Assembly: GCA_937125455.1 (NCBI GenBank)
Contig: CAKZLK010000014.1
Coordinates: forward strand, 1 to 59,187
Reading direction: 5' to 3'
DNA: 59,187 bases
Source of the DNA: an uncultured Aequorivita sp.
GTDB lineage: Bacteria; Bacteroidota; Bacteroidia; Flavobacteriales; Flavobacteriaceae
Part shown: one piece after another, positions 1 through 59,187 of the stretch
Layout: every line of letters starts with the position of its first letter
Numbering within the stretch: position 1 is the first letter of the stretch
The notes under the pieces: generated by a model
Database searches by the model: none
Seen by the model: the letters and a program-made list of their open reading frames with translations, nothing else
What the model was told of the DNA's origin: nothing
Made by a program: the position numbers and the translations under genes

Positions 1-1178
1 TTTGCTACGCCACTGCAGTTGCCTGTAGTGTTATTTATAGTAATATCACCTGGGCAAACAATGGTTGGTGGATTGCCAACTACGGTTATGGGGTTAAAGG
101 CAATGCAGTAACTATTTAAAGTTCCTGAGTCTCCCCCCGCATCATCATTGATTTCTAATGTCCAATTCCCGTTAATTGATTCTCCATCGAATATGGTATT
201 TAAATCAACACCAGGACTGTCTGCGTTGGTAACAGGAAAAGTAGTGCCGCCACCTTCTGCCCGATAATTGGCTAAAGGGGCACCAGAGTTCCAACCTCCA
301 ATATCATTTGCTGAAGCATCTGTGAAAACAAGTGTAGCAGCGGTATCAAGCCCAGTGCTTCCACCGTTATCAGTACTAAGTGCAACTCGTGTTCCAGCTG
401 GAGAAACAAGAACAACCTCCATATCACTAGCAAATGTATGAATGGCGTTCAAAGTAACGTTATCCAAGGTATAATCAGTTCCTATTAACCCAGTATCTGT
501 CACGGTAATAACAGCGGGTGTCATTAATCCACTTGTACCCGTTGCTGGTATTGGTCGAGGATTGCCGGAAGCACAATCTGCAACTGGGCCGCTAGGCATA
601 TCACACATAATGACACCACCATTAGGTACAAAACTAAACTGAATACTGCAATTTGCTGCTGCAGAAGTATTTGTAAAAACAACTTCAAACCAGCCAGGTT
701 CTACAGTTGCAGAGAATGGCTGGGTGGCAGAAGAACCTACATCTCCCAAATAATTTGTCCCTTGGTTTGCAGGATCATAAGGAGTAGTGCTTACGCCTCC
801 TGCTCCTTGATAGATCATTGCATGACCATTGGTTGTACATGGTGCTGCACCGCTGTTCGGGTCAAAATTAACAGTTATACAAGTTGGGCCAGTATCAGAG
901 TTATAAAAGCGGATAGCTGTATAATTATAAGTAGTTCCTGCATTGAATATTCCAGGATATACTTTTGATGGGCATGCACTCGGTATAGCATCCCTAAATA
1001 TTCGACCCAATTGAGATCCAGATCGAACAAAAAAACCAGAGGGTTCTGCCGAAAGTCCAATTTGGGTTTCTATTGGACTGGTGAGATCATTACAGTCACC
1101 TTGTGCAAAGGAACTGATAGAAAACATTGCTAAAAGTAAGAGGCCTAAAAACGTTCTTACAAAATAATTTTTTTTCAT
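1..1178 (-). CDS. Secreted P-domain/HYR-repeat protein, N-terminal part (runs off the window)
   Basis: Reading from the ATG at 1178 leftwards the frame stays open to base 1, about 392 residues, with the C-terminus outside the window. Residues 1-26 are a signal peptide (MKKN, hydrophobic core, end SSFAQ). Residues 27-200 are a Cys-containing beta-rich region that I do not recognise. At about 210-365 lies a proprotein-convertase-type P domain, recognisable by TFASDMEVVLVSPAGT and the closing GNWTLEINDDAGGDSG stretch. A HYR repeat starts at about residue 372 (TIVCPGDITIN). P and HYR domains are beta-sandwich modules of large Bacteroidota exoproteins, many of which leave by type IX secretion; that export is inferred here because the C-terminus is not visible. 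It shares its P-to-HYR order with the protein at the right edge of the window. Enzymatic activity, if any, cannot be judged. Confidence 0.8.
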   Translation of the reverse strand, partial: MKKNYFVRTFLGLLLLAMFSISSFAQGDCNDLTSPIETQIGLSAEPSGFFVRSGSQLGRIFRDAIPSACPSKVYPGIFNAGTTYNYTAIRFYNSDTGPTCITVNFDPNSGAAPCTTNGHAMIYQGAGGVSTTPYDPANQGTNYLGDVGSSATQPFSATVEPGWFEVVFTNTSAAANCSIQFSFVPNGGVIMCDMPSGPVADCASGNPRPIPATGTSGLMTPAVITVTDTGLIGTDYTLDNVTLNAIHTFASDMEVVLVSPAGTRVALSTDNGGSTGLDTAATLVFTDASANDIGGWNSGAPLANYRAEGGGTTFPVTNADSPGVDLNTIFDGESINGNWTLEINDDAGGDSGTLNSYCIAFNPITVVGNPPTIVCPGDITINNTTGNCSGVA

Positions 1179-1305
1179 AATTAATATATTTATAGTTAGA
1201 ACTATAAATATATGTTAAAAAACTCACATCAAAGATGTTATATTTAAAATTTATGTTAAAAAAATATAATAATTTAATTAGTTGTGAAATATTATTGAAA
1301 TGTCA

Positions 1306-1346
1306 TAAAAAAAAACCATTCCCCTAATTTTGGAATGGCTTTTTTA
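1306..1346 (-). terminator. Intrinsic terminator after htpG
   Basis: A 7-bp stem (CCATTCC at 1316-1322 with GGAATGG at 1332-1338) is flanked by an A run on the left and a T run on the right, so it can work on both strands. It lies just after the htpG stop codon. Confidence 0.7.
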
Positions 1347-1365
1347 ACTGAAAAATTGAAAAAAT

Positions 1366-3258
1366 TTATTTTATCATGTCATAACTTCTTTTTATAAAAG
1401 CTGTAAGCTCTTCTCCTTTCAGTAAATTTTTGCTCAATCTTGCCAAATCGAGTGCTTGATTTACCAAACGTTCTTTCTTCTTTTCAGTTTTGGTATTTAA
1501 AATTTCGCTAATCAATTCGTGATTGGTGTTCACTATCAAATTATACATTTCGGGAAAACCTCCCATTCCGAACATACCGCCACCACCAGTTTTCTGCATG
1601 TCTTTCATTCTTCGCATAAATTCTGGTTCTGTAATAATAAACGGATTGGCATTACTGTCTAAAGCCTCCAATTGAACACTGAATTTCTCTTTTGGAATAA
1701 CACTGTCTAAAAAGGTTTTCAAGCCTTCCTTTTCTTCATCGGAAAGTTTTGAAATCTGTTCCTCGTCTTTTTTAATAAGATTTTCAACGTGGTCACTATC
1801 AACGCGTACAAATGAAACTTTTTCTTGGCTGCCTTCAACTTTTTGAAGCAAGTGTGTTACAATTGGTGAATCCAACAACAAAACTTCATAACCTTTTTCT
1901 TTGGCAGCTTCAATATAGCTATGCTGTTCTTCCTTGTTTGAAGCATAAAGAATAACAAGGTTATCGTCTTTATCGGTCTGAATTTCTTTTATTTTTTCTT
2001 TTAATTCTGAAAAAGTATAATATGAATTGTCAACCGTTGGATAAAGTGCAAAATCCTGCGCTTTTTCAAAGAATTTATCTTCAGTCAACATTCCGTACTC
2101 AATAACAATTTTGATATCGTTCCACTTTTTTTCAAAACCTTCGCGATCACTGTTGAAAAGACTTTTTAGCTTATCGGCAACTTTACGTGTTATGTAACTG
2201 GAAATCTTTTTAACTGCACCATCTGCTTGCAAATAGCTTCGCGAAACGTTCAGAGGAATATCCGGACTGTCAATTACCCCACGGAGCATTGTTAAAAATT
2301 CGGGCACAATTCCCTCTACATTATCGGTTACAAAAACTTGGTTTTGATAGAGCTGGATTTTATCTTTTTGAATGCTCATATCGTTCGTCATCTTCGGGAA
2401 ATAAAGAATTCCTGTAAGATTGAACGGATAATCAACATTTAAATGAATATGGAAAAGCGGCTCTTCAAACTGCATGGGATACAATTCCCGGTAAAAAGAA
2501 TTGTAATCCTTGTCTTCCAACTCCGTTGGTTGTTTAGTCCAAGCGGGATTTGGGTTATTTATTATATTATCAACCTCTTTTGTGGGTGCTTTGTCATCTT
2601 CTTTTGCGCCCTCAGGTTTTGGAAGGGTTTCAGTTTTAGTTCCAAATTTAATGGGGATGGGCATAAACTTGTTATACTTCACCAATAATTCACTAATACG
2701 TGATTCCTCTAGAAATTCAGTAGAATCATCAGCAATGTGAAGGATAATTTCAGTTCCGCGTTCCTTTTTGTCAGTTTCTTCTAATGTGAATTTCGGTGAT
2801 CCGTCACAAGACCAGTGAACTGCCGGTTCGTCTTTAAAACTTTTTGTGATAATTTCCACTTTTTTGGCAACCATAAAGGCGGAATAGAAACCAAGACCAA
2901 AATGGCCAATAATTCCAGCGTCTTTTCCATCTTTATCTTTGTATTTTTCTATGAATTCCTCAGCGCCAGAAAAAGCGATTTCGTTGATGTATTTTTCAAC
3001 TTCATCTTTGGTCATCCCAATACCTTGGTCTATAATGCGAAGTTCTTTCTTCTTTTTGTCTAACTTCACTTCAATTTTTGGGTCGCCATATTCCACACCT
3101 TCGGCTTCGCCAATGTTTGCGAGGTGCTTCATTTTTAAAGTCGCATCAGTTGCGTTTGAAATCAATTCACGAAGAAAAATCTCGTGATCACTGTATAAAA
3201 ACTTTTTGATCAGCGGAAAGATATTATCGACTGATACATTAATAGTTCCTTTACTCAT
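1366..3258 (-). CDS. htpG: Molecular chaperone HtpG (Hsp90)
   Basis: Cytosolic ATP-dependent Hsp90 chaperone, 630 residues, the usual length for bacterial HtpG. The N-terminal GHKL ATPase domain is intact: E31 and N35 in RELISNATDA, the DQGIGMT loop near residue 80, and the lid/G2 segment GHFGLGFYSAFMV near 120. The middle domain follows from about 230 and includes SRSYLQAD, and the C-terminal dimerisation domain begins near 500. A charged insert at about 218-250, rich in Lys, Glu, Asp and Asn, separates the first two domains and resembles the linker of other Bacteroidota HtpG. A Gly-Met-rich loop (GGGGMFGMGG) sits near 560. The gene stands alone, with a terminator directly downstream. No CIRCE-like inverted repeat was found upstream. 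Confidence 0.97.
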   Translation of the reverse strand: MSKGTINVSVDNIFPLIKKFLYSDHEIFLRELISNATDATLKMKHLANIGEAEGVEYGDPKIEVKLDKKKKELRIIDQGIGMTKDEVEKYINEIAFSGAEEFIEKYKDKDGKDAGIIGHFGLGFYSAFMVAKKVEIITKSFKDEPAVHWSCDGSPKFTLEETDKKERGTEIILHIADDSTEFLEESRISELLVKYNKFMPIPIKFGTKTETLPKPEGAKEDDKAPTKEVDNIINNPNPAWTKQPTELEDKDYNSFYRELYPMQFEEPLFHIHLNVDYPFNLTGILYFPKMTNDMSIQKDKIQLYQNQVFVTDNVEGIVPEFLTMLRGVIDSPDIPLNVSRSYLQADGAVKKISSYITRKVADKLKSLFNSDREGFEKKWNDIKIVIEYGMLTEDKFFEKAQDFALYPTVDNSYYTFSELKEKIKEIQTDKDDNLVILYASNKEEQHSYIEAAKEKGYEVLLLDSPIVTHLLQKVEGSQEKVSFVRVDSDHVENLIKKDEEQISKLSDEEKEGLKTFLDSVIPKEKFSVQLEALDSNANPFIITEPEFMRRMKDMQKTGGGGMFGMGGFPEMYNLIVNTNHELISEILNTKTEKKKERLVNQALDLARLSKNLLKGEELTAFIKRSYDMIK

Positions 3259-3395
3259 AATTATATTATTTAATTTTTTTTGTTTCTTTCCTTCATATAG
3301 TCAAATAGAGTACCAACCCATAACATGCTGACACGATGTCACAGCAAAGCTTTCAAAAATGACTAAAAACTTTAACAGAACATTTTGTTTAACTA

Positions 3396-3428
3396 TTGCC
3401 TCAAATCTTTAAACAGTAGGTATCTTTG
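3396..3428 (+). promoter_or_regulatory. Bacteroidota-type promoter of the TetR-like gene
   Basis: TTG at 3396-3398, a 22-bp spacer and TATCTTTG at 3421-3428 match the Bacteroidota primary sigma consensus TTG-N(17-23)-TAnnTTTG. The element lies 50 bp before the ATG at 3479. It argues against the TTG start at 3431, which would lie almost on top of the transcription start. Confidence 0.65.
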
Positions 3429-3478
3429 CTTTGTTGAAAACGAGTGTCTTTCAATTCAATTTTAAATATTTTAATACC

Positions 3479-4168
3479 ATGGAGACTTCAGAAAAAAAAT
3501 CGACTGCAACTAAAAAAGTAACTGCCAAAAGCCAGAAGTTTAAAGAAAAAATAATTTCAGCTTATATGGAATGGGTTCTTTTGAAGGAAAAAGCGCCTTT
3601 AAGTGTTTTTAAATTCTGTAAAGAAAATAATTTTAAGGAGGCAGAGTTTTATGAATATTTTGGATCTTTTGAAGGACTTCAAAACGCAATCTGGAATTCT
3701 TTTTACGAGCAGACAATACTCTTGTGTAATAAAGATGAGGCATATCCAGATTTTTCCAATAAGGAAAAAATGCTCACTTTTTTCTATACTTTTTTTGAAA
3801 TTTTGACTTTAAATAGAAGCTACATCCTTTTCACATTAACGGAAAGCCGTGATATGATGAAAAACCTGAGTCAATTGAAAGGTCTTAGAAAAAACATAAA
3901 ACATTTTGCTTCGGAATTAATTCAAGAAAAAAATGAAGAAAAAAAGCTTAAAGTTCTAAAACAATCCGTGCCCGTTTTCTCTGAAGGGGCTTGGCTACAA
4001 ATGCTATTTCTTTTAAAATATTGGAAGGACGATAACTCTGCAGGTTTCGAAAATACGGACATCGCCATTGAAAAATCTGTTCGTGCAATTTTTGATGTTT
4101 TTGATACCCAACCCTTGGAAAGCATTCTTGATTTTGGGAAATTTTTATGGAAAGAAAAAATGATGTAA
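3479..4168 (+). CDS. TetR-like transcriptional regulator paired with an ABC1 kinase
   Basis: 229 residues from the ATG at 3479. After a Lys/Ser/Thr-rich N-terminal tail, residues 18-70 look like a degenerate TetR-type helix-turn-helix (KEKIISAYMEW..., then FYEYFGSFEGLQNAIWNSF). The rest is alpha-helical, as expected of a TetR C-terminal ligand or dimerisation domain. The stop codon overlaps the start of the downstream ABC1 kinase in a TAATG arrangement, so the two are very probably co-translated and functionally linked. DNA binding is inferred from the fold pattern only; the recognition helix is weakly conserved, so a non-DNA-binding role is possible. Confidence 0.7.
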   Translation: METSEKKSTATKKVTAKSQKFKEKIISAYMEWVLLKEKAPLSVFKFCKENNFKEAEFYEYFGSFEGLQNAIWNSFYEQTILLCNKDEAYPDFSNKEKMLTFFYTFFEILTLNRSYILFTLTESRDMMKNLSQLKGLRKNIKHFASELIQEKNEEKKLKVLKQSVPVFSEGAWLQMLFLLKYWKDDNSAGFENTDIAIEKSVRAIFDVFDTQPLESILDFGKFLWKEKMM

Positions 4169-5475
4169 TGAAAACAATAGATAAAATTCCCACAAATAAA
4201 ATTCAACGTGCTTCAAAATTAATGACCACTGGTGTAAAAGTTGGCGGTAACTATTTGAAGTACTACGGAAAAAAAATAGTCAACTCTGAAACCACAAGAG
4301 ATGAGCTAAACGAAAGCAACGCTGAAGATATTTACGACGGTTTAAAAAACCTAAAAGGGAGTGCCCTAAAAGTTGCGCAGATGTTGAGCATGGAAAAAAA
4401 TATCATGCCTAAGGCCTATGTTGAGAAATTTTCATTGGCGCAATTTCAAGTACCGCCACTTTCTGCACCATTGGTTCGTAAAACTTTTAAAAAATATTTT
4501 GGCGATACGCCAGAGAGCCTCTTTGACACCTTCAATGCCGAATCTGTTGCTGCTGCTAGTATTGGACAAGTTCACAGAGCGACAAAGGATGGAAAAAATC
4601 TCGCTGTTAAAATACAGTACCCGGGTGTTGCCGAAAGCATTAGTAGTGATTTGGCAATGGTGAAACCAGTGGCAATGAAAATGTTCAATATTAAAGGTAA
4701 GGATAGCGATAAATATTTCAGGGAAGTGGAAGATAAATTGCTTGAAGAAACTGACTATATGCTGGAAGTGGAACAGAGTCAGGAAATCACAGAGGCCTGT
4801 AAAAATATTCCAAATTTAAGATTTCCAAGATATTACGAAGCACTATCGGGCAAACGAATCATAACAATGGACTGGATGACGGGCAAACACCTATCCGAGT
4901 TCACCAAAACGAATACTGATAAAACAAAAGCAGATAAAGTAGGACAGGCGCTATGGGACTTTTATATGTTCCAAATGCACGAATTGAAACGCGTTCATGC
5001 AGATCCACATCCTGGAAACTTTTTGATAGATGAAGATGCTAATTTAATAGCCATAGACTTCGGCTGCGTAAAAACTGTTCCAGAAGAATTTTATGTTCCT
5101 TATTTTGAATTGGCAAAACCTGAAAACATAAATAATCCCGAAGTGTTTTTAGAAAAAATGTATGCTTTGGAAATTTTAAAGGAAGAAGATTCACCAGAGG
5201 AAACAAAGTTTTTTTCTGAATTGTTTTTCGAAATGTTGAGTCTCTTTACAAAACCATTTCACAGTGAAACCTTTGATTTTTCTGATGAAGAATTTTTCGG
5301 AAAAATTGCAGAACTCAGCAACAAATACTCTAAAGACACGGAAATTAGAAAGATGAATGGCAATCGCGGATCAAAACATTTCCTTTATATCAACAGAACA
5401 TTTTTCGGCCTTTATAACTTGATGAATGATTTAGGTGCCAAAGTTAGAATCAATAATTATAAAAATTACATATAA
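4168..5475 (+). CDS. ABC1/AarF (UbiB-like) family atypical kinase
   Basis: 435 residues from the ATG that overlaps the preceding stop (TAATG); an upstream ATG at 4147 inside the previous gene is possible but less likely. Family motifs are visible: the KxGQ-like segment ALKVAQMLSME near residue 55, the Ala-rich loop AAASIGQVHRA, the lysine in LAVKIQYPGV, ETDYMLEVEQ, the catalytic loop HADPHPGNFLID, and IDFGCVK as the metal-binding DFG. ABC1 proteins are atypical protein-kinase-like ATPases linked to isoprenoid quinone synthesis or membrane lipid homeostasis. The substrate here is unknown. No C-terminal membrane anchor is obvious, unlike UbiB. Confidence 0.88.
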   Translation: MKTIDKIPTNKIQRASKLMTTGVKVGGNYLKYYGKKIVNSETTRDELNESNAEDIYDGLKNLKGSALKVAQMLSMEKNIMPKAYVEKFSLAQFQVPPLSAPLVRKTFKKYFGDTPESLFDTFNAESVAAASIGQVHRATKDGKNLAVKIQYPGVAESISSDLAMVKPVAMKMFNIKGKDSDKYFREVEDKLLEETDYMLEVEQSQEITEACKNIPNLRFPRYYEALSGKRIITMDWMTGKHLSEFTKTNTDKTKADKVGQALWDFYMFQMHELKRVHADPHPGNFLIDEDANLIAIDFGCVKTVPEEFYVPYFELAKPENINNPEVFLEKMYALEILKEEDSPEETKFFSELFFEMLSLFTKPFHSETFDFSDEEFFGKIAELSNKYSKDTEIRKMNGNRGSKHFLYINRTFFGLYNLMNDLGAKVRINNYKNYI

Positions 5476-5609
5476 ACTTTAACAAAACTTTGTTTAATCC
5501 TTTAACAATTACAATGAACAAAGAAGTTATCTTTACAAAAGAATAATCGAATATTAAATTGCTATGAAAAAGTAAAATATTCTATTATTTAATTGGTTAG
5601 GTTGTTTAA

Positions 5610-5640
5610 GAAGGGCGCATCTTTTGCGCCCTTCTTTATT
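5610..5640 (+). terminator. Strong intrinsic terminator
   Basis: A perfect 10-bp GC-rich stem (GAAGGGCGCA at 5610-5619 with TGCGCCCTTC at 5625-5634), a 5-nt loop and TTTATTTT. It lies 135 bp after the ABC1 kinase stop, so it may end that transcript or a short RNA starting near 5540. Confidence 0.85.
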
Positions 5641-5723
5641 TTATGCAATATAGCTTACGTTTTTTTGCTATGCACGCATACTATATAAAGTGTATTTTGT
5701 TTCCCTGAATTACTACAGATACT

Positions 5724-5731
5724 TATCTTTC
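5724..5731 (+). promoter_or_regulatory. Probable -7 element of the KAS III gene
   Basis: TATCTTTC, one mismatch from TAnnTTTG, lies 23 bp before the ATG. A TTG lies 24 bp upstream, slightly beyond the usual spacing. Confidence 0.4.
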
Positions 5732-5754
5732 CACTTGATTTAAAAAACATATAA

Positions 5755-6762
5755 ATGTATACCTCAAAAATTACCGGTTTGGGTTATTATGTGCCCGATA
5801 ATGTGGTTACCAATGATGATCTTTCAAAATTAATGGATACCAACGATGCTTGGATTCAAGAACGAACGGGCATTAAAGAGCGAAGACACATTAAAAAAGG
5901 CGATGGAAATTCTACGTCTGTTATGGCTGTAAAAGCTTCAACAATTGCTTTGGAGCGCGCCAAACTAGTTCCGAATGATATCGATATGATTGTTTTTGCT
6001 ACGCTGAGCCCAGATATGTATTTTCCAGGTGGTGGGGTGGAAGTGCAGGAAATGATGAATATGCGAACCATTCCAGCATTGGATGTTCGCAATCAGTGCA
6101 GTGGCTTTGTTTATGCAATTTCGGTTGCAGACCAATTTATAAAAACAGGAATGTATAAAAACATTCTCGTTATTGGTAGTGAAAACCACAGTGGCGGACT
6201 CGACTTTACTACACGTGGCAGAAACGTTTCCGTGATTTTTGGGGATGGTGCGGGAGCGGCGGTACTTTCAAGAAATGAAAGTGGAAAGGGCGGCATTCTT
6301 TCTACGCATCTTCACAGTGAAGGGCAGCATAAGAATGAACTTTCGTTGAAAGGTCCTAGTACCCAACATTGGGTGCCACAAATAATTGCTGAAAACCCAC
6401 AAGAAGATATTCCGTATTATCCGGTGATGAACGGACAGTTTGTTTTTAAACATGCTATTGTGCGTTTTGCTGAGGTTATTCAAGAAGGTTTGGAGGCGAA
6501 TAACCTAGATGTGAAAGATATAAATATGTTAATTCCGCATCAAGCTAATTTGCGTATTTCGCAGTTTATTCAGCATAAATTAAAATTAAGTGACGATCAA
6601 GTTTTTAATAATATTCAAAAATACGGAAATACTACTGCGGCCTCTATCCCGATTGCCCTAACAGAAGCATGGGAAGAAGGGAGGATTAAAGAAGGTGATT
6701 TGGTTGTTTTGGCTGCATTTGGAAGCGGTTTCACTTGGGGAAGCGTGATCATTAGATGGTAA
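5755..6762 (+). CDS. 3-oxoacyl-ACP synthase III family protein (FabH-like)
   Basis: 335 residues, the standard KAS III length. The catalytic triad is complete: C115 in VRNQCSGFVYA, H262 in LIPHQAN and N292 in YGNTTAASIP. The C-terminal GSGFTWGS also fits the thiolase fold. KAS III enzymes condense acyl-CoA with malonyl-ACP to start fatty acid synthesis or join acyl chains in secondary pathways. Bacteroidota usually also have fabH beside plsX, and no fatty-acid genes flank this copy, so it may be a paralogue with a different acyl substrate. That is inference; the sequence does not fix specificity. A strong terminator lies upstream, so the gene starts its own transcript. Confidence 0.9.
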   Translation: MYTSKITGLGYYVPDNVVTNDDLSKLMDTNDAWIQERTGIKERRHIKKGDGNSTSVMAVKASTIALERAKLVPNDIDMIVFATLSPDMYFPGGGVEVQEMMNMRTIPALDVRNQCSGFVYAISVADQFIKTGMYKNILVIGSENHSGGLDFTTRGRNVSVIFGDGAGAAVLSRNESGKGGILSTHLHSEGQHKNELSLKGPSTQHWVPQIIAENPQEDIPYYPVMNGQFVFKHAIVRFAEVIQEGLEANNLDVKDINMLIPHQANLRISQFIQHKLKLSDDQVFNNIQKYGNTTAASIPIALTEAWEEGRIKEGDLVVLAAFGSGFTWGSVIIRW

Positions 6763-6783
6763 GCAATTGCACAGAGATAACTT

Positions 6784-7404
6784 ATGGATGATATTGCTTT
6801 TGATAAAAATAGAATAATAGGCTTTAGCGATGCTATTTTTTCAATAGCAATGACGTTGCTTATTTTGGAAATAGCAGTACCGAATGGCGAATCTGTTAAT
6901 GAATACGGAACTTGGAAAATTCTTGAGGCGAGAATACCTAGTTTTATTGGTCTTGTTGTGAGTTTTCTTGTTACGGCAATCTATTGGGTAGCTCATTTAA
7001 GATTAATGAAATACGTTACTGATGTTGACAGTAAACTACTTTGGCTAAACATTTTTTTGTTGCTTTTTGTAGTACTGCTGCCTTTCTCAACCGCATTTTA
7101 TGTCGGGAGTTTCTTCTTGACGGGACCTTACGTTTTTTACTGCTTTAATTTAGCCGTGATTGGTTTGTTTAATTATTTGATGATTAGATACGTTGTTAAA
7201 AAGGAGCATGGAGAAACTGGACTTACAGGAGTATTGGCGAAATGGCACAAAGCACGAGCGATAAATGGTATATTAATTTGGGTGATTTCAGGGATATTGG
7301 CATTTGCTTTTCCTATATTTTCCAGATTTGTTTTTGTATTTCTCTTTTTGATTATTTTGATCATAAATAGATATTATAAAAATAAGATGAAACGCGATTT
7401 ATAG
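6784..7404 (+). CDS. TMEM175/DUF1211 family potassium channel-like membrane protein
   Basis: 206 residues with about six hydrophobic segments. The N-terminal hallmark RIIGFSDAIFSIAMTLLILEI carries the conserved R and FSD signature of the TMEM175 family. In bacterial members this helix lines a tetrameric potassium-permeable pore, with hydrophobic residues acting as filter. A His/Arg-containing WVAHLRLMKYV loop after TM3 is also typical. The gene lies 21 bp after the KAS III gene and before a terminator, so the two form one transcript. Channel function is inferred by family; bacterial members are little characterised. Confidence 0.85.
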   Translation: MDDIAFDKNRIIGFSDAIFSIAMTLLILEIAVPNGESVNEYGTWKILEARIPSFIGLVVSFLVTAIYWVAHLRLMKYVTDVDSKLLWLNIFLLLFVVLLPFSTAFYVGSFFLTGPYVFYCFNLAVIGLFNYLMIRYVVKKEHGETGLTGVLAKWHKARAINGILIWVISGILAFAFPIFSRFVFVFLFLIILIINRYYKNKMKRDL

Positions 7405-7428
7405 TAAATTCAAAGAACGTATAAAGTA

Positions 7429-7465
7429 AGAAAGCCTTTCAAAAAAATGAAAGGCTTTTCTTTTA
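7429..7465 (+). terminator. Intrinsic terminator after the TMEM175-like gene
   Basis: A 10-bp stem (AAAGCCTTTC at 7431-7440 with GAAAGGCTTT at 7449-7458), an A-rich loop and a TCTTTT tail. Confidence 0.8.
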
Positions 7466-7600
7466 CCTAAAAAAGGTATAATTCGTTAAAGGCTAATTTA
7501 AATAAATTATAAAATTAAGTTTTAGGTGTTCTATCTTAATAGACGACGTGAAGTATAGAATTGTTTCATTCATCTTGTGTTTTAACAAAAGAATAACGGT

Positions 7601-10039
7601 CTAGAAAATTCCCCCACCTCCTGAGGATGTGTTATCATCTCTGTTTTTTCGGCTCTTCGCATGATAATTTTCTCCACCGAATCTATAGGATAACCCTACG
7701 TAAATAGTATTGCTTTCATTTCTGAACTCGCCACTTTGTGGATATGGTGTGTTACCACTAAAAGCGAATTTCATAGAATCCAAAACATCATTATAATTAA
7801 CGCTAAAAGTTCCTCGACCATCCCATAAGGTATATCGAGCTCCCAGATTGACAAAATAGAGTGGCTCAGATTCAAACTGAATGCCTTTGTTTTTTGCGCG
7901 GTAAAGCCCAAATGCCGAAAATGTAAGGTCTTTTGTAACAGTAAAGTTATTCATCATTCTCACATTCCAGGTTACTCTCTCTGCTTCTACAACTTGTGTA
8001 GTTATGTCTTCAACAGATGGAGTATCAGTAGGGTTTTTAAAAATTTCAGTAATACCCTTTTGAGTTCTTTTGTAAAGTTCAAAACTTGTATTAAAACTCC
8101 ACCATTTTGTAGGTTTGTAATTTCCTGAAAGTTCAATACCGAAAGCATTGGTGCTGCTGAAGTTTTGAAAGGTAAGGATTGATCTGTCCAAATTTGTTCG
8201 GTCTATAAGTATTGCACGGTTTATTTCATTGTCCACAATACGATAAAACAGACCTCCCGTAAAGTTTCCCTTTCCAAAATTTCGAGTATAGTTGGCCTCT
8301 ATCGAATTAGTGAATTGGGGTTTCAGGTTGATGTTTCCATAAGATGAAATTAAGGGCGTGCTAAATTCGCGAATAGGATTTACCTGGTCAAGACCGGGCC
8401 GGTCAACCCTGCGGCTGTAGCTTAGCTGATATTGGTTTTTTTCACTAGGAGAATAGGTAACAAATGCACTTGGGTATACCTGAAAATATTCATTAGTGAA
8501 AGCGCGTAAATTGTTGGTGTCGACTTTTACACTAACGTTTTCCACTCGAGCCCCTAGCTGATAAGACCATTTTTCATAAGTTTTTCCATAAGTGGCGTAA
8601 AGGGAATAAATATCACGGACATATTCAAAATGGGTTGAAGGTGTTGGCGCCAAATCGCCATTGGCATTATAGCTTTTACCATTGGAGTCATAATCGATAG
8701 TAGTTTCGAAAAGGCGTGCTTCTGCACCAGCTTCAAGTTTTACGCTTTCTGAGAGGGGATTTACATAATCGAGATTGACGGTGAGTTGATTTCGGTCCGT
8801 ATCATCATTATCGGAGAAATTTGCTAATGGAGAAGCTCCGCTAAACAAATATTTCCCATTTGTCTCATTTGAAAATACATTATAATCCGCTTCCAGCTCA
8901 AGCGTATGGTCAGTCTTTTCAAAATTCAACTTATAATCAAAATTATATTGTGAAGAAATATTTTCATTGTCAAAATAGAATAACTGTTTCTGATTAAAAG
9001 AAGGTTGATCTAAATAGAATATTGAGGAACTGCCAATTCCAGTTCCATCATATAAATTTTGATTGGTGAAAAATGATATTGTGTTCTTATCATTTAGATA
9101 AAAGTCCAATCCCACCTTGAAAAGATTGGATTTACTGTCATCCAAAAAATGGATCACTTCATTCGAATTGTTTAGTGATCGCGAGATAAGACCGTCATTC
9201 TCGTTTTTGGAAACATTGTTACTGAGGTTGGTGTATAGATTGAATTTTCCATTTCTGTAATTCATATCCAAACCAGCATTAAATTTAGCATTTTCTCTAA
9301 AAGTAAGACCAACGGAGGCGTTGCCATTAAAACCCACATTTACGTTTTTATGAAGGATAATATTGATTATTCCACTCATTCCCTCAGGATTGTACTTTGC
9401 AGAAGGATTTGTTATGAGCTCAATTTGTTTGATGGATGAGGATGGAATCTGCTTTAACAATTGCGCTACGGGAATGTTTGAAAGTTTTCCATCTACCATT
9501 ACACGCACATTTTCATTGCCTCTTAAGGAAAGTTCGCCTGTTTGCTGATCAACGCTTACGGTTGGTAAATTATTCATGATATCCGAGGCAGTGGGGCCAG
9601 CGGTAGATAGATCTTTACCTACATTTATCACTTTTTTGTCCAAACGTTGCTCAATGGTAGATCGTTCGGCAACAATACTAACCTCATCAAGCGACGCTAT
9701 ATCTTCTTCGAGAAATATATTGCCTAAGTCAATATTTAAATTGCCTTTGGTAATATTTATTTCTGTGGTAAAAATCTTGTATCCTATATACTGGATAAAA
9801 ACATTGACTTTGCCTTCAGGAATCTTGTGGATCTCAAATTTACCAGTATCGTCGGTTACCGCACCGGTAATAATTTCGCCATTAAGGTTTTTTACTACCA
9901 CGGTTACATAAGGTAGAGGTTCATTGAGAATTTTGTCTGTGACAATACCATAAATATTACCGGGCTTGTCTGTAGGATCGATGGAAGCTCTGGTTGTTCC
10001 AAAGGTGATAAATACGATTAACAATAAAATGTTTTTCAT
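7601..10039 (-). CDS. TonB-dependent receptor-like outer membrane beta-barrel protein
   Basis: 812 residues. A signal peptide covers residues 1-19. Residues 27-115 form a carboxypeptidase-regulatory-like beta domain (GNIYGIVTDKILNEPLPYVTVVVKN). Next is a TonB plug-like region at about 130-230, with NVRVMVDGK and NPSAKYNPEGMSGIINIIL, which are typical of the OMP_b-brl_3 family. The remainder is beta-barrel with alternating aromatic strands. The last residues are Gly/Ser-rich and end in Phe. Such proteins are putative outer membrane importers of unknown ligand. No SusD partner or clear TonB box is seen, so it may be a SusC-unrelated receptor or a structural barrel. The gene is monocistronic. 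Its 5' flank contains a hairpin on the same strand (10203-10230) that could terminate a leader transcript. Confidence 0.88.
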   Translation of the reverse strand: MKNILLLIVFITFGTTRASIDPTDKPGNIYGIVTDKILNEPLPYVTVVVKNLNGEIITGAVTDDTGKFEIHKIPEGKVNVFIQYIGYKIFTTEINITKGNLNIDLGNIFLEEDIASLDEVSIVAERSTIEQRLDKKVINVGKDLSTAGPTASDIMNNLPTVSVDQQTGELSLRGNENVRVMVDGKLSNIPVAQLLKQIPSSSIKQIELITNPSAKYNPEGMSGIINIILHKNVNVGFNGNASVGLTFRENAKFNAGLDMNYRNGKFNLYTNLSNNVSKNENDGLISRSLNNSNEVIHFLDDSKSNLFKVGLDFYLNDKNTISFFTNQNLYDGTGIGSSSIFYLDQPSFNQKQLFYFDNENISSQYNFDYKLNFEKTDHTLELEADYNVFSNETNGKYLFSGASPLANFSDNDDTDRNQLTVNLDYVNPLSESVKLEAGAEARLFETTIDYDSNGKSYNANGDLAPTPSTHFEYVRDIYSLYATYGKTYEKWSYQLGARVENVSVKVDTNNLRAFTNEYFQVYPSAFVTYSPSEKNQYQLSYSRRVDRPGLDQVNPIREFSTPLISSYGNINLKPQFTNSIEANYTRNFGKGNFTGGLFYRIVDNEINRAILIDRTNLDRSILTFQNFSSTNAFGIELSGNYKPTKWWSFNTSFELYKRTQKGITEIFKNPTDTPSVEDITTQVVEAERVTWNVRMMNNFTVTKDLTFSAFGLYRAKNKGIQFESEPLYFVNLGARYTLWDGRGTFSVNYNDVLDSMKFAFSGNTPYPQSGEFRNESNTIYVGLSYRFGGENYHAKSRKNRDDNTSSGGGGIF

Positions 10040-10202
10040 TTGTTTGATTGATGTTAATGATTAATGAATTGGAAAAACTATATTGCATTAGATATTACCT
10101 TGCATAGCATACTATGTGTGCAAATGTTTTTCTGGTTATATATACAAGACGAAATATTTACTTTTCTGTTACACGAGAAAGAAATTTTTTTTATAAAAAC
10201 AA

Positions 10203-10230
10203 ACAAACCCGAAGCAAGTGCCTCGGGTTT
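10203..10230 (-). terminator. Minus-strand hairpin with T tract upstream of the TonB receptor gene
   Basis: A 9-bp stem (10203-10211 with 10222-10230, arms CAAACCCGA/TCGGGTTTG) is followed on the minus strand by TTTGTTTTTA. It lies in the 375-bp gap 10040-10414, which otherwise holds no convincing gene. It is about 160 bp upstream of the receptor start and on the same strand, so it could be a leader attenuator or the end of a short RNA. Confidence 0.55.
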
Positions 10231-10414
10231 GAATCTTTACTGCAATTATTAACACTAACCATCAACGTAAAAACTGTCGCAGTAAAGAAATAGATTCTAA
10301 CTACTATATAGACGTTCAAACTTTCATAATGTTTCACCCCCTTTTTCATTTTAACGAACATTTATGAAATCTTGAATAGGAGAATTGTATTTTCATAAAC
10401 AAAACAATCAAAAA

Positions 10415-10774
10415 ATGAAGAAGACATTAGTACTTGGCGCCAGCCTGAACCCAAGCCGTTATTCAAATCTAGCAATCAATAGATTGGTAAGCCACGGACA
10501 TGCTGTTGAAGCTGTTGGTTTAAAAAAAGGGGTGGTAGCGGGCGTCGATATTTCAACTGAAAAGGAAGATTTTGAGAATATTGATACCGTAACACTTTAT
10601 TTGAATCCAAAGCGGCAAGAGGAATATTACGATTATATAATTTCCCTAAAGCCCAAACGCGTCATATTCAATCCGGGAACTGAAAATCCAGTTTTTTATG
10701 AAATGCTTCGGAAAAACAAGATTGAAAATGAAGTCGCCTGTACTTTAGTCCTTTTGGGTACGAATCAATACTAA
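10415..10774 (+). CDS. Small CoA-binding domain protein
   Basis: 119 residues from ATG 10415; a TTG-initiated extension to 10385 adds only ten unlikely residues. It is a single Rossmann-type domain of the CoA_binding_2 family: TLVLGASLNPSRYSNLAINRL forms the dinucleotide-binding loop, and FNPGTENPVFYE is the family's second signature. The physiological role of this family is unknown; CoA or nucleotide binding is inferred. The 3' end overlaps the convergent symporter gene by 30 bp. Confidence 0.85.
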   Translation: MKKTLVLGASLNPSRYSNLAINRLVSHGHAVEAVGLKKGVVAGVDISTEKEDFENIDTVTLYLNPKRQEEYYDYIISLKPKRVIFNPGTENPVFYEMLRKNKIENEVACTLVLLGTNQY

Positions 10775-12190
10775 GCCAAAAAAGGTTAGCGCTCCATTCA
10801 GTATTAATATGAAAAATCCGAATTCGAAATTGAGATATTCTGAAGAAAGATAGCTTATGGCATATCCCAAAAAGGGAGTCAATAGGGCAACTGCTGGAAC
10901 AAGTTTGTCCTTTACGTTCCACTTTGTGAAAAGTCCGTAGGCATATAATCCTAATAGTGGTCCATATGTATAACCAGCAAATACAAAGAGTTTCGCAATT
11001 ACGGAATCATCTGCAATTACATATTTAAAAATTATTATTACTGCAATTAGCACTAGGGAAACCAGAATGTGAATCAGCTTGCGAACACGTACTTGTTTCT
11101 TTTCGTCGTATCTTTTTTCAATATCGAGAATGTCAATACTAAAAGAAGTGGTTAAAGCCGTCAACGCACTATCAGCACTACTATAAGCCGCTGCAATAAG
11201 TCCTAAAATAAACAATATTGCCACCCCAACCCCAAATTCATTTTGCATGGCAAGTGTTGGATACAATTGGTCCTTGTGAGCATCTATTCCATTTTGTTCA
11301 GCATAAACTGTAAGCAAAAGTCCTAAAACCAAAAAGACGAAATTTACAATAGTTAAAACAATAGTAAACCAAAACATATTTTTTTGGGCATCTTTAAGGT
11401 TGCGGCAGGTCAGGTTTTTCTGCATCATATCCTGATCAAGGCCTGTCATTACAATAGCGATAAAGGCTCCGCTTAAAAATTGTTTCACAAAAAAGTCGCT
11501 GGATTTCCAATCATCAAAAAAGAAAATTTGGCTCATATCACTATCCGCAATAAACGTAAAAAGTTTACTTCCCGAAAGCCCTAAATCTGTAGAAACATAA
11601 TATACTGATACGCCAACGGCCACAAGCATAAATAGAGTTTGCAGTGTATCTGTCCAAACAATGGTTTTTATTCCGCTCCTGAAAGTATATAGCCAAATCA
11701 GCAAAATAGTGATGGTAACAGTTACCCAAAAAGGGATATTCATATCATCAAAAATCAAACTTTGAAGCACAACTGCAACTAAATACAGCCGAAAACTGGC
11801 GCCAACAACTCTTGAGAGAAGGAAGAATGAAGCACCTGTTTTATAGGAAGCTTTTCCAAACCTGCCTTCCAAATAGGTGTAAATTGAAGTCAAATTCAAT
11901 CGATAATATAGCGGCAGCAATACAGTGCCGATAACTGCATATCCTACGATATAGCCAAGTACGACTTGGAAATAACTAAATTTGGAAGCTTCCACCCAGC
12001 CGGGAACTGAAATAAAAGTTACCCCACTCAAAGAAGCGCCAATCATACCAAAAGCAACTAAATACCAAGGAGACTGTTTTCCAGCTTTAAAGAAATCGGC
12101 ATTGCTTCCGCCTCTATTGGTTAAAAAGGAAATTAGTATCAAAACTAAAAAATAACCAATAATTAAAAGCAGAATGTGTAAGGGTTGCAT
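10745..12190 (-). CDS. Sodium:solute symporter family protein
   Basis: 481 residues with about 13 predicted transmembrane helices, the LeuT-fold SSS family. Family features include the N-terminal DFFKAGKQSPWYLVAFGMIGASLSGVTFIS region, with an unwound TM1 involved in Na+ binding; GLDQDMMQKNLTCR between TM helices; and AAYSSADSALTALTTSFSIDI, the Na+ site helix with its conserved Ser pair. It would import a solute with sodium across the inner membrane. Substrates in this family range from sugars to amino acids and vitamins and cannot be chosen here. It diverges from the BNR-repeat exoprotein gene and shares with it a promoter region containing a 14-bp palindrome. Confidence 0.92.
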   Translation of the reverse strand: MQPLHILLLIIGYFLVLILISFLTNRGGSNADFFKAGKQSPWYLVAFGMIGASLSGVTFISVPGWVEASKFSYFQVVLGYIVGYAVIGTVLLPLYYRLNLTSIYTYLEGRFGKASYKTGASFFLLSRVVGASFRLYLVAVVLQSLIFDDMNIPFWVTVTITILLIWLYTFRSGIKTIVWTDTLQTLFMLVAVGVSVYYVSTDLGLSGSKLFTFIADSDMSQIFFFDDWKSSDFFVKQFLSGAFIAIVMTGLDQDMMQKNLTCRNLKDAQKNMFWFTIVLTIVNFVFLVLGLLLTVYAEQNGIDAHKDQLYPTLAMQNEFGVGVAILFILGLIAAAYSSADSALTALTTSFSIDILDIEKRYDEKKQVRVRKLIHILVSLVLIAVIIIFKYVIADDSVIAKLFVFAGYTYGPLLGLYAYGLFTKWNVKDKLVPAVALLTPFLGYAISYLSSEYLNFEFGFFILILNGALTFFGLVLIRTQKD

Positions 12191-12246
12191 AATATTTAAG
12201 ACTTTATATTTTAAAAAGGAATCTTCAGTGGTAAAAATACAAAGAT

Positions 12247-12260
12247 TGGTTACGTAACCA
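12247..12260. promoter_or_regulatory. Perfect 14-bp palindrome in a divergent promoter region
   Basis: TGGTTACGTAACCA is perfectly self-complementary. It lies 57 bp from the symporter start and 66 bp from the BNR-protein start, where an operator for both genes would be expected. No regulator gene is adjacent. Confidence 0.45.
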
Positions 12261-12273
12261 TTTTTATTTTTAA

Positions 12274-12281
12274 TACTTTTG
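12274..12281 (+). promoter_or_regulatory. -7 element of the BNR-repeat exoprotein gene
   Basis: TACTTTTG matches TAnnTTTG. The nearest upstream TTG (12246-12248) is 25 bp away and overlaps the palindrome, so a protein bound there could block the promoter. Confidence 0.4.
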
Positions 12282-12325
12282 ATATTCTTAATATATTATT
12301 GTGTAACTCCCTAAAGATTAAAAAA

Positions 12326-14848
12326 ATGCGTTATAAATTACTACTATTATTCACCTTGTTTTTGGGTGCTTTTACTGTTCAGGCTCAAGAATATAAAAAG
12401 ATGATAGACGAAGGCACATACACAGTGCAACAAATCATTGATAGTGCAGAGGCATATTTTGCAGCCAATGGAATTGATCCCCTTGAAACTGAAAATGGGG
12501 AAGAAAAAGAAGCCAGTGAATATTTTCAATTTAAAAAGTGGGAGTACCTTGCTTTACGATTGATGAACGAAGATGGTTATCTGCCAAATATTGAACAACG
12601 TTTGAGTGAACTTGAGCGCTGGAATGCATATTTGAATAGTACAGCTCAAAACAGACAAACCCTTGCTGATAATTGGCAAGAATTAGGTCCTACCGCATGG
12701 AGTGCTACTTCAGGATGGAACCCTGGGGTTGGAAGAATTACAGGTCTTGCTATTGACGAAGGGGATATTAACCATATGATAATTGGCGCAAATACAGGTG
12801 GGGTATGGAGAACTACAGACGGTGCACAAACTTGGACACCTTTGTGTGATTATTTTTCTAACCTTTCCGTATATTCTGTAGCAATTGACCCATCAGATTC
12901 TGACACCTACTTTTTTGGGTCCACAAACGGAAAAATTTTCAAATCCACTGATGCTGGCGCAACTTGGAACCTACAAGGAACAACCGCTAATAGTATTGTG
13001 AATAAAATTCTTATTAATCCTTCCAATACGGACATTATGTTCGCAACTACGGAAAACGTAGGGATATATAGATCTACAGATGGTGGCGTTAATTGGGTGA
13101 AAATTGTAACCGATGATACAAGAGGTTACGATATTGAGTTTAAACCAGGCGATCTTTCCGTTGTATATGCTTCTGGAAGTGGATTCCACAAATCAACCGA
13201 TGGGGGTGCTACTTTTACCACAATAGGTGGTTTTACGAACGGCCCCAAAATGATTGGAGTATCTGCTGATGACCCAAGCATTGTTTATGTTTTGGAAGCT
13301 TCAGGAAGTAGATTTGGAGCTTTTTACTCTTCTAATGACAGTGGCGATAGTTTTACAAAATTGAACCATGCCGGACTTAACTTTTTTGGATATAGTATTA
13401 CAGGTAATGATAACAGTGGACAAGCTCCACGTGATATGGGAATTGCCGTAAACCCAACAGATGCAGACGAAGTACATATTGCGGGACTTCTCACTTGGAG
13501 GTCTACAAACGCAGGTGTAAGCTTCACCTGTACCTCAGATTGGCAGCCAGGTTTGGCACAGTCGGAAAACATTGGCTATTGCCATTCTGATGTGGATGAT
13601 CTTCAATTTTATGGAACTACATTATTTGCGATTACCGATGGGGGTATTTATAAAGCAGAAAATACAAGTGTAGTAAATTCAAACTATTTTGAAGATTTGA
13701 CTAGTGGATTGGGAATCCGACAATTTTATAAAATAGGTGTTTCCCAAACAGCTGACGTTATTGTTTCTGGCGGTGCTCAAGACAATGGAACCTCTTTCTA
13801 CAAAGCATCAACTGGTTGGAAAGATTGGTTGGGTGCAGATGGCATGGAGTCATTTATTGACAAAACAAATAGCAACATCTTTTTCGGGACAAGCCAAAAT
13901 GGACAATTATACCGTTCCATGAATGGTGGAAGTTCCTATATTGGTATAAACGAACCTGGAAACGGTTCCGGAAATTGGGTTACACCATTTGAGCAAGATC
14001 CAGTTCTTGAAAATACGATATATGTAGGGTATAATATTGTATATAAGTCAACTAATTTTGGAGGATCTTGGACAGCCATTTCACAGAATTTTGGAGGTAA
14101 TTTAGATAACTTGAAAATTTCTCCATCCAACAATCAGATTATGTACGCATCAAGAGGACCATTTCTTTATAGAACGGAAGATGCTGGAGCAACTGATTGG
14201 GCGCAGGTTACATTGCCTGGTGGAATTATTAACTCTATTGCCATCAATCCAACAGACCCAGATAAAATAGCTGTTGCAACTACTGGTGCCAGCCGAGTAC
14301 TTGTTTCCAACGATGGCGGAAACACTTGGGTAGACTACAAAAAGAACCTTCCTAATTTTAGTGCTTTGGCAGTTATTTGGGATGATAATGGCAAAGAAGG
14401 ACTCTATTTAGGTATGGATTATGGAATCTATTACATAGACAACACCTTTACAGATTGGCAAACCTACAGTAACCTTTTGCCAAACGTAATTATAAACGAA
14501 TTGGATATCAACAATACAACCAATATGCTCTATGCGGGCAGTTATGGAAGAGGTCTTTGGGCTTCTCCATTGGTTGATAGCACTGTTGGCATTGAAGAGG
14601 TAATTTCTGATAGCAATGTTAGTATTTATCCAAACCCAGCAACTTCTGAATTTACAATCGCTTTGCCAAAAACAATGAAGGCAGAAGTGCGTATATTTGA
14701 TATTACAGGGAAACTTCTTATCTATGAAGCAAACGCATTGATAGCAAACAGATATACTGTTGATGTTTCATCACTTTCTTCGGGAACATATTTTGTTCGT
14801 CTTAATACTGAGGAAGGCACTGCAACAAAAAAACTTCTTATAAATTAA
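12326..14848 (+). CDS. T9SS-exported BNR/sortilin-type beta-propeller protein
   Basis: 840 residues from ATG 12326, which opens a clean signal peptide (MRYK, hydrophobic core, ending VQAQ). A TTG start 27 bp earlier would spoil it. Residues about 120-740 contain repeated Asp-box (BNR) units such as [34 protein letters not shown] and [11 protein letters not shown], the mark of VPS10/sialidase-like beta-propellers. The last 75 residues are a type A type IX secretion sorting domain: [12 protein letters not shown] near the start, [12 protein letters not shown] in the middle and a KKLLIN end. The protein is therefore exported through the periplasm and attached to or released from the cell surface. 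No catalytic sialidase residues are evident, so a binding role is as likely as an enzymatic one. Confidence 0.92.
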
Positions 14849-14868
14849 GGGTTGTTTCTATAATAGGA

Positions 14869-14908
14869 ATGCTTCAGGAAAACACTTTTTTCTGAAGCAT
14901 TTTTTTTA
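14869..14908 (+). terminator. Intrinsic terminator after the BNR protein gene
   Basis: A 9-bp stem (ATGCTTCAG at 14869-14877 with CTGAAGCAT at 14892-14900) followed by eight T. Confidence 0.85.
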
Positions 14909-14930
14909 TCTTGCCAACAGGAATCAAGCT

Positions 14931-15551
14931 ATGGAATTTTCTTCAAAACTTCTTGAAAACGCAGTAAACGAAATGTCGCAACTCCCTGGGATTGGTAAAC
15001 GAACCGCCCTGCGTTTAGTGCTTCATTTATTAAAACAGCCTAAGGAACAATCACAAAAATTAGCCACTACTCTGGTTAAAATGCGTGATGAAATAAATTT
15101 TTGCGCCAATTGCCATAACATAAGCGATACCAAACTTTGTGAAATTTGCGCAAACCCTCGACGGGATGAACAATTGGTTTGTGTGGTTGAAGACATTCGG
15201 GACGTAATGGCTATTGAAAATACCAGCCAATATCGAGGGCAATATCACGTTTTGGGTGGAAAAATTTCGCCAATGGACGGGATTGGTCCTGGCGATTTGA
15301 GTATTCCTTCCTTGGTTGAAAAAGTAAAAGCCGGAAGCATTCGTGAACTTATTTTTGCGCTTAGTTCAACAATGGAAGGTGATACCACAAATTTTTACAT
15401 CTATAAACAAATTGAACCTTATAATATAACCACGACTACTATCGCTCGTGGGATTTCGGTAGGTGATGAGCTGGAATATGCAGATGAGGTTACCTTGGGT
15501 CGAAGTATTTTACATCGAATTCCTTTCGAATCCTCATTAAAAAGCATGTAG
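14931..15551 (+). CDS. recR: Recombination mediator protein RecR
   Basis: 206 residues, the usual RecR length. An N-terminal helix-hairpin-helix ([12 protein letters not shown]) is followed by a four-Cys zinc finger (FCANCHN ... CEICANP, residues about 56-72) and a Toprim domain with [12 protein letters not shown]. The C-terminal Walker-B-like region has [21 protein letters not shown]. RecR works with RecO, and RecF in many species, to load RecA on SSB-coated gapped DNA. The gene sits 30 bp after a strong terminator and upstream of a glycosyltransferase gene with an 87-bp gap. Confidence 0.96.
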
Positions 15552-15638
15552 TTTGTAATGTCCACATGTTAGTAGCAAACCAAATAAAGATGTTTATAAA
15601 GGCATTCCATTTTTACAGACCTTAATTTTCAATTACTG

Positions 15639-16760
15639 ATGAAACTCTCCGTTGTTATTCTAAATTATAATGTGCGTTATTTTTTGGAGCAGTGCATTCG
15701 TTCCGTTCAAAAGGCACTTGAAAATTGGGATGCTGAAATAATCGTAATCGATAACGATAGTAAAGATGACAGTTGTGAAATGGTCAAAAACCTTTTTCCA
15801 AATGTTATTTTAATTGAAAACCACGAAAATGTTGGTTTCAGCAAAGCGAATAATCAAGCGGTTGCCATTGCTAAAGGCGAATATGTATGTATTTTAAATC
15901 CCGACACTGCAGTTTCCGAAGATACTTTTAGGCAAGCTATAGAATATTCGCAAAGCATTGAAAATATTGGGGCTTTAGGCGTTTATTTAATGGACGGCAC
16001 TGGAAATTTTCTGCCAGAAAGCAAACGAAACCTTCCAACCCCAAAGGTTTCATTGATGAAACTTACGGGTTTTGCAAAAAAATATTATTCAAACCATATT
16101 TCAGAAACTTCCAACGGTGAGGTTGAAGTATTGGTTGGCGCCTTTATGATTTTAAAAAGAAGTATTTATAACGAAGTTGGCGGTTTTGATGAAGATTATT
16201 TTATGTACGGCGAAGACATTGATTTCTCTTATAAAATAACTCAAGCTGGTTACAAAAACCACTATTTGGGAAAAACGACTGTATTGCATTACAAAGGCGA
16301 AAGTACCAAAAAGGATGATGCGTATTTCGATCGATTTTACGGCGCAATGCAAATTTTTTACCGAAAGCATTTCAATAAAAATTTTCTTCTCGAAAGTTCA
16401 GTTTCTGCAGGAGTGGCTTTGGCAAAAACCGCACGAAAAATTTATTCCGAAAAAAAGACAAAACCTATTCCAAAATTGGAAAGAAATTATTTTTTCACTG
16501 AGAATATTGAACTGCTTGAAACACTTTCTGCAAGTACGGCAACTGTTTTTCAAATGGTTTCTAAGAATATGCACCCACAAATTGTACTGAAAAACAGTTT
16601 GTTGGTTTTTGACGCGGAATATATTCCCTATAAAGAAATCTTCAAATTGATGCGGCAACTAAAAGGCAATGGCAATATTTTCCGAATACGCCCACCCGGC
16701 TGCAATTTCATAATAGGAAGCGACCAAAGCGACGAAAAGGGCGGCGTGGTTGTTTTTTAA
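15639..16760 (+). CDS. Family 2 glycosyltransferase
   Basis: 373 residues. The GT-A fold is clear: LSVVILNYNV at the N-terminus, IIVIDNDSKDDS with the first Asp motif, and NPDTAVSEDTF with the metal-binding DxD-like Asp. The acceptor-side motif is GGFDEDYFMYGEDIDFSYK with ED catalytic residues near 190. The pattern matches rhamnosyl or dTDP-sugar transferases of surface polysaccharide synthesis. A C-terminal extension of about 110 residues, Lys-rich and without membrane helices, has no assigned role. The protein is cytosolic or peripheral at the inner membrane. No polysaccharide cluster surrounds it, so the product is unknown. Confidence 0.9.
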   Translation: MKLSVVILNYNVRYFLEQCIRSVQKALENWDAEIIVIDNDSKDDSCEMVKNLFPNVILIENHENVGFSKANNQAVAIAKGEYVCILNPDTAVSEDTFRQAIEYSQSIENIGALGVYLMDGTGNFLPESKRNLPTPKVSLMKLTGFAKKYYSNHISETSNGEVEVLVGAFMILKRSIYNEVGGFDEDYFMYGEDIDFSYKITQAGYKNHYLGKTTVLHYKGESTKKDDAYFDRFYGAMQIFYRKHFNKNFLLESSVSAGVALAKTARKIYSEKKTKPIPKLERNYFFTENIELLETLSASTATVFQMVSKNMHPQIVLKNSLLVFDAEYIPYKEIFKLMRQLKGNGNIFRIRPPGCNFIIGSDQSDEKGGVVVF

Positions 16761-16793
16761 GAAAATTGAAACCCAAAACGAACAAATTTTAAC

Positions 16794-16801
16794 TAATTTT
16801 G
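16794..16801 (+). promoter_or_regulatory. -7 element of the E2 acyltransferase gene
   Basis: TAATTTTG matches TAnnTTTG and lies 57 bp upstream of the ATG. A TTG at 16766-16768 is 25 bp away, slightly long. Confidence 0.4.
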
Positions 16802-16858
16802 CAAGGTTTTTAAAACAAGCACCTTTGTGCTTACCAAATTCGATATTGAAATTATATT

Positions 16859-18196
16859 ATGGCAAAATTTGAATTGAAACTACCCAAAATGGGAGAAAGC
16901 GTTGCAGAAGCAACACTTACCAACTGGCTAAAAGAAGTAGGTGATACTATTGAAGCGGACGAAGCGGTGCTCGAAATTGCGACCGATAAGGTTGACAGCG
17001 AAGTGCCAAGTGAGGTAGATGGCGTTTTGATTGAAAAACTTTTCAATGTTGATGATGTAGTGCAAGTAGGGCAAACCATCGCTATAATTGAAACTGCTGG
17101 CTCGGACAACGGGAGTGAAAAAACTGTTGCAGAGAATTCTCCTTCACCTGAAGTTGTAAAAGAAGTTGAAAAGCATGTTGAGACAGCCAAACAGGCAACA
17201 CAAGTACCTATTGAAAATACAGGAGATCGGTTTTATTCGCCGCTAGTGAAAAATATAGCTGCTGCTGAAGATATCTCACAAACGGAGTTGGATACAATTT
17301 CAGGCACTGGCAAAGATGGTCGCGTAACCAAAAACGATATTTTGGCTTATGTTGAAAATCGTACTTCTGGAAAACCAAAACCAGAGCAACCACAGCCACA
17401 AACAGTTGTTGAGGCCAAAAACCCTGAAACTGCAAAGGCACAGCCTACAGAAGCAGCAAAGCCAAAAGCTTCGGTTTCTGTAAGTGGTGAAGACGAAATT
17501 ATTGAAATGACTAGAATGGGCAAATTGATTGCCCACCACATGGTCGAAAGCACCCAAACTTCCGCACATGTTCAATCGTTTGTGGAGTGCGATGTTACTA
17601 ATGTATGGAACTGGAGAAATAAAGTGAAAGGAGCTTTTGCAAAACGCGAAGGTGAAAACCTCACTTTCACACCAATATTTATGGAAGCCGTTGCGAAAGC
17701 ACTCAAGGATTTCCCAATGATGAATATTGCAGTAGATGGCAATACCATCATCAAGCGTAAAAATATAAACTTGGGAATGGCTGCAGCATTGCCTGATGGA
17801 AATTTGATTGTGCCCGTTATCAAAAATGCAGACCGATTGAATTTGGTGGGAATGAGCAAAGCCGTAAACGACCTTGCAAATCGCGCCCGTGAAAATAAGT
17901 TGAAGCCAGACGAAATTCAAGGAGGAACCTACACGGTTACCAATGTGGGAACTTTCGGAAGTATTATGGGAACTCCTATAATAAACCAACCGCAAGTGGG
18001 TATTCTGGCTTTAGGTGCTATCCGCAAAGTACCAGCGGTTATTGAAACTCCAGAAGGTGATTTTATTGGAATTCGTTTCAAAATGTTCCTTTCGCACAGT
18101 TATGACCACAGAGTGGTGAACGGTGCATTGGGTGGACAATTTGTAAAACGTGTAGCCGATTATTTGGAGGATTGGGATATTAATAGAGAAATTTAA
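16859..18196 (+). CDS. 2-oxo acid dehydrogenase E2 component (dihydrolipoamide acyltransferase)
   Basis: 445 residues in the standard E2 order. A single lipoyl domain (1-77) has the lipoylated K44 in EIATDKVDSEVPSE. A variable linker follows, then an E1/E3-binding domain at about 122-165 (FYSPLVKNIAAAEDI, GRVTKNDILAYVE), a Pro/Ala/Lys-rich linker and the catalytic acyltransferase domain from about 215. The architecture fits branched-chain or 2-oxoglutarate complexes; the substrate is not fixed. One oddity: the active-site motif reads DHRVVNG, with H417 present but Asn421 where nearly all E2 enzymes have Asp. E1 and E3 genes are not in the window. A long hairpin terminator follows. Confidence 0.92.
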   Translation: MAKFELKLPKMGESVAEATLTNWLKEVGDTIEADEAVLEIATDKVDSEVPSEVDGVLIEKLFNVDDVVQVGQTIAIIETAGSDNGSEKTVAENSPSPEVVKEVEKHVETAKQATQVPIENTGDRFYSPLVKNIAAAEDISQTELDTISGTGKDGRVTKNDILAYVENRTSGKPKPEQPQPQTVVEAKNPETAKAQPTEAAKPKASVSVSGEDEIIEMTRMGKLIAHHMVESTQTSAHVQSFVECDVTNVWNWRNKVKGAFAKREGENLTFTPIFMEAVAKALKDFPMMNIAVDGNTIIKRKNINLGMAAALPDGNLIVPVIKNADRLNLVGMSKAVNDLANRARENKLKPDEIQGGTYTVTNVGTFGSIMGTPIINQPQVGILALGAIRKVPAVIETPEGDFIGIRFKMFLSHSYDHRVVNGALGGQFVKRVADYLEDWDINREI

Positions 18197-18214
18197 TTGC
18201 ATATATTGAGTATT

Positions 18215-18251
18215 AAAGGGGATTTTGAATTCAAAATCCCCTTTTCTTTTT
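18215..18251 (+). terminator. Long palindromic intrinsic terminator
   Basis: A 14-bp perfect inverted repeat (18215-18228 with 18231-18244; arms of the type AAAGGGGATTTTGA) followed by a T-rich tail. It ends the E2 transcript. Confidence 0.88.
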
Positions 18252-18257
18252 TATATC

Positions 18258-18289
18258 TTGTTTCAAAACTTCAATAAAAAGTATCTTTG
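18258..18289 (+). promoter_or_regulatory. Promoter of the exonuclease-cinA operon
   Basis: TTG at 18258-18260, a 21-bp spacer and TATCTTTG at 18282-18289; the ATG follows 18 bp later. This is a textbook Bacteroidota promoter directly after the preceding terminator. Confidence 0.7.
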
Positions 18290-18306
18290 CATTTCAAAAC
18301 AAAACA

Positions 18307-19080
18307 ATGGAACTTAACTTAAAAAAACCAATCTGTTTCTTCGATCTTGAAACCACTGGAATCAATGTTGCAACAGATAGAATTGTTGAAATTGCAATTT
18401 TGAAAGTCTTCCCAAACGGTAACAAAGAAAGCCACACATGGCGCGTAAACCCTGAAATGGCAATTCCGGCAGAGTCTTCTGCAATCCACGGAATCACTGA
18501 TGAAATGGTAGCAAATGAGCCCACTTTTAAAGAATTAGCTTCAAAAGTTTATGCTTTGATTAAGGATAGCGATCTTGGCGGTTTTAACTCTAACCGCTTT
18601 GATATTCCATTGCTTGCCGAAGAACTGCTCCGTGCCGAAGTAGATTTTGATATGAAAAAAGCGATGTCTGTTGATGTGCAGACTATCTTCCACAAAATGG
18701 AAAAAAGAACATTAGAGGCAGCATATAAATTTTACTGCGATAAAGATCTAAAAGATGCCCATAGCGCCGCGGCAGATACAAATGCAACCTATGAAGTTTT
18801 AAAAGCACAGCTTGACAGATATAGCGAGCTTGAAAATGATGTAAATTTTTTAGCGGATTTCAGTTCGCACAGAGATCATGCGGATTTTGCAGGCTTCATA
18901 AGTTATAATGAAGATGGTGTTGAGGTGTTTTCTTTTGGAAAATACAAAGGCAGTTTGGTTACAGAAATTATGGAAAAGGATTCTGGTTACTTTGGTTGGC
19001 TGCTAAATGCGGACTTTCCGCTGTATACCAAAAAAGTGTTGACGCGAATCCGCCTTCAAAAGTTGAATACAAAACTTTAA
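18307..19080 (+). CDS. DnaQ-like DEDDh 3'-5' exonuclease
   Basis: 257 residues. The exonuclease motifs are complete: ExoI FFDLETTG with the Asp/Glu metal ligands near residue 15, ExoII GFNSNRFDIPLL near 95, and ExoIII HSAAADTNATYEVL near 150 with the catalytic His and Asp. After residue 195 there is a short DUF3820-like module (FSFGKYKGSLVTEIMEKDSGYFGWLL) often appended to such exonucleases. It resembles the proofreading epsilon subunit but could equally be a stand-alone repair or RNA-processing nuclease. It heads a four-gene run with 7-bp, 1-bp and 1-bp spacings. Confidence 0.9.
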   Translation: MELNLKKPICFFDLETTGINVATDRIVEIAILKVFPNGNKESHTWRVNPEMAIPAESSAIHGITDEMVANEPTFKELASKVYALIKDSDLGGFNSNRFDIPLLAEELLRAEVDFDMKKAMSVDVQTIFHKMEKRTLEAAYKFYCDKDLKDAHSAAADTNATYEVLKAQLDRYSELENDVNFLADFSSHRDHADFAGFISYNEDGVEVFSFGKYKGSLVTEIMEKDSGYFGWLLNADFPLYTKKVLTRIRLQKLNTKL

Positions 19081-19087
19081 GTATAAA

Positions 19088-19699
19088 ATGAAAATAATCT
19101 GCATTGGGCGAAATTATGCCGATCACATTAGTGAACTGAAAAGTGCCACACCTGCGGAACCCGTTATCTTTTTGAAACCTGATACTGCAATCCTATTAAA
19201 GAAGCAACCTTTTTTTATTCCAGAATTTTCAAATGATGTACATCACGAGGTGGAACTGTTGGTTCGTATAAACAAAATTGGAAAACACATCGATCAAAAA
19301 TTCGCCCATAAATATTATGATGAAATCGGGTTGGGAATTGATTTCACTGCCAGGGATTTACAAACAGAATTGAAGGAAAAAGGGCTGCCCTGGGAAAAAG
19401 CAAAAGCATTTGATGGTGCTGCAGTTATTGGAAATTTCATTAAAAAAGAGCGTTTTGAAGATATAAATAATATAAAATTTAGCTTAAAACGTAATGAAAA
19501 AACTGTTCAAAAAGGCAGTTCTATGCTGATGATGTGGAAAATTGATGCTTTAATCGAATATATTTCAAAATATTTTACACTGAAAATTGGGGACATTATC
19601 TTTACCGGAACTCCCGCAGGGGTTGGCAGAGTGGAAGCCAATGATATATTGACGGGATTTATTGGTGAAACAGAAATGTTTTCCATAAAAGTAAAGTGA
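19088..19699 (+). CDS. Fumarylacetoacetate hydrolase family protein
   Basis: 203 residues, the short form of the FAH fold. Conserved elements are IGRNYADHISEL at the N-terminus, PVIFLKPDTA, the metal site HHEVELLVRI, DFTARDLQ, and the C-terminal LKIGDIIFTGTPAGVG. Members hydrolyse or decarboxylate acylpyruvates and related 2-oxo acids such as oxaloacetate or fumarylpyruvate. The precise reaction is not decided by sequence. The gene is co-transcribed with the upstream exonuclease gene and the downstream Hpt gene. Confidence 0.9.
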   Translation: MKIICIGRNYADHISELKSATPAEPVIFLKPDTAILLKKQPFFIPEFSNDVHHEVELLVRINKIGKHIDQKFAHKYYDEIGLGIDFTARDLQTELKEKGLPWEKAKAFDGAAVIGNFIKKERFEDINNIKFSLKRNEKTVQKGSSMLMMWKIDALIEYISKYFTLKIGDIIFTGTPAGVGRVEANDILTGFIGETEMFSIKVK

Positions 19700-19700
19700 G

Positions 19701-20042
19701 ATGACAAAATATTATGCAAAGGAAAATCTAAGTGAAATCGCCGATGGGGATGAAGATTTTTTAAAGATATTAGCGCAGACATTTTTAGATGAAATTCCAC
19801 CAGATTTACATTCTATGGAAGAAGCCATTGAGAATGAAAACAGAGAATTGGCCTATCAATTTGCGCATAAAATGAAACCAAATATAGAGATGTTTGGTAT
19901 AGATGCATTGAAAGACATAACAAGTATTGAAGCTTGGTCTAAAACATCAAAAAATAAGGCTACGGTTCTTCCGCACTTGGAAAATGTACTTACTACATTA
20001 AACCATGTGTTTGATGAGCTAAAAGCAGACTTCCAATTATAA
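19701..20042 (+). CDS. Histidine phosphotransfer (Hpt) domain protein
   Basis: 113 residues forming one four-helix Hpt domain. The phosphorylatable histidine is H56 in YQFAHKMKPNIEMFG, with the HxxKP spacing of Hpt proteins. The gene begins one base after the FAH stop and ends one base before cinA. Free Hpt proteins shuttle phosphate between a hybrid kinase and a response regulator. No such partner is adjacent, so the phosphorelay is unknown. Confidence 0.85.
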   Translation: MTKYYAKENLSEIADGDEDFLKILAQTFLDEIPPDLHSMEEAIENENRELAYQFAHKMKPNIEMFGIDALKDITSIEAWSKTSKNKATVLPHLENVLTTLNHVFDELKADFQL

Positions 20043-20043
20043 A

Positions 20044-21291
20044 ATGCTTGCAGAAATTATAACCATAGGCGATGAGATTCTCATCGGTCAAATTATTGAT
20101 ACCAACTCAGCGTATATTTCAAAAGAGCTGAACAAGATAGGGGTGAAGGTATATCAAATTACTTCCATTCAAGATGACCGGGACCATATTTTACAATCAT
20201 TCAATGATGCCAAAAAACATGTCGACCTTGTTATAGTTACCGGCGGTTTAGGTCCTACTAAGGACGATGTTACAAAACAGACATTCTGTGATTTCTTTGA
20301 AGATACTTTGGTGGAAGACATGAATGTTGTTGAAAACGTTAAACAACTTTTCAAAAAGTACCAACTCAACAAACCGTTACCTGCCAATTTTCAACAAGCG
20401 ATGGTTCCTTCCAAAGCAACTATTCTTGCCAATCTTCACGGAACTGCACCGGGAATGTGGATGGAGAAAGACAATGTTGTTTTTGTTTCATTGCCGGGCG
20501 TACCTTATGAAATGAAGCATTTATTGCAGGAAGAAGTTCTACCAAGGGTTGTAAAGCGTTTCAATAGACCTTTTATATATCACAAAACACTTTTAACGTA
20601 TGGTTTGGGTGAAAGTGCTATTGCCGAAAGAATAGCCAATTGGGAAAACAACTTGCCGGAATCTATTAAACTGGCCTATTTGCCTTCTTTAGGAAGAGTA
20701 CGTTTACGTTTGTCCTCTACAGGTAAAAATGAAAAATTGCTGCAAGAAAGCATCGATTCGCAAATGGATGTTTTAAGAGGTATGCTTTCGGATATTGCCG
20801 TTGGTTTTGAAGACGAAACGAGTATCGTTGGCAGAATTGCACATATCCTAACCCAGAAAGATCAAACTTTAAGTTTGGCAGAAAGCTGCACGGGTGGATC
20901 CATTGTAGAACAGATTACTATTGAAGCTGGTGCTTCTTCTTTTTTCTTGGGAAGTATTGTTCCTTATAAAACTGAGCTAAAAACCAAAATACTCGGCGTT
21001 CCTTCTTCGCTAATAAAAAAGCATTCTGTTGTAAGTATTGAAGTTGCTGAAAGCATGGCAATTAATTGTTGTAAGCTTTTCGATACGGATTTTTCCATTG
21101 CAACCACGGGAATTGCTGGGCCAACTAAGGGAGACGGAAAAGATGAGGTGGGTACTGTATGTATAGCTATTGGTACACCTCACGGTGTTATTTCGGAAAA
21201 ATTTAGTTTTGGGAATGATCGTTTTCGTGTGATTGAAAAGTCGACAAACAAAGCGTTTGAGATGCTTCTAAAAGAAATTTCAAAAAACTGA
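20044..21291 (+). CDS. CinA family protein (NMN deamidase-related)
   Basis: 415 residues, the full two-domain CinA. The N-terminal MoCF/molybdopterin-binding-like domain has EIITIGDEILIGQIIDTN and VTGGLGPTKDDVT. The C-terminal domain from about 255 has LAESCTGGSIVEQIT and TTGIAGPTKGDGKDEVGTV, the signature of nicotinamide mononucleotide amidase (PncC). Such proteins recycle NMN into NAD or hydrolyse ADP-ribose. The link to competence is only historical. It is the last gene of the four-gene operon. Confidence 0.94.
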   Translation: MLAEIITIGDEILIGQIIDTNSAYISKELNKIGVKVYQITSIQDDRDHILQSFNDAKKHVDLVIVTGGLGPTKDDVTKQTFCDFFEDTLVEDMNVVENVKQLFKKYQLNKPLPANFQQAMVPSKATILANLHGTAPGMWMEKDNVVFVSLPGVPYEMKHLLQEEVLPRVVKRFNRPFIYHKTLLTYGLGESAIAERIANWENNLPESIKLAYLPSLGRVRLRLSSTGKNEKLLQESIDSQMDVLRGMLSDIAVGFEDETSIVGRIAHILTQKDQTLSLAESCTGGSIVEQITIEAGASSFFLGSIVPYKTELKTKILGVPSSLIKKHSVVSIEVAESMAINCCKLFDTDFSIATTGIAGPTKGDGKDEVGTVCIAIGTPHGVISEKFSFGNDRFRVIEKSTNKAFEMLLKEISKN

Positions 21292-21301
21292 TTTTCTTTT
21301 G

Positions 21302-21332
21302 TTGTACATCACAAAAGAATTACTTAAATTTG
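21302..21332 (+). promoter_or_regulatory. Promoter of the rpmB-rpmG-DUF4295 operon
   Basis: TTG at 21302-21304, a 20-bp spacer and TAAATTTG at 21325-21332, 36 bp before the rpmB start. Confidence 0.7.
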
Positions 21333-21368
21333 CACCCTGTTTTAAAATAACTTAAAAAAGTTAAGGAA

Positions 21369-21608
21369 ATGTCAAGAGTTTGTGAACTTACTGGAAAGAA
21401 AGCGATGGTTGGAAATAACGTATCGCACGCGATGAATAAAACCAAACGTAAGTTTGATGTAAATTTGCTTAAGAAGCGTTTTTATATTCCTGAAGAAGAC
21501 AAGTGGGTAACCCTTCGTGTTTCTGCTTCAGCAATAAAAAACATCAATAAAAAAGGTATTTCTGCGGTTATTAAAGAAGCTCGCGAAAAAGGCTTTTTAA
21601 ATAAATAA
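21369..21608 (+). CDS. rpmB: 50S ribosomal protein L28
   Basis: 79 residues. The family core GNNVSHAMNKTKRKFDVNL and KRFYIPEEDKWVTLRVSASAIK is present. Only one Cys (C5) remains, so this is the zinc-independent form. L28 is a late-assembling protein of the large subunit. It starts the conserved Bacteroidota run L28-L33-DUF4295-ftsY. Confidence 0.97.
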   Translation: MSRVCELTGKKAMVGNNVSHAMNKTKRKFDVNLLKKRFYIPEEDKWVTLRVSASAIKNINKKGISAVIKEAREKGFLNK

Positions 21609-21635
21609 TTGCAATAATCAATAAAGTCTGTTACA

Positions 21636-21818
21636 ATGGCTAAAAAGGGAAATAGAGTACAAGTAATTTTGGAGTGCACAGAGCACAAGGAGTCTGGACA
21701 ACCAGGAACTTCACGTTATATCACTACCAAAAACAAAAAGAATACACCGGACAGAATGGAGCTGAAGAAATTCAATCCAATTCTTAAGAAAATGACGGTT
21801 CATAAAGAGATTAAATAA
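21636..21818 (+). CDS. rpmG: 50S ribosomal protein L33
   Basis: 60 residues. [19 protein letters not shown] and the C-terminal HKEIK are typical. The zinc-ribbon Cys pairs are lost: the first pair reads CTEH and the second is replaced by FNPILKK, so this is the Cys-free type. A short insertion (ESGQPGTS) follows the first pair position. The gene lies 27 bp after rpmB. Confidence 0.96.
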
Positions 21819-21826
21819 TATAAGTC

Positions 21827-21979
21827 ATGGCAAAGAAATCAGTAGCATCGTTACAAACAGGTTCAAAGCGTTTAACCAAAGCAATAAAAATGGTTAAATC
21901 GCCAAAAACAGGAGCATATACATTTTCTGAGTCTATTATGGCTCCAGAAATGGTAAACGACTGGTTGAACAAAAAGTAA
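21827..21979 (+). CDS. DUF4295 family small basic protein
   Basis: 50 residues from the ATG at 21827, only 8 bp after rpmG. The MAKKSVASLQTG start, the Lys-rich middle (KRLTKAIKMVKSPKTGAYTF) and the end MVNDWLNKK match the Bacteroidota-specific DUF4295 family found in this position. Its basic composition and fixed place behind L28 and L33 suggest a ribosome-associated protein; direct function is not known to me. Confidence 0.9.
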   Translation: MAKKSVASLQTGSKRLTKAIKMVKSPKTGAYTFSESIMAPEMVNDWLNKK

Positions 21980-21997
21980 CCAGCTTAAAATATTGAT

Positions 21998-22037
21998 GAA
22001 AAGCCACTTTTTTACGAAGGTGGCTTTTCGTATTTTT
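21998..22037 (+). terminator. Intrinsic terminator between DUF4295 and ftsY
   Basis: A 10-bp stem (GAAAAGCCAC at 21998-22007 with GTGGCTTTTC at 22020-22029) followed by GTATTTTT. The tail overlaps a TATTTTTG (22031-22038) that could be the -7 element for ftsY. Confidence 0.7.
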
Positions 22038-22104
22038 GCCTTTTCGATAATTATTTTAGGCATTCTGTTTTATAAATCGACAACCGATAACCTACAACCT
22101 AACG

Positions 22105-23058
22105 ATGAGTCTATTTAAGAAAATATTTTCCAAAGAGAAAAAAGAAACACTCGACAAAGGGCTTGAAAAATCCAAAGCTTCCTTTTTTGATAAATTGAGC
22201 AAGGCCGTTGCAGGAAAAAGCAAGGTTGACGATGATGTGTTGGATAATCTGGAAGAAGTTCTTGTTTCCAGCGATGTTGGTGTGAATACAACATTGAAAA
22301 TAATTGACAGAATTGAAGCCCGTGTTTCAAAGGATAAATACTTAGGAACGGATGAGCTAAATAAAATTCTTCGCGAAGAGATTGCTGGACTTTTAAGTGA
22401 AATAGATTCTGGAAACGCTACCGACTTTGAAATTCCTCAAAACAAAAAACCATACGTTATTATGGTTGTTGGTGTAAACGGCGTTGGAAAAACTACTACT
22501 ATCGGAAAACTTGCGTATCAGTTTAAAAAGGCAGGAAAGAAAGTTGTCTTAGGAGCTGCTGATACCTTTCGTGCAGCTGCAATAGATCAGTTACAAATTT
22601 GGGCAGACAGAACTGACGTTACAATTGTAAAACAAAGTATGGGCAGTGATCCTGCCAGTGTGGCTTTCGACACCTTACAGAGTGCTGTGAACCAAAATGC
22701 TGATGTTGTTATTATTGATACCGCTGGACGACTTCACAATAAAGTAAATTTAATGAACGAGCTTACAAAAGTAAAACGTGTTATGCAAAAGGTTATCCCT
22801 GATGCGCCTCACGATGTGCTTTTGGTTTTGGATGGCTCTACAGGACAAAATGCTTTTGAACAAGCCAAACAATTTACAGCTGCAACTGAAGTTACTTCAC
22901 TTGCAGTTACAAAATTAGACGGAACTGCTAAAGGAGGCGTTGTAATTGGTATCAGTGATCAGTTTCAAATTCCTGTGAAGTACATCGGCGTGGGTGAAGG
23001 AATGGAAGATCTTCAGGTATTCAACAAATTCGAGTTTGTGGATTCATTTTTTAAATAA
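22105..23058 (+). CDS. ftsY: Signal recognition particle receptor FtsY
   Basis: 317 residues. The N domain (about 20-100) precedes the G domain: GVNGVGKTTTIGKLA (P-loop), AADTFRAAAIDQL, DTAGRL, TKLDGTAKGG and the closing GVGEGMEDL. FtsY is the SRP-docking GTPase that delivers ribosome-nascent chains to the inner membrane. The acidic A domain is minimal, as in other Bacteroidota. The start overlaps a short reading frame (21996-22118) discussed under findings. The next gene begins directly after the stop codon. Confidence 0.96.
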   Translation: MSLFKKIFSKEKKETLDKGLEKSKASFFDKLSKAVAGKSKVDDDVLDNLEEVLVSSDVGVNTTLKIIDRIEARVSKDKYLGTDELNKILREEIAGLLSEIDSGNATDFEIPQNKKPYVIMVVGVNGVGKTTTIGKLAYQFKKAGKKVVLGAADTFRAAAIDQLQIWADRTDVTIVKQSMGSDPASVAFDTLQSAVNQNADVVIIDTAGRLHNKVNLMNELTKVKRVMQKVIPDAPHDVLLVLDGSTGQNAFEQAKQFTAATEVTSLAVTKLDGTAKGGVVIGISDQFQIPVKYIGVGEGMEDLQVFNKFEFVDSFFK

Positions 23059-23412
23059 ATGGAAGAAAAGACACCCCAAAAGAAAGGAAAGTTACTTACC
23101 TATATTTTGTGGGCTTTGGTTGGCTACATAGGAATACTGACTGGTTACCATTCCTTTAAAATCATTGAATATTTTATAAAACCAGTTTCAAGCCCATTGA
23201 TGCCTTTGGGTTTTTATAAATACATCGCTTTTCCTTACCTGTCTTTTATTCCTTTTCTTTTAGTCTTATTCTTTTTAGGAATCTATTTTATCAATAAAAA
23301 ATATTTCAAAAAAGGGCATGTCATTTTTTATATCATATTGATCCTGCTATTTCACCTATCACAAGATGGTCTGTTTGAATTCTTCAGCAGCTTTAACCCT
23401 TATGGGGGATAA
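23059..23412 (+). CDS. Unknown small membrane protein
   Basis: 117 residues with no family that I recognise. It has a Lys-rich cytoplasmic N-terminus, then three hydrophobic segments at about 12-32, 52-74 and 85-103, each bounded by basic residues, and ends in SFNPYGG. The start codon follows the ftsY stop without a gap, so it is translated from the ftsY mRNA and may relate to membrane targeting, which is only a positional argument. A terminator follows. Confidence 0.7.
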   Translation: MEEKTPQKKGKLLTYILWALVGYIGILTGYHSFKIIEYFIKPVSSPLMPLGFYKYIAFPYLSFIPFLLVLFFLGIYFINKKYFKKGHVIFYIILILLFHLSQDGLFEFFSSFNPYGG

Positions 23413-23452
23413 AAAAAGCCCCAAAGTACTTTCGTCTTTTGGAGCTTTTTTG
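23411..23452. terminator. Bidirectional terminator between convergent genes
   Basis: An imperfect hairpin (AAAAAAGCCCCAAAG with CTTTTGGAGCTTTTTT) with A and T runs on its flanks. It serves the ftsY transcript and the S9 peptidase gene arriving from the right. Confidence 0.7.
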
Positions 23453-23471
23453 CTTTCTATTCTGTTTTATT

Positions 23472-25370
23472 TTATAAAGTTTCTTTAAGCCAGCTGAAAA
23501 ATTCGCGTTGCCAAACCAATGCATTCTGTGGCTGAAGAACCCAATGGTTTTCTTCTGGAAGATATAGCAATTTACTTTTTATTCCCTTGAGTTGTGCGGC
23601 TTGAAAAGCTCCCAGTCCTTGTTCAATAGGAACTCTGTAGTCTTTTCCGCCTTGTACAATCATTATAGGAGTGTCCCATTTATCAACATATGATATTGGG
23701 TTGAATTCATTGAAGGATTTTTGTGCCACAGCATTATCTTTTTCCCAATAAGCACCACCCATATCGTGATTTACAAAGAATAATTCCTCCGTAGTTCCAT
23801 ACATTGCGCGTGTATCAAAAACACCATCGTGAGCAATAAAAGTCTTAAAGCGACCCTCGTGATTTCCAGCTAACCAAAACACGGAATACCCACCAAAACT
23901 TGCTCCAATCGCACCCAAGCGTTTTTTGTCAACATACGGTTCTTTTGCTACATCATCAATAGCATCAAGGTAATCCTGCATTGCCTTTCCACCCCAATCA
24001 CCACTTATTTCAGCATTCCATTCCACACCGTGGCCTGGCATTCCGCGACGGTTTGGCGCTACAATAATATACCCTTCTGAAGCCATCAGCTGGAAATTCC
24101 AACGCGTAGAATAGAATTGCGATAAAGCTGATTGGGGACCGCCCTGCGCATAAAGTAAGGTTGGGTATTTTTTGTTCTTATCGAAATTTGGAGGTAGAAT
24201 AACCCAAACTAACATTTGCTGGTTGTCTTTGGTCGTTACCATTCTTTTTTCCACAGTTGGTAAATCTAACTTTCCGTAGAACTCAGTATTTACCTGCGTA
24301 AGCTGTTTGAAAGTTTTGCTCTTTAAATTAAAAGCGAAAATTTCCGAAGCATGGTTCATATCAGTACGTGTAATAATTAGCTGACCGTTATTTTCGGCAA
24401 CAATTCCCGTAACGTCAAACTGCCCTCTTGAAAGTTGTTCAACTACTGGCATTTTTTTAGTTTTTCCAGGATAGTCAACCTTAAAAATTTGTTGCGTACC
24501 ATCCACAGGTGCAGTAAAATAAATATCCTTATTGTTGCTTGCCCAGATAAAGCTATTAACTGTTCCGTCCCATTGTGCGGTAAGGTTTTGTTTCACACCA
24601 TTTTCCAAAACTATGATATCATTTTTATCAGCTTCATAGCCTGCTGTTTTCATTTGTAAATAAGCCATAGCGCCAGTTTTCGAAAAGGCTGGCTGTGTAT
24701 CGTAACCTTTATTGTCTTCGGTTAAATTTTCTGTTCTTTTATCGGCCAGATTATATTTGTAAATATCTGTATTGGTACTAATTGCATAATCTGTTCCAGC
24801 AGATTTTTTACTTACGTAATAAATATTTTCACCTTTTGGCCCCCAAACATAATCCTCATCGCCACCAAATGGAGCTTGTGGAGTATAATAGGGTTGCCCG
24901 GGTGTAATGTCGGTTTCAGCACCTGTCTTAGTGTCTTTGTAAAAAACGTGGTTATAGCTGCCGTTGTTATAAGTATCCCAATGTCTATAATCTAAAGAGG
25001 TATAAACATAAGCATCGCTTTTTGGTAAATCTTTATAGATATCTTTTCCTGCAACATCTTTCACATGGACAGCTTTATTTTCAAGAAGATATTGTCCGTT
25101 TGGGGAAAGATTTTTATCGGTAACCTTTGCTTCATCTTTTGAAATTTCAGTAAAATTCCCACCATTAACAGGCATTTGGTAATATTTGGAATCAAAACTG
25201 TTTTCTTCCATATTTGGTGTAGAAACTTTATAAAACAGCTCTTTTCCGTCATCGGAAATTCCAATCGGACTTACTTTTTTCACCTGCCATAAAAGCTCCG
25301 GTGTCATTGTTTTTTGTGCGAATAAAAAGCCAGCGCATAGAAAGGCCAGCAAGAAAGTTATTTTTTTCAT
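23472..25370 (-). CDS. S9 family serine peptidase (prolyl oligopeptidase type), secreted
   Basis: 632 residues. A signal peptide covers residues 1-19 (MKKI..., ending LFAQ). Residues 20-390 form a beta-propeller of WD/PD40-like repeats, and the C-terminal alpha/beta-hydrolase domain carries the triad: S491 in GASFGGYS, D577 in GGKDYRVP and H609 in EENHWV. This is the acylaminoacyl-peptidase/DPP IV-like group, which clips dipeptides or acyl-amino acids from short peptides in the periplasm. No sorting domain is present, so it is probably periplasmic. Confidence 0.93.
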   Translation of the reverse strand: MKKITFLLAFLCAGFLFAQKTMTPELLWQVKKVSPIGISDDGKELFYKVSTPNMEENSFDSKYYQMPVNGGNFTEISKDEAKVTDKNLSPNGQYLLENKAVHVKDVAGKDIYKDLPKSDAYVYTSLDYRHWDTYNNGSYNHVFYKDTKTGAETDITPGQPYYTPQAPFGGDEDYVWGPKGENIYYVSKKSAGTDYAISTNTDIYKYNLADKRTENLTEDNKGYDTQPAFSKTGAMAYLQMKTAGYEADKNDIIVLENGVKQNLTAQWDGTVNSFIWASNNKDIYFTAPVDGTQQIFKVDYPGKTKKMPVVEQLSRGQFDVTGIVAENNGQLIITRTDMNHASEIFAFNLKSKTFKQLTQVNTEFYGKLDLPTVEKRMVTTKDNQQMLVWVILPPNFDKNKKYPTLLYAQGGPQSALSQFYSTRWNFQLMASEGYIIVAPNRRGMPGHGVEWNAEISGDWGGKAMQDYLDAIDDVAKEPYVDKKRLGAIGASFGGYSVFWLAGNHEGRFKTFIAHDGVFDTRAMYGTTEELFFVNHDMGGAYWEKDNAVAQKSFNEFNPISYVDKWDTPIMIVQGGKDYRVPIEQGLGAFQAAQLKGIKSKLLYLPEENHWVLQPQNALVWQREFFSWLKETL

Positions 25371-25470
25371 CGGTATAAAATATTGAATTTTTAAGAAGTG
25401 TAAAGTTACTCAAAAAAGTTGGCAGAATTTCAGTATTCAATGCGCACTATTGCGCTGCGGGTTTTATGAT

Positions 25471-25498
25471 TTGTTTCGGTTTTTTCGTGGTATCTTTG
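25471..25498 (+). promoter_or_regulatory. Promoter of rimO
   Basis: TTG at 25471-25473, a 17-bp spacer and TATCTTTG at 25491-25498, 22 bp before the ATG. Confidence 0.65.
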
Positions 25499-25520
25499 CA
25501 CCCCGATAATAAAAATTTAT

Positions 25521-26825
25521 ATGCGTACCAAAACCTTAAAAAAGAACAAGATAAACGTTGTAACCCTTGGTTGCTCTAAAAATGTGTATGACAGTGAAGT
25601 GCTGATGGGCCAATTGCGCGCCAGCAACAAAGAGGTTGTACACGAAGAGGAAGGCAATATTGTGGTGATTAACACTTGCGGATTTATTGCAAATGCGAAG
25701 GAAGAAAGCATCAATACCATTCTTGAATACGTTCAAAAAAAGGAAGAAGGTACAGTAGATAAAGTTTTTGTTACGGGCTGTCTTTCCGAAAGATACAAAC
25801 CAGATCTTCAAAAGGAAATTCCGAATGTAGATGAGTATTTTGGAACCACGGAACTTCCTGGATTGCTGAAAGCTTTGGGAGCTGATTACAAACATGAACT
25901 GATTGGCGAACGAATCACAACAACTCCAAAGAACTACGCATATTTTAAAATTGCTGAGGGCTGTGACCGCCCGTGCTCATTTTGCGCCATTCCAATTATG
26001 CGTGGAAAACACCGTAGTACGCCAATGGAAGATTTGGTTACAGAAGCCGAAAAGCTTGCTGCGAAAGGAGTGAAGGAGTTAATATTAATTGCGCAGGATT
26101 TAACTTATTACGGTCTCGATCTGTACAAAAAACGAAACCTTGCAGAACTGCTTCAAAAATTGGTAAAAGTTGAAGGTATAGAATGGATTCGTTTGCATTA
26201 TGCCTTCCCGACGGGTTTTCCGATGGATGTTTTGGAAGTAATGCGCAACGAGACTAAAATCTGTAATTATATAGACATTCCGCTGCAGCACATTGCAGAT
26301 CCAATTTTGAAATCCATGCGCCGCGGAACTACCAAAGCGAAGACCACAAAATTATTGGAAGAGTTCAGAGCTGCAGTTCCCGAAATGGCAATTCGCACCA
26401 CCTTGATTGTAGGTTATCCAGGTGAAACTGAAGAAGATTTCCAAACCCTGAAACAATGGGTGAAAGATATGCGTTTTGAGCGCTTGGGTTGTTTTACATA
26501 CAGTCATGAAGAGAATACACACGCTTATAATCTGGAAGACGATGTTCCTGAAGATGTGAAAATGGACCGCGCCAATGAAATTATGGAGATACAATCACAG
26601 ATTTCTTGGGAATTGAACCAACTTAAAATAGGCCAGGAATTCCGTGTTGTGATTGACCGTAAAGAAGGCGGTTACTTTGTGGGAAGAACAGAGTTTGACA
26701 GCCCAGATGTAGACAATGAAGTTTTAATTAATGCCGAAGATGATTATTTGCGTACAGGTGAATTTTTCAATGTAAAAATAACAGCTGCAGAGGATTTCGA
26801 TCTTTATGCTGAAGTTGTTAAATAA
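25521..26825 (+). CDS. rimO: Ribosomal protein S12 methylthiotransferase RimO
   Basis: 434 residues. The UPF0004 domain (VVTLGCSKNVYDSEVLMGQL, with Cys at GCSKN, NTCGFI and TGCLSERY) binds one 4Fe-4S cluster. The radical-SAM core has EGCDRPCSFCAIPIMRGKHRS with the CxxxCxxC motif. The C-terminal TRAM region (about 370-434) is acidic, as in RimO. The enzyme adds a methylthio group to the conserved Asp of ribosomal protein S12. The GCSKNxYDSE motif separates it from MiaB. Confidence 0.96.
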   Translation: MRTKTLKKNKINVVTLGCSKNVYDSEVLMGQLRASNKEVVHEEEGNIVVINTCGFIANAKEESINTILEYVQKKEEGTVDKVFVTGCLSERYKPDLQKEIPNVDEYFGTTELPGLLKALGADYKHELIGERITTTPKNYAYFKIAEGCDRPCSFCAIPIMRGKHRSTPMEDLVTEAEKLAAKGVKELILIAQDLTYYGLDLYKKRNLAELLQKLVKVEGIEWIRLHYAFPTGFPMDVLEVMRNETKICNYIDIPLQHIADPILKSMRRGTTKAKTTKLLEEFRAAVPEMAIRTTLIVGYPGETEEDFQTLKQWVKDMRFERLGCFTYSHEENTHAYNLEDDVPEDVKMDRANEIMEIQSQISWELNQLKIGQEFRVVIDRKEGGYFVGRTEFDSPDVDNEVLINAEDDYLRTGEFFNVKITAAEDFDLYAEVVK

Positions 26826-26842
26826 TTAAACTGTGCCTGGTC

Positions 26843-26870
26843 ACAGAGCAAAGCCGAAGCATTGCTCTGT
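26843..26870. repeat. REP-like hairpin between convergent genes
   Basis: A perfect 9-bp inverted repeat (ACAGAGCAA at 26843-26851 with TTGCTCTGT at 26862-26870), without a T tract, in the 68-bp gap between rimO and the LytTR gene. The left arm and loop (GTCACAGAGC...GAAGC) resemble the start of the element at 43233, so both may belong to one dispersed repeat type. Confidence 0.5.
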
Positions 26871-26893
26871 ATGTTGAGGTAGTTAATTCATAG

Positions 26894-27652
26894 TTATTTA
26901 AAGCGAAGCATGGTCTCTAAGATTTCATTAATCTGTTTCCGTTTTTGTCTTGAAACGGGAATTTCAGTGTTATCGCCCATAATTAAACTACCTCCGTCCT
27001 GTTTTAAAATTCCTTTTACAAATATGGGATTTATAAGGTGTGATTGATGAACCCTTATGAAGTTGTGATCCGTCAACATATCTTCTATTTCCTTTAAAGT
27101 TCGGCTGATCAAAATTTTTCTTTCGTCCTTTAAGAAGAAGTTGGTATAATTGTTATCAGACTGGCAACGGATAATATTTTTAATTTCAACAATATTATAA
27201 CCAACCCCTGTTGGCAGTGCAATTTTTGTGCGTTCTTTAATTGAACCTTGAAGATTGTTCTGGAATAATTGCCACTGCTCCGGACTTGTTTTTTTTCTTC
27301 TTTTTTCCCAGTTAGCGAGTGCTGTTACAATGTTTCTCTCTGTAATTGGCTTCAAAAGATAATTGATGGCACTATAATTAAAGGCGCGAATGGCGTACCG
27401 ATCATAGGCTGTTGTAAAAATTATATCGAAATCTATCGGTAACAGTTTATCTAGTAATGCGAAACCGTTCAAATTGGGCATTTCAATATCTAGAAAAAGT
27501 AAATCGGGTAGATTGTTTTGTATGAATTCTAAGCCTTCTAAAGGATTCGAGAATATGCCAGTAATCACATAGTCCGAATGAACTTTTTCAATAAGATTTG
27601 CAAGTACATTGGTGCAGTGCGCCTCGTCGTCAATGATTATTACCTTTGTCAT
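26894..27652 (-). CDS. LytTR-family response regulator
   Basis: 252 residues. The receiver domain (1-120) has the acidic pocket IIDDEAH and the phosphoacceptor D55 in LLFLDIEMPN. The C-terminal LytTR DNA-binding domain (about 148-250) contains IIRCQSDNNYTNFFL, ISRTLKEIEDML, FIRVHQSHLINP and PVSRQKRKQI. It is encoded 3 bp after the sensor kinase, and the pair forms one two-component system. LytTR regulators usually bind pairs of short imperfect repeats; no target sites were identified. Confidence 0.94.
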   Translation of the reverse strand: MTKVIIIDDEAHCTNVLANLIEKVHSDYVITGIFSNPLEGLEFIQNNLPDLLFLDIEMPNLNGFALLDKLLPIDFDIIFTTAYDRYAIRAFNYSAINYLLKPITERNIVTALANWEKRRKKTSPEQWQLFQNNLQGSIKERTKIALPTGVGYNIVEIKNIIRCQSDNNYTNFFLKDERKILISRTLKEIEDMLTDHNFIRVHQSHLINPIFVKGILKQDGGSLIMGDNTEIPVSRQKRKQINEILETMLRFK

Positions 27653-27655
27653 ATT

Positions 27656-29683
27656 TCAATAAGAATAGGTTAGTGTTACTCGGGTTCCAAGAGGTGTGTT
27701 TTCAACTTCAAGATCAATAATTTCAAGACTTATTGAAGTATCGTTTGAATGATTGTATAGAGCTAATCGTTCTTGGGTGATGTTTGTACCCATTGACTTA
27801 TGGAGTTTTTTCTTCTCGCTGCTCCTTTTTCTGCCAATGCCATTGTCTTCAATTATTATTTTTAAACATTCACTAGTGTCAAAAATAATGGTCAGTATCT
27901 TTTCAGGATTATCGCTTGTGCTCAGGCCATGCCAAATAGCATTTTCAACAAAAGGCTGCAATAAGAGCGGGGGAATTTGAAATTGAGATAGTTCTTCTCG
28001 TGAAGAAACTAGGATGCTATAATTAAAGTTGTTGCCCATTCTATTTTTTTCCAATGAAAGGTAGAGCTCCAGAATTTCAATTTCTTCCTCTACAGTAATA
28101 ATTTCCCGATTACTATTCTGCAGTATGCCGCGAAGCAGTGTTGAAAAATCGTCAAGATATTTCACTGCATCGTCGTTACGAGAGGTCATTATTAAATGTT
28201 TTATAGAATTAAGACTATTGAAAAGGAAATGTGGATTCATCTGTGAACGCAAGGCAAGCATTTCCATTTCCTGCAGCTTTTGGGTAAATGAATTTTTTAT
28301 TTGTTCCTCCTTTTGTTTTTCTATTTTAGAATAAAGCTGAATAAGTTCTTCAGTTTTTTCATTTATTTTTTTATCTAGTTCAATGCGCATGTTCTCTTGC
28401 ATGAGCTGGTTTTTTTTCAATTGCTCAATAAGACTTTGACTCGCTGTTTCTTTTTCCTTTTGAAGGAGAAAAATGTTTTCCCCAATAGCAATTGAAAAAC
28501 AGAAGACCTCCGCAAGTAAACCGACCTGAAAAACAATGTTGGATGAATATGGAAAAGAAAAAATACTTTCTGGATGCGAAGGATTAAAACTATAAGCTAA
28601 ATAAAAGGCCAAGATGGCACCTATAAAAAAAAACGTTTGGCCTACAATAAAATACTTCAGAAGCGGATGTTTTACTTTATATATTATCCAAAATATTAGC
28701 GCAAAATTTAGTGGTAACACTATAAATCTTACAGTTGAAAATATGAAGTCCCCAACAGTAAGGTACTCCCAAAAAATATTATATATAAAAATGGCAATGG
28801 CATACAGAAAGCAAAACCTTCCAAAATAGATGAGAATATTAGAAAGCCTTTGATCATATTTTTTAATTTCCAGCAAATTCAGAATAAAAAATATATAAAA
28901 ACCAATGAACAAGAATTGGGAGGACTCTGTAAATTTCGTAGCAATTATCGGAAAATTCAAGAAAAAATTACCCACTGTTGCTGAAGAGGTTCGTACTACC
29001 GTAAAAGCATAAATTATTTGAAAAAATAAATATCCCAAATAATAGAGGTACAATTTTTGGCGAAGCCGCATCCAAAAAACTAACCCGAAAACGAAAACGG
29101 TTAAAAGTGAAACAATATAGAAGAAAATAAATGCTACTGGCTTGGCCTCATATTTTGATTGTATATATGTTTGTAGCAAGTACTCTTCTTTTGAATAGAG
29201 CATGGTATGTGAAAAGTCTTTTTTCTTTTTGATACTACTAAGCCTTACGTAAAAAAGAGATTTCTCAAACGAAGGTATTTTGAGTTCCGTGAAATAAAAT
29301 TCATTTTTATTGGAGCGATTGTATAAAGGAACAAGGCTTCCATTTTTGAATATTTTAACGTCACTATCAATAAATTGATAAATGTCAGTGTAATCATGGG
29401 CACTCAAGTAATATGCTTCTAATAATTCTTTTGAAGTGTTTTCAACTTCAAATTTTAACCAAATAGCTGAACCTGGCTCGTTTTCAAAAAGGGAGTCATA
29501 TTTTTTCCAAGCACTTTCTTTTTGTACCTCTTCAAAAGTGGTTTCAAGGTTTGTACGTATTGCATGTACTTCAGGATTATTGAATAGATGTACATTTCCA
29601 ACAATGGAATCACTAACTATCTGTGCGGAAACCTGCCCCAGACCAGCCAAAAAACTAAATACTATGAATAAGGAGCTTTTCAT
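27656..29683 (-). CDS. 7TMR-DISM sensor histidine kinase (LytS-type)
   Basis: 675 residues. A signal peptide (1-20) precedes a periplasmic 7TMR-DISM extracellular-2 beta domain (about 25-165), seven transmembrane helices (about 180-390) and a coiled coil (about 400-465). The His_kinase domain follows, with MNPHFLFNSLNSIKHLI carrying the phosphorylated His, and then the HATPase with PFVENAIWHGLS as N box and IIEDNGIGR as G box. The DISM domain is thought to sense carbohydrates or similar small ligands. The downstream LytTR regulator is the partner. The divergent neighbour is a beta-helix lipoprotein gene, a reasonable regulatory target. Confidence 0.93.
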   Translation of the reverse strand: MKSSLFIVFSFLAGLGQVSAQIVSDSIVGNVHLFNNPEVHAIRTNLETTFEEVQKESAWKKYDSLFENEPGSAIWLKFEVENTSKELLEAYYLSAHDYTDIYQFIDSDVKIFKNGSLVPLYNRSNKNEFYFTELKIPSFEKSLFYVRLSSIKKKKDFSHTMLYSKEEYLLQTYIQSKYEAKPVAFIFFYIVSLLTVFVFGLVFWMRLRQKLYLYYLGYLFFQIIYAFTVVRTSSATVGNFFLNFPIIATKFTESSQFLFIGFYIFFILNLLEIKKYDQRLSNILIYFGRFCFLYAIAIFIYNIFWEYLTVGDFIFSTVRFIVLPLNFALIFWIIYKVKHPLLKYFIVGQTFFFIGAILAFYLAYSFNPSHPESIFSFPYSSNIVFQVGLLAEVFCFSIAIGENIFLLQKEKETASQSLIEQLKKNQLMQENMRIELDKKINEKTEELIQLYSKIEKQKEEQIKNSFTQKLQEMEMLALRSQMNPHFLFNSLNSIKHLIMTSRNDDAVKYLDDFSTLLRGILQNSNREIITVEEEIEILELYLSLEKNRMGNNFNYSILVSSREELSQFQIPPLLLQPFVENAIWHGLSTSDNPEKILTIIFDTSECLKIIIEDNGIGRKRSSEKKKLHKSMGTNITQERLALYNHSNDTSISLEIIDLEVENTPLGTRVTLTYSY

Positions 29684-29890
29684 TAATCAGCTAAAATACT
29701 ATTCTAGCACCTATAATTTTAAGTTTTTTAGAATTCAGTTCTTTTTAATGAGTATTTGGTATTTTTTTCACTTTCTGCCAAATTCTAATTTGCGCTATCC
29801 AAATTCTCGCCGCCCATTTTACAAGGCATAAGCAATCTTTAGGTTTGCTCTACAAATTCTACAATACGTAAAATCTAAACTATTTTAATT

Positions 29891-31099
29891 ATGAAAAAGT
29901 TATTGAAAAACCTTTTTAAAAGTACAACTCTTTTTATGTTGTCTGCACTTTCCTTGATAGCAGTTTCCTGCTCCAGCGATGACCCTGTTGAAACACCAGT
30001 AAGTGTTGAACCTATTCAACTAGATTGTGATTACTTTCTAGAAAATAGAACCTTAGTAGACAATCCAGCCGCTCCTGTGGATTACATAGTGAGTTGTAAT
30101 GCCCAAGTAAGAGCTAATCTTATAATAGAACCAGGGGTGGTTATTGCTTTTACTCCAGATTCTGGACTTAATTTCTTTGAAACCGTATCTTCCATCCACG
30201 CAGTGGGAACAGCAGATAAGCCAATTATTCTTACTGGAACCCAAACTACACGCGGTTCTTGGCGCGGACTTTTTGTTGATAGCGCCAATGCCGCCAATAT
30301 TATGGAATACGTTACTGTTAGTTATGGCGGTGGCCAAGCTTTCAATAGTAATGGCGACCGTGGTAATATTATTGTTTACGCAGACGCTGCCCTAACCTTG
30401 AAAAATTGCGCTATAATTCAGAGTGAAACATCTGGACTTAATGCTGTGTATCCAAATGCAAATATTACTTTGCAAAACAATATTTTTACAGGCAATGCAA
30501 ATCCGTTGCTTATAAATACTGTTTATGCAACGCAAACCTCTGCCACAGATAACTATGCTGGCAATGATTTGGATAGAGTACTGCTTTACAACTATTCGGC
30601 AGAATTTCAAACCCCAAGTGTTTGGAAAAATATAAATGTACCCTACCGTGTTACAACTCTATACGGAACTCAAGTAAATGCAAGAGGTGAATTAACAATT
30701 GAACCTGGTGTAATCATAGAAATGGCTGCTGGAACAAGTTTTAATATTCGCGATACTGGCGGTTTAAAAATGGTGGGAACAGCTGCATTGCCTATAATAA
30801 TAAGAGGTGTTAACGATGTTCCAGGTGCTTGGAATGGTATAAAGATGGATGGGACAAACTCTATGAATGAAATTGCTTTCGCACAAATAAGTAATGCTGG
30901 GGAAGACCCGACAACTAATAAGGGTGCTGTAAGCCTATGGTATAATGCAAAACTCAACATACACGATACGCAGTTTAAAGATTTAGCTTCCTGTGGCGTT
31001 TACGGTAGATTGGCAGGAGGACAAACCGTCAATCCAAATTACTCCTCTTCAAATCTTATATTTAGTAATGCTCCCTGCACAGAATTTTTTGAATATTAA
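29891..31099 (+). CDS. Right-handed beta-helix lipoprotein
   Basis: 402 residues. The lipoprotein signal is clear: MKKLL..., hydrophobic stretch, LIAVSC lipobox with the modified Cys near residue 27, followed by SSDD. Acidic residues right after the Cys are common in surface-exposed Bacteroidota lipoproteins. The rest consists of beta-helix turns (LIIEPGVVIAFTPDSGL, TIEPGVIIEMAAGTSFNI, LKNCAIIQSE, ITLQNNIFTGN) of the pectate-lyase-like type, arranged in two halves that resemble each other. No polysaccharide lyase catalytic Lys/Arg cluster can be assigned. A TAGGTTTG promoter element lies at 29840-29847. Confidence 0.82.
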   Translation: MKKLLKNLFKSTTLFMLSALSLIAVSCSSDDPVETPVSVEPIQLDCDYFLENRTLVDNPAAPVDYIVSCNAQVRANLIIEPGVVIAFTPDSGLNFFETVSSIHAVGTADKPIILTGTQTTRGSWRGLFVDSANAANIMEYVTVSYGGGQAFNSNGDRGNIIVYADAALTLKNCAIIQSETSGLNAVYPNANITLQNNIFTGNANPLLINTVYATQTSATDNYAGNDLDRVLLYNYSAEFQTPSVWKNINVPYRVTTLYGTQVNARGELTIEPGVIIEMAAGTSFNIRDTGGLKMVGTAALPIIIRGVNDVPGAWNGIKMDGTNSMNEIAFAQISNAGEDPTTNKGAVSLWYNAKLNIHDTQFKDLASCGVYGRLAGGQTVNPNYSSSNLIFSNAPCTEFFEY

Positions 31100-31147
31100 C
31101 ATAAATAGGGAGGCTATCTCCCTAAACTAATTAGCCAAACTTTGTTT

Positions 31148-31187
31148 AAACCTTCCCCAAATATAATTTTGTGGGAAGGTTTTTTAA
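31148..31187 (+). terminator. Intrinsic terminator after the beta-helix lipoprotein
   Basis: A 10-bp stem (AAACCTTCCC at 31148-31157 with GGGAAGGTTT at 31173-31182) and a T tail. Confidence 0.85.
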
Positions 31188-31227
31188 TTGAAGAAATACT
31201 GGCCGCGGAAACTTAGTTACTAATAGT

Positions 31228-31235
31228 TACCTTTG
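31228..31235 (+). promoter_or_regulatory. -7 element of the TTG-initiated glycosyltransferase gene
   Basis: TACCTTTG matches TAnnTTTG and lies 22 bp before the proposed TTG start. No well-spaced upstream TTG was found. Confidence 0.4.
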
Positions 31236-31257
31236 AAAAAATCCTGAAATCAGAAAC

Positions 31258-32484
31258 TTGAAGCAACTTTTAATAATAGGCCACACTTTTCCAGAACCTT
31301 CCACAACCGCGGCGGGAAGCAGGATGATGCAATTAATAGGATTGTTTGCTGAAGAAAATTATCAAATCACCTTTGCCAGTACAGCTTCTGTTTCTGAGCG
31401 AACCTTCAACCTTGATACGCAAAACATTTCGGTAAAAAGTATACTGTTGAACGATACTTCTTTTGATGAATTTATAAAAGAATTAAATCCTAAAATCGTC
31501 GTTTTTGATCGCTATATAACTGAAGAACAATTTGGCTGGAGAGTTTCTGAAAATTGCCCAAATGCTTTAAAAATACTCGACACTGAAGACTTGCATTTTC
31601 TGCGAAAGGCTAGGGAAGAAGCAATAAAAAACAACAAACCAATTTCTGAAGTAAATCTATTTTCTGAAACTGCAAAGCGCGAACTTGCTAGCATTTTGCG
31701 TTGCGATTTGTCGCTTATCATTTCAGTATATGAAATGGAACTGCTTCAAAATACTTTTAAAATTTCTTCTGAAATACTTTACTATTTGCCTTTTCTGGTT
31801 AAAGCTATTTTCAAAGAAGTAAAAATTTCTTCTTTTGAAAAACGTTTAAATTTCCTTGCTATCGGTAACCTTTTGCACGCTCCCAATGTAGATTCGGTTT
31901 TGCAGTTAAGGGAAATTTGGCCAGAGATAAAAAAACAACTTCCAAAGGCAGAACTTCATATTTACGGAGCCTATGCGCCACAACAAATCCTTCAGCTTAA
32001 CAATAAAAAAGAAGGATTTATAATTAAAGGTTGGGCGGAAGATGTGGAAACGGTTATGAATAATTATCGCTTACAACTTTCACCATTGCGTTTTGGCGCA
32101 GGACTAAAAGGCAAACTTTTGGATGCCATGCGTTTTGGATTGCCTTCGGTAACCACGAAAGTAGGAGCTGAAGGGATGTGTGGGGAATTTCAATTCGGCG
32201 GAAGCATCACAAGTTCAAAAGAAGACTTTATAAATACTTCGGTAAAATTATATTCTGATGAAAAAATTTGGAAGGATGCGCAACAAAATGGTTTCGAAAT
32301 CATTCAAAAGCGCTTTCTGAAAGATCTTTTTTCCGAAGATTTTAAAAGACACACCCGTACCCTTTCTAAAAATATTGAAAAACATCGCCAAGAAAACTTC
32401 ATAGGACAAGTCCTGCAGCACCAAAGTTTGCAAAGCACAAAGTATTTGAGCAAATGGATTGAAGAGAAAAACCGTATTGATTAA
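31258..32484 (+). CDS. Glycosyltransferase, GT4/GT1-like (GT-B fold)
   Basis: 408 residues if the TTG at 31258 is used. A TGA stands in frame at 31234 and the first in-frame ATG comes 22 codons later, inside the first beta-strand/loop unit, so TTG is the only start that gives a complete N-terminal domain (KQLLIIGHTFPEPSTTAAGSRM). The C-terminal domain has FLAIGNLLHAPNVDSVL, HIYGAYAP, FIIKGWAEDVETVM and LSPLRFGAGLKGKLLDAMRFGLPSVTTKVGAEGM, the nucleotide-sugar-binding part of GT-B enzymes. The acceptor is unknown. The gene precedes a PAP2 phosphatase gene with a 79-bp gap. Confidence 0.85.
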   Translation: MKQLLIIGHTFPEPSTTAAGSRMMQLIGLFAEENYQITFASTASVSERTFNLDTQNISVKSILLNDTSFDEFIKELNPKIVVFDRYITEEQFGWRVSENCPNALKILDTEDLHFLRKAREEAIKNNKPISEVNLFSETAKRELASILRCDLSLIISVYEMELLQNTFKISSEILYYLPFLVKAIFKEVKISSFEKRLNFLAIGNLLHAPNVDSVLQLREIWPEIKKQLPKAELHIYGAYAPQQILQLNNKKEGFIIKGWAEDVETVMNNYRLQLSPLRFGAGLKGKLLDAMRFGLPSVTTKVGAEGMCGEFQFGGSITSSKEDFINTSVKLYSDEKIWKDAQQNGFEIIQKRFLKDLFSEDFKRHTRTLSKNIEKHRQENFIGQVLQHQSLQSTKYLSKWIEEKNRID

Positions 32485-32563
32485 CAACAGCATTTCCACA
32501 CCTTAACACATTCTTCACGATTTTTAAAATCAAGCTATTTATATTTAAATTTTGCCTTTTAAA

Positions 32564-33292
32564 ATGAAAGAATCCCTAATAGCATTTATAAAGAATTTCA
32601 GAAACTTTCTTTGGCGTACCTTTCATAAGGGTAATCCCAAACTGCCTTATATTATTATAGTTGTCGTTTCATTTATAATAGTTGTTGGCGGATTAAACCT
32701 TTTCATTGAACTGACAGAGACCTTAAAAGAAAGTATGCTTGCCCAATATGACCGGCAGATTACTGATTTTGTTATTGCCTACCGAAGTCCTTCACTCACT
32801 CAATACTTTATTTTTATGACTGATGTTGGGGATATTTATGGATATCTAGTGGTACTCATTCTCGCACTCATAATATCATGGGTGTTTTTTAAAAACTGGC
32901 GCTACATTGCTCAAACCGTATTAGTATTGCTGTTGGCTTCCATTTCAAACACTATGCTAAAACGTTTTATAGACCGTGCAAGACCAGGAATTGAACATTT
33001 GGTTTCCGTAGAAACATTAAGTTACCCTAGCGGTCACGCGATGAGTGCCATGGCATTTTACGGATTTTTGATATATCTTTTTTACAGATTCAAAATGAAC
33101 AGTTGGCTTAAATATGGGATCATTCTTTTATTGTGTTTTATTATCTTAAGCATTGGTATTAGCCGTATTTACCTGGGCGTGCATTTTCCTTCCGACATTG
33201 CTGGCGGATATATTGCTGGTTTGATTTGGGTGTTTTTCTGTATCTTGATATTCAATTTGGTCGAGGTGTTCAGAAAAGATCCAGAATCCTAA
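32564..33292 (+). CDS. PAP2-family membrane phosphatase
   Basis: 242 residues from ATG 32564. The three phosphatase motifs are complete: KRFIDRARPG (C1), YPSGHAMSAM with the catalytic-site His (C2), and SRIYLGVHFPSDIAGG with the nucleophilic His (C3). About six transmembrane helices are visible, with the active site facing the periplasm. Substrates are lipid phosphates such as phosphatidic acid, phosphatidylglycerol phosphate or undecaprenyl pyrophosphate. The residue pattern alone does not choose among them. Confidence 0.92.
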   Translation: MKESLIAFIKNFRNFLWRTFHKGNPKLPYIIIVVVSFIIVVGGLNLFIELTETLKESMLAQYDRQITDFVIAYRSPSLTQYFIFMTDVGDIYGYLVVLILALIISWVFFKNWRYIAQTVLVLLLASISNTMLKRFIDRARPGIEHLVSVETLSYPSGHAMSAMAFYGFLIYLFYRFKMNSWLKYGIILLLCFIILSIGISRIYLGVHFPSDIAGGYIAGLIWVFFCILIFNLVEVFRKDPES

Positions 33293-33469
33293 TGCGTGCG
33301 ACATTTTGACCCTTTAAAAATCCTAACAAGGCAACTTTGTCCATAGGGTCTCCGGCTAGTAATATTTTTGTAAATCTTATCAGTATAGTTTTTTTCTTGG
33401 GTGATTAATATGCGCCACGCCACAACTTTTTAAAAGACCACACCGTCCATTTTTTTTCACAAAAACTAC

Positions 33470-33565
33470 AGACGCCACGCAGCCCTCGCACGAGCACATC
33501 GCCATATTGGAAGAAGAGAATAAGGTGTTGGAAAATTAAGGTGGAAACGCTTATGGGCTAATGCT
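33470..33565 (+). pseudogene. Decayed copy of the HTH-gene 3' tail (copy 1)
   Basis: Bases 33492-33533 encode EHIAILEEENKVLE, matching ERIDALKEENKLLT at the C-terminus of the HTH protein (37538-37885). One extra base then shifts the frame into TAA at 33537, while the DNA continues with AAGGTGGAAAC as in the intact gene. Upstream bases 33471-33491 still resemble the linker. No HTH region remains. This fragment and its flanks fill the 412-bp gap 33293-33704, which has no intact gene. Confidence 0.6.
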
Positions 33566-33572
33566 AAAGTAG

Positions 33573-33603
33573 TTGGGTTTTGTTTTATATTTGGAGTTAT
33601 ACA
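33573..33603 (+). promoter_or_regulatory. Promoter after HTH-tail copy 1
   Basis: TTG at 33573-33575, a 20-bp spacer and TATATTTG at 33596-33603. It would transcribe the CPBP protease gene 100 bp downstream. An inverted repeat (GGATAAA/TTTATCC, 33632-33658) lies in the leader. Confidence 0.5.
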
Positions 33604-33704
33604 ATATAACTTTAGCTAAGGGGATAAATACTATAATGGTGTTTATCCATATGCTACCTGTACAAATAATCTTAAAATCACTCTATTTGATAAGTAGATA
33701 AACA

Positions 33705-34466
33705 ATGAAAAAGGAACAAAGTAACCTAATGAAAATAGCAATTTCGTTTGCCGTTTTGTTTGTTTTGTATCATTCAGCCGAATACATGCTTTTATTTAAA
33801 AATAGTGTTGTTGGGTTTTTTGTTTTTCAGTTTCTTTTTTTTCTGTTGGCTTGGCTTTTAGGAAATTGGAATTCTAAAAATGGATTTGGTTTTTGGGGAC
33901 TGTCATTTTCTAAACTAAAGGTAAAACATCTGCTAATCGGTATATTGCTAGGTTTGGTATTGTATGGTGTTCCTTACCTAATTTCATTGTCCCTTGGAAT
34001 TGAGTTCGTGTCAAAAATACCCCCTTGGACTGATATTTTCACAGCGAGTATTCCGTTTGTTTTTGGTGTAATTTTTTCTTCATTTTCTGAAGATATTTTA
34101 ACAAGAGGAACTGTTTTCCGTCTTTTCAATAACAAAATAAAAACCGTTTGGATTATACTTATATCCGCCACAATTTATTTATTAAACCACATTTATAGAC
34201 TTAATGATGGGTTGGACACACTTTCGTACCTCTTTTTGTTAGGTGTTCTATTTATTATTCCTTTAATATTTACTAAAAGCTTATGGATTACTGGATTTAT
34301 GCACTGGTCTGGGAACGCCTTTTTTTATATTTCACATAATGTAATCCAGACTGATAGCAACTTGAACTATATAACTCCAAATCAAATTTTCGTCTTGTGG
34401 ATTATGCTATTGATACCAATTGTTTGGTATTTTTTTAGAAGATTTAAATCAAAGCTTATTTCCTGA
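33705..34466 (+). CDS. CPBP-type (CAAX-like) intramembrane protease
   Basis: 253 residues with about eight hydrophobic helices. Motif 1 is E129-D130-ILT-R134 in FSSFSEDILTRGTVFRLFNN; the family normally has EExxxR, so the second acid is Asp here. Motif 2 is in IYLLNHIYRLND (His near residue 165) and motif 3 in MHWSGNAFFY. These are the Abi/CPBP glutamic proteases, which cut within membranes. Some members provide bacteriocin immunity, others process membrane proteins. It follows a decayed HTH-tail copy and its promoter, which places it in the accessory island. Confidence 0.82.
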   Translation: MKKEQSNLMKIAISFAVLFVLYHSAEYMLLFKNSVVGFFVFQFLFFLLAWLLGNWNSKNGFGFWGLSFSKLKVKHLLIGILLGLVLYGVPYLISLSLGIEFVSKIPPWTDIFTASIPFVFGVIFSSFSEDILTRGTVFRLFNNKIKTVWIILISATIYLLNHIYRLNDGLDTLSYLFLLGVLFIIPLIFTKSLWITGFMHWSGNAFFYISHNVIQTDSNLNYITPNQIFVLWIMLLIPIVWYFFRRFKSKLIS

Positions 34467-34550
34467 TACGCTTCAAGATAAAAATTTACACCAGGCCCAG
34501 CTGTCGCCACCTTTGCCAAAACGAAATAGAAAACCAACGACAAATGTCCC

Positions 34551-34587
34551 AAAAAAAGAGCCTGCAATTAGCAGGCTCCGTTTTTTT
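34551..34587. terminator. Bidirectional terminator
   Basis: An 8-bp GC-rich stem (GAGCCTGC at 34558-34565 with GCAGGCTC at 34571-34578) with A7 on the left and T7 on the right. It lies between the convergent CPBP and DUF4440 genes. Confidence 0.85.
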
Positions 34588-34608
34588 ACTTTATTGAACT
34601 AAGAGTGA

Positions 34609-35112
34609 TTACATCCCTTCGTTCAAAGACTTTGTTGTGACATTCATATCACGAATGCATTCATATTTACCGTCTCTTTTTTCGAAAATAGACATATAAT
34701 ATCCATTTTCAGTTTCTGTGCCAGCCGCATCAAATTGAGTCCAGGAACCAACTTCTGTAGCAAGATTGCCATCAGCATAAAGGTCTACTACCTTGTATAC
34801 ACTATATTCGCCCAAGGTGTCGTTGGCAATACTTTTTGCAATACTTTCCCTGATGGCTGCTCTGCCCTGAAGGGGTTGCCTGTTGCGACTATAACTTACC
34901 GCATCTTCGCTGTAATAAGCTGCAACCGCATCTGCGTCCTTCGCCTTTTCTCCAGCGGAGTACGCATCTTCCATGGCCTGAATCTCTACTTTAAGAGCTG
35001 CCATATCAATTGGTTCTACCTTGGTAGTTTCTTCTTTTTGCTGGTTGTTGCAAGCAGAAAAAGTGAAAGCCAGAATTGTTAAAAAACTGGCAAGTTGAAT
35101 GATTTTTTTCAT
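34609..35112 (-). CDS. DUF4440/SnoaL-like (NTF2 fold) lipoprotein
   Basis: 167 residues. The N-terminus is a lipoprotein signal with lipobox FSAC (Cys near residue 21), followed by a short Gln/Glu/Lys linker. Residues about 40-160 match the NTF2-like fold of DUF4440/SgcJ-type proteins: MEDAYSAGEKAKDADAVAAYYSEDAVSY, LQGRAAIRESI, and GYYMSIFEKRDGKYECIRDMN at the end. These small cone-shaped domains bind or isomerise small molecules; the ligand is unknown. It is anchored to the periplasmic side of a membrane. Confidence 0.85.
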   Translation of the reverse strand: MKKIIQLASFLTILAFTFSACNNQQKEETTKVEPIDMAALKVEIQAMEDAYSAGEKAKDADAVAAYYSEDAVSYSRNRQPLQGRAAIRESIAKSIANDTLGEYSVYKVVDLYADGNLATEVGSWTQFDAAGTETENGYYMSIFEKRDGKYECIRDMNVTTKSLNEGM

Positions 35113-35386
35113 AATTAATTGGTTTTAGTTTGAGATTTAAATTTACAACAAATACGCAGATAATCAACACATTAGGAGGTTGTAATTTGAGCTTGTCCAT
35201 TTAGTTTATTTTTAATGCAATTATTTTTTTGCTTTCTGAATGTTTAAAACTTTGATGCGAAGCAACAGAAGGCGTTCATAATAAGCTTTATAAAAATCAA
35301 CTATAAATAAATGGGCGCCTACCAGCTTGAAAAAAAAATTAATACTTGGGATAAAATACTATCTTTAAATTCCCAATCAGGTATAT

Positions 35387-36595
35387 ATGAATACGGAATT
35401 AAGTCCATCGCTACAGAATGATATTGATAATATTGTGCAAATTAGTGCAATACCCTCGCTTTTAAATATTATTTGCCGAACTACGGGAATGCGTTTTGCT
35501 GCGGTTGCACGAGTTACGGATGAAAAATGGATTACTTGTCTTGCCCAGGACGAAATTGATTTCGGATTGAAAACGGGCGATGAGTTGGTTTTAGAAACCA
35601 CAATTTGTAATGAAATTAGGCAACATACAAATCCGGTTATAATAGAAAACGTTAGTGAGAGTGCTGAATTTTGTAACCATCACACCCCAAAGCAATATGG
35701 TTTCCAAAGTTATATTTCCTTCCCAATTAACAGAAAGAATGGCGATTTTTTTGGAACGCTCTGTGCCATAGACCCAGATCCCGCAAAATTGGAGAATAAA
35801 GAAGTAAAGGACCTATTTTTGCTGTACACTCAACTTATTTCTTTTCATTTGGATGCCCTTGAAGAATTAAATGAATTATCACAAAGCCTTCAAGAAGAGA
35901 AACATATTGGCGAGTTAAGAGAAACATTTATAGCGATATTAGGTCACGATTTAAGAAACCCAGTAGGCACTACAAGAATGTGTGCAGATATTCTATTGCA
36001 AATGGAACTTCCTGAAATTGGAAGAAGACAAGCTAATACCATAAAATCTACATCATACAGAATGCAAGGCCTGATTGATAATCTGCTCGATTTTGCAAAA
36101 GGCCATTTGGGCGAAGGTATTAGGTTAGAACTTTCAGACAATAAAATAGCTTTAAAGAAAGTATTAAAACAAGTGGCAAGAGAGATTAAAACTATGGATA
36201 CTGCGCACGAAATAAATATAAATATTGATTTGGAAGATAATTTTGAGTGCGATATAAATAGAATTGGTCAACTCTATGCAAACCTTCTGGGAAATGCAAT
36301 GAAACACGGTGCAATTGACCAACCAATAACGACCGATATTACAGCCCAAAACGGCATGTTTTCTATAAAAGTAGCAAATTCAGGCGATAAAATTCCTGAA
36401 GAAAAAATGTTGAATTTATTCAAACCGTTTTTCACAACAAACGCTTCCAGTAATAAATCTGGGTTGGGACTTGGATTGTACATTTCATCAGAAATTGCAA
36501 AAGCGCATGGCGGCAGGATGAAAGTAAGTTCAACAGATGAACAAACCGTTTTTGAATTTATAATGCCAGCTAAAATGGTCCGTAAAGAAATATAA
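35387..36595 (+). CDS. GAF-domain sensor histidine kinase
   Basis: 402 residues and soluble, without signal peptide or membrane helices. A GAF domain (about 20-160) contains the FGTLCAIDPDP core. The HisKA helix has ILGHDLRNPVGT with H187 as phosphorylation site. The HATPase has the N box LYANLLGNAMKHG, the G1 region NSGDKIPE, the F box LFKPFFTT and the G2 box SGLGLGLYISSEIAKAHGG. No response regulator is next to it, so it is an orphan kinase. A TATCTTTA element at 35360-35367 may be its -7 box. Confidence 0.92.
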   Translation: MNTELSPSLQNDIDNIVQISAIPSLLNIICRTTGMRFAAVARVTDEKWITCLAQDEIDFGLKTGDELVLETTICNEIRQHTNPVIIENVSESAEFCNHHTPKQYGFQSYISFPINRKNGDFFGTLCAIDPDPAKLENKEVKDLFLLYTQLISFHLDALEELNELSQSLQEEKHIGELRETFIAILGHDLRNPVGTTRMCADILLQMELPEIGRRQANTIKSTSYRMQGLIDNLLDFAKGHLGEGIRLELSDNKIALKKVLKQVAREIKTMDTAHEININIDLEDNFECDINRIGQLYANLLGNAMKHGAIDQPITTDITAQNGMFSIKVANSGDKIPEEKMLNLFKPFFTTNASSNKSGLGLGLYISSEIAKAHGGRMKVSSTDEQTVFEFIMPAKMVRKEI

Positions 36596-36634
36596 GAAAA
36601 GGCAATTATAGTTGTCTCTTATCCGCTACCACCC

Positions 36635-36660
36635 AAAACCGCACTTTGCGGTTTTTTTTT
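36635..36660 (+). terminator. Intrinsic terminator after the GAF kinase
   Basis: An 8-bp stem (AAACCGCA at 36636-36643 with TGCGGTTT at 36647-36654), a 3-nt loop and a long T run. Confidence 0.85.
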
Positions 36661-36778
36661 AATCCACAACTTGTTGAAATACAGGAAAAACCCTTAAAAA
36701 AAATGGGGGATTTCCCCCTTGACAGGTATTAATATATTTTTGAACTTGATGCCATATTAATCCATAAATCAACTAATT

Positions 36779-37264
36779 ATGGCAACTTTAACAGAAAACA
36801 GACTCAACGAAGTCGTAGACCCAGCAGTACTCACCACTGCGCTCACCGCCCTTAACGATTTTATGGACGCCTTGCCAGAAGGCGCCCTAAACGATGACCA
36901 ACGCCGGCGCTACACCGGTATGGACGTGGACAACCGCGTGTTTGTAGAAACCGTGATAAACGTCATGCGCGGCAGTGGCGCCGAAGTGCTGCCCGCCAGC
37001 TTCCAGCTTACCAACTTGCAGAACGATTACGATCTGTTTGAGCAGTTACAGATGGTTAGCGAGCGCACCACCGCCCTGCAACGCAAGCTGGACGACCTTT
37101 CCCGCATCGCGGCCCACGAGGCATATACCTATTCGCTTGCCATCTACTCCATTTATGAGGCAATGAGCAGAGCAGGTAGCGAAGATGCCCGTGCCGGTTA
37201 TGAAATGATGCGCGACCGTTTTACGCGGACGGGCGGTTCCAGACCTCCCGAAGAAACCCTCTAG
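36779..37264 (+). CDS. Unrecognised 161-residue alpha-helical protein
   Basis: I do not recognise a named family. The protein is soluble, acidic to neutral, and looks almost entirely helical, with a coiled-coil-like stretch at about 83-112 (FEQLQMVSERTTALQRKLDDL). It ends in GGSRPPEETL. Base composition is clearly more GC-rich (for example GCC, GGC and CGC codons) than the neighbouring genes, which suggests recent acquisition or unusual selection. A TATTTTTG at 36735-36742 is a likely -7 element, with a GGGGG/CCCCC hairpin (36705-36718) just upstream. The gene has its own strong terminator and lies directly before the 22-bp repeat array. Confidence 0.8.
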   Translation: MATLTENRLNEVVDPAVLTTALTALNDFMDALPEGALNDDQRRRYTGMDVDNRVFVETVINVMRGSGAEVLPASFQLTNLQNDYDLFEQLQMVSERTTALQRKLDDLSRIAAHEAYTYSLAIYSIYEAMSRAGSEDARAGYEMMRDRFTRTGGSRPPEETL

Positions 37265-37283
37265 AGTGACTTCCCAATGGAAG

Positions 37284-37309
37284 AACGGAAGGGAAACCTT
37301 CCGTTTTTT
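37284..37309 (+). terminator. Intrinsic terminator after the 161-residue gene
   Basis: A 9-bp stem (AACGGAAGG at 37284-37292 with CCTTCCGTT at 37297-37305), a GAAA loop and a T run. Confidence 0.88.
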
Positions 37310-37330
37310 CGTGCCTGTTTTGTGCCAAAA

Positions 37331-37528
37331 TGGTCATAGTTTATGACCAAAATGGACCTACTATATAACCAAAACGCTCCTATAATATGAACGAAACACA
37401 CCTATTATATGTTTAAAACACCCCTAAAATAGGAGCAAAATGACGATATATTATGACTAAAAGACCCTAATATAGGTTCAAAACAACCCTATTATAGGGG
37501 TAAAACAGCCATAACATATGATTTAAAA
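37331..37528 (+). repeat. Array of nine tandem ~22-bp imperfect palindromic repeats
   Basis: Units start at 37331, 37353, 37375, 37397, 37419, 37441, 37463, 37484 and 37506; seven are exactly 22 bp, one is 21 and one is 23. Each ends in AAA or AAAA and has an AT-rich palindromic core near CCTATTATAGG. Unit 8 contains the perfect palindrome CCCTATTATAGGG, and unit 1 contains GGTCATA/TATGACC. The array fills the gap between a terminator and the start of the HTH gene at 37538. The 22-bp period, two helical turns, puts all cores on one face of the DNA, as in an operator or iteron array. The HTH protein is the obvious candidate binder, by inference. Confidence 0.85.
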
Positions 37529-37537
37529 ACCCAAAAA

Positions 37538-37885
37538 ATGAAGACTACGAACCCGCCGTTGCCGCATATTGGGAATATGTTGCGCACCCACATTAAAAAG
37601 CACCGATTGTTTAGAAGCGTACTTGCCCGTATGTTGGGCAGGGATTATTCCACAGTGCATAAATATGAAAAAAAGGAAAGCATGCAATGCAAATTGCTTT
37701 GGGAACTCTCCCTAGCCATAAAGCATAACTTTTTTGCAGACCTCGCCGCCCAGCTGCCGCCAGACTTTACCACCAACGCCCCAGACCCAACCCTGTCTTT
37801 GCAGGAGCGCATTGACGCGCTGAAGGAGGAGAATAAGTTGTTGACAACTAAGGTGGAAACCTTGATGGCGGTGGTGCAGAAATAG
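37538..37885 (+). CDS. Small helix-turn-helix protein with C-terminal coiled coil
   Basis: 115 residues. Residues 10-60 resemble a lambda-repressor-type HTH (IGNMLRTHIKKHRLFRSVLARMLGRDYSTVHKYEKK), followed by LLWELSLAIKHNFFADLAAQLP, a pattern I associate with small flavobacterial HTH proteins. Residues 85-115 form a leucine-zipper-like coil (LQERIDALKEENKLLTTKVETLMAVV), probably for dimerisation. It is preceded by the 22-bp repeat array, which it may bind and so regulate itself. Its 3' tail recurs as fragments at 33470 and 38806. It may be a regulator or a replication/partition-like protein; the sequence does not decide. Confidence 0.8.
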   Translation: MKTTNPPLPHIGNMLRTHIKKHRLFRSVLARMLGRDYSTVHKYEKKESMQCKLLWELSLAIKHNFFADLAAQLPPDFTTNAPDPTLSLQERIDALKEENKLLTTKVETLMAVVQK

Positions 37886-37896
37886 AGGTATATTTG
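37862..37896 (+). promoter_or_regulatory. Promoter inside the HTH-gene tail, reading into the HEPN gene
   Basis: TTG at 37862-37864, a 24-bp spacer (one longer than usual) and TATATTTG at 37889-37896, 69 bp before the HEPN start codon. The TTG lies in the last codons of the HTH gene. Confidence 0.45.
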
Positions 37897-37964
37897 GAAA
37901 GGAAGAGATTTGTGGATTTGTTCATTATCAAATGGAACGTTATAAAAAATTTATTTAGAAGGTT

Positions 37965-38771
37965 ATGAAATCAAATACAACTGAAAACGAGGACACTAAA
38001 ATCATGAAACATATTAAGCGAAAATTTGTGCATGAATATAAAATGAATGACGATGCATATCAATTTGCTCTTAAACAATTGCCCAAATTTCCAACTAATG
38101 CATTTTCTATTCCTAAAGAAAAAGTTGCACACTTGATTACAACTGATAAAACATTTATTCAATGCTTCACGTACAAAATAAATGGAACTCCTATTCCAAT
38201 ACCAGAGCCAAATCCAGTAGTAATTTATTTTTCGAATGCTCAAGGTTTTTTGTTTTCTATAGAAGAATTCCGGATAAATCTTTTTGAAGAAATTAAGAAA
38301 CTCCCATATGAAATTGGTGAAGTCCAAAACCTGATGTTTGGTTTTTACAGTGTAGTAACAAGCTTTGTCAGTTCTCTATCCAATTCAATTGAAGCATTCG
38401 TAAATTCAAAAATTCCAAAAGATCTCGTTATTGATAATCCAAGATGGAAAAAGAGAAAAAGAAAAATGAATAAATATGAAATCTTACGTCATTTAAGTCT
38501 TGAAGAAAAAATAAAGTATCCTCTTGCTCAAGTAATGGGCAAAAATTTTATGAGCCAAAAAGGATATACAGAAATTAAAAAACTCGTTGAACTACGGAAT
38601 GATATTACACATGCCAAATCAGATATAGAACATAATATAAACTACTATCAAAAATTGTATGTAGATACATTAGATTTCGATTATATCTCCACAATTGAAG
38701 CTGCTAAATCTTTAATTAATTTTTACGAACCAAATTTAATTGAACCTTGTAATTGTGGCCAAAAACATTAA
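37965..38771 (+). CDS. HEPN-domain protein, putative ribonuclease
   Basis: 268 residues. The N-terminal 110 residues are mixed alpha/beta and unrecognised. Residues about 120-255 are helical and carry LVELRNDITHAKSD, where R211 and H216 form the Rx4H motif of catalytic HEPN RNases. A long helix rich in Ser/Phe (FGFYSVVTSFVSSLSNSIEAFVN) precedes it, as in other HEPN bundles. The end CNCGQKH could bind metal. HEPN proteins are common toxins and effectors of defence systems. The gene is AT-rich, has its own promoter in the HTH tail and is bracketed by 38-bp direct repeats. RNase activity is inferred. Confidence 0.65.
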   Translation: MKSNTTENEDTKIMKHIKRKFVHEYKMNDDAYQFALKQLPKFPTNAFSIPKEKVAHLITTDKTFIQCFTYKINGTPIPIPEPNPVVIYFSNAQGFLFSIEEFRINLFEEIKKLPYEIGEVQNLMFGFYSVVTSFVSSLSNSIEAFVNSKIPKDLVIDNPRWKKRKRKMNKYEILRHLSLEEKIKYPLAQVMGKNFMSQKGYTEIKKLVELRNDITHAKSDIEHNINYYQKLYVDTLDFDYISTIEAAKSLINFYEPNLIEPCNCGQKH

Positions 38772-38805
38772 TTACTGCTTGTTAATAAAAAAAACCAACT
38801 TGTGG

Positions 38806-38889
38806 GAGCGTATTGCTGTGCTAGAGAAGGAGAATAAGGTGTTGACAACTAAGGTGGAAACCTTGATGGCGGTGGTGGGGAAAGGGTAA
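38806..38889 (+). pseudogene. Truncated copy of the HTH-gene 3' tail (copy 3)
   Basis: An open stretch encodes ERIAVLEKENKVLTTKVETL and ends MAVVGKG with a stop at 38887, nearly identical to the last 28 codons of the HTH gene. Bases 38840-38877 are identical to 37839-37876 (38 of 38). The HTH domain is absent and no start codon is present, so this is a fragment, not a gene. Confidence 0.8.
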
Positions 38890-38894
38890 ATTTG
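38863..38894 (+). promoter_or_regulatory. Promoter at HTH-tail copy 3
   Basis: TTG at 38863-38865, a 21-bp spacer and TAAATTTG at 38887-38894. It would drive the STAS-GHKL gene starting at 38977. Confidence 0.6.
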
Positions 38895-38976
38895 TATATT
38901 AGCAGAGACTTGCGAAATATACTACATGTTGATACATACTAGTTGGGCATAATTTAAAAACAAACTGAAATAAGAA

Positions 38977-40239
38977 TTGAGTTTTTTTAGAACTTCATAT
39001 TACAATAAGTCGAATTCCACAATATTTGTTGGTGCTAAAGCAAATTCATATAACATAAAGGATTTTGATTCTGCAGTCGGCAAATTCATTGAATCTGGTG
39101 AAAAACACTTGACTTTAAATCTAGAAAGTGTTCATCGCGCTTACCCAAGCGGAATATTACCAATGATTGTGACCATTGATAGATTACGGCTATTTGGAAA
39201 AACAATCTATGTAAAATTACCTTCAAATAGTAATACAAGAAAGCTTTTTCGTAGTGTAAATTGGGCTCACTATCTAGCTCCAGAGCAATTTGAGAAATCT
39301 GAATCTGTACATGATAGACATTTAGTTACACGTAATTTTGACGATGCAAATAATCAAAAATTAATTGTTGATGACTTTATGGATGTTATTTTAAGAAATA
39401 TGCAAGTTCCTCTTGATATTATAAGTGGTTTGGAATGGTCAATTAATGAAATCACTGATAATGTTTTAAACCATTCAAAATCAAAGGTAGGCGGTTACAT
39501 ACAAGCAAGCACATATCCGAAAAATAATTTGATAGTTTTTGCAATTGTTGATGGAGGAATTGGAATTTTAAAGTCTATGCAAGAAGGATTTCCAAATTTG
39601 AGAAAGGATTTGGATGCTATCGGTGAAGCTATTAAAGCTGGTGTTACAAGAAATCCAAAATTTGGGCAAGGAAATGGACTTGCTGGTACTTTAAGGGTTA
39701 CTACAATGACAGGCGGTTCGTTTGACATAACAAGTGGTACCGGAAGGTTGATAGTAACTCCGAATGAAACGAAGAGAAAAATGTTAGGTCTGGGAAAGTT
39801 TAAAGGAACTATTATCAATGGACAGGTTAAAATTACTGATGATTTTTCAATTATTAAAGCCCTTGATTTTGGTAAAGGTACTGACTATACTCCTTCAAAT
39901 ATAATTGAAACACAATATGAAAAGGAAGATGAAGATTGTTTGGTACTTAAAATGAGTAATGAGAGTACTGGATTTGGCACTAGGCGTTCTGGCTATCAGA
40001 TAAGAACCAAAATTTTTAATTTACTCAATTCAAAAAAGGACTATCCTCTAGTAATTGATTGGTCTGGAATTCCAATTATATCAAGTAGTTTTGCTGATGA
40101 GGTTATCGGAAAACTTTTTTTAAAGTTAGGAGCCATATCTTTTTCAGCCAGAATTCGAAATATCAGTATGGAGGAAATCGTTAGGAACCTTTTAGATAAA
40201 GCAGTAGCACAAAGATTAACTCAAGCTGCAGATGAATAA
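38977..40239 (+). CDS. STAS-GHKL ATPase-STAS (DUF4325) switch protein
   Basis: 420 residues starting at TTG: TAA stands in frame at 38971 and the next Met is residue 63. Residues 10-110 look like a STAS-type domain (HLTLNLESVHRAYPSGILPMI). Residues 125-265 are a GHKL ATPase: N box EWSINEITDNVLNHS (E158, N162), DGGIG at 192-196 and GQGNGL at 230-235. Residues about 322-410 are a DUF4325 STAS-like domain (GFGTRRSGYQIRTKIF, VIDWSGIPIISSSFADE). Kinase-like ATPase and STAS substrate thus sit in one chain, like a fused SpoIIAB/SpoIIAA partner switch. It follows the HEPN gene and HTH-tail copy 3. A role in a HEPN-based defence cassette is inference. Confidence 0.8.
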   Translation: MSFFRTSYYNKSNSTIFVGAKANSYNIKDFDSAVGKFIESGEKHLTLNLESVHRAYPSGILPMIVTIDRLRLFGKTIYVKLPSNSNTRKLFRSVNWAHYLAPEQFEKSESVHDRHLVTRNFDDANNQKLIVDDFMDVILRNMQVPLDIISGLEWSINEITDNVLNHSKSKVGGYIQASTYPKNNLIVFAIVDGGIGILKSMQEGFPNLRKDLDAIGEAIKAGVTRNPKFGQGNGLAGTLRVTTMTGGSFDITSGTGRLIVTPNETKRKMLGLGKFKGTIINGQVKITDDFSIIKALDFGKGTDYTPSNIIETQYEKEDEDCLVLKMSNESTGFGTRRSGYQIRTKIFNLLNSKKDYPLVIDWSGIPIISSSFADEVIGKLFLKLGAISFSARIRNISMEEIVRNLLDKAVAQRLTQAADE

Positions 40240-40330
40240 AACTATGCCCCCGGCTACCGCGAGCCTACCGCTCGTGCACAACTAAAAAACTTCTCACCAC
40301 TCACCACTCACTACTCACGTTCTATTTCAC

Positions 40331-40338
40331 TACTTTTG
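40331..40338 (+). promoter_or_regulatory. Possible -7 element of uvrB
   Basis: TACTTTTG matches TAnnTTTG, 22 bp before the uvrB ATG. No upstream TTG is correctly spaced; the preceding bases are a CACCACT-like simple repeat (40293-40318). Confidence 0.4.
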
Positions 40339-40359
40339 TAAAGCAATGAAAAAGAACCC

Positions 40360-42357
40360 ATGAATTTTAAATTAGCTACAGAATACACCCCCTCCGGAGA
40401 CCAACCCCAAGCCATCAAAGCCTTGGTGGAAGGCCTAGATGCTGGTGAAAAATACCAAACCTTGCTGGGTGTTACGGGCTCCGGGAAAACCTTTACCGTG
40501 GGCAATGTGGTGCAGCAGGTACAAAAACCAACCCTGGTTTTGGCGCACAACAAAACCCTTGCGGCACAGCTATACACAGAGTTTAAAAATCTCTTTCCCG
40601 AAAACGCGGTAGAGTATTTTGTTTCCTATTACGATTATTACCAGCCCGAAGCGTTTATCCCCAGCAGCGGCACCTATATAGAAAAAGATCTTTCCATAAA
40701 CGAGGAGATTGAAAAAATGAGGCTTAGCACCACCTCGTCCTTGCTTTCGGGCAGGAGGGATGTGCTGGTGGTTTCCTCGGTTTCCTGCCTGTACGGTATC
40801 GGGAACCCTGTGGAATTCCAGAAAAACGTAATCAGTCTGGAAAAAGGGCAGACCATCTCCCGCACCAAATTGTTGCACCGTTTGGTGCAAAGTCTCTATA
40901 GCCGCACCGAAGCGGAATTCAACCACGGCCGTTTTCGCATAAAAGGAGATACGGTGGATGTGTTCCCCGGCTATGCCGATGATGCGTATCGAATTCACTT
41001 TTTTGGTGATGAAATTGAAGAGATTGAAGTTTTTGATCCACTAAACAATAATATAAAAGCGAAGTACGACCGCTTAAACATTTATCCCGCAAATATGTTC
41101 GTGACCTCGCCCGATGTGTTGCAGGGCGCCATTCGCGCCATACAGGATGATTTGGTTTTACAGATTGAGTATTTTAAGGAAATAGGAAAACATCTGGAAG
41201 CAAAACGATTGGAAGAGCGCACCAATTTTGACCTAGAAATGATTCGCGAGCTTGGCTATTGCAGCGGTATTGAAAATTATTCGCGCTACTTGGATCAACG
41301 ATTGCCGGGCACACGTCCGTTCTGCTTATTGGATTACTTTCCGAAGGATTATTTAATGATAGTAGATGAAAGCCACGTTTCCATTCCACAAGTAGGTGCG
41401 ATGTACGGCGGTGACCGTTCCCGAAAGGAAAATTTGGTGGACTACGGGTTCCGCTTGCCTGCCGCCATGGATAACCGTCCGTTGAAGTTTGAGGAGTTTG
41501 AAGCACTGCAAAACCAGGTAATCTACGTTAGTGCAACCCCAGCCGATTATGAACTTGAAAAGAGCGGTGGCGTATATGTGGAACAGATTATCCGTCCCAC
41601 AGGTCTGTTGGATCCGCCGATTGAAGTACGCCCAAGCCTAAACCAGATTGATGATTTGTTGGAGGAAATACAATTGCGCATAGAAAAAGACGAACGCATC
41701 TTGGTAACAACACTTACCAAACGCATGGCGGAGGAGTTGACCAAATATTTAACCCGCGTGCAAATCAGAACCCGCTACATTCACAGTGATGTGGATACTT
41801 TGGAACGGGTAGAGATTATGCAGGATTTGCGTCTCGGTCTGTTTGATGTTTTGGTAGGAGTGAACCTTTTGCGTGAAGGGCTGGATTTACCCGAAGTTTC
41901 CTTGGTAGCAATTTTGGATGCCGACAAAGAAGGTTTTTTAAGGAGCAACCGTTCACTGACACAAACCGTTGGTCGCGCCGCCCGAAATCTTAACGGAAAA
42001 GCAATTATGTATGCCGATAAAATAACAAAGAGCATGCAGGAAACCATTGATAGTACAAATTACAAAAGAGAAAAACAGATTGCATACAATCAAGAGCACG
42101 GCATTACGCCAACACAAATCAAAAAGTCTTTTGAAAACTCACTGACAAAATCAAAGCAAGCAGCTTACACTTTTGAAACTGCCGAAAGTCTTGCTGCCGA
42201 ATCTGAGGTGGAATATTTGACCAAAGCACAGATAGAAAAGAAAATCCGCGACACCCGAAAAGCGATGGAAAAAGCCGCCAAAGATCTTGATTTTATGATG
42301 GCTGCTAAACTTCGGGATAAAATAAAGACTTTTCAGAAGCAGTTGGAAGAGGTTTAG
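40360..42357 (+). CDS. uvrB: Excinuclease ABC subunit UvrB
   Basis: 665 residues, the usual length. Helicase-like motifs: GVTGSGKTFTVGNVV (Walker A), the beta-hairpin region YYDYYQPEAFIPSSGTYIEKD that inserts between DNA strands, IVDESHVSIPQ (DExH), and SLTQTVGRAARN (motif VI). The C-terminal UVR motif that binds UvrC spans about 625-663 (EKKIRDTRKAMEKAAKDLDFMMAAKLRD). The first 640 bases are visibly GC-richer than the rest, a possible recombination mosaic. An ATG 14 bases upstream runs into a stop after five codons, so 40360 is the start. Confidence 0.97.
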   Translation: MNFKLATEYTPSGDQPQAIKALVEGLDAGEKYQTLLGVTGSGKTFTVGNVVQQVQKPTLVLAHNKTLAAQLYTEFKNLFPENAVEYFVSYYDYYQPEAFIPSSGTYIEKDLSINEEIEKMRLSTTSSLLSGRRDVLVVSSVSCLYGIGNPVEFQKNVISLEKGQTISRTKLLHRLVQSLYSRTEAEFNHGRFRIKGDTVDVFPGYADDAYRIHFFGDEIEEIEVFDPLNNNIKAKYDRLNIYPANMFVTSPDVLQGAIRAIQDDLVLQIEYFKEIGKHLEAKRLEERTNFDLEMIRELGYCSGIENYSRYLDQRLPGTRPFCLLDYFPKDYLMIVDESHVSIPQVGAMYGGDRSRKENLVDYGFRLPAAMDNRPLKFEEFEALQNQVIYVSATPADYELEKSGGVYVEQIIRPTGLLDPPIEVRPSLNQIDDLLEEIQLRIEKDERILVTTLTKRMAEELTKYLTRVQIRTRYIHSDVDTLERVEIMQDLRLGLFDVLVGVNLLREGLDLPEVSLVAILDADKEGFLRSNRSLTQTVGRAARNLNGKAIMYADKITKSMQETIDSTNYKREKQIAYNQEHGITPTQIKKSFENSLTKSKQAAYTFETAESLAAESEVEYLTKAQIEKKIRDTRKAMEKAAKDLDFMMAAKLRDKIKTFQKQLEEV

Positions 42358-42556
42358 TAATGAGTAATGAGTAATGAGGGATGCGTGGGGGTGCGCCATA
42401 CCAAAATTGAATTCCTTTTTAGGCTTATTTTTTTTGTAGTTAATTTATTAAACAAGAAAAAAAGTAACGTACCTATGCAGTGTTCAAATTTATGCGTGTA
42501 ATGAATAATTTTTAATTTTAACTCGCGACCCACAACCCACAACTCATAATTTTACA

Positions 42557-43204
42557 ATGCCTTTAACGCACCTTACTGTCCCTATTTTGTATTTTGCCTG
42601 TTATATGTTATCAGCGCAAAGTATCAATTTAGAAAATAAAATAATTCCCCAAAGCCTCCAAAAGGAAGTGATTGAGGCGCTTTCCTTTTATCCAGAATTA
42701 GCGGATACTGCCATTGAATTCAAATTCAAGGATAATATTAAAAAATCGACCATGCAGGCGCAACCTAGATTTACAAGTTTTTTTAGGGCGAAGGAGTATC
42801 GGGAGTACGTAATTTTGATAAGTAGGAGAATTCAAATTGAAGGAGAGAAATTCACGATGGACGATATCCCTTCAGAAGTAAAAGTAGGTTGGATTGGCCA
42901 CGAACTGGGGCATGTTATAGACTACAGCCAACGCACGAACATGGGAATGCTGATTTTTGGACTAAAGTACCTTTTCTCTACCGCACATATCAAAGAGGTA
43001 GAACGCACTGCAGATACTTACGCCATTGCGCACAATATGGGCGATTATATTTTAAAGACCAAAAATTTTATACTCGACAATGCCAATCTTTCTGAAAAGT
43101 ACAAACAACGAATCCGTAAGCTGTATATTTCCCCCGAGGAGGTAATGGAACTCATTAATAAGAATAAAGTTGAGGAGGAGCCTGAGATTGTTGGCGAGGA
43201 GTAA
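42557..43204 (+). CDS. Secreted HELGH zinc-metallopeptidase-like protein
   Basis: 215 residues, not assigned to a named family. The N-terminus looks like a signal peptide ending near YMLSAQ. The zinc motif is H115-E116-LG-H119 in WIGHELGHVIDY, and the probable third ligand is E149 in the EVERTAD segment (ExxxD), the order found in M48-type gluzincins. A hydrophobic stretch (MGMLIFGLKYLF) lies between them. The tail is Glu-rich. The natural substrate is unknown; periplasmic location is inferred from the signal peptide. Confidence 0.7.
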   Translation: MPLTHLTVPILYFACYMLSAQSINLENKIIPQSLQKEVIEALSFYPELADTAIEFKFKDNIKKSTMQAQPRFTSFFRAKEYREYVILISRRIQIEGEKFTMDDIPSEVKVGWIGHELGHVIDYSQRTNMGMLIFGLKYLFSTAHIKEVERTADTYAIAHNMGDYILKTKNFILDNANLSEKYKQRIRKLYISPEEVMELINKNKVEEEPEIVGEE

Positions 43205-43232
43205 TTTATCTTTGACATAATTGATTGTCATT

Positions 43233-43290
43233 TGTCACACAGAGCTTGTCGAAGTGTTTCTAAATGTCTTCGACAAGCTCAGACTGACAT
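43233..43290. repeat. Dispersed REP-like inverted repeat
   Basis: A 13-bp perfect inverted repeat (GAGCTTGTCGAAG at 43242-43254 with CTTCGACAAGCTC at 43268-43280) with partly matching outer parts (TGTCA... and ...TGACA). I recognise the GAGCTTGTCGAAG arm as part of a dispersed intergenic palindrome frequent in Bacteroidota genomes. It occupies the gap between the convergent metallopeptidase and GH3 genes and may end both transcripts. Confidence 0.75.
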
Positions 43291-43306
43291 TTTTTACATA
43301 TTCCGA

Positions 43307-44833
43307 TTATTGCTTTTGTGATTTTACAAAAGCTTCCCAATCCGTAAATTTTTCTTCATCCATCACTTTTTCCATTTTTACCTGTCCGCCTTTCTTTTTG
43401 TTTTTGGCGTTCCATTCATGGAAAATATTTGGATTTACGGTAGTAACCTTCACGCCTTTCAATGCTTTGGAACGGGCAACGGCATAGTTTTTATTTGCTT
43501 CTTTTAAAGCTTTGTCCAAAGCGTCCGCAATTTCTTCAGAATTGATTTCGGTTTCCGTGCCTAAGTACCAGTGATGGTAAAATTCACCTTCAATTTTAAC
43601 TGCCGCCAATGTAAATTCAGGAATCTTTATATCAAATTTCTGCTCCATTTCGCGCAATCCGACTTCCATTTTATTTACTGAAAGCTGTGAACCTACAACG
43701 TTTAAAAAGAATTTAGTGCGCCCGGTGATTTTTATTTCTGCCTTTTCCACATCGGTAAAAGCAATGGTGTCTCCAATTAAATAACGCCATGCTCCCGAAA
43801 CGGTGCTGATAATCAAAACATAATCTACATTTGGTTCAACTTCGGCAAGGGTTAGAGCAGGAGCGTCTTGTGAAAGTGATCCGTCTTCATTGATATATTC
43901 AGGTTTAAAAGGAACAAATTCAAAATAGATTCCGTTATCTGTAACCAATTTCATTGAGGTTGTTCCGGGGCGGTTCTGAAAAGCCAGAAATCCTTCTGAA
44001 GCCAGATACGTATCAATCACGGTAATGGGATGTGCAAGCAATTGGTTAAAACTCTTCTCATAAGGCTGAAACGCAACACCTCCAGTAGTGTAAACTTGAA
44101 GGTTTGGCCAGATTTCGTGGATGTTTTTTGCATCGTGATAATCTATAACGTTTTTCATCATCAGTTCCATCCAGGAAGGAATGCCGCTCAAAGCGCCAAT
44201 GTCCCAATTTTTGGCATTTTTGGTAATGGTTTCTACTTTTTTATCCCAGTCGTCCATCTGGGCTATTTCCTCTCCAGGTTTATAATACCCTCTAAACCAA
44301 AAAGGAATGTTACTGGCGCTAATTCCGCTGATTTCACCTTCCAGAAACTGATCTTGTTTTTCAAGATTTGTACTGCTTCCCAGCATCATTATTTCCTTTT
44401 CGTAAAAATCGGATGGTATTTCAAAATTTGTTAGTGCGCCAACCTGCTTGATTCCGGTGGTCCTGATTGCTTCAATCATATCATCGGTTACGGGAATTTT
44501 TTTGGAAGATTTTCCGGTTGTACCGCTGCTTAGTGCAAAATAACTCGGTTTCCCCGGCCAGCTTATATCTTCCAAACCTTCCTGGGTCTTGCTCCACCAT
44601 TCTGCTTCCATTTCGTGATAATCGAAATAAGGAACATGTTCAGAGAATGATTTTTGCACGTCTTCTGTCTTTAAAATTTTTGAGAAACCGTAATATTTTC
44701 CAAACGCTGTATTTTTGGCTTTTTCAAGTAGGTTTTTTAAGATTTCACGCTGTGATTCAAGGGGGGATTTTTCCGAAACAATTGCGCCTCGAAGATCTAT
44801 CGCTGTTTTTATTATCGAACCAAGTATGGCCAT
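43307..44833 (-). CDS. GH3 family acyl-adenylating enzyme
   Basis: 508 residues, matching the GH3 (auxin-responsive promoter) family of the ANL superfamily. Visible are the ATP-binding YFALSSGTTGKSSKKIPVT, the middle VYTTGGVAFQPYEKSF, the adenylate site TYLASEGFLAFQNRPG, and the C-terminal WRYLIGDTIAFTDVEKAEIKITGRTKFFLNVVGSQLS. Plant GH3 enzymes conjugate amino acids to acyl substrates such as jasmonate or auxin through an acyl-adenylate. The bacterial substrate is unknown. The gene is monocistronic and diverges from rluF with a 113-bp gap. Confidence 0.9.
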   Translation of the reverse strand: MAILGSIIKTAIDLRGAIVSEKSPLESQREILKNLLEKAKNTAFGKYYGFSKILKTEDVQKSFSEHVPYFDYHEMEAEWWSKTQEGLEDISWPGKPSYFALSSGTTGKSSKKIPVTDDMIEAIRTTGIKQVGALTNFEIPSDFYEKEIMMLGSSTNLEKQDQFLEGEISGISASNIPFWFRGYYKPGEEIAQMDDWDKKVETITKNAKNWDIGALSGIPSWMELMMKNVIDYHDAKNIHEIWPNLQVYTTGGVAFQPYEKSFNQLLAHPITVIDTYLASEGFLAFQNRPGTTSMKLVTDNGIYFEFVPFKPEYINEDGSLSQDAPALTLAEVEPNVDYVLIISTVSGAWRYLIGDTIAFTDVEKAEIKITGRTKFFLNVVGSQLSVNKMEVGLREMEQKFDIKIPEFTLAAVKIEGEFYHHWYLGTETEINSEEIADALDKALKEANKNYAVARSKALKGVKVTTVNPNIFHEWNAKNKKKGGQVKMEKVMDEEKFTDWEAFVKSQKQ

Positions 44834-44926
44834 ATCATCAATTTTTTATGAAACTACAATTTTTGGGTTTTACGAAACGCTTGTTTAAATCAATTTTAAC
44901 CTTTTTCTTTTAACCTTCGGAAATGG

Positions 44927-44934
44927 TATCTTTA
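44927..44934 (+). promoter_or_regulatory. -7 element that fixes the rluF start
   Basis: TATCTTTA (one mismatch to TAnnTTTG) lies 12 bp before ATG 44947 and inside a longer open frame beginning at 44923. If it is the promoter, the shorter start is correct. Confidence 0.4.
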
Positions 44935-44946
44935 CCAAAAAAAAGA

Positions 44947-45801
44947 ATGCACCATCCAGATTCCGTCCGTCTCAATAAAGCAATTAGCGATAGTGGGTAT
45001 TGCTCGCGCCGTGAAGCCGATACTTTAATTGAAAAAGGGCGTGTGACTGTGAATGGTGAAAAAAGCGGACTTGGCGATAGGGTAATGCCTGATGATGAGG
45101 TTCGTGTTGACGGAAAGCTCATCAAGGAGAATACAGCCGAAGTTTTTATAATGTTGAACAAACCTGTTGGGGTAACTTGCACGACAGACACCCGTTTTGA
45201 TGATAATGTGGTGGATTTTGTAAACCATCCCGAGCGTATTTTTCCAGTGGGAAGATTAGATAAGCCCAGTGAAGGACTGCTCTTGTTGACAAACGAAGGC
45301 GATATTGTTAATAAGATACTTCGTGCGGGTAACAAACACGAAAAGGAATATATTGTAAAAGTTGATAGACACGTTACCGATGAATTTATAAAGCGGATGG
45401 GCTCTGGAATCCCAATTTTGGATACTGTTACTAAGCGATGTAAAGTAGAGCGGGTTAGCAGGTTTGAATTTCGTATTATTTTGGTGCAAGGCTTAAATAG
45501 GCAGATACGAAGAATGTGTGAGTATTTGGGTTATGAAGTTGTGGCTTTGCAGCGAACACGCATTATGAATTTAGAACTAGGCGATTTACCGGTAGGAGCG
45601 TGGCGCGATCTTACTGCCGAAGAACTTAAAACCTTAAAAGATTCAGTAAAGGACAGTGATGGATTGCCACACGTTTATCAAAAAGATGGTCGACAAAAAC
45701 CAGTAGAAACAATAAAACCTGAAAAGAAAAGGCAAGAGGAGCGAAATTTAAAAAGGGAGCAAAAGAGTACTGGCGGAAGAAGGCGCAGAGGCCCGAATTA
45801 G
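44947..45801 (+). CDS. rluF: 23S rRNA pseudouridine synthase RluF-like
   Basis: 284 residues from ATG 44947; an ATG at 44923 would add eight residues but overlaps the likely promoter. An N-terminal S4 domain ([31 protein letters not shown]) is followed by the RsuA/RluF catalytic domain with the nucleophile D105 in [23 protein letters not shown] and [25 protein letters not shown]. RluF makes pseudouridine at position 2604 of 23S rRNA in Escherichia coli. The C-terminal 55 residues are strongly basic (Lys/Arg/Glu/Gln) and probably contact RNA. Confidence 0.9.
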
Positions 45802-45808
45802 GGCCATG

Positions 45809-45841
45809 AAAAAACCGCGCACCGATTGAGTAGCACGCGGT
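45809..45841 (-). terminator. Probable terminator of hsp20
   Basis: A six- to seven-bp GC-rich stem (ACCGCG on the minus strand with CGCGGT) followed on the minus strand by TTTTTT. It lies between the convergent rluF and hsp20 genes. Confidence 0.6.
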
Positions 45842-45874
45842 CATTTTCAACTAACTAACCAAATTAAATTTCAA

Positions 45875-46306
45875 TTATGAAATCTCAACCATTTTCTTCA
45901 ATACTTTCTTTTCTTCCATCTTGGGAAGGGTAATCCGAAGGACCCCATTTTCGTAATTGGCTTTAATTTCTTCAATTTGAATGTTTTCAGGCAATTTGAA
46001 AGATCGTTCAAAACTTTTGTAATCAAATTCTCTTTTTCTGAAACGAGAATCATTACTTTCTTCTTTTTTTTCTTCTACCTTTTTTGAAGCGATTTTCAGT
46101 GTATCTTCCTCAACTTCAATGGTGAAATCTTCTTTCTGTAATCCTGGAGCAGCCAATTCGACCACAAAATTCGGTAAATTTTCAATAATATTTATAGCTG
46201 GAATGCTAAATGTTTCATAATTGTTTAATGAATCTAATCGATTTTCCAAAAATAAATTGTCTAATAGTCCGGGTAACCAAACGCTGTTTTTATTAACTGT
46301 TTTCAT
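45875..46306 (-). CDS. Small heat shock protein, Hsp20/alpha-crystallin family
   Basis: 143 residues. The alpha-crystallin beta-sandwich spans about 42-135: PNFVVELAAPGLQKEDFTIEVEEDTLKI, FKLPENIQIEEIKANYENGVLRITLPK, with the A-x-x-x-GVLxI/L hallmark. The N-terminal 35 residues are the usual variable region (WLPGLLDNLF). It is a cytosolic ATP-independent holdase forming oligomers. The C-terminal I-x-I/V anchoring motif is not obvious. No CIRCE or clear heat-shock promoter was found in the 207-bp gap to the next gene. Confidence 0.93.
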   Translation of the reverse strand: MKTVNKNSVWLPGLLDNLFLENRLDSLNNYETFSIPAINIIENLPNFVVELAAPGLQKEDFTIEVEEDTLKIASKKVEEKKEESNDSRFRKREFDYKSFERSFKLPENIQIEEIKANYENGVLRITLPKMEEKKVLKKMVEIS

Positions 46307-46513
46307 ATTTATATACTGTTTATGTTATTCTTTAAATTCTTTATCCCATATTCAATAACAATTCCAATAGTAAAATCAGGACATTTTGACTTATTTTGGT
46401 GAATTATTTATGACTTTTTGACACTTACTGTAGCGGGACTAATAATATTTAATCCCTTTTTAAGATTTTTATGTTTGCGTTTCAGTACTTTTAATTTGCA
46501 CTAACTTTTCATT

Positions 46514-47788
46514 ATGAAAAAACTCTTCATTCGAATTTTTGATTTCTTCAATACCATCCAAAGTAAAATAGCATTTTACCCAACATTGCTGGCATGCTCT
46601 GGTTTTTTGGTGGCTCTTTTAATGATTTACTTGGAGCAACATGGCATTTCGAGAAAAATTATGGACGTGTTTCCGATATTGATGGTAGAGGACGGCGACA
46701 CTGCCTTAACCGTGCTTAGTGCCTGTCTGGGCGGACTGATATCTTTGATGGTTTTCAGTTTTTCTATGGTTATGTTGCTGCTCAGTCAAGCCTCCAACAA
46801 CTATTCTCCGCGTTTGCTTCCAGGATTGATTAGCGATAAACGTCACCAGATTATCCTGGGTGTTTATATGGCAACAATTCTATACAATATTTTTACGCTT
46901 TTTTCAATAGAGCCTAGCGAAAAGAAATATACGCTTCCGGGCTTTTCAGTGCTTTTGGGTATTGCTTTTACTATTCTGTGTTTGGCGGCTTTCATCTATT
47001 TTATTCATAATATTTCACAGAGTATACAGATAAACAATATTCTGGATAATATTTTTCATGGTGCTGAAAAACGACTTCAAAAATTAATAGAATCTGAGGA
47101 AAAATCAAATAATGATTTTCCCAATACTAAAGATTGGTATGAATACAAAGCGGGGAGGAGTGGGTATTTTCAGAATATTTCAACTGTAAATATTTTGAAC
47201 ATTTGTGAAGAGGAAAAAACCAAAATATATATAACGGTTCCTAAGGGGCTCTTTGTATTGAAGAATGGTATTTTCATAAAATCAGAGAAGAAACTTGATG
47301 AAAAGATAGTGGACTCTATTATTTCAAACATTAGTTTTGCGCGTGGCGAGTTGATTGAAGACAACTACACTTTGGCTTTTAAGCAGATAACCGAAATTGC
47401 CGTAAAAGCAATGTCCCCTGGAATTAATGACCCGGGAACTGCTATTAATGCAATCGATTATCTAACGGAACTCTTCGCGTTAAGAATGCAAAAAACCGAT
47501 AACGGTGTTGTTGCTCAAGATGAAAAAGCAACGCTCAAAGTTGCTGTAGTTACTTTTAAGGAACTTATGTATAATGTGATGGCATCACTGCGAACGTATT
47601 GTAAGCACGATCCGATTATGGTAGAAAAGTTATTGTGGATGCTAAAATATCTTCAAAAACAACCCGCTGCCAAAGCGTACTATCAAACTGTTGTAGATGA
47701 AGAAATTAAAACTTTGGTGAAACAGGCAAAAAATGCATTTGATTCAAAAAAAGATGTGATCGCCATTAAGAACATGGCATTAGACTAA
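46514..47788 (+). CDS. DUF2254 membrane protein
   Basis: 424 residues. Four transmembrane helices occupy the first 165 residues (PTLLACSGFLVALLMIYL; ALTVLSACLGGLISLMVFSFSMVMLLLSQASNNYSPRLLPG; further helices near 110 and 140). This is the conserved DUF2254 N-terminal region. A soluble C-terminal domain from about 180 contains ITEIAVKAMSPGINDPGTAINAIDYL, the family's most conserved stretch. The function is unknown; a channel or transporter role has not been shown to my knowledge. Its end overlaps the convergent TerB-like gene by four bases. Confidence 0.88.
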   Translation: MKKLFIRIFDFFNTIQSKIAFYPTLLACSGFLVALLMIYLEQHGISRKIMDVFPILMVEDGDTALTVLSACLGGLISLMVFSFSMVMLLLSQASNNYSPRLLPGLISDKRHQIILGVYMATILYNIFTLFSIEPSEKKYTLPGFSVLLGIAFTILCLAAFIYFIHNISQSIQINNILDNIFHGAEKRLQKLIESEEKSNNDFPNTKDWYEYKAGRSGYFQNISTVNILNICEEEKTKIYITVPKGLFVLKNGIFIKSEKKLDEKIVDSIISNISFARGELIEDNYTLAFKQITEIAVKAMSPGINDPGTAINAIDYLTELFALRMQKTDNGVVAQDEKATLKVAVVTFKELMYNVMASLRTYCKHDPIMVEKLLWMLKYLQKQPAAKAYYQTVVDEEIKTLVKQAKNAFDSKKDVIAIKNMALD

Positions 47789-48180
47789 TTGTAATATATT
47801 TTGAAAATTTTAAGCAGCTCTTTAGCCGGGACTATTTTGTTTTCATATTGCTCCATTTTTTTGAGAACTTGGTCCGCTACCATAGGACGTATGCCCATTT
47901 TCAATCCAAAATTTTTCAAGGCGACGACTTCTTTTTCGTGGGTTTCATTATCTACGTTCATCACCAATATCAACTTGTAAAAATGGGTTATTCTTTCAAC
48001 TTCACTGAATAGTGGTTGTGACGGTTGTGGGTTCTTAAAAAGGGAGATAACGTCTTCATCGGAAATACCCATTCGCTTCGCTATTTTTTGAATAAACTCA
48101 ACTTCGGAAACGTTTATTTTTCCATCGGCAATTACCATATTAATTAAGTCGCTCAGAAGCGCTTTCGAATTTTTTTCCAT
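47785..48180 (-). CDS. TerB-like small helical protein
   Basis: 131 residues. The N-terminal half follows the TerB/DjlA-N pattern: LLSDLINMVIADGKINVSEVEFIQKIAKRMGIS, with Asp residues of the ADGKI motif that bind metal in the family. A second similar helical unit follows (FYKLILVMNVDNETHEKEVVALKNFGLKMGI). TerB-like proteins bind metal or acidic lipid partners and occur in tellurite-resistance and stress contexts. No other ter genes are near, so the role is open. Confidence 0.75.
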   Translation of the reverse strand: MEKNSKALLSDLINMVIADGKINVSEVEFIQKIAKRMGISDEDVISLFKNPQPSQPLFSEVERITHFYKLILVMNVDNETHEKEVVALKNFGLKMGIRPMVADQVLKKMEQYENKIVPAKELLKIFKIYYN

Positions 48181-48192
48181 ACTAAAAAAGGT

Positions 48193-48231
48193 AAAAAAAA
48201 AAGCCCTTGCACGAAGCGAAGGGCTTTTTTG
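48193..48231. terminator. Terminator of sucC (bidirectional)
   Basis: A 10-bp stem (AAAAGCCCTT at 48199-48208 with AAGGGCTTTT at 48219-48228) with A and T runs on both sides, 13 bp after the sucC stop on the minus strand. Confidence 0.88.
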
Positions 48232-48243
48232 TAAATTAAAGTC

Positions 48244-49434
48244 TTAAGAAAGCACTGCTTTAACTTTATCAGCAGCTTCTTGAAATTCAATAGCGCTCTG
48301 AACATCCAAACCGCTATTATCAATCAATTCCTTTGCAATATCTGCATTGGTCCCTTGCAGACGAACAATGATAGGTACATTGATGGTCCCCATATTTTTG
48401 TAGGCATCAACAATTCCTTGTGCCACGCGGTCACAACGAACAATTCCGCCGAAAATATTTACTAAAATTGCTTTTACGCTAGGATCTTTCAAAATCAATT
48501 TGAAAGCTGCCTCAACTCTTTCCGCATCTGCAGTTCCACCTACATCAAGAAAGTTTGCAGGCTCACCACCAGCTTGCTTTATAAGATCCATTGTTGCCAT
48601 TGCAAGTCCAGCACCATTCACCATACAGCCAACGTTTCCATCAAGGTCAACATAGTTTAGCCCTTTTTCCTTTGCTTCAACTTCCACGGGATTTTCCTCG
48701 CGGATATCGCGCATTTCCATATAATCTTTATGTCGGAAAAGTGCATTGTCGTCAATGCTAACTTTTGCATCAACTGCAATAATTTTATCGTCGCTAGTTT
48801 TTAAAACTGGGTTTATTTCAAATAGGGAAGAATCAGATTCGTTGTATGCTTTGTAAAGAGCAGTAACGAATTTCGTCATTTCCTTAAAAGCTTTTCCGCT
48901 CAGTCCAAGGTTGAAGGCAACTCTTCTTGCTTGAAAGCCCAACAGGCCAACTGCTGGATCGATTTCTTCAGTAAAAATTAAATGTGGTGTTTTTTCTGCA
49001 ACAGTTTCAATATCCATTCCACCTTCGGTAGAATACATAATCATATTTCTTCCTGTGGAGCGGTTTAAAAGAACACTCATGTAATATTCTTCTGGCTCAC
49101 TATCGCCTGGATAATATACGTCTTCGGCAACCAATACCTGGTGTACCTTTTTTCCTTCCGCAGAAGTTTGCGGCGTAACGAGGTTCATCCCAATTATATT
49201 TCCAGCAATATCTTCAACTTCCTGTAAATTCTTTGCAAGTTTTACTCCGCCGCCTTTACCACGGCCACCAGCGTGAACTTGGGCTTTAATTACATGCCAG
49301 CCTGTTCCTGTTGTCTCGGTAAGTTTTTTTGCTGCCTCAACTGCCTCTTTTGGAGTGGTTGCAACGATGCCGCGCTGTATTTCAACGCCAAAACTGTTTA
49401 AAATTTCTTTTCCCTGATATTCGTGTAAATTCAT
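48244..49434 (-). CDS. sucC: Succinate-CoA ligase (ADP-forming) subunit beta
   Basis: 396 residues from ATG 49434 (MNLHEYQGKEIL, the family's normal N-terminus); 14 residues further upstream in the open frame are excluded. An ATP-grasp domain (VIKAQVHAGGRGKGGGVKLAK) precedes the CoA-ligase domain with FLDVGGTADAERVEAAFKLIL and NIFGGIVRCDRVAQGI. In the TCA cycle it makes succinate and ATP from succinyl-CoA with SucD. sucD is not adjacent here. A TATTTTTG element on the minus strand (49465-49472) lies 31 bp upstream of the start. Confidence 0.97.
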   Translation of the reverse strand: MNLHEYQGKEILNSFGVEIQRGIVATTPKEAVEAAKKLTETTGTGWHVIKAQVHAGGRGKGGGVKLAKNLQEVEDIAGNIIGMNLVTPQTSAEGKKVHQVLVAEDVYYPGDSEPEEYYMSVLLNRSTGRNMIMYSTEGGMDIETVAEKTPHLIFTEEIDPAVGLLGFQARRVAFNLGLSGKAFKEMTKFVTALYKAYNESDSSLFEINPVLKTSDDKIIAVDAKVSIDDNALFRHKDYMEMRDIREENPVEVEAKEKGLNYVDLDGNVGCMVNGAGLAMATMDLIKQAGGEPANFLDVGGTADAERVEAAFKLILKDPSVKAILVNIFGGIVRCDRVAQGIVDAYKNMGTINVPIIVRLQGTNADIAKELIDNSGLDVQSAIEFQEAADKVKAVLS

Positions 49435-49589
49435 AGTAGCGGTTTTGTACTTGTTTATGGAATGCAAAAATAACAAATGTAACAGGAATGCACTAATGTT
49501 TTTTAAAGCATTGTACTTCTGAAATTATGTAGATTTAACAAAAATGAAAATTTAAGTATTTATTAGTTAAGTATTTGGGGTTACATCCC

Positions 49590-49597
49590 TATTTTTG
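49590..49597 (+). promoter_or_regulatory. -7 element of lysA
   Basis: TATTTTTG matches TAnnTTTG, 35 bp before ATG 49632. It lies inside a longer open frame starting at 49575 and so supports the shorter start. Confidence 0.5.
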
Positions 49598-49631
49598 CGC
49601 CTTAATTTTTTTTAAATTTATTCTTAAGACA

Positions 49632-50837
49632 ATGAAAAATCAAGACCTTTTGGCAATTGCCAAAGAATTCGGAAGCCCTGTTTATGTTTATGATGCCACT
49701 AAAATTGAAAAGCAGTATAAACGTTTAACAAGTGCATTTGATAAGGTGGAGAAACTGAGGATAAATTATGCAGTGAAAGCGCTTTCAAATATTTCAATTT
49801 TGAAATTGCTTATTAATATGGGTAGCGGTTTGGACACGGTTTCAATCCAAGAAGTGATGCTCGGCCTTGAAGCTGGTGCTAAGCCTGAAGACATTATCTA
49901 CACCCCAAACGGAATTTCTTTGGAAGAAATAGAAAAGGCTGCAAAACTTGGTGTGCAGATTAATATTGACAACCTGTCCATTTTGGAGCAATTTGGAACC
50001 AAACATCCTAAAACTCCTGTTTGTATTCGTATAAATCCGCACGTTATGGCTGGAGGAAATGCAAATATTTCAGTGGGGCATATTGACAGTAAATTTGGGA
50101 TTTCAATTCACCAAATGCCATTGTTGAAACGAATTGTTGAAAACACAGGAATGAATATTAACGGTATCCATATGCATACAGGCAGTGATATTCTTGATAT
50201 TGATGTATTCCTCTATGCTTCGGAAATACTTTTCAACGCCGCGGAAAATTTTGATAACCTTGAGTTTATAGACTTCGGAAGTGGTTTCAAAGTGCCTTAT
50301 AAAGAAGGTGATATTGAAACCAATGTCGAGGAACTCGGTAAAAAACTGAGCAAGCGTTTTAATGAATTCAGCAAGAAATACGGGAAGAAACTTACATTAG
50401 CTTTTGAACCGGGCAAATTTTTGGTGAGCGAAGCCGGACAATTTTTGGTAAAAGTGAACGTAATAAAACAAACCACTTCTACAGTTTTTGCACAAGTGGA
50501 TAGTGGCTTCAACCATTTAATTCGCCCAATGCTTTACGGTTCACAGCACGAAATATCAAATGTTTCCCGACCACAAGGTCGAGATCGGTTTTACACTGTT
50601 ACCGGTTATATATGCGAAACAGATACTTTTGCAAACAATAGAAGAATTCCTGAAATTCACGAAGGCGATATTCTTTCGTTCCATAATGCAGGTGCCTATT
50701 GTTTTACAATGGCAAGTAATTATAATTCACGTTACCGCCCCGCCGAAGTACTATGGTATAAAGAAAAAGCACATTTGATTAGAAAGAGGGAGACTTTTGA
50801 GGATATACTTAAAAATCAAGTGGTGGTTGAATTATAA
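49632..50837 (+). CDS. lysA: Diaminopimelate decarboxylase
   Basis: 401 residues from ATG 49632. The PLP lysine is K49 in RINYAVKALSN. The barrel shows RINPHVMAGGNANISVGHIDSKFGIS, GIHMHTGSDI and FIDFGSGFKVPY. The C-terminal beta domain has EPGKFLVSEAG, GYICETDTFANNR with the active-site Cys of the dimer partner, and GAYCFTMASNYN. It converts meso-diaminopimelate to lysine in the last step of lysine synthesis. The gene stands alone rather than beside dapF or lysC. Confidence 0.96.
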   Translation: MKNQDLLAIAKEFGSPVYVYDATKIEKQYKRLTSAFDKVEKLRINYAVKALSNISILKLLINMGSGLDTVSIQEVMLGLEAGAKPEDIIYTPNGISLEEIEKAAKLGVQINIDNLSILEQFGTKHPKTPVCIRINPHVMAGGNANISVGHIDSKFGISIHQMPLLKRIVENTGMNINGIHMHTGSDILDIDVFLYASEILFNAAENFDNLEFIDFGSGFKVPYKEGDIETNVEELGKKLSKRFNEFSKKYGKKLTLAFEPGKFLVSEAGQFLVKVNVIKQTTSTVFAQVDSGFNHLIRPMLYGSQHEISNVSRPQGRDRFYTVTGYICETDTFANNRRIPEIHEGDILSFHNAGAYCFTMASNYNSRYRPAEVLWYKEKAHLIRKRETFEDILKNQVVVEL

Positions 50838-50924
50838 TATTTCTGACTAGGTTTTAGCCCCTTTTAAATTAAAATCATAGATTTGTTTAAATTCAATTAG
50901 AAAAATTTAAACAGAGTTATAAGG

Positions 50925-52625
50925 TTGGAAAACACTTCTTCTAGTTCCTCAGAACAACAATTTGACACTATTATTATTGGAAGTGGCGTTGGCGGACTTT
51001 CCGCTGCTATATGTTTATCTCGCGCTGGCCAAAAGGTTTTGGTTTTGGAGCAGCACGATGTTCCGGGTGGATGGTGCCACAGTTTTTATTTAAATGGTCA
51101 CCGCTTTACACCAGGGGTTCATTACGTAGGTCTTTTGGAAAAAGGACAGTCTACTGCCCAGCTTTATGAAGGATTGGGTATTGCAGGCGATCTTACTTTT
51201 TTCAGAATGAACCCTTCTGCCTACGAACACGCCTTTATTGGGGATGAGCGTTTCGACTTTCCCGGAAATTTTGATGATTTGATAGTAGCACTTGTTGAAA
51301 GGTTCCCAAAGGAAGAAAAAAACATAATTAAGTATTTAAACTTGGTAAGGAATGTGAGTTCGGAACTGCAACTACTACCTAATGTAAAAGGATTTTGGCA
51401 GCATGTGACGATTCCTTTCAGGACCAAAAACATGGGTAAATATGCGCTTTTCACCCTGAAAAGGGTTATTGATTGGCACATTAAGGATCCGTTGCTCAAA
51501 AAAATTCTCAACATTCAGTTTGGCGACCACGGACTTGCTCCGGCTAAGGCCAGCTTTCCTTTACATTGTGCAGTTATGGATCATTATTTTAACGGGGGAT
51601 TTTATCCTTGTGGTGGTGGTGCGGCTATCGTAAAGGCAATGACAAAAGCCATAAAAAAAAATAACGGTGTAGTAAAAACACAACAGCCCGTAAAAAGAAT
51701 TCTTTTGGGAGGAGGTAAGAAAAAAAAAGCAATTGGTGTTGAACTTGAAAGCGGGGAGCAGCTATTTGCAAAAAATATAATTTCTAATGCAGATCCGAAT
51801 ATTACCTATCAAAAACTTATTGGGGAAGATAACTTGAGCAATGCACTACGCAAAAAACTATATAAAACTAAGTATTCCTGTACTTCATTAATGCTATTTC
51901 TCACAGTGGATATGGATTTAAGAGCTTCTGGGATCGATTCTGGAAATATTTGGTTGATGCCAAACGAAGATATGGATACGGTGTATGAGCGAATGATGGT
52001 GCCAGATATAACAAATGATGAGGCACTTGAAGGTATGTTCATTAGCTGCACAACCTTAAAAGATCCTTCTAGCTTTGACGGAAAGCACCATAGCATTGAA
52101 GCCATAACGTATTTGGATTATAACACTTTTGAGAAATTTAAGGACGAAAAGGAACCTCGCTCCAAAGAATATCTTCAGTTTAAAGAATTATTCATGGAGA
52201 AAATGATAAAAACTTTAGAGAAGGTATTGCCCACTGTTAGGAAACATATTGTTCACAAGGAATTGGGAACGCCAATAACCAATGAATACTATATAAATAC
52301 AACAAGAGGAAGTGTATACGGAACAGAGAAGAAACTTACTCAAATAGGTCCATTTGCCTATAAATCGAAAAGCGAGATAAAAAACCTCTATTTATGTGGT
52401 GCCAGTATTGTGAGCCATGGAGTTGCAGGTGCTGGTTATTCGGGATTACAAACTGCAGGAGAAATTTTAAAACTTAGTCAGAATGAGCTTTTAAGTACTG
52501 ACAATCAGCAGTCTGTAACTATACTGGAAGCTGAGAATGGTGCTGATTATCCGAAATGGCTGAATGACAAAATTGAAAGTAAAAAAAGAAAAACTACAAG
52601 TAGTTCGGGGGAAAACTTTGTTTAA
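50925..52625 (+). CDS. CrtI/CrtISO-like FAD-dependent desaturase or isomerase
   Basis: 566 residues from TTG 50925. TAG stands in frame at 50898, no ATG occurs between, and the FAD-binding Rossmann motif DTIIIGSGVGGLSAAICLSRAG starts only 14 residues in, so no internal ATG could be used. Further family signs are VLEQHDVPGGWCHSFYLNGHRFTPGVHYVG, GFYPCGGGAAIVKAMTKAIKKNNG, ISNADPNITYQKLIG and the C-terminal LYLCGASIVSHGVAGAGYSGLQTAGEIL. This is the phytoene-desaturase/carotenoid-isomerase/retinol-saturase family. No other carotenoid genes are adjacent. The C-terminal 60 residues are an unusual Ser/Lys-rich tail. Confidence 0.9.
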   Translation: MENTSSSSSEQQFDTIIIGSGVGGLSAAICLSRAGQKVLVLEQHDVPGGWCHSFYLNGHRFTPGVHYVGLLEKGQSTAQLYEGLGIAGDLTFFRMNPSAYEHAFIGDERFDFPGNFDDLIVALVERFPKEEKNIIKYLNLVRNVSSELQLLPNVKGFWQHVTIPFRTKNMGKYALFTLKRVIDWHIKDPLLKKILNIQFGDHGLAPAKASFPLHCAVMDHYFNGGFYPCGGGAAIVKAMTKAIKKNNGVVKTQQPVKRILLGGGKKKKAIGVELESGEQLFAKNIISNADPNITYQKLIGEDNLSNALRKKLYKTKYSCTSLMLFLTVDMDLRASGIDSGNIWLMPNEDMDTVYERMMVPDITNDEALEGMFISCTTLKDPSSFDGKHHSIEAITYLDYNTFEKFKDEKEPRSKEYLQFKELFMEKMIKTLEKVLPTVRKHIVHKELGTPITNEYYINTTRGSVYGTEKKLTQIGPFAYKSKSEIKNLYLCGASIVSHGVAGAGYSGLQTAGEILKLSQNELLSTDNQQSVTILEAENGADYPKWLNDKIESKKRKTTSSSGENFV

Positions 52626-52729
52626 GATTGTATAATTATCAGCAGTAGTGTTAAAAATTAAAAAATACTTCATTTATTTTAGTTTTTAAAATAAACAATC
52701 TTAAAAAGCTGTTTTGTCAATTATAATAT

Positions 52730-52737
52730 TATCTTTG
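52730..52737 (+). promoter_or_regulatory. -7 element of the cold-shock gene
   Basis: TATCTTTG is a perfect match to TAnnTTTG, 31 bp before the ATG. The nearest TTG is only 13 bp upstream. Confidence 0.5.
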
Positions 52738-52768
52738 CCACATATTATAAATTTTTTAATTAAATACA

Positions 52769-52960
52769 ATGAACAAAGGAACAGTAAAATTCTTCAACGA
52801 CACCAAAGGTTTTGGTTTTATCACTGAAGAAGGAACAAACAAAGAACATTTTGTACACATTTCAGGCCTAATCGACGAAGTTCGTGAAGGTGATGAAGTA
52901 GAATTTGATCTTCAAGAAGGAAAAAAAGGATTGAACGCGGTTAACGTAAAAGTACTTTAA
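52769..52960 (+). CDS. Cold-shock domain protein (CspA family)
   Basis: 63 residues, a single cold-shock domain with RNP1 KGFGFI and RNP2 EHFVHIS, the aromatic single-strand nucleic-acid binding surface. MNKGTVKFFND opens it as in most Csp proteins. It is cytosolic and acts as an RNA chaperone. It is monocistronic, with a strong terminator 22 bp downstream; the 31-bp leader is short for a thermosensing 5' UTR. Confidence 0.96.
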   Translation: MNKGTVKFFNDTKGFGFITEEGTNKEHFVHISGLIDEVREGDEVEFDLQEGKKGLNAVNVKVL

Positions 52961-52981
52961 TACACACAATTTTTTTAAGAC

Positions 52982-53012
52982 AAAGCCTCCCAATTTGGGG
53001 GGCTTTTTTTTT
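52982..53012 (+). terminator. Intrinsic terminator after the cold-shock gene
   Basis: A 10-bp stem (AAAGCCTCCC with GGGGGGCTTT, one G-T pair), a 5-nt loop and nine T. Confidence 0.88.
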
Positions 53013-53119
53013 GCCGATTTTTCATAATGTGAAATAATTAAAGAATTTGTGATGACAAATAGTTGATTCTTACGATTTTATTATAGATTTATAATAACTA
53101 ACTAAAATCAAATTTCAAT

Positions 53120-56100
53120 ATGAAAAAATCAACACTATTATTGATGGTGTTGTGCATGCTGACTATTCAGCTTTCTGCGCAGCATAAAAATCCAGAAAAA
53201 GAAAAGGAGTCTGCTCGATTGGCCACGCAGCCATCAACCATTTCGCTGGAAAAGCTCATTACTCAAAAGAGTGATTCGTATGTAATTACAAATGAAAACA
53301 CTAGTAAAAAAAGTGGTATCCGACACGTATATTTACGCCAAGCAATTAACGGCCTAGAGGTATACGGCACTGAATCCAGCATTCATATTGATAAAACAGG
53401 TAAGGTTTTAACCCAACACAATAATTTTTTAGCTGATGTTCAGGCCACTATTAAGAATAATTCGCAGACTTTAAATGCCCGAGCTGCTATTGCTTCGGTA
53501 GCTAACCAAATGGGGTATAAGGTTTCCAACCTACAAGAAATTAAAAATATAGGCGGTAAAAATAAAGCCGCCGTCTTCAATAAGGCCGGAATCTCTTTAG
53601 TTGAAATTCCAACCAAATTGATGTACTATTATAAAGAAGGGGTAGGAACTCAATTGGTTTGGGAGCTTTCCATAGCAGAAACAACTTCTTCAGACTGGTG
53701 GAATTTTCGGGTGAATGCTTCAACCGGGAAAATTATAGACAAGGATAATTGGACTGTTTCCTGTAACATCATGGATGGCCATAACGAACATTTTCATGGG
53801 GAAGAAGCCCTTACAGTATCAACGATTGTTGGCCCACTCAATGAAAATGAAGCTGTAAATAAAGACAGTAATACTTCTAAAACTATTGTCTCTGAAGTTG
53901 CACCAGCTTTGGTAGGTGGCTATAGAGTTTACGCAATGCCTACGGAGTCACCAAATCACGGACCACGGACTTTGCAGAATAATCCAGATAATGCAATCGC
54001 TTCTCCTTTTGGATGGCATGACACTAATGGTGCCACAGGGCCCGAATCTACATTGACCACTGGTAATAATGTGGATGCCCATAAAGGTACAGATCGTCCA
54101 GATGGAACTGCTTCATTGACGTTTGACTTTGCAATTGATTTAAACCAGAACCCTGCTTTAAATACAGCTCCATATATAACTAATTTATTTTATTGGAATA
54201 ATATAGCACACGATGTATTGTATCAATATGGTTTTGATGAAGCCAGTGGTAACTTTCAAGAAAATAACTACGGAAATGGCGGTGCTGGATCAGACAGTGT
54301 AAATGCCAACGCACAAGCTTCGGGAAATTGCAATGCCAATTTTGGCACTCCCGCCGATGGTTCAAACCCAACGATGAATATGTATTTATGCAACCAATCA
54401 ACACCTTCCCATGATGGTGATCTTGATGCGGGAGTTGTTGTTCACGAATACGGCCATGGTGTTTCAAACAGACTTACTGGAGGACCTAGCAATGTTGGTT
54501 GTTTAAACAATGCAGAGCAAATGGGTGAGGGATGGAGTGATTTTTATGGTCTCTTGCTAACTATTGAACCAGGCGATACAGGTACAGATGCAAGAGGAGT
54601 AGGGACCTATTTGTTAGGAGAGCCTATTACAGGACCTGGAGTGAGAACCCAAAAATACAGTACAAATTTTGCGGTTAACAACCATACGTATGATGATATT
54701 AAAACATCTTCTGCTGTACATTTTATAGGAGAGGTTTGGGCCACTATGCTATGGGATATGACATGGGGGATTATTGCGACAGATGGCTTTGATCCCGATG
54801 TTTATAATGGAACAGGAGGAAACAACGTAGCTTTAGCCCTTGTTACCGAAGGTTTAAAACTACAACCTTGTAGCCCAGGTTTTGTGGATGGTCGCGATGC
54901 TATTTTGGCTGCAGACCAAGCATTATATGGTGGTGCTCATATATGTACTATTTGGGAAGCTTTTGCAAATAGAGGATTGGGTTTTAGTGCCAGCCAAGGT
55001 TCATCAAATAGCAACACAGATGGTACAGAAGCTTTCGATTTACCTCCAACTTTTTCAGGTTTAAATGCTATTGATGAAGTATGTCTTTCTGATGGAATTC
55101 AAACGGGACTTTCTGGTGGAAATCCAGCAGGTGGTGTTTATAGCGGTACAGGTGTAACCGATGACGGTAATGGAACAACATTTACCTTCGATCCAAGTAT
55201 TGGAGGTCCAGGTTTGATAACCGTTACTTATACAGTAAACGATTTTTGTACCGGTTTACCAACAGCTGTAACAGATGATATAAATGTAACCAATAACCCA
55301 CCTGAAATTATATGTTTGGGTTCTGGGAATATACCAATGACTGGTTCACAGTCAAGCAGTCCGGGAACAGCAATTCCTGATAATAACACAACGGGTGTTA
55401 CAGTAAATATGAATGTTACTGAAGATGTGGTCATTACAGATTTAGATGTAAATTTAAATATATCCCACACTTTTGTAGGCGATTTAATTGTTACTATAAA
55501 ATCACCTTTGGGAACAACAGCAACTATTATAGATAGAATAGGAGCTCCTCCGGGGACTTTCGGATGTGGCGGAAATGACATATTAGCTACTCTTGATGAT
55601 GAAGCAGCTACTCCAGTTGAAAATGAATGTGCAGGATCGGTACCTACAATTAATGGATCTTTCACACCAAACAATCCACTGTCAATATTTGATGGTGAGA
55701 GCACAATGGGTACTTGGGAGCTTACAGTTTCTGATAATTTTGGAACTGATACTGGTACAATAAACAGTTGGGGAATAGATTATGATTATGAAGTAACTGC
55801 TCCAGTATTAGATGTAACCCTAGACGGTAGTGGAAATGTAACTGTAAATGCTGAAGATTTATTATACAGTGTTACCGTTGATTGTGGAGGTTATACAGTA
55901 TTAGCAGGAAGCCCCTTGGATACAACGGTTAGTTTTAGCTGTTCAGATACAGGCTTAAATACGGTTGCTGTTGAGGTTACCAATGACAGTGGGGCGACTT
56001 CAACATGTTCTGCCATTGTAAATGTTATTGGTAGTGGCGGCGGAGGCGGTCCATTTACCTGTCCTGGAGATATTACTCAGGACAACGATCCTGGAATTTG

Positions 56101-59100
56101 CGGCGCAGTTGTAACGTATACAGTTGCTTCACCTTCGGGTTGTGGTGGTTCTGGGCCTTTAGCCAATGGAATTGCTACTTTGGAATTGGTTTCATCAGCA
56201 GGAGGAAGTAATTACAGAGCAGCAGTAAGTTATAATCCTTCAGCAGACAGATACTATAGTGTAAATGGAGGATCTGCTGGTTATCCAGTTGATTGTTTTG
56301 ATGGTACCACTGGAGCTATTATTAGCAGTATTGCAAGTGGTTTTGATTATAGAGGTGCTTGGTGGAATCCGAATTTGAATCAATCTGAAGGGAATGGTTT
56401 TGGTGCAGGAGGTTTGGTAATTACAGATTTGGCAGGTGACTGCCCTGCTGGAACTATAACATCAATTTTTCCTGCCAATCAGCCAGATGTTCATTCAGAG
56501 GGTGATTATGATTATGATAATAATGAAGTAGTTTATTATTTCACTGGAAATATCACACAAGTTGATAGGGCAACAGGCACAACAAGTGCAGTCTTGCCTC
56601 TTTCTAATATACCTGCAGGATCTTCCTATATGGGACGATGTATTGGTTATACTGGCGTGCCAGGTTTTGAGTACGCATTGTATGACAATACCACACTATC
56701 TGTTCATTTATATGATCGGGCAACGGGAGCCTATGCTGCCACAACTACAATTGGAATAACTCCTACTATCTCTGATAGTGGTTTTAACTATGAAAATGAC
56801 CAAGCGTGGATATATGCAAACAATAGATGGAACGGCTTTACCATTTTTGGTGCAGCAAGCGGAACCATCACTCAAACAGCAGGTCTTGCCAGTGGTTATA
56901 CCTTCCCAGTAGGAACAACTACAAATACTTTTGAGTATGACGATGGTATAAACCCAGTACAAACCTGTTCTTTTGATGTAACTATTAATGATGCTGAAGC
57001 TCCAGTAATTACTTGCCCTGGAGACATTACAGTAAGTAATGACCCAGGAGTTTGTGGTGCTGTTATTAATTATACTGTTACTGCAACAGATAATTGTAGT
57101 TCAGGAGGTCCTGGATCACAAACCTTTTCATATACTGGCGCAATTGATTCATTTGTAGTTCCAGCCGGTGTTACCGATATTACAATTCAAGCTTTCGGGG
57201 CACAAGGTGGTGGAAGTAATGGAGGCGCCGGTGGCCTAGGAGCTTCCATTTCAGGAGATTTTAGTGTAACTCCAGGTGAAACTTTAACTGTTGTTGTAGG
57301 TCAACAAGGCCAATTACAGATTGGCGGTAATGCACAAAATAGCTCTGGTGGCGGAGGCGGAAGTTTTGTTTACAATGCTTCGGACGTTCTCTTTGTTGCT
57401 GCTGGTGGTGGTGGTGGAAAATGTAATTATACAGGTTCACCACCACTACACCCAGAAGCTGCAGGTCAAGCAGGGACCTCTGGAGGAGCATCTTCAGACG
57501 GTAACGCTGGTGGAACAGCTGGAAATGCTGGAAATGAGGGAACTTGGAGTGGTTCTCCTGATGCTGGAGGTGGAGCAGGATGGCTTTCAGTGAGTGGAGG
57601 GCCTTACGGAGGATATAATGCGCCTACTTGGGCTGGAGGTGCTCCGTTTTGCGGCGGTGGCGGTGGCGGTTGTGGCGGCTTTGGCGGCTTCGGCGGCGGC
57701 GGCGGCGGCGGCAACCATTATGGCGGCGGTGGCGGCGGTGGCGGCTACTCTGGTGGCGGCGGCGGAACAGATCCAACCCATGGTGGTGGTGGTGGCTCCT
57801 TTAATGGAGGAACCAATCCTGTAAATAATAGTGGAGTTCGTACTGGGGATGGTGAAGTTACCATTACTTGGAACGCAACATTGGTACCTAACCAAACTGC
57901 TGGTCTTCCTTCAGGAAGCACTTTCCCTGTGGGAACCACAACAAATACGTTTGTTGTAACCGATGCATCAGGAAACTCAGACACGTGTACATTTACTGTA
58001 ACCGTAAACGATACCGAACCCCCTGTGGCGGTTTGCCAAAACGCAACGGTTCAGTTGGATGCCAATGGAAATGGATCAATAACTGCTGCCGATGTTGATG
58101 GTGGTAGCACTGACGTCTGCGGAATTGCTTCTTTAAGCGTTTCTCCAAGTAGTTTCACTTGTGCAGATGTCGGTACAAACAATGTTGTCCTGACTGTAAC
58201 CGATGTTAATGGTAATTCAAGTACTTGTACTGCAGTTGTAACTGTGCAAGATAATGTTGCTCCTACAGCAGTTTGCCAAAACATAACAGTTCAATTGGAT
58301 GCTACTGGAAACGTCTCAATTACTGCTGGTCAAGTTGATGGTGGTAGCACCGATGCTTGTGGAATTGCAAGTACTTCAATTGACAATACAGATTTCACTT
58401 GTGCAGACATTGGCCCGAATAACGTAACCTTAACGGTAACTGATGTAAACGGAAATACAAGCACTTGCGTAGCTGTAGTTACTGTAGAAGATGACCTTCC
58501 GCCAATTATAGCTTGCCCTGCAGACATAACTGTAAATACAGATGCGGGAATCTGTAGCGCAATAGTGACTTTCCCAATGCCACTAGTGTTGGATAATTGT
58601 AGTGCAACAGCTACCCAAACAGGTGGACTTACAAGTGGAAGTGCATTTCCGGTAGGAGTGAACACTGTAGCGTTTACCGCAACCGATCAAAGTGGTAATA
58701 CGGCAGTTTGTAGCTTTACCATTACGGTAGTTGATAATGAAGCACCAACTATGGTTTGTCAAAACATCACCATCCAATTGGATGCATTTGGCAATGCAGC
58801 TATCACAGTCGCTGATGTGGATGGAGGTTCTACGGATAACTGTGGAATTGCAAGCGCCTCTGTTAGTCCAAGTACTTTTGACTGTAGTGACGTAGGTGAT
58901 AATCCAGTAGTACTTACGGTTACCGATGTTCATGGAAACTCCAACACCTGTACGGCAATCGTAACAGTTCAGGACGTGACTAATCCCCTTGCAGTTTGCC
59001 AAAACATTACTGTTGAATTGGATCCAGTAACTGGAATTATAACTATTGCAGGAGCAGATGTTGACGGTGGAAGTACGGATGCCTGTGGCATCGCGAGCTA

Positions 59101-59187
59101 TGATCTTGACATCGACACCTTCGATTGCTCGAACATAGGCGACAACACGGTAGTACTGACCGTAACCGACGTAAACGGAAACAGCGA
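53120..59187 (+). CDS. Secreted fungalysin (M36) metallopeptidase with P, HYR, glycine-rich and repeat domains (C-terminus outside the window)
   Basis: Open from ATG 53120 to the window end, at least 2022 residues. A signal peptide (1-21, ending LSAQ) precedes a FTP/PepSY-like propeptide (about 30-210). The M36 catalytic domain follows, with H442-E443-YG-H446 and E470 in MGEGWSDFYG as zinc ligands. A P domain spans about 735-890. Residues 975 onward hold HYR domains (CPGDIT at about 982 and 1298). One is interrupted by a roughly 240-residue beta-rich segment, the next by a glycine-rich ALK-like domain with long Gly runs. From 58031 a unit of 80 residues (VCQNITVQLDA) recurs. A T9SS sorting domain is expected but not visible. 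Role: extracellular proteolysis and surface display, inferred. Confidence 0.9.
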   Translation, partial: MKKSTLLLMVLCMLTIQLSAQHKNPEKEKESARLATQPSTISLEKLITQKSDSYVITNENTSKKSGIRHVYLRQAINGLEVYGTESSIHIDKTGKVLTQHNNFLADVQATIKNNSQTLNARAAIASVANQMGYKVSNLQEIKNIGGKNKAAVFNKAGISLVEIPTKLMYYYKEGVGTQLVWELSIAETTSSDWWNFRVNASTGKIIDKDNWTVSCNIMDGHNEHFHGEEALTVSTIVGPLNENEAVNKDSNTSKTIVSEVAPALVGGYRVYAMPTESPNHGPRTLQNNPDNAIASPFGWHDTNGATGPESTLTTGNNVDAHKGTDRPDGTASLTFDFAIDLNQNPALNTAPYITNLFYWNNIAHDVLYQYGFDEASGNFQENNYGNGGAGSDSVNANAQASGNCNANFGTPADGSNPTMNMYLCNQSTPSHDGDLDAGVVVHEYGHGVSNRLTGGPSNVGCLNNAEQMGEGWSDFYGLLLTIEPGDTGTDARGVGTYLLGEPITGPGVRTQKYSTNFAVNNHTYDDIKTSSAVHFIGEVWATMLWDMTWGIIATDGFDPDVYNGTGGNNVALALVTEGLKLQPCSPGFVDGRDAILAADQALYGGAHICTIWEAFANRGLGFSASQGSSNSNTDGTEAFDLPPTFSGLNAIDEVCLSDGIQTGLSGGNPAGGVYSGTGVTDDGNGTTFTFDPSIGGPGLITVTYTVNDFCTGLPTAVTDDINVTNNPPEIICLGSGNIPMTGSQSSSPGTAIPDNNTTGVTVNMNVTEDVVITDLDVNLNISHTFVGDLIVTIKSPLGTTATIIDRIGAPPGTFGCGGNDILATLDDEAATPVENECAGSVPTINGSFTPNNPLSIFDGESTMGTWELTVSDNFGTDTGTINSWGIDYDYEVTAPVLDVTLDGSGNVTVNAEDLLYSVTVDCGGYTVLAGSPLDTTVSFSCSDTGLNTVAVEVTNDSGATSTCSAIVNVIGSGGGGGPFTCPGDITQDNDPGICGAVVTYTVASPSGCGGSGPLANGIATLELVSSAGGSNYRAAVSYNPSADRYYSVNGGSAGYPVDCFDGTTGAIISSIASGFDYRGAWWNPNLNQSEGNGFGAGGLVITDLAGDCPAGTITSIFPANQPDVHSEGDYDYDNNEVVYYFTGNITQVDRATGTTSAVLPLSNIPAGSSYMGRCIGYTGVPGFEYALYDNTTLSVHLYDRATGAYAATTTIGITPTISDSGFNYENDQAWIYANNRWNGFTIFGAASGTITQTAGLASGYTFPVGTTTNTFEYDDGINPVQTCSFDVTINDAEAPVITCPGDITVSNDPGVCGAVINYTVTATDNCSSGGPGSQTFSYTGAIDSFVVPAGVTDITIQAFGAQGGGSNGGAGGLGASISGDFSVTPGETLTVVVGQQGQLQIGGNAQNSSGGGGGSFVYNASDVLFVAAGGGGGKCNYTGSPPLHPEAAGQAGTSGGASSDGNAGGTAGNAGNEGTWSGSPDAGGGAGWLSVSGGPYGGYNAPTWAGGAPFCGGGGGGCGGFGGFGGGGGGGNHYGGGGGGGGYSGGGGGTDPTHGGGGGSFNGGTNPVNNSGVRTGDGEVTITWNATLVPNQTAGLPSGSTFPVGTTTNTFVVTDASGNSDTCTFTVTVNDTEPPVAVCQNATVQLDANGNGSITAADVDGGSTDVCGIASLSVSPSSFTCADVGTNNVVLTVTDVNGNSSTCTAVVTVQDNVAPTAVCQNITVQLDATGNVSITAGQVDGGSTDACGIASTSIDNTDFTCADIGPNNVTLTVTDVNGNTSTCVAVVTVEDDLPPIIACPADITVNTDAGICSAIVTFPMPLVLDNCSATATQTGGLTSGSAFPVGVNTVAFTATDQSGNTAVCSFTITVVDNEAPTMVCQNITIQLDAFGNAAITVADVDGGSTDNCGIASASVSPSTFDCSDVGDNPVVLTVTDVHGNSNTCTAIVTVQDVTNPLAVCQNITVELDPVTGIITIAGADVDGGSTDACGIASYDLDIDTFDCSNIGDNTVVLTVTDVNGNS
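58031..59187 (+). repeat. 80-codon tandem repeats in the fungalysin gene
   Basis: Units beginning VCQN..V.LD start at about 58031, 58271, 58754 and 58994; the two pairs are 240 bp apart and a HYR unit (58500-58750) separates them. Each contains DVDGGSTD.CGIAS and ends LTVTDVNGNS/T.TC. The last unit runs off the window. Confidence 0.8.

Follow-up and report, generated by a model that had tools for sequence, protein, structure and literature searches.

What does an array of phased palindromic repeats do in front of a small HTH gene, and which protein reads it? The question is raised by a locus of an uncultured Aequorivita sp., on a contig of 59,187 nucleotides that was analysed over its whole length and is referred to here as the window. 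Loci (L###) and genomes (G###) are cited by the labels of our analysis, and the genome to which the window belongs is called the own genome. We consider it probable that the array serves as a multi-site operator for the product of the next gene downstream, a protein that would act as a locus-specific regulator of an integron-like cassette platform. The features of the locus are listed below.

33469..33599, + strand: older HTH 3′ remnant, followed by an attI-like stretch and cargo at 33705-34466 (CAAX-protease-like, Pfam)
36779..37264, + strand: c1, an ORF for a 161-aa all-helical protein, a frequent upstream partner of HTH-family genes
37284..37309, + strand: terminator-like hairpin with a T run between c1 and the array, read in the sequence, with a similar layout in relatives
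37318..37535, no strand assigned: array of ten dyad units of 22 bp (once 21), the first unit weak (lag, chain-fit, dyad and matrix tests)
37538..37885, + strand: gene of the 115-aa XRE-fold DNA-binding protein with C-terminal helix 86-114 (AlphaFold2, Foldseek, alignment)
37889..37896, + strand: TATATTTG, a form of the presumed Bacteroidetes -7 box directly after the HTH stop, candidate cassette promoter
37965..38771, + strand: cargo gene, located after the HTH gene and before an HTH 3′ remnant, for a 268-aa protein weakly similar to HEPN
38797..38889, + strand: HTH-gene remnant, the last 29 aligned codons (to 38883) and the stop
38890..38942, + strand: attI-like region ending in CTAG|TTGGGC, with the same position and form in relatives, by reading
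38943..40249, + strand: gene cassette with start TTGGGCATA and end TATGCCC, read by eye

The array and the protein encoded behind it

The region 37325-37535 matched itself at 123 of 189 positions (0.651) at a lag of 22 bp and at a fraction of 0.581 at a lag of 44; at the remaining lags examined (5 to 59) the fraction was 0.18-0.42. The best lag in the 230 bp before the ATG was 22 (z = 11.7), which none of 200 dinucleotide shuffles matched when the maximum over lags 12-60 was taken, and Tandem Repeats Finder returned three period-22 rows at the array. Chain fitting placed ten units with starts from 37318 to 37515, spaced by 22 bp eight times and by 21 bp once, the first unit being a poor match. 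The sequence-only reading had counted nine 22-bp units, with one spacing of 21 and one of 23. Its 22-bp period stood, the count has to be raised to ten, and the spacing of 23 arose from the use of AAAA as the unit mark. That reading had also described the units as imperfect palindromes, and with a pairing of 0.64 the dyad symmetry of the array indeed surpassed that of every one of the 60 column-permuted controls, giving p = 0.016, the lowest attainable value.

The units are divergent in sequence and hold their register. A matrix built from the array picked out its ten units as the ten best matches on the + strand of the window; the - strand had one site, near 7347, whose score of 17.9 exceeded those of the two weakest units. 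The 3.73-Mb own genome (63 contigs) yielded no further array of this kind, and single array-type sites elsewhere in it occurred at the control level (29 and 31 vs 33 and 32). Its uniqueness in the own genome fits the expectation for a local operator. We also observed a GGC/GCG repeat run with a 33-bp higher period at 57651-57795 of the window (Tandem Repeats Finder).

The AlphaFold2 model of the 115-aa protein (pLDDT 79.6) contains five helices up to residue 71 and a single helix at 86-114, which likely forms a coiled coil. Its Foldseek neighbours included the P22 C2 repressor, HipB and restriction-modification (R-M) controller proteins, C.Esp1396I and C.AhdI among them, with a best E of 7.9e-3 and a probability of 1.00. 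The predicted structure thus has the lambda-repressor-like (XRE) fold; no Pfam HTH model reached its cut-off for this protein. In an alignment of 19 relatives, the C-terminal half was conserved far above the DNA-binding half.

Geometry and sequence of the arrays in relatives

In a sample of 299 genomes from its family, the HTH protein occurred in 4, the named records being Aequorivita, Halomarinibacterium and one MAG classified to family; in its genus it was present in 18 of 28 genomes, some with remnants only. In the order, 29 of 395 genomes gave matches, the weakest of which were treated as an outgroup. We kept 52 loci, comprising 39 non-redundant members and 13 outgroup HTH genes, after excluding proteins shorter than 90 aa, upstream regions that were shorter than 200 bp or contained long runs of N, and proteins at least 92% identical to a kept one. 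L089, L091, L092, L100, L102, L103, L104 and L107 were dropped for want of a usable ATG. The outgroup consists of the weak matches L119-L132, separated manually; one of these, L126, was not among the 52 kept. L017 and L019 were counted as HTH loci; c1 was not found just upstream there.

A conserved period upstream of the homologues had been named in advance as the test of the array, and it was found: within the 230 bp that precede the start, 38 of the 39 members had their strongest lag at 21, 22, 42, 43 or 44 (p ≤ 0.03; 200 shuffles, maximum over lags 12-60). The exception, L106, had a lag of 20 (p 0.67) and no significant period in the 230 bp tested. Among the 13 outgroup HTH genes, one had a significant lag, which was 45. 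Over the 39 arrays, 267 of the 353 spacings were 21 bp, 76 were 22 bp and 10 were 20 bp, with 6-13 units per array (median 10; 300 bp examined). The fixed quantity is two helix turns, and the 22 bp of the window is its upper end. The proposal that the spacing is under selection is therefore borne out by a period kept upstream of relatives, although the usual period is 21 and not 22. Dyad symmetry was significant in 10 of the 39 HTH arrays, which counts against the operator reading. A coding heptad repeat (21 nt, or seven codons) was rejected, since spacings of 20, 21 and 22 are mixed, with 22 in the window, and the frame is not kept.

The sequence of the repeats differs at nearly every locus. 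We measured the likeness of arrays by local matrix comparison against column-permuted arrays, with a 99% threshold of 0.7824. Locus pairs with DNA-binding halves at least 60% identical had alike arrays in 16 of 24 cases, compared with 28 of 717 cases below 60% identity, where about 7 were expected from the threshold; these pairs are not independent. The eight pairs with similar HTH domains and unlike arrays count against the operator reading, and three of them involve the window. Its array resembled that of L016 (0.810) but not those of L032, L017 and L019, and the L016, L032 and L017 proteins are all 78-83% identical to that of the window in the DNA-binding half. Reading of the alignment showed that, at the start of the stretch around residues 34-42, a candidate for the recognition helix, L016 has GRDY in common with the window, where L032 and L017 have GKPD.

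Mantel tests, whose locus pairs are likewise not independent, associated the array with the HTH domain at r 0.17 (p 0.003), or 0.20 (p 0.001) when the C-terminal half was controlled for. For the C-terminal half itself, the values were -0.02 (p 0.58) over all 39 loci and 0.17 (p 0.08) among the 21 loci from the genus. Moreover, L043 and L033 are homologous through c1, differ in the array and the DNA-binding half, and are homologous again from the HTH 3′ half; the same pattern was repeated in L034 and L028. Judged from these comparisons, the array and the DNA-binding half are exchanged as a block. In our view, this block swap is the strongest sign that the array is read by the downstream protein.

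The main alternative is that the array belongs to c1. On this view the array, past the c1 terminator, would be bound by c1 or one of its partners and serve an architectural, anchoring or targeting purpose; the HTH gene would have come to lie beside it later and taken it over. In the window, c1 matched no Pfam family at E up to 1, and PDB sequence and fold searches with it gave no match of weight, to DNA-binding or other proteins, although a relation to known folds may exist. In the phylum sample, c1 was present in 31 of 395 genomes and 22 of 171 genera. A homologue lay within 1.5 kb upstream at 24 of the 39 HTH loci. At the other 15, c1 was not found in that distance and the arrays are still present, which argues against ownership by c1.

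A point in favour of c1 comes from its copies that have no HTH gene of this family within about 1.5 kb. An HTH gene of the window family was found at none of 44 such loci of 2.6-3.5 kb. Arrays with a period of 21-22 or 42-43 bp nevertheless followed the c1 terminator at 19 of 23 c1-only loci, mostly from a second family of the order, and similar arrays occurred at about 11 of 21 further c1 loci from the phylum sample, a count in which L191 (a short simple repeat) was left out and L195 (from the window's own family) and L204 are weak. Dyad symmetry was significant in 17 of 27 c1-only arrays. By reading, these arrays differ between the c1 copies of one genome and from the single HTH-gene array of that genome. 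They are read either by other proteins or by c1; a downstream-HTH operator does not explain them, and they keep the c1 alternative alive. Cassettes showed no general association with c1-only arrays (7 of 23 loci vs 7.8 in controls); L172 has perfect 10-base cassette ends. Among other observations, arrays of about ten 21-bp units, with an HTH gene of the window family absent, lie downstream of many of the c1-type genes across Bacteroidota (L157-L181 and L190-L210), the c1-only stretches examined in the 23-locus set ranged in G+C from 0.28 to 0.52 between loci, and L199 carries two c1-type genes in tandem.

At the 24 loci with c1, the correlation of array likeness was 0.52 with c1 and lower, 0.31, with the HTH domain. 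Fixing the HTH halves left the c1 correlation at 0.50, compared with 0.25 for HTH when c1 was fixed; the pairs are again not independent. The discordant pairs point the other way. Where c1 was alike (at least 0.6) and HTH unlike (below 0.45), none of 13 pairs had alike arrays, one reaching 0.77. Where HTH was alike and c1 unlike, two of three pairs had alike arrays and the third, at 0.782, fell just below 0.7824. On balance, we regard ownership of the array by c1 as unlikely.

Less likely still is an RNA or single-stranded DNA element, in which the array would be transcribed or extruded and its palindromes would act as hairpins. The window array folds well as RNA (z -4.13), and 15 of the 39 arrays, taken with their last eight units each and tested with mononucleotide shuffles, had a mean fold z of -4.9 vs 0.06 in column-permuted controls. 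However, dyad DNA sites would give the same folding signal, the fold z was above -2 in 5 of the 15 arrays, within-unit compensation amounted to a mean excess of only 0.025, and the array sequence goes with the HTH domain. We also rejected within-unit compensatory change as a proof of hairpins: mean excesses were 0.025 and 0.024, with p < 0.05 in 10 of 39 and 7 of 27 arrays, the centre having been chosen from the same data.

Iteron plasmid origins and parC-type centromeres are arrays of phased short repeats, and contiguous phased repeats beside a small HTH protein recall them. The sequence-only reading had suggested a site of plasmid replication or partition. We abandon that suggestion, for a plasmid and for an integrated element alike, as very improbable. 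The HTH protein had no match among 72,556 plasmid and 50,697 phage records, and c1 had none among the plasmid records. The locus is flanked by a PAP2 gene and uvrB, the latter also found beside the homologues L032 and L027, and no rep or par gene was identified among the 11 window proteins scanned with Pfam. Three to six copies of the HTH protein, most of them differing, occur in each of three other genomes (six matches in G233, four in G254 and three in G027). A slippage-made satellite devoid of function, which tandem units that differ between loci might suggest, is just as improbable, as the two-turn period is the same in unlike sequences and is held in the window by divergent units.

The cassette platform downstream of the HTH gene

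At L042 and L043, which belong to one genome, c1, the array, the HTH gene and about 84 bp past the HTH stop are 98% alike, and different cargo follows. Like integron cassettes, the cargo opens with a G|TTRRRY-like sequence and closes with a sequence complementary to that opening. This rule applied at the HTH 3′ end in 18 of 24 loci, compared with a cross-locus control mean of 4.25 and a maximum of 8 in 40 permutations; some of the 18 look weak, including the window's own HTH stop, L035 and L037. The 24 loci had to have some downstream sequence and included truncated HTH genes, with redundancy unfiltered; L016 and L021, being too short, and loci from L045 on were left out. Complementary cassette ends of the attC type thus lie next to attI, as in canonical integrons. 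As a side observation, the cargo of L034, at +1008 to +3835 from the HTH reference point, looks by reading like a two-gene set encoding a 362-aa protein and a 564-aa ATPase-like protein.

The order in the window is HTH gene, HEPN-like gene, HTH 3′ remnant with a clear attI-like site, HATPase/DUF4325 cassette and uvrB. The attI directly at the HTH stop is degenerate, by reading; the clear one, at 38890-38942, lies behind the remnant at 38797-38889, which is 72% identical to the matching codons of 37538-37885. The HEPN-like gene at 37965-38771 matched Pfam HEPN_MAE_28990 at E 3.5e-4, below the cut-off, and REase_II weakly (E 0.0011). The cassette at 38943-40249 has ends complementary over 7 bases, without the AAC of the full core, and encodes a 420-aa HATPase/DUF4325 protein (38977-40239). 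Part of the PADLOC profile DrmA was matched by this protein (E 2.8e-34). The older remnant at 33469-33599 is 81% identical to the HTH 3′ end of L032. Two HTH 3′ remnants of the same family thus stand beside the intact gene, both with an attI-like stretch and cargo behind them, and the platform was probably duplicated or recombined at this site before. Similar HTH remnants were observed at L018, L027 and in several genomes of the genus.

The motif TAnnTTTG, which we take to be the Bacteroidetes -7 promoter box, occurred within 45 bp after the HTH stop at 21 of 39 loci vs a shuffled mean of 1.29, the loci being related and so not independent. It is a candidate promoter for the cassettes. In the 80 bp before the HTH ATG, the motif was not enriched (1 of 39 loci vs 1.39 in shuffles), and the promoter that the protein would control was thus not located.

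The genus has recombinase genes with cassettes behind them, and recombinases were found in several arrangements. In the own genome, L066 (contig C61, 9784-15823) comprises a recombinase gene, a divergent small cysteine-rich gene and seven downstream ORFs on the recombinase strand, five of which have complementary ends, by reading. On this arrangement, L066 is a non-canonical integron. Over 27 bases, the attI beside the recombinase in G027 matches exactly the region that follows the HTH genes L042 and L043 of that same genome, and over a second stretch almost exactly. An attI also lies beside recombinase genes in G254 and L020; no recombinase adjoins the window platform. L020 has the order c1, array, HTH, recombinase, attI, cassette start, contig end; at L134 a convergent recombinase abuts the HTH gene, and at L152 a divergent one lies upstream of c1. 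A nearby recombinase was seen only at L020/L083, L134 and L152 among the 24 loci examined. The three candidate recombinases scored 205.4, 192.4 and 182.0 bits with the IntI model TIGR02249, whose cut-off is 265 bits, and none of four genomes held a protein above it; the recombinases tested are thus not IntI by the canonical measure. Those of G000, G254 and G027 are without about 42 residues between model positions 180 and 240, presumably the site of the IntI additional domain.

From these features we infer a mechanism in which XRE-type dimers would bind the dyad units side by side on one DNA face, with a period of two turns, probably held together through the C-terminal helix. The proposal of a phased dyad array for a dimeric HTH protein is supported by the dyads and by the period conserved at 38 of 39 loci. 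The dimers would control their own promoter, by repression or activation. As the array abuts the start codon, autoregulation, already suggested by the sequence-only reading, is likely and is the likeliest role. The many sites and divergent units suggest graded, cooperative occupancy. The HTH gene ends at the attI-like site where cassettes would insert, followed in one species by a recombinase gene, and via this attI and the downstream promoter the protein may set the expression of the cassettes and, where present, of the recombinase.

Relation to known systems

The R-M controller (C) proteins C.Esp1396I, C.AhdI and C.Csp231I are likewise small XRE-fold proteins that regulate their own system via adjacent operators. 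The part of the C.Csp231I article available to us gives a recognition sequence of 21 bp (PMC4321490), and that of the C.Esp1396I article describes three operator sequences (PMC3758141). C proteins use few operator sites, whereas about ten contiguous units and an extra C-terminal helix are found here. We identified no R-M gene pair beside the window gene and no methyltransferase among the window neighbours scanned; the cargo of relatives was covered by reading only.

P22 C2-type phage repressors are alike in fold and in dyad operators, and the locus-specific specificity resembles phage immunity. They differ from the present system in its ten-unit array; in addition, the HTH protein had no match in phage records, and the Pfam scan of 11 window proteins revealed no phage gene. 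Iteron origins and parC sites differ in turn from a locus with no replication or partition gene among those 11 proteins and no plasmid match.

Sedentary chromosomal integrons share with these loci the G|TTRRRY-like cassette starts, the complementary ends, the attI-like site, a candidate promoter before attI and tyrosine recombinases in the genome. Unlike in such integrons, the recombinases here are below the IntI cut-off and rarely close by, attI follows a regulator gene equipped with a putative operator array, and there are several platforms per genome. In Bacteroidetes proper, one complete integron is reported in the part of PMC9024848 available to us, that of Salinibacter ruber. A literature search covering few subscription journals and no bioRxiv preprints found no described array-HTH platform. 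The change of the array from locus to locus, its co-change with the HTH domain, the attI with its cassettes and the c1-linked arrays all need relatives to be seen and therefore lay outside a single-sequence view.

What we describe would be a known protein fold with an operator array at a non-canonical integron platform; the phylum-wide class of arrays may be new in kind. More tentatively, we put forward as possible, though doubtful, a Bacteroidota-wide class of elements with about ten dyad sites two turns apart beyond a c1-type terminator, in which the geometry would be fixed, the sequence free, and locus-specific reader proteins exchanged with the array. In Aequorivita, each element with its reader protein would label a secondary attI platform on which a non-canonical integrase acts in trans, giving several separately addressed cassette sites per genome.

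If the operator reading is true, these loci would offer a natural set of mutually insulated regulator-operator pairs, fixed in geometry and free in sequence, and a direct system for studying the co-change of DNA-binding specificity and its sites. There would be several attI platforms per genome, with recombinases below the usual integron-integrase cut-off. A regulator would then stand between the cell and cassette capture in a phylum for which complete integrons are rarely reported, as far as the available part of PMC9024848 shows.
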